Shown here: positions 1 to 34,588 of the stretch, in pieces
How the letters are laid out: each line of letters starts with the position of its first letter
Numbering within the stretch: the stretch's first letter is position 1
DNA from: Ktedonobacteria bacterium
GTDB taxonomy: Bacteria; Chloroflexota; Ktedonobacteria; Ktedonobacterales; JACDGC01
Assembly: GCA_027459705.1 (NCBI GenBank)
Contig: DAIDHM010000036.1
Coordinates: forward strand, 1-34,588
DNA length: 34,588 bases
Direction: 5' to 3'
The notes under the pieces: model-generated
Told to the model about the DNA's origin: nothing
Databases searched by the model: none
Seen by the model: the letters and a program-made list of their open reading frames with translations, nothing else
Position numbers and translations under genes: made by a program

Positions 1-448
1 CGATGCTCAAGTAGATATCCTGGCCATAGACGGGACGGTGCAGGATCTTATTCAGATATTGCTGCGACGCCGAGTTGAAATCGGTCGTACTGCCAGTCTG
101 ACCCGAGAGGATATCGTTATAATAATGTTCGATGCCGGTTGACCCATAGATGTAGCTGAAGTAGCCCAGGAACGAGGAAATGGAGGGATGCGCAGCGGTA
201 GCATAGCGCCGCCGCCAGCCACAGGGCGAATTGGGATCCGGCACAGACCACGCCAGCAAGACGCCGTTGCGATCATAGATCCGCCCCCGGATGGGCTGAT
301 CGCTGGCCATACATTGCTGATATCGGGTGTATTGTTGGGCATCCGCGACCGGCCAATAGGTCTGCCAGTAGACCAGGAAGCCGCTGACCACCACGAACAA
401 TGCGATGAAGAACATCAGCAAACGTCTCATCTGGGTCTGTATCGCCAT
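1..448 (-). CDS. Class B penicillin-binding protein, PbpA-like (5' part only; runs off the left edge)
   Basis: This is the first 149 codons of a peptidoglycan transpeptidase; the rest lies beyond base 1, so the catalytic domain is not seen. The ATG at 448 is preceded by AAGGGG with a 5-base spacer. The protein starts with a short basic cytoplasmic segment and one membrane helix (about residues 9-30), as in periplasm-facing bitopic PBPs. Residues 54-61 read RGRIYDRN, the start of the PBP dimerisation module, and the segment around residue 105 (FLGYFSY) matches the GYxS/GYY region of PbpA proteins. It resembles its upstream neighbour at 564-2243 along its whole visible length, for example RIYDRNGVLLAWSV against SIYDRNGVLLAYSV, so the pair arose by tandem duplication. 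The 115-base gap and shared strand suggest co-transcription. Confident of family; exact role (elongation or division) is open. Confidence 0.88.
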   Translation of the reverse strand, partial: MAIQTQMRRLLMFFIALFVVVSGFLVYWQTYWPVADAQQYTRYQQCMASDQPIRGRIYDRNGVLLAWSVPDPNSPCGWRRRYATAAHPSISSFLGYFSYIYGSTGIEHYYNDILSGQTGSTTDFNSASQQYLNKILHRPVYGQDIYLSI

Positions 449-563
449 GTGGTCCCCTTCTCTCGAACTCCGTACCGTGCGGCCGCGCGACATATGCGCC
501 TGGCGACCCATCAAGCTGGGCCTTCGCCCGCGCCATCGCTCTGATCCTATCCCATTCCAGCTC

Positions 564-2243
564 TCAGCCGCCACTCGCGACCAGATCTGGCAAGAGCACC
601 TGCTCATAGAGGGTCAGGGCGATCGTCGATTGGCAGAAACCTTCGCCCGCGCGATCTTTCTGGATGATGACCGCGTAGCGCGGGGTCTTGCCGGTCGCGA
701 CGCCATTCTCATCCACAGCCACCGGCGCCAGCGAACTCCACCAGGTCTGCGTATCTGGTAACGGAAAGCCCAGGTCACCCGTGCCGGTCTTGCCGCCTTC
801 GAGAACCGGCGAACTGCTGGCGCGTGGACTGAGCGAGCCCGTGCCATAGCTCACCACCGCGCGCATCGCCTGCTGCACTTCGCGTGCCGTCTGAACGGAC
901 ATCACGCGGCGCGGCGCGGGCAAAGGATCATTCGGCACGCTGGTCGCGGCGACGCCATGCGCCACGAACTTCAACCGCAGATGCGGCGGGTGAATCACTC
1001 CATCCGCGCCGATCGCCGCGATCATCACCGTATCCATCAGCGGCGAGACGAGCAAACGTCCCTGACCATAACCGGTATCGGCGAAGAGCACGTTATCCTG
1101 ATTCCACTGCTGCTGGAATTGCGGCTGATAAACCCAACTCGGAATCACCGGCAAATCGAAGGGGAGCGTATGGATCTGATCGCCATAACTCATCCCAAAA
1201 CGCGCGGCATAGTCCAGCCAGGTCGACTTGCCGACCATCACGGCAGCCCGCGCATAGGCGACATTATCACTATACGCGAAGAGATGTATGAGATCGACCG
1301 GGAATGCACTATCTGGCAAATCTGGCAAATTATTGGTCACAAAGCTATGCCCATCCACGGTATAGGTCGAGGCATCCGCCTTATCGAAGCCTGTCTGAGG
1401 CGTCAGGACCCCGCTATCAAAACCGGCGATCAAAGTCATCATTTTGAAAGTCGATCCGGGAACTACGGCCGTCTGGATCGCTCGATTCAACAGTGGCTTA
1501 TTCGGATCCGTCAGCAACTGCTGGAAATAGCGTTGCCCAAGCGTTTCACCGTTCGCAGAACCGGGATTGACCAGGTGATGATTGACCAGTAAATCCGCAT
1601 TAAAAGTGGGATAACTGACCATCGCGGTGATCGCTCCGGTCTGCGGATCTTCGACGATGATGCTCCCGGGTTGGCCAACAGTTCCCACGGGATACGTACA
1701 GATACCCGATGGCGGCGTATCATTGAAATGCGCGTAGACCTGATCCTGGACGGTTTTGTCGAGGGTCAGATAGAGATCATCACCGTAACGCGGTTGATGC
1801 TCGGCATTGGTCAGAATCGCCTGCACCCCGGCGCCGATGCCTTGCTGGCTGACGGGGGTCGGCGCGGCCGTGCTCGTGAGGCCTCCGCTTAAGCGCGTGT
1901 TGTAGGCTAATTCCAGGCCCGTGATGCCATAGCCAGTGGGATCATAATAGCCCAGGACGGGCGAGAAGGCCGGATCCGTATAATGGCGCGCCCAGCCACA
2001 GGGTGCGGAGGGATCCTTGACGGAATAGGCCAGCAAAACGCCGTTACGGTCATAGATCGATCCACGCTGTGGGACGTTCGCCGCGACGCACTGGCGCTGG
2101 TCATAGGCGACCGCGACGGCCTGTCCCTGGCTGGATCCACGCCAAAAGACCTGCCAGTATACCAGCCACCCACTGACAAAAAGAAATACCACCATGAACA
2201 GGGTCATCAGGCGGCGGGCGGTGACGGTCATATCAGCAGGCAT
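564..2243 (-). CDS. Class B penicillin-binding protein (PbpA/FtsI-type transpeptidase)
   Basis: A 559-residue peptidoglycan D,D-transpeptidase that crosslinks stem peptides on the outer face of the membrane. A membrane helix spans about residues 11-31, followed by RGSIYDRN (60-67) of the dimerisation domain. The transpeptidase domain shows all three active-site motifs: STFK at 264-267 with the acylated Ser264, SDN at 325-327 and KTGTG at 485-489. The ATG at 2243 is chosen because GGAG lies 7 bases upstream; an in-frame TTG at 2261 would remove that logic. The region after residue 100 (GYY...GITGLE) follows the PbpA pattern, which in actinobacteria pairs with RodA/FtsW, but no such partner is in view. 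A strong promoter candidate lies 70-100 bases upstream. The neighbour at 1-448 is a paralogue in the same direction. Confidence 0.95.
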   Translation of the reverse strand: MPADMTVTARRLMTLFMVVFLFVSGWLVYWQVFWRGSSQGQAVAVAYDQRQCVAANVPQRGSIYDRNGVLLAYSVKDPSAPCGWARHYTDPAFSPVLGYYDPTGYGITGLELAYNTRLSGGLTSTAAPTPVSQQGIGAGVQAILTNAEHQPRYGDDLYLTLDKTVQDQVYAHFNDTPPSGICTYPVGTVGQPGSIIVEDPQTGAITAMVSYPTFNADLLVNHHLVNPGSANGETLGQRYFQQLLTDPNKPLLNRAIQTAVVPGSTFKMMTLIAGFDSGVLTPQTGFDKADASTYTVDGHSFVTNNLPDLPDSAFPVDLIHLFAYSDNVAYARAAVMVGKSTWLDYAARFGMSYGDQIHTLPFDLPVIPSWVYQPQFQQQWNQDNVLFADTGYGQGRLLVSPLMDTVMIAAIGADGVIHPPHLRLKFVAHGVAATSVPNDPLPAPRRVMSVQTAREVQQAMRAVVSYGTGSLSPRASSSPVLEGGKTGTGDLGFPLPDTQTWWSSLAPVAVDENGVATGKTPRYAVIIQKDRAGEGFCQSTIALTLYEQVLLPDLVASGG

Positions 2244-2315
2244 CGTCCTACTCCCACGCAATACGGGCCGGTCGCGAGCACCGCGAAATGCTCACCGCCC
2301 GTTCAGTCAAGTGCC

Positions 2316-2344
2316 AGTGTAGCACTGTCGTCAGTCAGTGTCAA
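2316..2344 (-). promoter_or_regulatory. Sigma-70 type promoter for the PBP pair
   Basis: On the minus strand TTGACA (2344-2339) is followed after 17 bases by TACACT (2321-2316). Transcription would start near 2309, giving a leader of about 66 bases before the ATG at 2243. The -35 box is a perfect consensus and the spacing is ideal. Confidence 0.7.
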
Positions 2345-2471
2345 AGACGATCGAAGGATGACTGTGGCTGCTGTGATCTCCGTCACACTGCCTGCGGCGG
2401 GGCTCGGGACGGTGTAGCGATAGACATTTCATTGCTAGCTAGCTTTACGATGCATATCTCGGCGGCCTGCC

Positions 2472-2545
2472 TTGCGTCAGGAGGCGCGAGTATGCTACAC
2501 TCGCCGCAGTGAGCGTTACATGGAACGTCCTATCGCCAGTATAAT
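2472..2545 (+). promoter_or_regulatory. Two candidate tandem promoters for the glycosyltransferase
   Basis: The first is TTGCGT (2472-2477), 18 bases, TACACT (2496-2501). The second has a perfect TATAAT (2540-2545) with a poor -35 (GTTACA, 2515-2520, 19-base spacer). Starts near 2508 and 2552 would give leaders of roughly 195 and 150 bases before the ATG at 2703. The remainder of the 459-base gap between the divergent PBP and glycosyltransferase genes shows no gene that I can support. Confidence 0.45.
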
Positions 2546-2702
2546 AAAGAGGGGTGCCTCGGGGACGGCGGCGCGCTGAGCGTGGCAGTCTTCCAAAAAT
2601 TGGGACGCAGCAGTGTAAACCCTGGATAAACGCCATGCAACACCGAAACATTGCTCGCAGTCGGCCAGCAGCGCAACATCACCATGGGGGGGCAAGACCA
2701 GC

Positions 2703-3989
2703 ATGACAGTGCCATTCAATCAGGATTCTCCGCACAGGCACGGACCAGTGGCCACCGAACCGGATTGGCAACTGGAGAATACGATCAAATCCCCACGAGT
2801 GGTGCAGCGCGATGCCGAGGCACTGCGCCAGGCCGCGCGCGTCGAACGACCACGGCCAGGTCGCCCCCTGAAGATCGCTTTTCTGGGCACCCATGGCATT
2901 CCCGCGAATTATAGTGGCTTCGAGACGTTTGTCGACCAACTGGCGACTCGTCTGGCGGCACGTGGCCATGAGGTGACTGTCTATTGTCGCCAGCACCATT
3001 TTACGCTGACTGAGCGCGTCTATAAAGGGGTCAAGTTGGTCGTGCTGCCGACCATCACGACCAAACAACTCGACACCATCGTCCATACGTTTCTCTCGAT
3101 TTTGCACGGCGAGTTTCGTGGCTACGACATCGTCTACATCTGCGGCGTCGGGAGCGCTCCACTGGCCTTTATTCCCCGGCTGGTAGGAGTTCCGACGATT
3201 GTCAATGTCGATGGCGCCGACTGGCAACGCGATAAATGGGGTAGTTTCGCGAAGGGCTACCTGCGCCTCGCCGAGCGCCTCAGCACTGTCACCAGCAATG
3301 TGATCATCGCGGACTCCCATGTCATCGAAGCCTATTACCGCCAGAATTTTCGACGTGAGACGATCTTCATTCCCTATGGCTCGGATGTGCCTATCATCCC
3401 AGCAGGCGACACATTGCGACAATTCGGACTGGAGGCGAACAGGTATATCCTCTGGGTGGGTCGACTTGTCCCGGAAAACAACTGTCATGATGTCATCCAG
3501 GCCTACCAGCGCGCCGGTGGGCCTGCCACAGGACTCAAGCTCTGCGTCCTCGGCGACGCGCCATATCAGTCGGACTATATCCGCGATCTGAAGGCGTCGG
3601 CCGGGCCAGGCGTCATCTTCACGGGTTTTGTCTACGGCCAGGGCTACCATGAGCTCGGCGCGAACGCGTACCTCTTCGTCTTCGCCAGCGGAGTCGGCGG
3701 CACTCACCCGGCATTACTGGAGGGTATGGCCCGCGGCAACTGTATCATCGTCAACGATATGAGCGCCAATATGGAGACGGTCGGCGATACTGCCATCCCC
3801 TACAATGGCGAAGGTCATGCCGACGCTCTGGCTCCCGTGCTGGCCAATACCCTGGCCCAGCCCGCGCTGATCCAGGAATACCGCGTGAAAGCCGCGCGCC
3901 GCGCCGCGGCGGTCTATAGCTGGGAAGCGATTACGGACCAATACGAAGATCTGTTCTATCGCATGGCAAAAAAGAAACGCTCAACCTAG
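2703..3989 (+). CDS. GT4-type glycosyltransferase with DUF1972-like N-terminus
   Basis: A 428-residue GT-B fold glycosyltransferase, probably transferring a nucleotide-activated sugar to a surface polysaccharide or lipid carrier in the cytoplasm. The N-terminal Rossmann half begins at about residue 56, with GTHGIPANYSGFETF at 62-76, the hallmark of the DUF1972 group often annotated as rhamnosyltransferases. The C-terminal donor-binding half contains YILWVGRLVPENN (around 249-261) and a GGTHPALLEGMARG segment, which stands where GT4 enzymes have the E-x7-E donor motif. The first 50 residues are low-conservation and charged. The ATG at 2703 follows a GGGGGG run 10 bases upstream. It is divergent from the PBP genes, so an envelope role fits. 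The sugar and acceptor cannot be read from sequence. Confidence 0.88.
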   Translation: MTVPFNQDSPHRHGPVATEPDWQLENTIKSPRVVQRDAEALRQAARVERPRPGRPLKIAFLGTHGIPANYSGFETFVDQLATRLAARGHEVTVYCRQHHFTLTERVYKGVKLVVLPTITTKQLDTIVHTFLSILHGEFRGYDIVYICGVGSAPLAFIPRLVGVPTIVNVDGADWQRDKWGSFAKGYLRLAERLSTVTSNVIIADSHVIEAYYRQNFRRETIFIPYGSDVPIIPAGDTLRQFGLEANRYILWVGRLVPENNCHDVIQAYQRAGGPATGLKLCVLGDAPYQSDYIRDLKASAGPGVIFTGFVYGQGYHELGANAYLFVFASGVGGTHPALLEGMARGNCIIVNDMSANMETVGDTAIPYNGEGHADALAPVLANTLAQPALIQEYRVKAARRAAAVYSWEAITDQYEDLFYRMAKKKRST

Positions 3990-4108
3990 CGACCTCATCA
4001 ACAACGCAGCGTGGCTGGATAATCCTGTGCGATGCTTCACCCGCTCTGAATTTCGTCGCAAGCGCGTTGTCTCACCACGAACAGTAGATTCTCTCATTGA
4101 TTGGCGAC

Positions 4109-4152
4109 AAAAAAGCAGCCAGATTCCAGTCATCACACCGGAATCTGGCTGC
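4109..4152 (-). terminator. Rho-independent terminator of the small membrane-protein gene
   Basis: A perfect 13-base stem (4115-4127 with 4140-4152, arm GCAGCCAGATTCC on the plus strand) has a 12-base loop and, on the minus strand, runs directly into six Ts. It lies 77 bases past the stop at 4229. The plus strand lacks a T-run, so the glycosyltransferase is not its target. Confidence 0.85.
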
Positions 4153-4228
4153 AACGCGCTGCCAGGCATGCGCTGAAGTGCGCGCCACCTACCGTAGCGT
4201 CACCCACTGCGGATGTTGTGCGGAGATG

Positions 4229-4783
4229 CTAGACCATGAACGTCGGCAGCAACCGATCAGCGTAGTCGGCGATGACAGGAACGCGCATCGTCTTCCCCGT
4301 GGCAGCCTGAATCATGACGACCAGGAAGTAGACACCAACACCCAGATAGACCAGTGGGTACAAGCACGAAAACAAAATGAACCCTAAACCGTGCGTGATA
4401 GCAGCCACAAAGAAACTCACGAATGACAACGCGATGGAGAGAGCAATGATAGCGGCCTGTGAGAGCAATGCTTGGAGCGCATGGAAGCGCACGAATTTAT
4501 TTTGCTTCTCGACCGCTAGCACAACAATTGGCCCAATGATGCCGATCAAATATGCCAGCACCACCGCCAAGCCAGGCGACATGCCACTCCCCGCGGCAGT
4601 GGGGGGTGGGGTGTAGGCATATTGCGGTTGCCCAGGCGGCGGATACCCGGGCTGTGGCGGAGGATACCCTGCTTGTGGTGGTGGTTGTTGATAGCTAGGC
4701 TGCGGTGGTGGAGGATACCCTGGTTGCGGTGGATATCCGTCTGGTTGTGGCGGATTCGGCGGCATGTTGTTTTGCTGATCCAT
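4229..4783 (-). CDS. Small membrane protein, DUF4870/Tic20-like, with proline-rich head
   Basis: A 184-residue protein in two parts. Residues 1-65 are a low-complexity Pro/Gln/Gly/Tyr tract built from imperfect copies of PPQPGYPPP, likely cytoplasmic and disordered. Residues 69-165 form a compact bundle of three hydrophobic helices, with the polar link VEKQNKFVRFHALQAL between helices 1 and 2. That link (F-x-R-F-H-A-x-Q) is the signature of the DUF4870/Tic20-like family, whose function is not established. GGAGAGG sits 4 bases before the ATG at 4783. A clean terminator follows. It is transcribed alone, divergently from the amidase gene. Confidence 0.82.
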   Translation of the reverse strand: MDQQNNMPPNPPQPDGYPPQPGYPPPPQPSYQQPPPQAGYPPPQPGYPPPGQPQYAYTPPPTAAGSGMSPGLAVVLAYLIGIIGPIVVLAVEKQNKFVRFHALQALLSQAAIIALSIALSFVSFFVAAITHGLGFILFSCLYPLVYLGVGVYFLVVMIQAATGKTMRVPVIADYADRLLPTFMV

Positions 4784-4954
4784 GGAGCCTCTCCATATTC
4801 GTAATTGGCAAGAATATCAATATCCTTGCGCTGTATTCAGAATACACGATAGTTCCGTAAAATTGGCCAGTTAAATGAGTATTTTCAAAGAATAGTGATC
4901 ATGCTCACAACCCGTCGCCCATTTGTTATGACAAGATCATAGATAAGGAGTGTT

Positions 4955-5000
4955 GATAGTATGCGTTCATGCTATCGTCCGATAGGACAATTATGCTATC
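4955..5000. repeat. Nested inverted and direct repeats upstream of the amidase gene
   Basis: GATAGTATG (4955-4963) faces CATGCTATC (4968-4976) with one mismatch. Its right half overlaps a perfect palindrome CTATCG-TC-CGATAG (4972-4985), and ATGCTATC recurs as a direct copy at 4969-4976 and 4993-5000, 24 bases apart. They end 20 bases before the AGGAGG of the amidase gene, so they could be operator sites or alternative leader hairpins. Confidence 0.5.
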
Positions 5001-5033
5001 ATCTGCCTATATCAGACTCCAGGAGGTACTTCC

Positions 5034-6659
5034 TTGGCGACGATAACCCAGCCAACGACCACATTGTCAACGCGGACGATGTCCTCCGCTCCTGCCACTG
5101 ACGCGATCACGCGCTTGAGCGCCATCGAACTCTCAGCGCGGATCCGCGCGGGCGAGATCTCCGCGCGCGAAGCGACCGACGCAGTGATCGCACGCATCGC
5201 GGCGGTCAACCCCAGCATCAATGCGCTGGTTTTCGATCTCTTCGACGCAGCGCGCGCGACCGCCCAGGCGCTTGACGATGCTCAGGCGCGCGGCGCAACG
5301 CTGGGCCCATTGCATGGCGTCCCGATCACCATCAAAGATCAATTCGACGTCCGTGGATCGCCTGCCACCTGGGGGGTCAAAAGTCGCGCGCAGGTGCTCG
5401 CTACCTCGGAAGGCCCCCTTGTGGCGCGGTTACGCGCCGCGGGCGCGATCATCCTGGGGAAGACCAATGTCCCCCAACTGCTCTTCTATGCTGAATCTGA
5501 CAACCCGCTCTATGGGCGATCGCGCAATCCATGGAATCTGGATCGCACGCCGGGTGGCAGTAGTGGCGGCGAAGGAGCGATCATCGCCAGTGGCGGATCG
5601 TTCTTCGGGCTGGGATCCGATATTGGTGGGAGCCTGCGGGTCCCTTCGCACTTCTGCGGCATCGCGACGATCAAGCCGACCTCGCCACGACTCAGCGGGC
5701 TGGATAATCCGCGCTATTTTGACAGTGGTCAGGAAGCTATCATCGCGCAGGCTGGCCCGATGGCGCGCACCGTCGCCGATGTCGACCTGGGCCTGCGCAT
5801 CCTCGCGGCTCCCGGTCAGGAGGCCATTGATGCCACCGTTCCGCCCGTGCCGCTGGGAGATCCCCGGCGCGTCCAGGTCCGCGGCCTGCGTGTGGCGATG
5901 TATGAGGATGATGGCTTCTTTCCCGCCAGCCCAGGTGTCCGTCGGGCCGTACGGGTCGCCGCCGCCGCCCTGGAGGCACAGGGCGTCATCGTAGAACCCT
6001 GGACACCTCCCGACGTCACACAGGCGATGGATCTCTTCGTGCAAATTCTTGGGGCTGATGGCGGCCGCGGTCAACAAGCGACCTTAGCGGGCGAAAAGCC
6101 AACACCTCAGTTGGGGTCCCTCTTCCAGGCTGCTGGTTTACCCGCCGCCGCCCGACCGCTGATTGCCAGCTTGATGCGCGCCAGTGGGCAACAGCGCACG
6201 GCGCATACTGTCGAGATCCTCCGTCCGGCCAGCGCGGAGCGCTACTGGCAACTCTGCCTGGCGCGCACGGTGTATCGCGCGCGCTTCCTCACGCAACTGG
6301 ACGCAGGGCGCTATGACGCCATCCTCTGCCCGCCGCACGCGCTCCCCGCCATGCTGCATGGCGCTACGGTCACGATCCCCTTTGCGGCGAGTTATAGTAT
6401 GCTCTACAACCTCCTGATGTTTCCGGCGGGCGTCGTCCCGGTGACGCGCGTGCAGGAATCCGAACAGGGCGGACGCGCCGCGAGCCGCGACAACCAGGAA
6501 CGCCTGGCGGCGCGCTGCGACGTGGGCAGCGTCGGCCTGCCGCTCGGCGCGCAGATCGTGGCGCGGCCCTGGCGCGAGGAGATCGTGCTGGCCTTGATGG
6601 CCGCCGTCGAGGCGGGCGTCCGCACCCACGCGGATTTCCCAGCACAGCCACCCATCTGA
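5034..6659 (+). CDS. Amidase-signature family hydrolase
   Basis: A 541-residue cytoplasmic amidohydrolase of the amidase-signature superfamily (fatty acid amide hydrolase, GatA, bacterial amidases). The Ser-cisSer-Lys triad is intact: Lys101 in HGVPITIKDQF, Ser176 in GGSSGGEGA and Ser200 in GSDIGGSLR; the 75- and 24-residue spacings equal those of FAAH (142/217/241). The start is a TTG: AGGAGG at 5021-5026 lies 7 bases before TTG 5034 and no ATG is better placed. The C-terminal third holds FAAH-like features rather than GatA features, and no gatB/gatC is adjacent, so a GatA role is unlikely. Substrate unknown. Palindromic repeats upstream suggest regulation and a strong terminator follows. 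Confidence 0.92.
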   Translation: MATITQPTTTLSTRTMSSAPATDAITRLSAIELSARIRAGEISAREATDAVIARIAAVNPSINALVFDLFDAARATAQALDDAQARGATLGPLHGVPITIKDQFDVRGSPATWGVKSRAQVLATSEGPLVARLRAAGAIILGKTNVPQLLFYAESDNPLYGRSRNPWNLDRTPGGSSGGEGAIIASGGSFFGLGSDIGGSLRVPSHFCGIATIKPTSPRLSGLDNPRYFDSGQEAIIAQAGPMARTVADVDLGLRILAAPGQEAIDATVPPVPLGDPRRVQVRGLRVAMYEDDGFFPASPGVRRAVRVAAAALEAQGVIVEPWTPPDVTQAMDLFVQILGADGGRGQQATLAGEKPTPQLGSLFQAAGLPAAARPLIASLMRASGQQRTAHTVEILRPASAERYWQLCLARTVYRARFLTQLDAGRYDAILCPPHALPAMLHGATVTIPFAASYSMLYNLLMFPAGVVPVTRVQESEQGGRAASRDNQERLAARCDVGSVGLPLGAQIVARPWREEIVLALMAAVEAGVRTHADFPAQPPI

Positions 6660-6684
6660 ATCCCAAACCCCACAACCATATTGG

Positions 6685-6722
6685 GGGCGGCACGGCTCGA
6701 CGAGTGTCGTGCCGCCCTTTTT
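6685..6722 (+). terminator. Rho-independent terminator of the amidase gene
   Basis: A 10-base GC-rich stem (GGGCGGCACG at 6685-6694 with CGTGCCGCCC at 6708-6717) is followed by five Ts. It lies 25 bases after the amidase stop and separates it from the convergent Mur ligase gene. Confidence 0.88.
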
Positions 6723-6742
6723 GATGTTGAGTGATCCCAGGC

Positions 6743-8242
6743 TCATTGTGCCTGGTTGCCAATAAAATTTGGCGATTCGCGCAAGGCCTCCGAGATGCGA
6801 TAGACACTGCCAGATCCCAGTAAGGCCAGGACATCCCCAGATTGAGTCAGCTTTTCCAGCAGGGTCTGCGTCACCGCGAGCGATCCGCCATAGTGGACGC
6901 GCTCGGGATGGTCGGCAAACGCGGGATCGCGCTGAATCGCGGCGACGAGATCGCGCGAGTGGATCATGCCCGTGTCGCGCTCGCGCGCGGGATAGACATC
7001 CACGATGATGACTTCGTCCGCCGATCCAAAGCTATGCGAGAAATCCTCCAGGAATGTCTTGAGGCGGGTGAACATATGCGGTTGAAATGTCGCTATGAGG
7101 CGCTGTCCCGTGAAACGGCGACGTGTCGCCTCCAGCGTCACGGCGATCGCAGTCGGATGATGGGCATAGTCGTCGACGATCACCACCCCCCGAGCGCACG
7201 GCGTCACCTGGAAGCGGCGGTTAATTCCCCCAAAATTCGCCAGCGATTGGCGGATGACGTCGGGATCCACACCCAGTTGGCGGGCGGCGGCGATTGCGCC
7301 CAGGGCATTCTCCACATTGAAACGGCCGGGCAAGAGCAACTGGAATCGGCCAAGATCGCGCGTCTCGGACGCATGGCTGGCATCGCCAGCGACGAGCAGT
7401 TCGCTCACCGCGAAACTCGTCTCGCCATCCAACCGCACAGCGCTCCCCATGTATTCCGCCGGTCCATCGAGCGAATAGCGCACCACCTCGCCTGGCCAGG
7501 CAGCCATTCGCTCGCGCAATGCATGGCAGCCCGCACTATCCCAATTCAGCACCAATGTCGGCGGCAAGTCCCACTGGCCTTCGAGATCCATCCCCGCCAC
7601 GAACGCGTCGAACGCGTCGCAGAGTTCGCGATAATCGTGGAAATACTCCGGGTGCTCGAATTCGATGCTCGTCACCACTGCCAGACGGGGATGGTAATGG
7701 AGGAAGTTGAGATTGAACTCATCAGCCTCGTTCACAAAATAGTCGCTCTGCCCCATGCGCACATTGCCCTGCCAGTTCGGCACAATCGCCCCCACCTCAC
7801 AGGTGGGGTCCAATCCGGCATCGATGAGAATCTGCGAGAGCATCGAGGTCACGGTGCCCTTGCCATGCACGCCCGCGACACTGCAGCCAAATTTTCCGAT
7901 CATGAACGCGCCTAACAGCGCCTGCCACTCGATCACCGGGATGCCACGATCCCGCGCCGCGACCACCTCTGGGTTGTTGGGATCCAACTTGGTGATAGCG
8001 GGGGAGATCACCAGGACATCCACCGCATCGAGGTGCGCGCCCGCATGGCCTTCCACCACGCGCACCCCTTTGGACTGAATCCATTCGGTCGCGCCCGAGA
8101 GCATCTGTTCACACCCCGAACAGGTCGCCCCTTCCAGGAGCGCCATCTGTGCGACCGAGGTAATCCCCGAACCGCCAATACCCATGAAATGGAGATGTTT
8201 GCCTCGCAAGTCTGCTGGTCGTATGATCACATCCGGTTGCAT
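6743..8242 (-). CDS. murC: MurC-like Mur ligase (UDP-N-acetylmuramate amino acid/peptide ligase)
   Basis: A 499-residue ATP-dependent ligase of cell-wall synthesis, expected to add L-alanine to UDP-N-acetylmuramate in the cytoplasm. Domain order is normal: Rossmann substrate domain with GIGGSGIT (21-28), ATPase domain with GVHGKGT (124-130), and a C-terminal domain whose FQPHMFTR and VYPARE segments are MurC-like. Two features deviate: the P-loop has GKGT where MurC has GKTT, and the metal-site region reads EADEFNLNF...SIEFEHPEYF where MurC has TNIExDH. The HYHP...IEFEHPEYF stretch recalls the recycling ligase Mpl, which adds a tripeptide, so Mpl-like specificity is the main alternative. The ATG at 8242 is chosen because the conserved core begins 14 residues later and AAAGGAG lies upstream; longer forms reach into the HIT gene promoter. 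Confidence 0.85.
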   Translation of the reverse strand: MQPDVIIRPADLRGKHLHFMGIGGSGITSVAQMALLEGATCSGCEQMLSGATEWIQSKGVRVVEGHAGAHLDAVDVLVISPAITKLDPNNPEVVAARDRGIPVIEWQALLGAFMIGKFGCSVAGVHGKGTVTSMLSQILIDAGLDPTCEVGAIVPNWQGNVRMGQSDYFVNEADEFNLNFLHYHPRLAVVTSIEFEHPEYFHDYRELCDAFDAFVAGMDLEGQWDLPPTLVLNWDSAGCHALRERMAAWPGEVVRYSLDGPAEYMGSAVRLDGETSFAVSELLVAGDASHASETRDLGRFQLLLPGRFNVENALGAIAAARQLGVDPDVIRQSLANFGGINRRFQVTPCARGVVIVDDYAHHPTAIAVTLEATRRRFTGQRLIATFQPHMFTRLKTFLEDFSHSFGSADEVIIVDVYPARERDTGMIHSRDLVAAIQRDPAFADHPERVHYGGSLAVTQTLLEKLTQSGDVLALLGSGSVYRISEALRESPNFIGNQAQ

Positions 8243-8360
8243 CCTTTTATTGCTCCTTTGCGCGCTCAAGTCGATCATCCTGTGGCATTGTACTGCATAT
8301 AGAAACCCGGACGGCACCACAGCGCGCGACACGCGGACACCATCCCGAACTGGCCAATGC

Positions 8361-8389
8361 TTGGGTGAAGCTGCAGGATCGGCTACAAT
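8361..8389 (+). promoter_or_regulatory. Candidate promoter of the HIT-family gene
   Basis: TTGGGT (8361-8366), 17 bases, TACAAT (8384-8389). The start would fall near 8396, right at the AGGAGG (8397-8402) that serves the ATG at 8410, so the leader would be only about 14 bases. Confidence 0.5.
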
Positions 8390-8409
8390 ACAGAGCAGGA
8401 GGAGCATGC

Positions 8410-9024
8410 ATGTCCGCATTCCCACATTGTGTCTTCTGCGCACCCGAAGTGTTGACGACGCGGATGATGTCCACCCCACATTTTCTGGTGATCGCCGATC
8501 ATGCGCCGCTGGTTCCTGGCCACACGTTGATCATTCCACAGCAGCATTATCCGTGCTACGGCGCTGTCCCCGGCGATCTCGACGAGGAATTAGTCGCGAT
8601 CCGCGACCTGATCACCGGATTTCTTACGCGGAATTATCCGGCAGTCACCTGGTTCGAACATGGCGTCTTTCACCAGACGGTGTACCATGCCCATCTCCAC
8701 GCGATGCCACTCGGGGCCATCCATCCATCGGTCACGCGCGATGCCGCGCTCGGTGGCGTGCCCATCGCCAACCGCGCCGACCTGCGTGCGTGGTATGCTG
8801 AGCACGGCCATTATACGTACCTTGAAGAACCAGATGGCGCAGCTGCGATCTTCCCGGCGAGCGAAACTACTTACCGCGCGATGCTCGTCGCCCTGCACCA
8901 GCGGCACACCATCGCGATCCCACGTGTGGGAGCAGCGGATCGCTTGCGCCTTGGGGCTCCTCATGTACGGACGCTGCTAGAGACCTGGCAAGCCAGTGGT
9001 CTGCCAGCGGACTGGCGGACATAA
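8410..9024 (+). CDS. HIT-family (histidine triad) nucleotide-binding protein
   Basis: A 204-residue cytoplasmic protein of the HIT superfamily, which cleaves or transfers nucleoside phosphates (AMP-lysine/Ap4A-type hydrolases). The triad is YHAHLHAMP (92-100) with His93, His95 and His97. Before it, FCAPE near residue 10 (with Cys7 and Cys10 as a CxxC pair) and the segment HAPLVPGHTLIIPQQHY (31-47) match the nucleotide-binding face of HIT proteins. AGGAGG lies 7 bases before the ATG. At 204 residues it is longer than Hint proteins (about 115-140): the extra 100 residues after the triad include another HRH-free helical part of unknown role, as in several actinobacterial/Chloroflexota HIT proteins. 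It is divergent from the Mur ligase gene. Confidence 0.88.
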   Translation: MSAFPHCVFCAPEVLTTRMMSTPHFLVIADHAPLVPGHTLIIPQQHYPCYGAVPGDLDEELVAIRDLITGFLTRNYPAVTWFEHGVFHQTVYHAHLHAMPLGAIHPSVTRDAALGGVPIANRADLRAWYAEHGHYTYLEEPDGAAAIFPASETTYRAMLVALHQRHTIAIPRVGAADRLRLGAPHVRTLLETWQASGLPADWRT

Positions 9025-9134
9025 TCGGCCTGCTGGACACCCTGGCAAGTAGTGGCTAATTCGCCTGTGATATCGCTTGTGCACTGTGCATATGCAACAC
9101 GAAACATCCTGTACATAATCGAAAGGGGTCGAAG

Positions 9135-9989
9135 ATGACCATTCAGAACATTGGGGTCGTGGGTTGCGGATTGATGGGTAGCGGGATTGCCCAGGTCGCC
9201 GTACAGTCGGGCTATGACGTGATCGTCGCGGAGGCGGCTCAGGAATTCTTGGATCGCGGCCTGCAACGCATCGAAGCGTCGTGGAGCACGATGCTGGCGA
9301 AAGGCAAGCTGAGTGAGGCCGAAGTCGCCGCCAGCCGGGCTCGATTACACACGACCTTGAACCTGGCAGATTTCGCCGATCGCGACATTGTCGTGGAGGC
9401 GATCATCGAGAACAAAGAGGAAAAGATCAAGCTCTTCCGCACGCTCGACACCATCCTCCCAGCCAATGCGCTGCTCGTCAGCAATACTTCGTCGCTGCCC
9501 ATCACAGAACTGGCGGCCGTGACGCGGCGGCCCAGCCAGGTCGCGGGCTTACATTTCTTCAATCCCGTTCCCGTCATGAAACTGGTCGAGATTGTCCGCG
9601 CATTGGAAACGAGTGACGCAACCGTCGCAACGCTGAAAGATCTGGCAGCCTCACTCGACAAAACCGCCATCGTCGCCAAAGATACCGCTGGATTTGTAGT
9701 GAATTTCCTGCTGATCCCCTATCTGCTCAGCGCAATCCGCATGTACGAGCAGGGAACCGCGACAAAGGAAGATATCGACGCGGCGATGCGTTTAGGCACC
9801 GGCTATCCTATGGGGCCATTCACACTGCTCGACTATGTGGGACTCGACACAACGCTCTACGCCGCCGAAGCCATCTATGATGAGAACCGCGATCCGATGT
9901 ATCAGCCACCTGTCTTGCTACGCCGCATGGTGACGGCTGGATTGCTCGGCCGCAAGAGTGGTCGCGGGTTCTATGACTATGCCAAATGA
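9135..9989 (+). CDS. 3-hydroxyacyl-CoA (3-hydroxybutyryl-CoA) dehydrogenase
   Basis: A 284-residue NAD(P)-dependent enzyme that oxidises (S)-3-hydroxyacyl-CoA to 3-ketoacyl-CoA, in fatty-acid breakdown or C4 metabolism. The Rossmann motif is GVVGCGLMGSG (7-17). The catalytic set is complete: Ser119 in NTSS, His140 in LHFFNP, Glu152 and Asn190, with the same spacings as human HADH. Length is that of the single-function Hbd/PaaH type, without the hydratase half of FadB. AAGGGG precedes the ATG at 9135. No thiolase, hydratase or acyl-CoA dehydrogenase gene is nearby, so the pathway cannot be fixed from context. Confidence 0.93.
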   Translation: MTIQNIGVVGCGLMGSGIAQVAVQSGYDVIVAEAAQEFLDRGLQRIEASWSTMLAKGKLSEAEVAASRARLHTTLNLADFADRDIVVEAIIENKEEKIKLFRTLDTILPANALLVSNTSSLPITELAAVTRRPSQVAGLHFFNPVPVMKLVEIVRALETSDATVATLKDLAASLDKTAIVAKDTAGFVVNFLLIPYLLSAIRMYEQGTATKEDIDAAMRLGTGYPMGPFTLLDYVGLDTTLYAAEAIYDENRDPMYQPPVLLRRMVTAGLLGRKSGRGFYDYAK

Positions 9990-9994
9990 TCGAC

Positions 9995-10020
9995 GCGCAT
10001 GCTGATTCACCAGCATGCGC
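9995..10020. repeat. Perfect 10-base inverted repeat after the dehydrogenase gene
   Basis: GCGCATGCTG (9995-10004) pairs with CAGCATGCGC (10011-10020) around a 6-base loop, starting 6 bases past the stop at 9989. It has no T-run; it may be an intrinsic terminator of weak type or a 3'-end stabilising hairpin for the dehydrogenase mRNA. Confidence 0.55.
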
Positions 10021-10031
10021 AGCACACTCCA

Positions 10032-10067
10032 GAAAACAGCGGGCCGACGATCTCGTCGGCCCGCTGT
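10032..10067 (-). terminator. Terminator of the RNase J gene (possibly bidirectional)
   Basis: A 14-base perfect stem (10036-10049 with 10054-10067) with a 4-base loop lies 6 bases past the RNase J stop, and on the minus strand it ends in TTTTC. On the plus strand it is followed by TTCGGCTT, so it may also stop readthrough from the dehydrogenase gene. Confidence 0.8.
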
Positions 10068-10072
10068 TCGGC

Positions 10073-11833
10073 TTAAATCTCGACAATGCCGGGGATGATC
10101 AGTGGACGCAGGTGGGTTTTCTGCCAGATAAAACTCCCAACAGATTCTTTTACCCGCGCCACAAGGTCGCCATACTCCGGTTTGCCGCGATATTTCGATT
10201 GCAGCATACGTTTCAACGCATCGATGCTTTCGAGAATGAAGCCATCCGTCTCACCGCCGATCACCCCACGGGCCGTGATCTCCGGTTCTGTCACCAATTC
10301 GCCAGAATGCCGATCTACCACCAGAGTGACGACCACGACTCCATCAGCGGCGAGGTGTTGGCGATCGCGCAATACCTCGCGCGAAACATTGCCTACCGTG
10401 AGGCCATCGACCAGCACGGCACCGGCCGGGACATGACCGACCTTACCGGCTTGATCCTGACTGAATTCCATCACATCGCCCAATTCCGCGATCAATACCT
10501 TATCCGCGGTATAGCCTTCTTCTTGCGCCACCAGCGAATAGAGCCACTGATGGCGATATTCACCGTGGACCGGCGCGAGATAGCGCGGACGGAGGAGCCG
10601 GATGACATCGCGCAATTCTTCGCGGCTGGCGTGCCCGCTGACATGGACATGTGGATTGAGATCTTTATAGATGACAATAGCGCCCCGCCGGAAGAGATTG
10701 TCGATCGTACGCGAGACGGTCTCGGTATTGCCTGGCACGGGTTCCGCCGAGAGGACGACGGTATCACCTGGATGCAACTGAATGAATGGATGTGATCCGG
10801 AAGCGATGCGCGCCAACGCCGAGGTCGGTTCGCCCTGGCTGCCGGTCGTCAATAAGACGACCTTATTATCAGGCAGGTGGTTGGCTTCGTCCGCCGAGAC
10901 GACTGAACCAGGGGGGAGAGTGATATAGCCAAGCTCCGCCGCGACAGTCATGTTTTGATCCATGCTACGCCCGACGATCGCGGACTGGCGGCCCATCGCA
11001 TGCGCCATATGGATGGCTCGCTCTAAACGAGGGATATTGGAAGCAAAGGTCGTCAGGATCACCCGCCCTTTGGCTTCCTGCATGAGATGATTGATTGCCT
11101 CAAAGACCAGGGTCTCAGGCGGGGTGCGCCCCTGCCGTTCAATGCGCACGCAGTCGGAGAGCAATGCCAACACCCCTTGATCGCCCAGTTCGCGCAAGCG
11201 ATTCTGGTCGGTCTGGAAGAGTGTGTCAGCGGTGACATCCAGTTTGAAATCACCGGTGAAGACCACCAGGCCAGCCGAGGTATGCAGCCCCAACATAAAA
11301 CTGCCGGGAATACTATGGGCGACCGGGATAAATTCGACAGCAATCTGCCCGACAGTGATTGTCTCGCCTGGTTCGACTGGGTGGAAGGTCGCATACTCCA
11401 GGGCGCGTCGTTCGCGCAGTTTTGCTTCGACCATGCCGAGAGTCAACCGCGAACCGTAGAGCGGGACGCGCCAACCGTCATGGGCCAATTGCGGCAAAAT
11501 AAAGGGCAACGCACCAATGTGGTCTTCGTGCCCATGCGTCAGCATGATGCCGCGCATACGATCGATACGCTCACGGACGTACGATACGTCGGGTATGACA
11601 AGATCGATACCGCTCTGTTCTTCTTCGGGAAATTTGACGCCAGCATCGACCATCAAGAGATCCGTGCCACATTCCACGGCGGTGGCATTCTTGCCTACTT
11701 CGCCAACGCCGCCGAGCGGCACGATGCGAATAGTCTTGGATGAAGAGCGCATGCGACCAGCGGCTGGTGCGGAATTCTGCGCCGGGCGCGCGGATGTGCG
11801 CGGACCATCTGATCCATCACGTTGTTTGGGCAT
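10073..11833 (-). CDS. rnj: Ribonuclease J
   Basis: A 586-residue metallo-beta-lactamase/beta-CASP ribonuclease that matures rRNA and degrades mRNA from 5' ends or internally. After a 30-residue basic, Ser/Ala-rich tail comes the core, starting RIVPLGGVGEVGKN (36-49). Zinc ligands are visible: HGHEDH (100-105), His173 in VAHS, Asp195 in GDFK; the beta-CASP motifs TTFASN and HVHVSGHA follow. The C-terminal 110 residues match the RNase J tail domain. An AAAGGG 10 bases upstream favours the ATG at 11833 over the one three codons earlier. Oddity: the usual SDSTNAE loop after the GDFK region is SDCVRIE (226-232). It is leftward, just downstream of the S20 gene; both act on RNA/ribosomes and may be read together. 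Confidence 0.95.
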   Translation of the reverse strand: MPKQRDGSDGPRTSARPAQNSAPAAGRMRSSSKTIRIVPLGGVGEVGKNATAVECGTDLLMVDAGVKFPEEEQSGIDLVIPDVSYVRERIDRMRGIMLTHGHEDHIGALPFILPQLAHDGWRVPLYGSRLTLGMVEAKLRERRALEYATFHPVEPGETITVGQIAVEFIPVAHSIPGSFMLGLHTSAGLVVFTGDFKLDVTADTLFQTDQNRLRELGDQGVLALLSDCVRIERQGRTPPETLVFEAINHLMQEAKGRVILTTFASNIPRLERAIHMAHAMGRQSAIVGRSMDQNMTVAAELGYITLPPGSVVSADEANHLPDNKVVLLTTGSQGEPTSALARIASGSHPFIQLHPGDTVVLSAEPVPGNTETVSRTIDNLFRRGAIVIYKDLNPHVHVSGHASREELRDVIRLLRPRYLAPVHGEYRHQWLYSLVAQEEGYTADKVLIAELGDVMEFSQDQAGKVGHVPAGAVLVDGLTVGNVSREVLRDRQHLAADGVVVVTLVVDRHSGELVTEPEITARGVIGGETDGFILESIDALKRMLQSKYRGKPEYGDLVARVKESVGSFIWQKTHLRPLIIPGIVEI

Positions 11834-12126
11834 ACAGTACATACCCTTTCATATAACACAAGGCACGACCCATCGACCGCCAGCGGATGGCGAGCGGATC
11901 GATCGTGCGCACGACACACGGAATGAAGGAAGTAGTCCGCGGCAATCGCGTTGGCGAAAGGCAAGACCATCCCTGGAGTAATGGAGAAAGGCTGGCAGCC
12001 TCCATGAAAAACGCCGCGAGCCAATAGGCGCGCGGGAAAGCCCGAACCATATGGTGAAAGACCACTATGACCAGCCTTGTGTGGTTGCGGGAAGCCGGGC
12101 GCGGAAATGACCGCGCCCAGGCCTTA
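11834..12126. other. Space between rpsT and rnj with two hairpins
   Basis: No gene is supported in these 293 bases. On the minus strand an imperfect 8-base stem (12015-12022 with 12027-12034, one mismatch) is followed by GCGTTTTT (from 12007), a plausible rpsT terminator. A perfect 8-base stem GGGCGCGG/CCGCGCCC (12097-12104, 12111-12118) sits 9 bases past the rpsT stop but has no T-run. No promoter for rnj stands out in what remains, so rnj may depend partly on rpsT readthrough. Confidence 0.45.
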
Positions 12127-12417
12127 TTAGGCCTCGTCAGTGGCATCGTCAGGCTGCAGTGCACGCAACCGCATGACGAGGCGCGATTTGCGGCGGGCAG
12201 CATTGTTTTTGTGGATGACGCCCTTCGTGACCGCCCGGTCCAATTGGCTGATCGCCTGACGCAACGTCTCGGTCGTCTCAGCCGCTGTGGGCTGAGCATC
12301 GATCGCTTCGCGCGCCTTCTTCACAAAGGTGCGCACTTTGCTTTTGACTGCATGGTTGCGGACACGGCGTTTCTCTTCGACACGCAGACGCTTCAGCGCC
12401 GACTTCGTATTTGGCAT
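12127..12417 (-). CDS. rpsT: 30S ribosomal protein S20
   Basis: A 96-residue, lysine- and arginine-rich protein that binds 16S rRNA in the body of the small subunit. It opens with MPNTKSALKRLRVEEKRR, the standard S20 N-terminus, has KSKVRTFVKKAREAID in the first long helix and the conserved GVIHKNNAARRKSRL near residues 67-81. Length fits the family (85-100). The ATG at 12417 is fixed by that N-terminus; GAGGT lies about 11 bases upstream. A 10-base inverted repeat 60-95 bases upstream of the start lies in the leader. Confidence 0.97.
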   Translation of the reverse strand: MPNTKSALKRLRVEEKRRVRNHAVKSKVRTFVKKAREAIDAQPTAAETTETLRQAISQLDRAVTKGVIHKNNAARRKSRLVMRLRALQPDDATDEA

Positions 12418-12477
12418 GGATGCTGTGTACCTCTTTTTTGTCGTACGATCTCTTGCTCTATGGTGCTCATTACCGGC

Positions 12478-12512
12478 ATGATGAGTCAAAGGATAGAAGG
12501 CAGACTCATCAT
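12478..12512 (-). repeat. Perfect inverted repeat in the rpsT upstream region
   Basis: ATGATGAGTC (12478-12487) and GACTCATCAT (12503-12512) are perfect complements separated by 15 bases, 60-95 bases upstream of the S20 start. It could be a leader hairpin or a dimeric operator. No clear promoter is seen; TTGACT at about 12489-12484 has no well-spaced -10. Confidence 0.55.
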
Positions 12513-12586
12513 AAGTAATTCCGCATAATCTCGCCTCAGTATATCAGCCCGTGACTATAAAGTGCAAGGCTGAAGTCCGAAGGTCC

Positions 12587-12720
12587 GTGACTACTCCCCC
12601 GCAGAGAATACGGGGGCTTCTCGGCCGAAGCCAAGCAGTGTCGTCCCTCTGCCAAAATGTTGAAGGCGGCCTTCAAGTAATGCATTCGGCCAAGCCCCAT
12701 CTCTCTCACCAGAGTGAGCT
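12587..12720 (-). mobile_element. Decayed IS200/IS605-type right end with TnpB tail remnant
   Basis: On the minus strand GAAGCCCCCG-(9)-CGGGGG followed by AGTAGTCAC (12620 down to 12587) has the layout of the right-end hairpin of IS200/IS605 elements, typically GAAGCCCCC...GGGGG(T/A)GTTCAC. Immediately upstream in one frame the translation reads LKAAFNILAEGRHCLAS, resembling the TnpB C-terminus (DVNAARNILxxG). Another frame contains DHRDV about 30 codons earlier, so the tail is frame-broken. No tnpA, intact tnpB or left end is present. It lies 100 bases past the stop of the metallo-beta-lactamase-fold gene. The rest of the 406-base gap between rpsT and that gene shows nothing else certain. 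Confidence 0.5.
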
Positions 12721-12823
12721 CGGATGAAGAACCACACATCCCTGTGATCCCACCAGCAGTTGATGCCCATCAAGGAGGATCACCTGGCGCCTCCGTCACC
12801 CACCCATGGCGCGTCGCGCACAC

Positions 12824-13777
12824 TCAGAGCACGTTTGTCGGCGCCAACCTGCCATGCAAGAAACGCATATTACGACCGAAGGTATCGAGGCCCCGCCAGA
12901 GGCCAAATGGCTCTGGGACTGGTTGTTGCGCGGCATCGTCTGCCGTGCCGCTATGCTCCACAACCGAAGCGGCTAGGGTTGTCAATGCTGAGATGTACGT
13001 GCGCATCTGGCGCACATCATCCGCAGTACCAACAGGACCATGCCCCGGCACAATGATATCGGCGCCAATCCGTTCCAGGCTCTCGACAGACCGCCGCCAG
13101 GAACCCGGATCGCCATCGCCCATCCAATGATGCATTTGCACACTCAGCAGATCGCCGGCAAAGAGAATATGCTCCTCTGGCAACAACAAGTAAGTATCAC
13201 TCTGGGTATGCCCGTTGCTCTCGATCACCTCAACATGCCGCGTCAAGCCGCGCAGATCGAGTCGGTCTCGGAAGATCAGTTCTGGCGAACGCACTTCACT
13301 GCCGGCCGCGGTCTCGACCAGCCACTGTCCGACGCGGAGCAGGTTTTCGATGCGGCGTCGTTCGCGTTCATCCACATCTGAGCGGAGTCGCTCTTCCAGC
13401 GTCGCGATCTCACCGGGCATTGTCGCCCGCCGTTGTTGCAGGCGCTCCGTAATCGTACTTGCAATCGCATCGCGCGTCGCGGTGGTCCCGATGATGGTAG
13501 CACCGTTAAATAGCGCATTACCACAGACATGATCCATATGCCAGTGGCTATTGATCACCAGTGAAGGCCAGCGGCCCGTCACAGCCCGCGCGACCGCGAT
13601 CAGGTCGCGCGCGGCGCGATGCGTCATGAACGTGTCATACACGATCGTACGGTCGCCAAGATCGATAATCCCGGCATTGCTGAAAGCCGCTCCATGCTCC
13701 GTCGCGATTGCGGCGAAGACGCCATCGGCCAGCAATTCCAGATGAAAGTGTTCGGATACCGGTTGCGGATTCTCCAT
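12824..13777 (-). CDS. Metallo-beta-lactamase-fold hydrolase
   Basis: A 317-residue binuclear metal hydrolase of the MBL superfamily. The metal motif is HWHMDH (78-83), with His190 in SNGHTQSD, Asp209 in FAGDLLS and His246 in VPGHGP, so the active site is complete. A long Arg/Glu-rich helical insert (about 105-150) sits between the first and second metal motifs. No signal peptide is seen, so it is cytoplasmic, and a beta-lactamase role is not implied; it is closest in layout to the SoxH/quinoprotein-relay group with unknown substrates. The SD before the ATG at 13777 is weak. A promoter candidate lies about 60 bases upstream. Its 3' end abuts an IS remnant, but the ORF seems intact. Confidence 0.85.
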   Translation of the reverse strand: MENPQPVSEHFHLELLADGVFAAIATEHGAAFSNAGIIDLGDRTIVYDTFMTHRAARDLIAVARAVTGRWPSLVINSHWHMDHVCGNALFNGATIIGTTATRDAIASTITERLQQRRATMPGEIATLEERLRSDVDERERRRIENLLRVGQWLVETAAGSEVRSPELIFRDRLDLRGLTRHVEVIESNGHTQSDTYLLLPEEHILFAGDLLSVQMHHWMGDGDPGSWRRSVESLERIGADIIVPGHGPVGTADDVRQMRTYISALTTLAASVVEHSGTADDAAQQPVPEPFGLWRGLDTFGRNMRFLHGRLAPTNVL

Positions 13778-13835
13778 GCACCAGGCTCAATTCCGTCGAA
13801 CGCACCAGATGGCGCCAGGCCAGTTGTGTAGATGC

Positions 13836-13863
13836 AGTATATCTCATGGCGAACCAGTGAAAA
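13836..13863 (-). promoter_or_regulatory. Candidate promoter of the MBL-fold gene
   Basis: On the minus strand TTTTCA (13863-13858), 16 bases, TATACT (13841-13836). The start would be near 13829, about 50 bases before the ATG. No terminator was recognised between the channel-like gene (stop 14051) and this promoter. Confidence 0.45.
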
Positions 13864-14050
13864 TGCTCAATAGCGTAATATTTCACACCAGTTTTTCGTT
13901 CCAACGATCTGGCTATACGCTCCTGGTCCAACCAGCGTGTGTATCCATTGACACTCTGACCCACATTCGCACCACCTGTGACCGATTATGGCGCACATCG
14001 AGCAGCACTTCGTTAATCAACACAGACTCGCCTCAGTGCCCGTCTCGTCC

Positions 14051-15304
14051 TCATTCTTCACCGGACTTCAATTGATCCATCAACAGCGCCGCCAGGATCG
14101 CCAGGAAAAAGTAGGCGATTAGCGGCTCGATGACCAGCAGAAGTTGCCCACCCAACCCTAGCGGTTTGGGAGTGTAGCCAATCGGCGTCAGATTAGCCAT
14201 TGCCAGCATAATATGTTGGCCCACCGTCGTCAGGATGCCAGGCCAGGTCAGCACTATGGGGTATGGGTTATTTGCGGAAGTAATCACCGCGTCATTGATG
14301 AGATACGCTAGGAAAAAAGCGCCCAATGAGACGAAAAAGGTGGCGACAAACCGGCCAGGTCGCACCCCAAAGCCGATCGACCACTGCATGATCCAGAGCC
14401 ACACTGCGCGTGGCCAGGTCCGTGGGTGCTGCCGCTTTTCGTGAAATTGCGCGTCGAAATATTGATAACGCAATTCGTCGCCCACTCGCCCAGCCTGACC
14501 AATCCACCCCAATTCATCGTCGCTTTTATGATTAGACCCAAACTCTTCGCTCAACATTTTGAAACGGACACTATCCGCGATCTGAGCATGAAAATGCGCT
14601 ATGCTTACTGTCTCTTTCATTTCATGGCGCCATTTCGCCAACTGTCTGGTATACTCGTCCAGGATGGTTTTCAAACTTTTGACCGTGTTCTCCACGGGGT
14701 TTTCGCGTTGGTTTTCCTCATAGAAAATAAAATTACTCTCGATGCGCAATTTATAGAGTCGCACCTCCATACGCAACAATAAGAGAGCCCGCGCCAGCCG
14801 CGTCCTGACCACCAACCGCAACCGTTCCCCCACACCTTTCATATTTTTCTGGCTCAAGGCCGCGCGCGCATTTTTATGCGTCGCGGCGACGTGCAGAGGG
14901 CCACCATAAGGTTGTGGACGAAATTGCTGAAAAAAATCTCGCCAGACATGGGTAGCGGCAATCATCAGATTGTCATCGAGTTCATTCCAGGATTCTATCA
15001 GAGTATTGAATAATTCCGCACTGGAGGGTTGCGGTACTTTCTCTTGACCGTTCGCTGGCGGCTGCACCGACTGTTGCTTTAGATACTTCCGATAGGGGCC
15101 AGGGGCCAACCCCTGATCACGGAGATCATCGATCCAACGGAGAAAATAGTCATACAGTGTTTCCAGGGTATCTGACTTGAAGGTGCGCGCATCCTGGAGA
15201 TATTCTTGAATAGCCGCGCGTACATTCCCCTCAATATCGCCAGTCTCGGTCCGACAATCATAGATCCCCTTCGGTAATGACCGGCGCCGTACAGGTGACT
15301 TCAT
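14051..15304 (-). CDS. Membrane protein with ion-channel-like C-terminal module
   Basis: A 417-residue protein not assignable by name. Residues 1-300 are soluble, helical and charged, with no recognised domain; 160-235 look like long basic helices. The last 120 residues contain QWSIGFGVRPGRF (307-319), a membrane helix (about 318-336), a re-entrant-like stretch ending in ANLTPIGYTP (370-379) and a second helix (about 386-408) preceded by GGQLLLVIEPL. This helix-pore-helix order, the TxxGY filter-like sequence and the preceding G-F-G-x-R-P-G-R motif match bacterial two-helix channel (Ion_trans_2) domains. Its start overlaps the receiver gene stop by 4 bases (ATGA), so it is translationally coupled to it and is probably the output of the signalling operon. 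The channel reading is inference; ion selectivity is unknown. Confidence 0.7.
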   Translation of the reverse strand: MKSPVRRRSLPKGIYDCRTETGDIEGNVRAAIQEYLQDARTFKSDTLETLYDYFLRWIDDLRDQGLAPGPYRKYLKQQSVQPPANGQEKVPQPSSAELFNTLIESWNELDDNLMIAATHVWRDFFQQFRPQPYGGPLHVAATHKNARAALSQKNMKGVGERLRLVVRTRLARALLLLRMEVRLYKLRIESNFIFYEENQRENPVENTVKSLKTILDEYTRQLAKWRHEMKETVSIAHFHAQIADSVRFKMLSEEFGSNHKSDDELGWIGQAGRVGDELRYQYFDAQFHEKRQHPRTWPRAVWLWIMQWSIGFGVRPGRFVATFFVSLGAFFLAYLINDAVITSANNPYPIVLTWPGILTTVGQHIMLAMANLTPIGYTPKPLGLGGQLLLVIEPLIAYFFLAILAALLMDQLKSGEE

Positions 15305-15900
15305 TCCACATCACCCTCATCCAGATGAAAATTAATGCTAGCAACAACCGCTTTACGGAGCGCTTCCCATGGGATCAGCCCATCAGAGCGCGGTCGGGTT
15401 TTCGAGATGAAATGGAATAACTCTGGTTCTGGGAGCACCGGGTGGCTGATGACTTCTTCGAGATCCAGAATTGAATAGACGATGATAGGCATGCGCGTCC
15501 CATAGGCGAAGCGATGGTTCAAGACGCCATCCAGCAACTCGCTAGTCGTCATATCTTCATCTTCGATGAGAATGTCAAAAACCGCCAACATCTTCGCTTG
15601 CCGGGCTTCGATGACTTCAAGGGCAACCTGTGCATCGCGACTGGTGCCCACCCGCCATAGCAGCAGTGTTGGCCGTCCGTCGCCGTTTTGCAGATACTGG
15701 TCATTCAGATTGAGATCCCCCACCTGAATGCGCCGTATTTGCTTGAGGCCTTGACTCTTCGCTTCGTCCTCACGTATTCGGTGGGTGTCATGAATGACCA
15801 AATCGATGCTGCGCCCACGGCAGACACGGCGAAATATGGTCGTGATTCTCTCAAACCAGGTGTGCTCATCTTCGATGACCACAGCCTCAAGAATTGGCAT
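15301..15900 (-). CDS. Atypical response-regulator receiver protein with insertion
   Basis: A 199-residue stand-alone receiver-like protein without a DNA-binding domain. Receiver landmarks are visible in order: acidic cluster IEDE (9-12) after strand 1, candidate phospho-acceptor Asp109 in LAVFDIL, Ser143 in IIVYS, and Lys167 in FISKT. The Asp-to-Ser and Asp-to-Lys distances (34 and 58) are close to CheY (30 and 52), but the acidic-cluster-to-Asp distance is about 98 instead of about 45. So about 50 residues (roughly 40-90, with IQVGDLNLNDQYL) are inserted after helix 1. The ATG at 15900 lies inside the kinase 3' end (14-base overlap) and the stop overlaps the channel-like gene start, which fixes its operon partner. 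It most likely relays phosphate or a conformational signal from the kinase to the membrane protein. Confidence 0.72.
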   Translation of the reverse strand: MPILEAVVIEDEHTWFERITTIFRRVCRGRSIDLVIHDTHRIREDEAKSQGLKQIRRIQVGDLNLNDQYLQNGDGRPTLLLWRVGTSRDAQVALEVIEARQAKMLAVFDILIEDEDMTTSELLDGVLNHRFAYGTRMPIIVYSILDLEEVISHPVLPEPELFHFISKTRPRSDGLIPWEALRKAVVASINFHLDEGDVE

Positions 15901-18900
15901 TCCGTACGTTTCCTTTCGGTAAGGTGGCGCCTTGATAGCGCGGAACTTTGAGGATGAAATCGTTATGCTCGTTATCCGGTGTCAGGTATATGACCTGCCC
16001 ACCGAGTAGTTCCGCGATCCGATGCACATGATAGAGACCAATACCAGTGCCAATGGTCGAGCGCGCGGTGCTCATCCCACGCACGCCTGGCTCAAAGATC
16101 AGCGGCCGCTCGTGGCTTTCCACCTGTGGGCCGGTGCTACGCACGGTGAAAAGGACCTCTGTCGCGGTTGACCCGGTCGTGATGAAGATATCGTCTCGCG
16201 TGCTATACTTTACTGCATTCTCCACTAACCCGAAGAGGGCGGCATTGATCAGATTCCAACGCGCTTCGCTCCCCGGAATCAACAGTTCCATATCGGGGAG
16301 CGACCAGTACACATGCCGTCCTTTCATCAAACCAGCAAATGTATCCAGACGTTGCCCCATATAGGTTACCAGATCGGCCACCTGGCGTGGTGGCGTTTTC
16401 GCATCCTCCCGCGCTATGCCCTCCTTTGAGAGATCGGTGAACCAGTAAATGATATCGTTGGTCAACAAGATCAGTTTCGCAATCTGGTCAAAGTGCTTTC
16501 TGAGTTCCGCAACAGCGGGATCACTTGAGGTGCTCAGATCCGCAAACAGGGTTTCGGTCTCTTGGACTTCCTCAAGCAGTGGGCTGATCGTTTTACCGAA
16601 GATATGCCGCATCTCCCGGGTCAATTCACCACTGGCACCCAACAACTCGTTGTTGCGCATGGCGATGACAGCGGTCTGGGCAAATAATGCCATCACCTGG
16701 TCATCGAGATCGCTGAAATTGTACGGCAAAGTCGACGTGAGCACGATCGCCCCAAAGGCTTCCTGATTCGCGCTCAGCGCTCCACCCGAAGGCCGGAGCA
16801 ATGGTACACAGAGCAGGGACCCCGTTGTCCAGAGAGGATCATGCTGGTAGCGTTCAGTCAGAGTTAGGGAGGCGATGTTGGGGATCAAGATCGACTCACC
16901 CTTCGCCAGGACATCCTCCAGGATCTTACTGGTGATAACCGGATGATCGCGATCGAATTCGCCACTCACCGGGCGTGGCGGCAAGACGGCATAGCGTTCC
17001 GCTGATGTGACGGTCAAAATAGACTGCTGTACGACCCGGTGGACCGCTTGCCCATCTTCTGGATATGCTCTTGCCAGGATCAACGTGACCTCGCCAGCAT
17101 CCAGCACCGTCAGGCGGGCGGCGGCGGTGAGGATCTGCTGCATCAGCGCGGCGGAATCCTCTTGTTGTTTACGCAAGATATCTATCTCGAATTGTCGCAA
17201 CAACTCGCGTTGTAATTCTTCGGCGCGCGCTTTCGCGGAAACAATGATATCGGAGAAGATCCAGCTCACATCACGGCCGGTATCGACATCTCGCGCCATG
17301 AAGGTATCGGGGACATCGCTCTCCAGATTCAGCACACCCACGATCTTCGCGCCTTCGAAGAGAGGCACCGCGAGTTCAGCGACCGTGGAACTATCGCCAA
17401 AAAACTCCCTGGGTCGTTCGTCGATATCGTTGAAGACATAGAGGGCCTCATCACGAAACACTTTTCCGGAGACCCCCAGGTTTATACTGAAAATGAATTC
17501 ATCGGGATTGGTGGGAGCCGAATCCGGTGGCCACGAGACGACTTCAAGTAACCGGCCATTTTCTAGATCCAGCGTACTATCGGGATGATACGCATTGATG
17601 GAGAGCATGACCGATCCATTGCGCGCGCCAGTCAATGCACAGGTCTTCGCGAGAGCTTGCTGCAAGAGCATGTTGCGATGCTCGCGTAAGGCGGGATTAC
17701 CGCCTACCGGCGCTAGCTGTAGCTGGCGAATCCGATCGATCTGTATATCCATCGCATCCGAGAGATTCGCAATCTCAATATCGCGCTTTGTCTCCGATGC
17801 CAGGTCGATCGCCACCATCGCCTGCACCACACGATCCGCCAGAAATTCAGCCCAGCGTTGATGCGCGGTAATGAAATGATCAGCCTCGCGCGACTCCAGG
17901 TCGAGCACACCCAGGATCTCTGCGCCCCGTTTCAGGGGGACGGCCAACTCGCTCTGGATGCCAGTGAAACTCATGAAATAGTCAGGGTCACGCGCTACAA
18001 ACGGGACAACCTGCGTCCTACCGGTCCGATACGCTCGCCCGGTGATACCATCTTTAGTCCACCATCGCTGTTTATTCGGATCTATGAAGTCGCCAAACGA
18101 TCCCTGGATAGCAAGGTTTGCATGGTCCACCTCCTCAGTCAACGCCAGGGAAATATAGCCAACATCGGCACGGGTCTCCGCTCTGAGGACCTGCAACGCA
18201 AAGTCAAGGACATTATTGCGCAGGTCGGTGATGTCGCACTCACCTGCATCATAGAGCGGAGCCAGAATCTGTTGCATATCAATGGCTACCTGCAGTTGCC
18301 TGGTGGTACGTTTGGCAGCAGCAGCATCATTGGCGCGTTTGATGGCATGGGTGATCAGTTTAGCAAGGCGCGACAGGTTCACCTCGTCGGTCTCATTGAA
18401 GGCACGGTGAACCGGGCTGACGAGATCGATGACCCCGATGACCACATGGTCGATCTCCAAAGGCACACAGATCTCTGAACCATGCTCATATCCCGGCCCA
18501 ACGGATCGCCAGAGGGGATCCGTGTGGGCGTCCTCAATGATGCGCGATGTATTCTGAAGAGCAACCACCCGGGTAATGCTCGACCCACCCAGGCGCCATT
18601 CATCGCGGAGCGGTTTATACGCCCCCAGCGTCGCTGTCAACTCCAGCCGATCATCTTCCGTCAAAGTATCGGCAGGAATCTCTTGCTGGGCGTTTTTCAC
18701 CAACAACAGGCCCCCAGCGACGTTCTGCTCTTCAGTGAGTTGCGCGGCAATCTGCAAGAATTGATGAAAGGTACCCTCGAGATTATCGGGATCAATGATG
18801 GCAAATACCTGGGCTTCGGCATCATTGAGTAACGATTCGATAATCTGGGCATTCGAAGCGTAGCCCTGGAGCAGGGGCATGAGCAGCTTGGCGATCTGCG

Positions 18901-19873
18901 CGATAACATTGTCGTGATGCAGCCGTTCGATATCAGCATGACTGAAGGTATTGGGCCGGTTTGATTCGATATTGAGCACGCCCAATGGCTGGCCCTCTGG
19001 GCCAAGAATCGGCATGACCAGTACGCTGCGCGTACTGAGCAAGTGAGTGATGTCACCGCCTGATGGACTGATATTCCCCACTCGCGGCCGACCGGTCTGG
19101 AAGACCGTGCCCGTCGTGCCTTCCCCTTCGCGCAGGCGGATATGAATCGCGACTGATTCGAGCGGACTCAAGGCCAGGGTCAAGAGTTGATTGGAGTGTG
19201 GGACCACCCCCATCACTTCCGCCATAATGCCCGCACTGGGGGTGAACGAGGCGACGAGGGCGTCGAGAATCCGCGTTAACGATCGTTTCGTGGCATAACC
19301 ATGATTGTCGATGCCGGTCAACGCCCGGACCTCATCCGCAGACCGCAAGATCACCTCGATATCCTCGGCCATCGCAGCCAGATCGGCCAGCTGGCGCGAC
19401 CACATCACATCATCTTCGGTAAACCACCCCGCATGGGGCGACTCCAGATTCAGCACACCATAGCAGTTCGCACCCTGAATTAATGGTACAGCTAGTTCGG
19501 ACCGGACCCCTGACGCAAGCGGTACATATGCAGGATCGCGACGCACGTCACCAACCACCTGAACCTGACGTTGGCTGATCGCGCGGCCGGTAATCCCCGT
19601 GAGATCATTGATGAGGTTCTCCGCATACATGGTATCCAGCGTGACAGCATTGCGCGTCCGGCCAGTTGTGGCATCCGCGATAATGCGCAAAAACGCCAGT
19701 TCACGTGGCGACTGAGCCACATTGACGGCAAAGGCAAGTATTTGTTGCTGGATCTCACCCGGCGGGCGGCGATCATGGATCATCGTCAATATAGCAGCCT
19801 GAAAATCGGGAAGTTTCGCCAATGTGGTTTTCAATACCGCGCGATCGCGCTGTTGCGTAAAGAAATGCACCAT
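15887..19873 (-). CDS. Soluble histidine kinase with six GAF domains
   Basis: A 1328-residue cytoplasmic sensor kinase with no membrane helix. Six GAF units are visible by their conserved strand: ELAVPL at 126-131, VLVMPIL at 284-290, EICVPL at 467-472, ELAVPL at 642-647, ELAVPL at 833-838 and LLCVPLL at 1020-1026, spaced about 160-190 residues apart. GAF domains bind small ligands or chromophores; the ligands here are unknown. Then come a HisKA-like helical pair with candidate phospho-His1090 (MRHIFGKTISPL) and a HATPase with N-box LVENAVKYS (1216-1224) and G2 box GTGIGLYH (1275-1282). The G1 box is VRSTGPQV, lacking the usual Asp. AGGAGG lies 4 bases before the ATG. It heads the three-gene operon with the receiver and the channel-like gene. 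Confidence 0.9.
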   Translation of the reverse strand: MVHFFTQQRDRAVLKTTLAKLPDFQAAILTMIHDRRPPGEIQQQILAFAVNVAQSPRELAFLRIIADATTGRTRNAVTLDTMYAENLINDLTGITGRAISQRQVQVVGDVRRDPAYVPLASGVRSELAVPLIQGANCYGVLNLESPHAGWFTEDDVMWSRQLADLAAMAEDIEVILRSADEVRALTGIDNHGYATKRSLTRILDALVASFTPSAGIMAEVMGVVPHSNQLLTLALSPLESVAIHIRLREGEGTTGTVFQTGRPRVGNISPSGGDITHLLSTRSVLVMPILGPEGQPLGVLNIESNRPNTFSHADIERLHHDNVIAQIAKLLMPLLQGYASNAQIIESLLNDAEAQVFAIIDPDNLEGTFHQFLQIAAQLTEEQNVAGGLLLVKNAQQEIPADTLTEDDRLELTATLGAYKPLRDEWRLGGSSITRVVALQNTSRIIEDAHTDPLWRSVGPGYEHGSEICVPLEIDHVVIGVIDLVSPVHRAFNETDEVNLSRLAKLITHAIKRANDAAAAKRTTRQLQVAIDMQQILAPLYDAGECDITDLRNNVLDFALQVLRAETRADVGYISLALTEEVDHANLAIQGSFGDFIDPNKQRWWTKDGITGRAYRTGRTQVVPFVARDPDYFMSFTGIQSELAVPLKRGAEILGVLDLESREADHFITAHQRWAEFLADRVVQAMVAIDLASETKRDIEIANLSDAMDIQIDRIRQLQLAPVGGNPALREHRNMLLQQALAKTCALTGARNGSVMLSINAYHPDSTLDLENGRLLEVVSWPPDSAPTNPDEFIFSINLGVSGKVFRDEALYVFNDIDERPREFFGDSSTVAELAVPLFEGAKIVGVLNLESDVPDTFMARDVDTGRDVSWIFSDIIVSAKARAEELQRELLRQFEIDILRKQQEDSAALMQQILTAAARLTVLDAGEVTLILARAYPEDGQAVHRVVQQSILTVTSAERYAVLPPRPVSGEFDRDHPVITSKILEDVLAKGESILIPNIASLTLTERYQHDPLWTTGSLLCVPLLRPSGGALSANQEAFGAIVLTSTLPYNFSDLDDQVMALFAQTAVIAMRNNELLGASGELTREMRHIFGKTISPLLEEVQETETLFADLSTSSDPAVAELRKHFDQIAKLILLTNDIIYWFTDLSKEGIAREDAKTPPRQVADLVTYMGQRLDTFAGLMKGRHVYWSLPDMELLIPGSEARWNLINAALFGLVENAVKYSTRDDIFITTGSTATEVLFTVRSTGPQVESHERPLIFEPGVRGMSTARSTIGTGIGLYHVHRIAELLGGQVIYLTPDNEHNDFILKVPRYQGATLPKGNVRNANS

Positions 19874-19919
19874 TTAGCCTCCTTATGTCACGCCGCATTC
19901 ACTCATTCATGCTCTCTCA

Positions 19920-19948
19920 ATAGTAACATATATTCGGTGTGTTTTCAC
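19920..19948 (-). promoter_or_regulatory. Candidate promoter of the kinase/receiver/channel operon
   Basis: On the minus strand GTGAAA (19948-19943), 17 bases, TACTAT (19925-19920). The start would be near 19913, a 40-base leader before the kinase ATG. Confidence 0.45.
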
Positions 19949-20043
19949 TATGAATATCATCACATTCCTGATCTCTATGCAGTTTGTCGACCGTTATGCG
20001 GCGGATACCATTTGAAGGCCATCTATCGTATGGCCGCTTCATA

Positions 20044-20074
20044 TTGGGCAGGAGGTGGAAGGATAGCATATAAT
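20044..20074 (+). promoter_or_regulatory. Candidate promoter of the HtrA-like gene
   Basis: A perfect TATAAT (20069-20074) with a weak TTGGGC (20044-20049), spacer 19. The start would be near 20081, 60 bases before the ATG at 20141. Confidence 0.45.
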
Positions 20075-20140
20075 CCAAGATAACGATTGTACAGTTCCGT
20101 GGAAGCGCGGGAGCATCGGCCTGGAGCACGGGGGAGAGAC

Positions 20141-21073
20141 ATGACACAACGGGATAAAGATGCGTTGGACGCTTATTCAAAAGTCGTGGTTTCCGCAGCG
20201 GAAGAGATCGGACCAGCGGTGGTGCGCATCGAGACCGAGGGCCGATATGCCGACCATGATGGATTGGGATCTGGTTTTATTTATCAATCCGATGGATCCA
20301 TCCTCACCAATGCGCATGTCGTGGCCAACGCCTCGCGCGTCCAGGTGAAGCTGGCCGATGGACGCACGACCACAGCTACGCTGGTTGCCATCGAACGCAA
20401 CGAAGACCTCGCGGTCCTCCGCATCCCCAGCGATCGGCCGCTACCGGTCGCGGAATTGAGCAATGAGCCGCTGGTTCCTGGCCAGCTTGTCGTCGCGATC
20501 GGCAATCCCTTTGGTCTGGGATGGTCCGTAACCGCAGGCGTCGTGAGCGCGCTCGGAAGGTCTTTACCCGCCCCAGAGGGCGGACCAGCTCTGCGCAACC
20601 TCATCCAGACCCAGACTCCCATCAATCCTGGCAACTCTGGTGGTCCGCTGGTGAATGGTTTGGGCAAAGTAGTGGGCATCACCACGGCCATCGTTCCATA
20701 TGGTCAGGGAATTGGCTTCGCCATACCCGTCGATTCGATCTATAATTTTCTCGCTCGTATCAAAGGAGATCGTCCGACGCGTGGCGCCATCATGGGTGTA
20801 TCGGTCTATTCGATCCCGCTCGATCCTTCGCTGGTCCAGGCTTTGCGCCTCTCACAGCGAATGGGCGTGACCATCATTGACATTATCGCTGGCAGCCCAG
20901 CCGAGCAAGGTGGCCTGCGCCCTCAGGATATCATTATTACTGCCGATCAATATCCCGTGCAGGATGCCCGCGAACTGGCAGCGATCATCCAACGCCACCG
21001 CCCCGGCGAGCGGATCGTCTTCACCTTTATTCGTGACGTCAAGGTGCGCCAGGTCACGATCGTTTTAGGCTGA
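20141..21073 (+). CDS. HtrA/DegP-like serine protease with PDZ domain, no export signal
   Basis: A 310-residue trypsin-fold protease. The catalytic triad is His59 in TNAHVV, Asp89 in NEDLAVL and Ser166 in NPGNSGGPL. A PDZ domain follows at about 215-310, with GVTIIDIIAGSPAEQGGLRPQD. The ATG at 20141 follows GGGGAG; an in-frame TTG at 20087 would add 18 charged residues, also not a signal peptide. HtrA proteins are usually exported or membrane-anchored quality-control proteases; here neither a signal peptide nor an anchor helix is present, so it is predicted cytoplasmic, acting on misfolded or tagged cytosolic proteins. It is divergent from the kinase operon and followed at 50 bases by the Nudix gene, perhaps in one transcript. 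Confidence 0.9.
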   Translation: MTQRDKDALDAYSKVVVSAAEEIGPAVVRIETEGRYADHDGLGSGFIYQSDGSILTNAHVVANASRVQVKLADGRTTTATLVAIERNEDLAVLRIPSDRPLPVAELSNEPLVPGQLVVAIGNPFGLGWSVTAGVVSALGRSLPAPEGGPALRNLIQTQTPINPGNSGGPLVNGLGKVVGITTAIVPYGQGIGFAIPVDSIYNFLARIKGDRPTRGAIMGVSVYSIPLDPSLVQALRLSQRMGVTIIDIIAGSPAEQGGLRPQDIIITADQYPVQDARELAAIIQRHRPGERIVFTFIRDVKVRQVTIVLG

Positions 21074-21123
21074 TTTCGTCCCCGACAGTTGCGGCGGAGA
21101 TCCCCCAGGACAGGAGAAGTTAT

Positions 21124-21831
21124 ATGGCGACATCAGATACCACGGCGGAAGAAAGTGCCGCGACGTATCGCGCGGAGGATTATCCCCGCCCCTCAGTGAC
21201 AGTGGATGTCGTGATCTTAACCGTCATTGACGCCGATCTCCGCGTCCTGTTAGTGAAACGCGGCCGCTGGCCATACGCCGGGCATTGGGCGATTCCTGGT
21301 GGTTTCATCAATATGGATGAGAGCCTGGAGGCTGCGGCGCAACGTGAACTCAAAGAAGAGACAAACCTCAGCGGCATCTATCTGGAACAACTTTATACCT
21401 TTGGCAATCCCGGTCGCGATCCCCGCACCCGCGTTATTACCGTGGTCTATTATGCGTTGATTGATTCAGCACTGATTGCTTCGTCACCGGTGCGCGCCGC
21501 GGATGATGCCGCCGAAGCTGCCTGGTATTCGCTCTATGATCTGCCCGCACTGGCTTTCGATCATGACCAGATCCTGGACTATACCCTCCAGCGGTTACGT
21601 GGCAAATTGGAATATACCACGATCGGTTTCCAACTCCTGCCTGATGAATTCACCCTGAGTGAATTACAGGCGGTCTACGAGGTCATCCAACACCGCAGAT
21701 TGGACAAACGCAATTTTCGTCGCAAGGTCCTCTCCACCAACATCCTGCAGGATACCGGGCGCACGAAGATGGAAGGGTCGCATCGACCGGCACGACTTTA
21801 CCGCTTTGATCCAGCCGCGCGGCAGGTATGA
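21124..21831 (+). CDS. NrtR-like Nudix protein with C-terminal winged helix
   Basis: A 235-residue protein of the layout Nudix domain plus winged-helix DNA-binding domain, as in NrtR regulators of NAD metabolism. The Nudix box is G60-x5-E66-x7-R74-E75-L-K-E78-E79-T-N81-L, intact except that the usual Gly is Asn81, so ADP-ribose hydrolysis could be kept. Residues about 155-230 (FTLSELQAVYEVIQHRRLDK...FRRKVLST) are the family's winged helix, including the LxTGxxxxGxxHRPARLYRF-like end. AGGAG lies 8 bases before the ATG. In NrtR, ADP-ribose binding controls DNA binding; no NAD-synthesis gene is adjacent, so the target is unknown. It may equally act as a plain ADP-ribose pyrophosphatase. Confidence 0.88.
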   Translation: MATSDTTAEESAATYRAEDYPRPSVTVDVVILTVIDADLRVLLVKRGRWPYAGHWAIPGGFINMDESLEAAAQRELKEETNLSGIYLEQLYTFGNPGRDPRTRVITVVYYALIDSALIASSPVRAADDAAEAAWYSLYDLPALAFDHDQILDYTLQRLRGKLEYTTIGFQLLPDEFTLSELQAVYEVIQHRRLDKRNFRRKVLSTNILQDTGRTKMEGSHRPARLYRFDPAARQV

Positions 21832-21902
21832 CCAGCCCATCACGAGAGTTTGAAGTCGCCCAGAACGTTCGCCTGACGCCGACGAAGAGAGATCTCAGCG
21901 TA

Positions 21903-21947
21903 CACCCGTCCATGAGCTATCCGGTGGTGGCTGGCCATGGACGGGTG
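21903..21947. repeat. 12-base inverted repeat between convergent genes
   Basis: CACCCGTCCATG (21903-21914) pairs perfectly with CATGGACGGGTG (21936-21947) around 21 bases. It lies between the stop of the Nudix gene (21831) and that of the 75-residue gene (21958). No T-run follows on either strand, so it is a probable bidirectional stopping or 3'-protecting hairpin rather than a classical terminator. Confidence 0.6.
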
Positions 21948-21957
21948 GGGCAGAGGT

Positions 21958-22185
21958 TTAACGAGGCTGGGTGGACATCGCCAGGTTTTGCAGATGCGTG
22001 GACAAGATTGCCGCACCCTCAGCAAAGTTGCACAATTGCTCAATGGTAAAGGTCCGTTCGCCACCGATCTTGGTGTGGCTCACGACATACTGGCTGGGGC
22101 GATTGGGTGCCTCCTGGCAGATGAATCCCAGCTTTTGCAGGGCAACAATCGCTTCGCCCTCCGAAAAAACGCGATCAATGCGCAT
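21958..22185 (-). CDS. Small protein of unknown function (75 aa)
   Basis: Not recognised. The ATG at 22185 is preferred because AAGGAG lies 6 bases upstream; an adjacent ATG at 22188 would leave only 3. The sequence MRIDRVFSEGEAIVALQKLG has an amphipathic helix, followed by a strand-like QYVVSHTK and TFTIEQLCNFAEG, suggesting a small alpha/beta fold. It has two cysteines and no membrane segment. It starts 14 bases after the ferredoxin stop, so the two are probably co-translated and it may be a ferredoxin partner. Confidence 0.72.
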   Translation of the reverse strand: MRIDRVFSEGEAIVALQKLGFICQEAPNRPSQYVVSHTKIGGERTFTIEQLCNFAEGAAILSTHLQNLAMSTQPR

Positions 22186-22199
22186 CATTCTCTCCTTAC

Positions 22200-22499
22200 T
22201 CAGCGTCGACCACATTGTGTGACAATCGTGCAATCACCAAAGATCTGCACCTGACACGAGAGGCGGAGATCTTCCCGTTTACGGAGTTGCACGCGTTCTG
22301 CTACTGTACGCGGGTTCACCGCGCTGGCCGGTGTCACCTGCACCTTATCACTCCCACACAATCCGTTCCCATGACAGTTGGCCAGGTTAAAGATGTGGCA
22401 ATAGATGGGTATATCATTGTCGAGCGCAACGTAGCGCAGATTTTCGCCTGACTCGACCTCGACCCGTTTATTTTCGCGCTCAAAGAATACCGTTGGCAT
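22200..22499 (-). CDS. [2Fe-2S] ferredoxin-like protein with altered cluster motif
   Basis: A 99-residue protein with the plant/adrenodoxin-type ferredoxin pattern: MPTVFFERENKRVEVESGEN for the first hairpin, NCHGNGLCGSDKVQV for the cluster loop and RLSCQV for the last ligand. Canonical ligands would be at 42, 48, 51 and 82; here 42, 48 and 82 are Cys but position 51 is Asp (codon GAT). Extra cysteines at 34, 90 and 96 could substitute. It would carry electrons to an unknown partner. The start at 22499 is set by homology; no good SD is visible, and a longer in-frame form to 22649 exists. The upstream M49-like gene ends 116 bases away on the same strand. Confidence 0.8.
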   Translation of the reverse strand: MPTVFFERENKRVEVESGENLRYVALDNDIPIYCHIFNLANCHGNGLCGSDKVQVTPASAVNPRTVAERVQLRKREDLRLSCQVQIFGDCTIVTQCGRR

Positions 22500-22615
22500 C
22501 GCGACATCGTCGACAGAGCCATATCCCGTCGGATTGCCTCTGTCGCTCCTTCTCTCTTGGTCTCCGGCCCGCGCTGGGCTGTCTTCGTCAGTGTAGCATA
22601 GACTTGTCGCGGCGA

Positions 22616-23917
22616 TCAATCGCCATGCTCGGCGATCGCCGCCTTCCAATCCATGACCATGGGGACAATCCCCTTGAGCCGCTTCGCCACCCAGTGGTAA
22701 AAGAGCGAACGTTGCATCACATTCTGGTCGTCCAGCGCTGGCGAATAGCGCGCGACGTGTTCGCGTATGATACGATGCGCCTCAGGGATACTGGCGATGA
22801 GCGCGCGATATTGCGCCGCTTCAATGTCTTTGAGAATCGCGGCCAGACCAACAATCATCTCATGCCGCCCGGCCAGGGTAATCCCTCCAGCGTTACAGGT
22901 CAACAAGCCCTTATCGATGCATTGGCCCAGGAAATATTGCCCACTGACCGCATCGGCATTCTCACTCGGCAACGCGCTGTAAGGGTAGCGCAACAGTCGA
23001 TCTGCGATGATGAATTGCGCTGCCATGTGATAGATCCGGGCGTATGGTCCCCCCTGTTCGGAACGTGTATACAAAATGTGCGCGCCATTGAGTTCAACAC
23101 GGGCTTCTTCCAACCCCGCGCCAATCATGTTATCGAAGAGCACGCGGAACTCGGTGAGTGGCACGACCCCCTGGCGATGACTCCATTCATGAGTGACCGT
23201 TTTACATGGCACGATCAACCGCAGATCTTCAATCGTGGCAGCCCGCAATTCCACGAAAGTGTCTGGGGTGAAGAGTTGTTCCATCATCGGCTGCAAGATC
23301 ACTTTACCGCGCAACGCGTTTTTTGAAGTGAAGAAGACATCCATGACGTCTTTGGCCTCGCTACCGCCCGCCAGGCATTCAGTGAAACAGACGATACAGT
23401 TGCTCTCCAGGCCGAAGCCACGGGTGGCATCCACCAGGTGGGCAATCATGAGATACGCACAATGATGAATTTCACGTAATGCCGCCGCGGGAGGCCCCTC
23501 GAAACGTCGGTACAGGACAAATTCAAGCGAATAATGCTCAGAATAATTTAAAGTCGTGGTAACGGTGAGCATAATATCTTCTGTGCCTTCCGGGATGCGC
23601 GCTAGGCCTTCGGCGATGAGTTGATGCATTACCGGTGTCGATTGCAGGCCGGCTTCTAACCACACATCCATATCGTGCAGACATCTGGCTAGTGAGGGGT
23701 AACTATCAACATATGGTCGCAGAGCGGCGCACGCCTCCTGGAGCGCCTGCGTGGCCCGTGCGACGTGCTCAGCATGCACGGCGCCATCTGGGAGCTGGGC
23801 ACTGCGGACCTCTTCGATCAAGCCAATAATCCTTGCCCGCTCTGGTGGTGTCAACTCGCGCCGTGGTTCCCTGGGGTCATCCAGCGCATCGACCTGACCG
23901 AAGACTGTATGCGTCAT
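22616..23917 (-). CDS. HExxH protein, possibly M49-like metallopeptidase
   Basis: A 433-residue cytoplasmic protein not firmly assignable. VTHEWSHRQG (241-250) has a gluzincin HExxH with Glu244, and 23 residues later LEEARVEL (269-276) matches the third-ligand motif of dipeptidyl-peptidase III (EECRAE) and related M49-like proteins (LEEARADL). The N-terminal 110 residues are helical with many acidic positions; the rest is mixed. Length is below classic DPP III (about 700), so this would be a shorter relative. AGAGGAG lies 6 bases before the ATG at 23917. It sits between the S1 gene upstream and the ferredoxin gene downstream, all leftward. A peptidase role is inference from two motifs only. 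Confidence 0.68.
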   Translation of the reverse strand: MTHTVFGQVDALDDPREPRRELTPPERARIIGLIEEVRSAQLPDGAVHAEHVARATQALQEACAALRPYVDSYPSLARCLHDMDVWLEAGLQSTPVMHQLIAEGLARIPEGTEDIMLTVTTTLNYSEHYSLEFVLYRRFEGPPAAALREIHHCAYLMIAHLVDATRGFGLESNCIVCFTECLAGGSEAKDVMDVFFTSKNALRGKVILQPMMEQLFTPDTFVELRAATIEDLRLIVPCKTVTHEWSHRQGVVPLTEFRVLFDNMIGAGLEEARVELNGAHILYTRSEQGGPYARIYHMAAQFIIADRLLRYPYSALPSENADAVSGQYFLGQCIDKGLLTCNAGGITLAGRHEMIVGLAAILKDIEAAQYRALIASIPEAHRIIREHVARYSPALDDQNVMQRSLFYHWVAKRLKGIVPMVMDWKAAIAEHGD

Positions 23918-24136
23918 CTCACGCTCCTCTATGTATCCTTATGGAAATTTTGTCCTTCTGCTCAGCAATCGATTTGCCAGTCCAGGCACCATCAGTATAG
24001 CCGAATTTCCGCGATTCGTCACCACTCAGGCCAGAGATAGTCAGACAACCAGCTCGCACGCGCGAGTGGAGCAGACAACTCGCGAGGGGGGCGCGCAATC
24101 GTCCATCAGGAGGGTGGATGTTCCAGCCACAGCATA

Positions 24137-24183
24137 CAAGGACGAGAGCCACGTTTCCAGTGGAAACGTGGCTCTCGTCCTTG
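24137..24183. repeat. Perfect 23-base inverted repeat downstream of rpsA
   Basis: Bases 24137-24159 and 24161-24183 are exact complements around one central G, so the real RNA loop would be several bases. It lies 35 bases past the S1 stop and 220 bases before the M49-like start. No strong T-run follows on either strand (CTTGTATG on minus, CTTGGCC on plus). It may be a terminator-like or RNase-resistant 3' hairpin, or a relic of a small inverted-repeat element. The rest of the 300-base gap shows no gene. Confidence 0.6.
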
Positions 24184-24217
24184 GCCTACAAATTTATCGT
24201 GCGCGAGCTCTACAACC

Positions 24218-25585
24218 TTACAGGTTGGGTTGTTCACCTTCTTCGTTCTGCGAGTTCTTCTCGGCCTGCTGACGACTGAAGGCCGCCGAGAGCGCCGCAC
24301 CGAGCGCGGTAGCCGGCTCGGAGGTAGGCGCAGGCACGGGAACCGGCGCATGCACCGCCTTGGGCTCGGGGTGCGCTGTCGCTGGCGCTGGTGGCGGCGT
24401 TGCGTCAGCTTCTGGAGAGTCTTCCGCCGGTACCTCGGCATCGAGCGCATCCACCTGACGCATACTCAATCCCAATCGGCGGCGGTCCGTCTCGATGCGG
24501 AGGATCCGCACCTGGATCTCCTGGCCTTCCTTAAGCACGGATTTTGCGTCGTTGGTCGAAGGGTAAATCTCCGAGACGTGGATCAAACCCTCAACCCCAT
24601 ATTCGACACGCGCAAACGCCCCGAATGGGGTGATCTTGGTTATCGTACCCGTGACGACCTGTCCTGGGAGGTAACGCTGTTCTACTGTCGTCCAGGGATC
24701 TACTTCAGTGCGCTTGATCGACAGCGCGATTTTCTTGCGTTCGCGATCGACGCTGAGTACCTGTACCTCGACCTCCTGGCCGACTTTGAGCACCTCGCTC
24801 GGATGATTGACACGCGTGTGGGCAAGTTGGCTGATGTGCACGAGACCATCCGCGCCACCAAGATCGATGAAAGCACCAAAGTGGGCCAAATTACTGACAA
24901 TGCCCTTGCGTACTTCACCAACCTGCAGTTCGCTGAGCAGTTCGTCGCGCCGCTTGGTGCGCCACTCCTGTACCGCGAGCCGCTCAGAGAGAATCAGGCG
25001 ATTGCGATTACGGTTAATCTCGATGATCTTCAACTTGAGCATCTTTCCAACCATCGCCTGCAATTTCGCCTGTGTCTCAGCATTTTCGGCCGTGTCTTCG
25101 CGTTTCAGATCGCGGATCTGTGAGATCGGCACAAAACCGCGCAACCCATCGAGGTCTACGATTAAGCCACCGCGGTTACTTTCAAGGACCTTAGCTTCGA
25201 GGATATCCCCGCGATCATGCTGTTCCTGGGCAATCCGCCACTGGCGCTCCTGGCGCGCCTTCTTGATCGAAACGATGGCATGCCCTTCTGGGGTTTCGGG
25301 CTGGGTGACATACACCAGGACGGTCGAATTATTGTGGATCTCGTCCATGGAGCCATAGCCCGATGAGAAAAGTTCTCGGATTGGGAGCACAGCCTCGGAT
25401 TTCAACCCGATATCAACGAGAATCTCGTCGCGGCCGATCGCCACCACTGTGCCTTCAACGACATCGCCACGCTTTACCGCGCGTAGCGCATGGACCGGTT
25501 CGTTCAGGAATTGGGCCATCAGATTTTCGCCCGATTCCTCCTGGGTACCGTCATCACGGTCCTGCATGTGGTTGTCGTCGTTCAT
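24218..25585 (-). CDS. rpsA: 30S ribosomal protein S1 (four S1 domains)
   Basis: A 455-residue RNA-binding protein that helps mRNA bind the ribosome. Four S1 (OB-fold) units are visible: about 38-110 (GDVVEGTVVAIGRDEILVDI), 124-204, 220-293 (GIVSNLAHFGAFIDLGGADGLVHISQL) and 306-377 (ITKITPFGAFARVEYGVEGLIHVSE). The last two are the most canonical. A 75-residue Pro/Ala/Glu-rich tail (378-455) is probably disordered. Four repeats are usual in many bacteria outside proteobacteria, which have six. The SD before the ATG at 25585 is weak. It is transcribed from a strong promoter with a leader of about 285 bases, a length that would suit regulation of S1 by itself, as seen in other bacteria. Confidence 0.93.
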   Translation of the reverse strand: MNDDNHMQDRDDGTQEESGENLMAQFLNEPVHALRAVKRGDVVEGTVVAIGRDEILVDIGLKSEAVLPIRELFSSGYGSMDEIHNNSTVLVYVTQPETPEGHAIVSIKKARQERQWRIAQEQHDRGDILEAKVLESNRGGLIVDLDGLRGFVPISQIRDLKREDTAENAETQAKLQAMVGKMLKLKIIEINRNRNRLILSERLAVQEWRTKRRDELLSELQVGEVRKGIVSNLAHFGAFIDLGGADGLVHISQLAHTRVNHPSEVLKVGQEVEVQVLSVDRERKKIALSIKRTEVDPWTTVEQRYLPGQVVTGTITKITPFGAFARVEYGVEGLIHVSEIYPSTNDAKSVLKEGQEIQVRILRIETDRRRLGLSMRQVDALDAEVPAEDSPEADATPPPAPATAHPEPKAVHAPVPVPAPTSEPATALGAALSAAFSRQQAEKNSQNEEGEQPNL

Positions 25586-25877
25586 TACTCAATTACCCGC
25601 CCGCTCAGGATTGCGGCGCGTCATACGCTGCCGCTGTGCCATGCGTTGGAGCTTCGGCAAATCGCATGGCGTGCTGGTTCATCCCAGGAGCAAGGATCAC
25701 CCTGCGATCTTTAAGCACAGGTCAAACTGCCCAGGATGTGGCGCGCCTACGGGGCGATGCGCATGTACAACATCGTCGCAACCGCAGTGCTCCGGATTTC
25801 TGTGGCACACGCCTACCTGCCTGGAGTGCTCAACCACTCGCGCATATTGACGTGTGTGCCCCCCACTTCGTGGCCTC

Positions 25878-25907
25878 ATTATAGCAGACATAGCATACGA
25901 ATGGCAA
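25878..25907 (-). promoter_or_regulatory. Promoter of rpsA
   Basis: On the minus strand TTGCCA (25907-25902), 18 bases, TATAAT (25883-25878). The start would be near 25871, giving a leader of about 285 bases before the ATG at 25585. Confidence 0.65.
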
Positions 25908-26225
25908 GGTGGATAGTGGGAAAAGTCACCCTTTGCAATTTCTTAAAGTCCTTTCATCTGCCGTGATTGTCCCACATTACGCATATCTGCTGCCGTACGC
26001 TCGTAAAATCAGGGTTCCACATGGCGCAACATCTTGAATGTACAACATCATGCGAAAAAGATCCAACAACGCCCTTGCAGAAGGCAGATCCACGGCATAT
26101 GATCACACGGTCGCGCCATTGCTCCATCTGCGCTCGCGTACCCACTCACTGCTGCCAGGCTGCGGAACATTTTGCGTCTAGATGGGCATCAATGCAGTAT
26201 CCACGCCGACAGTCGCGCAGCCACC
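25908..26225. other. Intergenic space between the rpsA promoter and the Nudix gene
   Basis: No gene, repeat or terminator is supported here. It must hold the promoter of the rightward Nudix gene, but no good -35/-10 pair is evident. Confidence 0.4.
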
Positions 26226-26903
26226 ATGGGAGAGAGGAGTCGGGCATTGTCTACTGGTTTTTCGCAACCCGCCTCACCAAATCGAGATCGCTTCTTGCGC
26301 GATTGCGCGGTATTCGCTGACGGGATGCGCACGCGTTTGCACGATCTTCCGGTCGAACCCAGTCCCTATAGCCTGACCGCGCGCAAATCAGCGGTCCTGC
26401 TTCCGCTCTTCGCGGATGACACTGGCGCCCCCCACCTGCTCTTCACACAACGCGCTACGACGCTCGTTCGTCATAGCGGTGAGATCTCATTTCCAGGCGG
26501 CCGCCAGGATGCGACAGATCCTTCGCTGGAGGCCACGGCACTCCGCGAAGCCTATGAAGAGATTGGCTTGGAACCTCAGCGTGTCACCATGCTGGGGCAA
26601 CTGCCACCGGTCTTCACCTTTGTCAGCAATTATCTGATCGCTCCATTTCTGGGATTAGTCGATGGACCATTGGAGGCCATTGCCCCAACTATCAACCCTG
26701 CTGAAGTCGACGCGATCATCGACGCACCGCTGCTTGATCTCGCGAATCCGGCGATCTCTCGTGTTGAACACTGGCGTCGTCTTGGCAGATCGTATCAGAT
26801 TTACTTCTACCAATTGGGTCCTCATCGAATCTGGGGTGCTACCGCACGCATCGTCTATGACCTGCTCACTTTGCTGCCAGATGAGCAGACAGGTCCCATA
26901 TAA
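26226..26903 (+). CDS. CoA-pyrophosphatase-type Nudix hydrolase (NudL-like)
   Basis: A 225-residue Nudix hydrolase. The signature LLFTQRATTLVRHSGEISFPGG (71-92, 22 residues, key parts LLFTQR and HSGEISFPGG) is that of the CoA/NudL subgroup (UPF0035), followed by the Nudix box core EATALREAYEEIGL (102-115). These enzymes split CoA and its derivatives into phosphopantetheine and 3',5'-ADP. The start is uncertain: ATG 26226 gives the helix before the core (DRFLRDCAVFADG) that family members have, but no SD is visible; TTG 26172 and ATG 26325 are alternatives. A 451-base gap separates it from comB. Confidence 0.85.
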   Translation: MGERSRALSTGFSQPASPNRDRFLRDCAVFADGMRTRLHDLPVEPSPYSLTARKSAVLLPLFADDTGAPHLLFTQRATTLVRHSGEISFPGGRQDATDPSLEATALREAYEEIGLEPQRVTMLGQLPPVFTFVSNYLIAPFLGLVDGPLEAIAPTINPAEVDAIIDAPLLDLANPAISRVEHWRRLGRSYQIYFYQLGPHRIWGATARIVYDLLTLLPDEQTGPI

Positions 26904-27354
26904 CGGTCCGTTGAGTAGCCCATTCGGGTGAATTCTCTTCATCCATTAGGGTCATGGCTGTCAAACCCGTTACCACACTGCCGGGCATCCGTCTTGCATC
27001 ACAGGACAGCGAGAATCGCTTCCTTTGGATCGCCGTCGAGCGAGTTGGATTGCCAGGAAGGCGCCTTGGCTGCGCGTCACCAGGCTCGCGCCCTGCGAGC
27101 TTGTGGCCAGCCCATGGCCCTGCGGACAGCGGATTGCCCCCCGATGCCCGCGTAGCTTCCTCCCACTTCATCCCGCCCTCATCGTTCGTGGTTTTTTCAG
27201 TTCATGGCGACGTCATGCTCCGGTGTCTATCACCGACGCCAACCCGCCCGACTCCACGATCCAACCAGTTCATACGGCGCCAGTGCGGCGCCTTTCAAGA
27301 ATGCCGAGGTGAGCGCGAAGTCCGCCGCGGAGTGAATCCGCCGCCCTTCGACCC
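26904..27354. other. Intergenic space between Nudix and comB genes
   Basis: No gene is supported in these 451 bases; open frames here lack recognisable motifs. A short palindrome GGCGCC-AGTGC-GGCGCC followed by TTT (27276-27295) could be a weak plus-strand terminator. A stem GCTCGC-(5)-GCGAGC lies around 27090-27107. No promoter for comB was recognised. Confidence 0.4.
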
Positions 27355-28122
27355 ATGTGGATCGATGTGTTATGTACACCAACGGAAATACCGATCGCAT
27401 TCCACGACACCATCGGTGCGCCTTGCGCCGTCATTGATGTGGTGCGAGCGACGTCCACACTGATCGTCCTTGGCGAGCAGAGGGCCCGTATGGTCGCAAT
27501 CGTCGCAAGCCCTGCGGAGGCGCGTGCCTATGCCACCCACCATCCTGGATTTCTCCTGGCTGGGGAGATTGGTGGTCGCATGCCCCCTGGTTTTGATCTG
27601 GGTAATTCGCCGCACCAGATGGCCACTTCCCCTGTGACTGGTCGCGATGTCGTCCTCAGCACCACCAATGGCACCCGAACGTTGGTCGCCACACAACGTG
27701 CAGGCGCGGGTTTGATCGCCATTGCAGGGTTGCGTAACGCCAGTGCTATCGCCCGCCATCTGCTCCAGGCAGGGAGAGACACCACCGCTTTTATCATCTG
27801 TTCTGGCCGTGATCAACGCTTGGCTCTCGATGATTTCTATACTGCTGGCGTTCTGATTCAGGAGGCCGAAACTCTGGCGGCCATGCAACATCTGACCTTA
27901 CAATTGACCGAATCAGCACTCCTCGCACGCGACTATGCCGCCGCCCACGAGCCCTACGACGCTCTCAGCAGATCCAACTCCGGACAATCGGTCTTACGCG
28001 CGGGCCTCGGGGAAGATCTCGCGTATTGTGCCGAACTCAACGCCACAGATCTCGTCCCGCTGGTGCAGGTGGCGCTCGATGGCAGCCTTTTCGTCCATTA
28101 TCCCCCCACAGCCGCGGAATAA
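27355..28122 (+). CDS. comB: ComB family 2-phosphosulfolactate phosphatase
   Basis: A 255-residue Mg-dependent phosphatase of the ComB family, named for 2-phosphosulfolactate hydrolysis in coenzyme M synthesis but found in many bacteria that lack that pathway. Family motifs: DVVRATST (28-35), GFDLGNSP (79-86), TTNGTR (103-108) and CSGRDQRLALDDF (149-161). Length fits (about 230-260). No other sulfolactate or coenzyme M gene is near, so the natural substrate is uncertain. The SD before the ATG at 27355 is weak, but the conserved start MWIDVLCTP supports it. Confidence 0.9.
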   Translation: MWIDVLCTPTEIPIAFHDTIGAPCAVIDVVRATSTLIVLGEQRARMVAIVASPAEARAYATHHPGFLLAGEIGGRMPPGFDLGNSPHQMATSPVTGRDVVLSTTNGTRTLVATQRAGAGLIAIAGLRNASAIARHLLQAGRDTTAFIICSGRDQRLALDDFYTAGVLIQEAETLAAMQHLTLQLTESALLARDYAAAHEPYDALSRSNSGQSVLRAGLGEDLAYCAELNATDLVPLVQVALDGSLFVHYPPTAAE

Positions 28123-28239
28123 CCCGGCACGCATATCACATCGCGTGATGCAGAATGGTCGGATGAAGCTCAAGTTTAAGGCGCTTCATTGCCCGAGTGA
28201 GAGGAAGAAGCTAGATTGATCAGACAGACGCATGGGGCC

Positions 28240-28377
28240 ACCTATGCTGCGGCAGGACATATGGGCGATGCATTGCTTGAGATGTTCATCGAAGGCCGTA
28301 ACGCCGATGGATTGCCCTTGCCCGCGCCGCGCGTCTGTGTGCAACCAGCGCCTCAACGTTTCTGTTCGGCGTCTTAG
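28240..28377 (+). pseudogene. Possible HicB-like antitoxin C-terminal fragment
   Basis: In a frame ending at TAG 28375-28377 the translation reads ATYAAAGHMGDALLEMF then IEGRNADGLPLPAPRV, which resembles the HicB C-terminal half (GxTYEEALANLREALELWLE...GEPIPEP). No N-terminal beta part, start codon or HicA gene is found upstream. I read it as a decayed fragment or a chance resemblance. The rest of the 363-base gap before polX has nothing else certain. Confidence 0.28.
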
Positions 28378-28485
28378 TCCGTCAGGCCACCGGGCATATC
28401 TGGCACTCCACGGCGCAATCTTCCCACGTGCTATGATACAAAAGCAATTGAATGAGAATCGACATCGTGATTTCAGGAGCCAAGC

Positions 28486-30240
28486 GTGGAGAACGGACAG
28501 ATCGCGCACCTGCTGGAAGAGATCGGCACACTGATTGAATTGAAGGAAGACAACGTCTTTCGCGCGCGTGCCTACCATAACGCGGCCCGCGCTATCGAGA
28601 ATCAGAGTGAAGACATTGCGACACTCTCCAGCGAAGGTCGCTTGCACACCATTCCAGCGATCGGCAAAGACATGCGCGCCCATATCGAGGAATATCTCCG
28701 CGATGGCCGCATAACCCTCTACGATGAACTGGTCGCGAGTATCGAGCCTGGCCTCATCACGATGTTGAGTATTCCCGGATTGGGACCGAAACGTATTCGC
28801 CTCCTGCATGCGCAACTGGGCGTAAAATCCCTCGAAGAACTGGCCGACGCCTGCCGCACTGGCCGCGTCGCGGCTATCGCTGGCTTTGGTGCGAAGTCAC
28901 AGGAGAAGATTCTCAAGGGTATTGCCTTTCTTACGGAACAGCAAGCATTCTTCAATTATGCGCCAGCCGAGGAGATTGCCACGGCGGTGGTGGCTGAGCT
29001 CAGCCAGTTGCCCGAGGTCGCTCGTGCCAGTGTTGCGGGGAGCCTGCGTCGTCACAAAGAGACCGTGCATGATGTCGATGCTGTCCTCAGCCTCCACACT
29101 GATGACGATGCCAGTCGCCAGCGTGTGATGGACTATTTCACGACCCTACCCAGAGTCCGCGAAGTGCTTGGCAATGGACTGACAAAGTCATCTATCATCC
29201 TGGACAGCGGTCTGCAGATGGATCTCCGTGTGGTCGCGGATGACGAATATGCCGCCGCGCTGCACCACTTCACCGGATCAAAAGAGCATAATGTCGCTCT
29301 CCGCTCTCTGGCGAAAGATCGCGACATCAAGATCAACGAATACGGACTCTGGCGAGGTGAGGAGCGCCTTCCCATCCAGAGCGAGGCGGATATCTACGCC
29401 GCTCTTGGGCTGGATGAGATCCCACCAGAACTGCGTGAGGATCGCGGCGAAATCGCCGCTGCCACCAATCACAGCCTCCCCAACCTCATCACTGCACGCG
29501 ATTTCCGTGGCGCGCTGCATTGCCACTCTACCTGGAGCGACGGGCAAGCGTCGATCCGCCAGATGGCCGAGGCCTGCATCACGCGTGGTTATAGCTATCT
29601 TGGCATCTGTGACCACAGTCAATTCGCGGTCTATGCGCATGGGCTCACAGCGGAAGCGGTTCACCGTCAACAGGCTGAGATCGACGAACTGAACGCAGAA
29701 TTCGCAGGTCGTTTCCGAATCCTCAAAGGCACCGAATGTGACATCCTCAAAGATGGCTCACTCGATTTCGACGACGAGACCCTGGCCACCTTTGACTTCG
29801 TCGTCGCCTCAATTCATAGCATTTTCACCCTGAGTGAGGCCGAGGAGACTGAACGACTGATCCGCGCCATTCACAATCCCTATACGACGATCATGGGCCA
29901 TCTCACTGGCCGTTTATTGCTGCGCCGCGAAGGCTACCCGGTCAACATTCCAGCAGTGCTTGAGGCAGCGGCAGATCGCGGCGTCGCCATCGAGCTCAAT
30001 GCCAACCCCTGGCGCTTTGACCTGGACTGGCGCTGGTTGCACCAGGCGACGACTATGGGAATCCCTATTCCAATCTGTCCGGACGCCCACGAGCCAGCTG
30101 GGATCGATGACCTGCGCTATGGCGTTGGCATCGCCCGCAAAGGCTGGGTGGAAGCGCGCCATGTGCCAAATGCCTGGGAATTGACGGAATTGCTGGCCTG
30201 GTTTGCCCAGGTTCGCCGACGCGGTGGCATCGCGACCTGA
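28486..30240 (+). CDS. polX: DNA polymerase/3'-5' exonuclease PolX
   Basis: A 584-residue family X DNA polymerase fused to a PHP phosphoesterase, used in base-excision and break repair gap filling. An 8-kDa-like and HhH region (1-150) contains IPAIGK and IPGLGPKRI. The polymerase domain has GSLRRHKETVHDVDAV with Asp196 and Asp198, and Asp246 in MDLRVV, so the catalytic aspartates are complete. The PHP domain (about 342-575) has LHCHSTWSDG (344-353), CDHS (376-379), Glu417, His444 and CPDAHE metal-binding positions. The start is a GTG at 28486 with AGGAG 6 bases upstream. Length is typical (570-580). Confidence 0.95.
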   Translation: MENGQIAHLLEEIGTLIELKEDNVFRARAYHNAARAIENQSEDIATLSSEGRLHTIPAIGKDMRAHIEEYLRDGRITLYDELVASIEPGLITMLSIPGLGPKRIRLLHAQLGVKSLEELADACRTGRVAAIAGFGAKSQEKILKGIAFLTEQQAFFNYAPAEEIATAVVAELSQLPEVARASVAGSLRRHKETVHDVDAVLSLHTDDDASRQRVMDYFTTLPRVREVLGNGLTKSSIILDSGLQMDLRVVADDEYAAALHHFTGSKEHNVALRSLAKDRDIKINEYGLWRGEERLPIQSEADIYAALGLDEIPPELREDRGEIAAATNHSLPNLITARDFRGALHCHSTWSDGQASIRQMAEACITRGYSYLGICDHSQFAVYAHGLTAEAVHRQQAEIDELNAEFAGRFRILKGTECDILKDGSLDFDDETLATFDFVVASIHSIFTLSEAEETERLIRAIHNPYTTIMGHLTGRLLLRREGYPVNIPAVLEAAADRGVAIELNANPWRFDLDWRWLHQATTMGIPIPICPDAHEPAGIDDLRYGVGIARKGWVEARHVPNAWELTELLAWFAQVRRRGGIAT

Positions 30241-30348
30241 TTACCACCTCCCATGGATGTCCCCGACCAGTCGCTCATCTGACAATGGGGCGGCCAGCAC
30301 CCACAGTACCTGATTCCCCTTCCAGATTTTTGTTACGAGGGTAGCCAT

Positions 30349-31476
30349 ATGGCAATCACTGATCCACGTGTAATCCGTTGGGCAGAGACATTGACGCATT
30401 TCTGCCTGGATGTCCAACCTGGCGAGATCGTTGGCATTCTGTCTACACCGTTAGCGGAACCGCTCATTCGCGAAGTATACCGCAGCGTGCTGCAAGCTGG
30501 GGGCTATCCGCTGGTGGCACTATCTTTGCCAGCCCTACGCCCAATCTTGCTCGCTGAGGGCAGTACAGAACAGATTGGCTGGCGCTCGCCGTTTGATCAC
30601 GTCATCGCTCAGCAGATCGACAAGCGGCTACGGATCAGCGCTGATCCCAATCCCCTGGCGCTCGCCACGATTGATCCCGCACGACAGGCACACCATACAG
30701 CTCCTCCCACCACCGATGGCAAGCGCGCAACACGCCACATGGAGGCACCTTCCAGCCCCAAATATATTCGTTGGTGCGGTACGCTCTGGCCAACCGAAGG
30801 CAGCGCCCAACTCGCGGGGATGTCGTTAGGAGAGTTCGAAGAATTTGTCTTCGCCGCGTGCTTTCTCAATCATGAGGATCCCGCCGCTCAGTGGATGGCA
30901 TTAGGCGCTCAACAGCAGCGTGCCATCGATTGGCTACGAGGCAAGGATACAGTGCATATCATTGCCGAGGGGACTGACCTGACATTGCGCGTCGGTGGTC
31001 GCACATTTATCAACAGTGATGGCAAACGCAACTTCCCCAGCGGCGAATTCTTCACCGGCCCGATCGAAGATTCCGCGCACGGCACCATTCGCTTTGATAT
31101 CCCCAGCGCGCGCGATGGACGGATTGTCCGCGATGTTCGATTGACCTTTGCAGAGGGGAAGGTCGTCGAAGCGCATGCCGCGGAGGGAGAGGAATATCTG
31201 CGTACGATGTTGGATCTGGATGAAGGGGCGCGACGGCTGGGTGAGTTCGCGTTTGGCAATAATTTCGGCATTACACGCGGCATCATCAATACCCTCTATG
31301 ATGAGAAGATTGGTGGCACCATCCACATGGCACTGGGCGAAAGCTATCCCGAGACTGGTGGCCTCAACCACTCAGCAATCCATTGGGACTTTATCTGCGA
31401 TCTCCGCCGGGGCGGCGAGGTGACGATCGATGGCATCCCATTCCTTCGCGACGGCAAGTTTATCGTAGCGTGGTGA
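30349..31476 (+). CDS. M29-family aminopeptidase (AmpS-like)
   Basis: A 375-residue metal-dependent aminopeptidase of family M29, cytoplasmic and releasing N-terminal residues. Ligand regions are intact: Glu233 in NFPSGEFFTGP, Glu299 in RLGEFAFG, His326 in GGTIHMALG, and His345 and Asp347 in HSAIHWDFI. Length is close to PepS/AmpT (about 410), with a slightly shorter N-terminal half. GAGGGT lies about 7 bases before the ATG at 30349. It follows polX by 108 bases on the same strand; no terminator was seen between them, nor after it before the convergent anti-sigma gene. Confidence 0.92.
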   Translation: MAITDPRVIRWAETLTHFCLDVQPGEIVGILSTPLAEPLIREVYRSVLQAGGYPLVALSLPALRPILLAEGSTEQIGWRSPFDHVIAQQIDKRLRISADPNPLALATIDPARQAHHTAPPTTDGKRATRHMEAPSSPKYIRWCGTLWPTEGSAQLAGMSLGEFEEFVFAACFLNHEDPAAQWMALGAQQQRAIDWLRGKDTVHIIAEGTDLTLRVGGRTFINSDGKRNFPSGEFFTGPIEDSAHGTIRFDIPSARDGRIVRDVRLTFAEGKVVEAHAAEGEEYLRTMLDLDEGARRLGEFAFGNNFGITRGIINTLYDEKIGGTIHMALGESYPETGGLNHSAIHWDFICDLRRGGEVTIDGIPFLRDGKFIVAW

Positions 31477-31530
31477 AGGTGAGAAGAAGAGCGCTCTGAG
31501 CGGACAGGTTGTCCCCACAGAGATGTGAGC

Positions 31531-32256
31531 TTAGCGGCGGCGGGTGACCAACAATGCCCCGATGCCACCACCCGTCAAAAGAAAGCCCAGGATCGCTTCG
31601 AACAGGGGATTCTGCCAGAGCATCATTGCGCTTGACGGCTCATTGTCAAGGGTTACAGCATGGACCGGCGTCATCGTTGCGGGTATCGTGGGAGAGGGGG
31701 AAAGCGGTGCGGGGTTCGCGGTGCTTGTCGCGTTGACACTGCCGAAGGGACCTTTGCCATCCGCAACCGTTGGAGTGCATGCCAACGACCCACAGGCAGC
31801 ACCCGTGGGGGTCTGCAGATAGTTGGGCGCACTGGCTTGCTGCGGAATGCTGCCAGCGGGCACACCCCTCGCCGCGGAAACATTGGCAAAATGCTGCGAG
31901 GTGATAGCCGGTATGCTATTCAGGAGGGCCAGCGCTAACAAGATAAGGCCACAAAGCGTCACAGCCGCACTGACGAAGCGCCCTGCGATCCAGGGTAGCA
32001 AGCTGGTAGGTTGCTTTGCAATATGCGGGCGACGTGGACCATCATCAGGCAACCGAAAATCACGAGGCAACGGTACAGGATCCAGATGGCGAAGCGCGTC
32101 GCGGGTTGCGCGCAAACCTGCATAGCGAGCGGCGCACTGACGACACGACCCCAGATGCTGGTCCGCGGCCAGGGCATCGTACTCAGCCAACGCGCCGTCA
32201 AGCCACGTGGAGAGCACTTCATCGCTGAGATGATCCTGGATACGTACTGGTTCCAT
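31531..32256 (-). CDS. Membrane anti-sigma factor with zinc-finger (ZAS) domain
   Basis: A 241-residue predicted anti-sigma factor. The N-terminal domain carries His34-x3-Cys38-x2-Cys41 (QHLGSCRQC), the ZAS/zf-HC2 motif that grips ECF sigma factors. A membrane helix spans about 92-113. Residues 114-215 are Ser/Thr/Pro-rich and low complexity, expected outside the membrane. A second helix (about 218-237) ends in TRRR, so the C-terminus would return to the cytoplasm, an addition to the usual one-helix layout. It starts 6 bases after the sigma gene stop and is clearly its partner. Confidence 0.88.
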   Translation of the reverse strand: MEPVRIQDHLSDEVLSTWLDGALAEYDALAADQHLGSCRQCAARYAGLRATRDALRHLDPVPLPRDFRLPDDGPRRPHIAKQPTSLLPWIAGRFVSAAVTLCGLILLALALLNSIPAITSQHFANVSAARGVPAGSIPQQASAPNYLQTPTGAACGSLACTPTVADGKGPFGSVNATSTANPAPLSPSPTIPATMTPVHAVTLDNEPSSAMMLWQNPLFEAILGFLLTGGGIGALLVTRRR

Positions 32257-32262
32257 AACGCT

Positions 32263-32943
32263 TTACCCGCCATCTTTCGGCGATGCTGGAGGATCGCCTA
32301 ATGGAGCACGACGATAGACGCGGGGTAAAAGTTCCCGATGGTGATCGAGAAAATCGCGCAACTTCGCCCGCCCACGCGCAATCCGTGATTTGATAGTACC
32401 CAATTGAGTCTGGGTCACGACTGCAATTTCTTCATAGCTCAGACCCTCGACATCGCACAATACCAAGGCGATTCGTTGATCTTCCGGCAAAGTGAGCAGA
32501 CCCTGTTGGATCAACGTTGCCAACTCGCGCTGTTCCGCACGCCGCGCTGGATCCCAGGTATCATCTGCCGGTTGTGCGGCAGCATCACCCAGCTCATCGC
32601 CAGTGGGGGTGAGCAGGGCATCAAGTGAGACTGTGGGCCGCCGCCGCCGCGCACGCAGCAGGTCGAGACATTGATTGGTCACAATGCGGAGAATCCAGAG
32701 GCGGAACGATGGGCCGTGATAACTCGATATATGACGATATGCTGAGAGGATGGCATCCTGGGTCGCATCCGCGGCTAACTCGCGATCACCCAGGATGCGC
32801 ACCGCTACTCCATAGACTGCTCCCTGAAAATACCCTACCAACACATTGAAGGATTGCCGATCGCCTGTGCGGGCTAGCGCCACGATTTCAGCGAGAGTTT
32901 CATCATCTGGCGGTATTGCGGCACCGCTGGTGTGACTCGACAT
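32263..32943 (-). CDS. ECF-family RNA polymerase sigma factor
   Basis: A 226-residue extracytoplasmic-function sigma factor. Region 2 (about 34-103) has FNVLVGYFQGAVYGVAVRILGD and DATQDAILSAYRHI; region 4 (about 142-197) has LPEDQRIALVLCDVEGLSYEEIA and a recognition helix LGTIKSRIARGRAKLR. The 40-residue linker is acidic. The ATG at 32943 is chosen; GAGGA lies about 12 bases upstream, and an in-frame TTG at 32964 is possible. It is held by the membrane anti-sigma factor encoded next. Such pairs usually self-regulate, but no clear ECF-type promoter (GGAAC-type) was found upstream. Confidence 0.93.
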   Translation of the reverse strand: MSSHTSGAAIPPDDETLAEIVALARTGDRQSFNVLVGYFQGAVYGVAVRILGDRELAADATQDAILSAYRHISSYHGPSFRLWILRIVTNQCLDLLRARRRRPTVSLDALLTPTGDELGDAAAQPADDTWDPARRAEQRELATLIQQGLLTLPEDQRIALVLCDVEGLSYEEIAVVTQTQLGTIKSRIARGRAKLRDFLDHHRELLPRVYRRAPLGDPPASPKDGG

Positions 32944-33028
32944 CGCTTTTGCACTTCCTCGCAAAGACCAGCGGTCCTCGCTCTCATAGCATCAAGTTCG
33001 ATCCCACTATGTAATACGCATGCCAGCG

Positions 33029-33046
33029 ATCATGAGCTCTCATGAT
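33029..33046. repeat. Short perfect inverted repeat between the GNAT and sigma genes
   Basis: ATCATGAG (33029-33036) pairs with CTCATGAT (33039-33046) across two bases, about 85-105 bases upstream of the sigma start and 25 bases after the GNAT stop. No T-run follows. It may be an operator for the sigma gene or a weak terminator. Confidence 0.4.
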
Positions 33047-33070
33047 GGAGAAAGTACCAGAACCAACGCG

Positions 33071-33859
33071 TCAGGGAGGCGAGAGCAGATAACACTGCAT
33101 GGTCGAATATGCTTGAAACCCCAGGCGTCGGTATACTGGCATGCCGGCTGATGAAGCTCCCAGCACCGCGACCCGCGCCCCACGCGCGCGCGCAGTTTGC
33201 AAAGCCGCCAACGTCAGCGCCGCACCGATGCCCTGCCGCCTTTCTAACGATATCACTCCCACCTCATTGATGATGGCGATCTCGCCCAGCATATAGAGGA
33301 CACTCGTACCGATTGGATGACCGTTGCGTCGGGCCAGGAAGAATGGACCAAGCGGGTGATCTGCGAGTGCGACGCTCTGAAACATGCGCATGTAGGCCGC
33401 ACCATAACCATGGAAAAGCTCGAACGCGGACGTCATCGCCCAACACCAGGAAGCCAACTCCCGGTCACTTGAAATTGGCGCAATTGTCACGTCGGCTGGT
33501 ATAGCGGCCAGAGGCAGTGGTTTGTCAAGATCCAGCGCCATACCCACATCACTCCAGGCCAGAGAAAATCCGCTGGATTCCAGGAGGGTGCCTAAATGCG
33601 TTGGTAAACTTGATTCGGTTACCCACCACGACATCCGTCGCCTGAGTCCGGCGAATGTCCTGGTGAACCGAAGGATTGTCTCGGTTGCGATGTCGTCCGG
33701 AAGCCGAGTCTTAAAAACGCCGTTAAAATACACCAGATTATAATTACAGGTCATCCAGGTGCATTCAGGTGAAGTATGGACTTCGCCTCCGACCATATTC
33801 GCACATGCCGCGGAATACGCAACAAAGCCATCCTCAATGTCAGCTCGCATATCTCTCAT
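33071..33859 (-). CDS. GNAT-family N-acetyltransferase
   Basis: A 262-residue acyltransferase-fold protein. The C-terminal GNAT domain (about 125-260) has the acetyl-CoA loop RRQGIGAAL (207-215) and the late motif GMPVYRRLGF (239-248). The N-terminal 120 residues resemble a degenerate GNAT-like half. The ATG at 33859 is chosen because it starts 10 bases after the bcp stop with GAGGC upstream; a longer ORF would run inside bcp. The substrate cannot be told. It is likely co-transcribed with bcp. Confidence 0.85.
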   Translation of the reverse strand: MRDMRADIEDGFVAYSAACANMVGGEVHTSPECTWMTCNYNLVYFNGVFKTRLPDDIATETILRFTRTFAGLRRRMSWWVTESSLPTHLGTLLESSGFSLAWSDVGMALDLDKPLPLAAIPADVTIAPISSDRELASWCWAMTSAFELFHGYGAAYMRMFQSVALADHPLGPFFLARRNGHPIGTSVLYMLGEIAIINEVGVISLERRQGIGAALTLAALQTARARGARVAVLGASSAGMPVYRRLGFQAYSTMQCYLLSPP

Positions 33860-33869
33860 GAGCGATGCC

Positions 33870-34337
33870 TCATGCCTCAAGCACAGCGAGCGCCTTGGCG
33901 ATGCTCGCGGCGGGGCTGACCTTGTACTGGACATCGACGAGCATGCCGGCGGTGTCAATCACAAACGCTGACCGAATGATGCCCATGTACTTCCGCCCAT
34001 ACATGCTGCGCTCACCCCAGACGCCATACGCCTCACTGACCACATGATCAGCATCAACGAGCAAGTGAAAAGGGAGATTGTATTTAGTACGGAAGCGCTG
34101 ATGTGAGGAGGCATCATCAGTGCTAATCCCCACAACGATGGCATTGCGCTCTTCGATCGCCAGGTACTGATCGCGAAAGCCGCACGCCTGCGCGGTGCAT
34201 CCGGGGGTATCATCTTTCGGATAAAAATACAGCACAACCCGTCTCCCCCGCAGATCAGCGAGATGAAGCGCGTGGCCAGCCTCATCCAGTAAGGTAAAAT
34301 CAGGCGCTGGATCGCCCACACGCAAAGGTTCCGCCAC
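33870..34337 (-). CDS. bcp: Thiol peroxidase, Bcp-type peroxiredoxin
   Basis: A 155-residue peroxiredoxin that reduces hydroperoxides using thioredoxin or a similar donor. The peroxidatic Cys47 lies in DDTPGCTAQ and the resolving Cys52 five residues on (ACGFRD), as in E. coli BCP. The start is a GTG at 34337, with GGGAGG 5 bases upstream; no ATG fits. It is the first gene of a pair with the GNAT gene, lying about 200 bases downstream of the 23S rRNA 3' end. A 10-base palindrome TTGCATGCAA (34368-34377) lies 30 bases upstream, a possible regulator site. Confidence 0.95.
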   Translation of the reverse strand: MAEPLRVGDPAPDFTLLDEAGHALHLADLRGRRVVLYFYPKDDTPGCTAQACGFRDQYLAIEERNAIVVGISTDDASSHQRFRTKYNLPFHLLVDADHVVSEAYGVWGERSMYGRKYMGIIRSAFVIDTAGMLVDVQYKVSPAASIAKALAVLEA

Positions 34338-34447
34338 AGAAGCCTCCCATTTTCGTCGAAGAAATCATTGCATGCAACCAAGCATTAGCAAAGAGTAAGC
34401 GCGCTTCGTTTGGTGTACCACATCCGCAACAGGGGAGGGTCGGGACA

Positions 34448-34484
34448 AGCAAACCCCCGCCGGGACGAAGCCACGAGCGGGGGG
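34448..34484 (-). terminator. Terminator after the 23S rRNA gene
   Basis: On the minus strand CCCCCGC (34483-34477) pairs with GCGGGGG (34460-34454) around a 16-base loop and is followed by TTTGCTTG. It lies about 60 bases past the rRNA 3' end, after a pyrimidine-rich stretch (34485-34520) that could be part of the processing spacer. Confidence 0.6.
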
Positions 34485-34538
34485 AGGAAGGGAAAAAGGA
34501 AGAGGAAGCGAGAGAGATGGCGTCATACGTGCCGAGGG

Positions 34539-34588
34539 GGGAGCTAAGCCACTCGACCGTTAGTGCGGGTACGCTGCGGCCGTTACCG
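34539..34588 (-). rRNA. 23S rRNA, 3' end only (runs off the right edge)
   Basis: On the minus strand the last 50 bases read AGCGTACCCGCACTAACGG then TCGAGTGGCTTAGCTCC, matching the conserved 23S 3' end (AGCTGACCGGTACTAATCGGTCGAGGGCTT...). The GGCTTAGCTCC tail would pair with the 5' end to close the 23S domain. The exact end is estimated at about 34539-34541. No 5S rRNA gene follows within the window. Confidence 0.85.

Follow-up and report, generated by a model that had tools for sequence, protein, structure and literature searches.

A Ktedonobacteria operon of a GAF-array histidine kinase, a divergent receiver and a channel-like membrane protein: a candidate two-component pathway with a membrane output

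Introduction

The output of two-component systems is mostly transcription or enzymes. On contig DAIDHM010000036.1 of a Ktedonobacteria bacterium (assembly GCA_027459705.1), genes for a soluble sensor kinase, an atypical receiver and a membrane protein lie in one minus-strand block, which raises the question of what this kinase and receiver control. We present here an analysis of the trio, its relatives and its surroundings in the whole 34,588-nucleotide stretch examined (the window). An earlier note, made from the sequence alone, had read the trio as a phosphorelay acting on a dedicated ion channel. We give a probability of roughly 0.45 to a dedicated two-component pathway in which a phosphorelay gates a two-helix, pore-loop membrane output. 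If this is true, bacteria could translate a cytosolic metabolite signal at once into altered membrane permeability, permeability would be the output of a two-component system, and the trio would be a compact module for it. A literature search that left most subscription journals outside its reach found neither a kinase-receiver-channel unit nor a receiver directly gating a channel-like protein.

Gene organization and neighborhood

The genes run in the order kinase, receiver, membrane protein:

15887-19873, minus strand: kinase gene, ORF of 1328 aa, soluble sensor histidine kinase with six GAF domains
15301-15900, minus strand: receiver gene, ORF of 199 aa, divergent single-domain receiver
14051-15304, minus strand: membrane output protein gene, ORF of 417 aa, with cytosolic helical and C-terminal two-helix pore-loop domains

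The ORFs bear out the overlaps of 14 and then 4 bases on which the earlier note had based its view that the three genes are coupled. Shine-Dalgarno-like sequences stand at the kinase start (AAGGAGG) and the receiver start (AAAGGAA). The trio is flanked on one side by a metallo-beta-lactamase-fold protein, S20 (identified by eye) and RNase J, and on the other by a divergent HtrA-like protease and a NUDIX regulator; these neighbors are housekeeping genes unrelated to it. Pfam recognized no DNA-binding or enzymatic output domain in the trio, in agreement with what had been claimed, and found no pentapeptide repeats in any of the trio proteins scanned.

The same gene order was found at three further loci, L006, L007 and L008, the last with its kinase cut by the contig end, while at a fourth, L009, the contig edge leaves only the last part of the membrane gene. 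The receiver and membrane proteins of L006, L007 and L008 are 22-37% identical to those of the window. Because the order is kept at three diverged loci, the trio is best described as a conserved operon, and to judge from these sequences its order has outlived considerable divergence; the comparison of conservation rests on few loci. At L006, the trio is preceded on the same strand, some 60 bases upstream, by a LuxR/NarL-type response regulator and a GAF kinase (13458-15711), possibly a transcriptional branch. The proposal that the system lacks transcriptional output holds for the trio itself; the arrangement at L006 qualifies it.

Kinase

Three catalytic features of the kinase were placed by alignment:

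16604-16606, minus strand: codon of His1090 in the dimerization/His region, kept in 4/4 aligned kinases
16217-16219, minus strand: codon of N-box Asn1219 of the kinase ATPase, from the alignment of four kinases
16034-16051, minus strand: G2 box of the kinase ATPase, from the alignment of four kinases

Pfam found six GAF stretches and an HATPase_c domain (49.4 bits; cut-off 26.4) in the window kinase. No membrane-length hydrophobic helix is evident in it, the top hydrophobic windows falling inside GAF domains, so that the earlier description of a soluble six-GAF kinase stands. Relatives with complete kinases have four and five detected GAF stretches. Pairwise identity among the kinases of the four loci is 27-36%, and HATPase_c exceeds the cut-off in every one of them. 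The phosphoacceptor histidine is invariant in all four aligned sequences, within the motif [RKN]H[DI] of the dimerization helix; the N-box and G2 box are likewise retained throughout, and the G1 box (DxGxG) is without its Asp in all four. Loci with different outputs were also sought through the kinase core. Apart from the trio kinases and a paralogue in the same genome (L027), matches scored far lower, and the four neighborhoods that were read contained ordinary kinases and were set aside.

Receiver

The 199-aa protein has no Pfam match and does not reach Response_reg; neither a PDB sequence search nor a whole-genome Response_reg search recognized it. Its receiver character emerges from profile comparison. 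Against 37 Response_reg domains of the same genome the receiver profile scored 25-36, where 60 column shuffles in each of four settings (four free receivers) gave a maximum of 17.7. In the alignment, Asp109 falls on the phosphoacceptor position of Response_reg and Ser143 on its conserved Thr/Ser. The positions concerned are the following:

15871-15873, minus strand: Glu10, invariant in four loci
15574-15576, minus strand: phosphoacceptor Asp109, invariant in four loci
15472-15474, minus strand: Ser143, conserved Ser/Thr at strand 4
15400-15402, minus strand: Lys167, clear in the window and uncertain in relatives

AlphaFold (pLDDT 68) predicts an alpha/beta fold in which Glu10, Asp109 and Ser143 sit at strand ends and Lys167 immediately follows the last strand. 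A fold search returned generic Rossmann-like proteins as nearest, with the first response regulator, Rcp1, at rank 48. An insertion at about residues 30-77 separates helix 1 from REC strand 2, and pairwise identity among the four loci is 22-31%. With moderate confidence we regard this protein as a divergent receiver, much as the earlier note's term "atypical receiver" implied.

Membrane protein

Hydrophobicity and profile alignment divide the membrane protein as follows:

14375-15304, minus strand: cytosolic helical domain, residues 1-310, candidate receiver docking/gating domain
14273-14359, minus strand: first transmembrane helix, residues 316-344, with a GFG/GYG-RP turn before it
14171-14245, minus strand: pore-loop-like segment, residues 354-378, whose NLTPIGYT falls where K+ channels have TTVGYGD
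14066-14155, minus strand: second transmembrane helix, residues 384-413, from hydrophobicity and profile alignment

Strongly hydrophobic segments cover residues 316-344 and 381-415, with a weaker, shorter one between them. The cytosolic domain has no Pfam match at the cut-off and carries a conserved FG...ELGW...LRYQYFD block in relatives. Pairwise identity among the four loci is 23-35%.

The predicted two-helix domain is clearly related, by sequence, to its counterpart in pentapeptide-repeat membrane proteins (hhalign probability 97.7, E=1.7e-12) and appears more weakly related to K+ channel pores (score 33.2, P=7e-5). The latter score was reached in 0/60 shuffles, the highest of which gave 24.7, and in the alignment the loop matches TTVGYGD with the filter positions in register. 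Pfam Ion_trans_2 matches stayed below threshold (13.4 bits in the window and 11.7 at L007, against 22.5), and sequence searches of solved structures returned KirBac3.1 alone, weakly (E=5 and E=0.19). The AlphaFold model, built on an alignment of two sequences only, has helices at residues 316-344, 354-372 and 384-416 and a helical cytosolic domain, at a mean pLDDT of 46 that cannot decide on a pore-helix fold. The two-helix membrane protein of the earlier note is therefore present in channel-like form; the pore-helix fold it predicted draws weak support from the K+ pore profile match and none either way from the model. A channel-like fold is plausible.

The TxxGY selectivity filter on which the channel reading had been built fared worse. 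In the window it is NLTPIGYT (residues 371-378). Where the window has TPIGYT at the filter position, the other copies have TALGSN, TSLGSS, QGFNNN, QGSNSN and VGQSNS; the GY dipeptide is gone from every relative, and Asn371 alone is invariant in the pore segment. K+ selectivity is thus unsupported, since the filter is not conserved, and the K+ channel interpretation of TxxGY was rejected as a family feature.

Distribution

In a profile search at E<=1e-8, the membrane protein family occurs in 4/47 genomes of the order, two of which carry two copies. At a looser E<=0.001, eleven genomes of the order match, and the additional ones that were read are pentapeptide-repeat proteins. In a sample of 400 genomes from the phylum, a search at E<=1e-6 gave no match outside the order, and searches of viral contigs, plasmids and phages gave zero occurrences.

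The second copy in the window's own genome (L027; contig 55, 2325-7937) consists of a 1379-aa GAF kinase and, after it, a 489-aa membrane protein; a free receiver gene is absent. Its kinase has lost the phosphoacceptor histidine and has no HATPase_c match, in an intact frame. Loss of the kinase histidine and ATPase where there is no free receiver is what would be expected if the parts form one pathway. The membrane proteins of L027 (6468-7937) and L008 (1667-3247) each have an N-terminal extension of about 150 residues with an alternating strand-helix look. A receiver-like nature of these extensions, suspected by eye, was rejected, as their profile scores did not on the whole rise above those of shuffles (in the best of six tests 1/60 shuffles reached the score; in each of the remaining five, 17 or more did).

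Proposed mechanism and alternatives

A phosphorelay to a channel-like membrane protein is the simplest reading of the trio. In it, the GAF-array kinase would sense one or more cytosolic small molecules and autophosphorylate on His1090, from which the co-encoded receiver would take over the phosphoryl group on its Asp109. By docking on the membrane protein's cytosolic helical domain, the receiver would then open or close an oligomeric two-helix pore-loop domain, so changing ion permeability. At the level of sequence, the conserved operon, the histidine, the N and G2 boxes, an aspartate in receiver-like register and the kinship to pore loops speak for this pathway; phosphotransfer, receiver docking, the oligomer and conduction are steps that we infer. 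Several observations count against it: the unconserved filter, the sub-threshold Ion_trans_2 match, the poor model of the membrane protein, the low rank of the first response regulator in the receiver's fold search, the G1-box Asp missing from all four kinases, and the small number of loci. The more specific form, a two-helix pore-loop channel with an unusual, non-K+ filter that is gated directly by the multi-GAF kinase and its dedicated receiver, is a tentative proposal that may well prove wrong. A precedent for direct action exists in the single-domain regulator EpsW, which acts directly on the membrane protein EpsZ (PMC12802240).

Under the main rival reading, the membrane protein would be no channel. 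Its two-helix domain would descend from a channel fold and act today as an oligomeric membrane anchor or signaling scaffold, with the receiver controlling clustering or another partner through the cytosolic domain. The decay of the selectivity filter in all relatives, where Asn371 is the sole invariant residue of the pore segment, fits such a role, as do the size of the cytosolic domain with its conserved ELGW and ELRYQYFD blocks and the HGRGF motif that related pentapeptide-repeat proteins have at the filter position. Against it, the helix-loop-helix layout and the GYG-RP turn before helix 1 are kept across 23-38% identity, a sign that the pore-like fold as a whole may be under selection, and non-selective channels do not require a GYG. 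We consider the anchor or scaffold possible, if somewhat doubtful. It is unlikely that the three genes merely share a transcript and that the receiver acts on a transcription factor elsewhere while the kinase receives feedback from the membrane protein. That idea draws on the NarL/LuxR-type regulator and kinase immediately upstream on the same strand in L006, and on the more than 80 other receiver domains of the genome; however, no such regulator adjoins the trio in the window or L007, nor is there one at L027, and the trio order is kept where all else differs.

A conflict device for cell suicide or anti-phage defense, in which the GAF array would sense an infection nucleotide and membrane depolarization would follow through the two-helix protein, seems unlikely as well. 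Its sporadic occurrence (4/47 genomes, with two copies in two of them) and its membrane effector would suit such a role, and two-helix pore-forming effectors have been described in conflict systems (SLATT, PMC7159879). Yet PADLOC returned nothing more than the generic kinase ATPase and a weak LeoC match (E=0.022) on the membrane protein, and the window offers no defense neighborhood; the neighbors are housekeeping genes, and the plasmids and phages searched are without the trio.

Comparison with known systems

The candidate phosphorelay pathway has close counterparts in two-component systems whose single-domain (CheY-like) response regulator has a membrane protein as its direct target, such as DifE-EpsW-EpsZ of Myxococcus xanthus (PMC12802240). 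This system likewise pairs a histidine kinase with a stand-alone receiver and regulates a membrane protein directly at the post-translational level, as would the window system. EpsZ is a phosphoglycosyl transferase (PMC12802240), whereas the window membrane protein is of a pore-loop type; unlike in the EpsW system, the trio is encoded in one operon, with a receiver that has diverged too far for Pfam to recognize. With two-helix K+ channels (Ion_trans_2, PF07885; KcsA/KirBac type) the membrane protein has in common two predicted helices around a pore-loop-like segment. It differs from them in lacking a TVGYG filter, in falling below the Pfam cut-off and in its large N-terminal helical domain. 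SLATT proteins provide a small membrane output with proposed pore formation on a cytosolic signal (PMC7159879); the window unit differs in being driven by a kinase and receiver, and the Pfam scan shows no SLATT relation.

The pentapeptide-repeat proteins (L028-L036), found in the same taxonomic order, have a homologous C-terminal two-helix domain that includes the GYG-RP turn. In these proteins pentapeptide repeats replace the helical domain and an FHGRGF-like motif replaces NLTxxG, and no kinase-receiver operon was seen at the loci read. A channel-like domain with a decayed filter thus seems to have been reused, its cytosolic partner being a set of pentapeptide repeats in one case and the helical domain in the other.

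A contig scan with strict peptide patterns recovered solely the L007 locus again (as L037, JAJPIU010000132.1). That record is titled "Proteobacteria bacterium isolate Centralia_MAG_377", and its membrane protein is identical to that of contig G094:C230, which has an equal length and is apparently the same contig. G094:C230 is placed in the window's order, within Chloroflexota; the GenBank label may be wrong.
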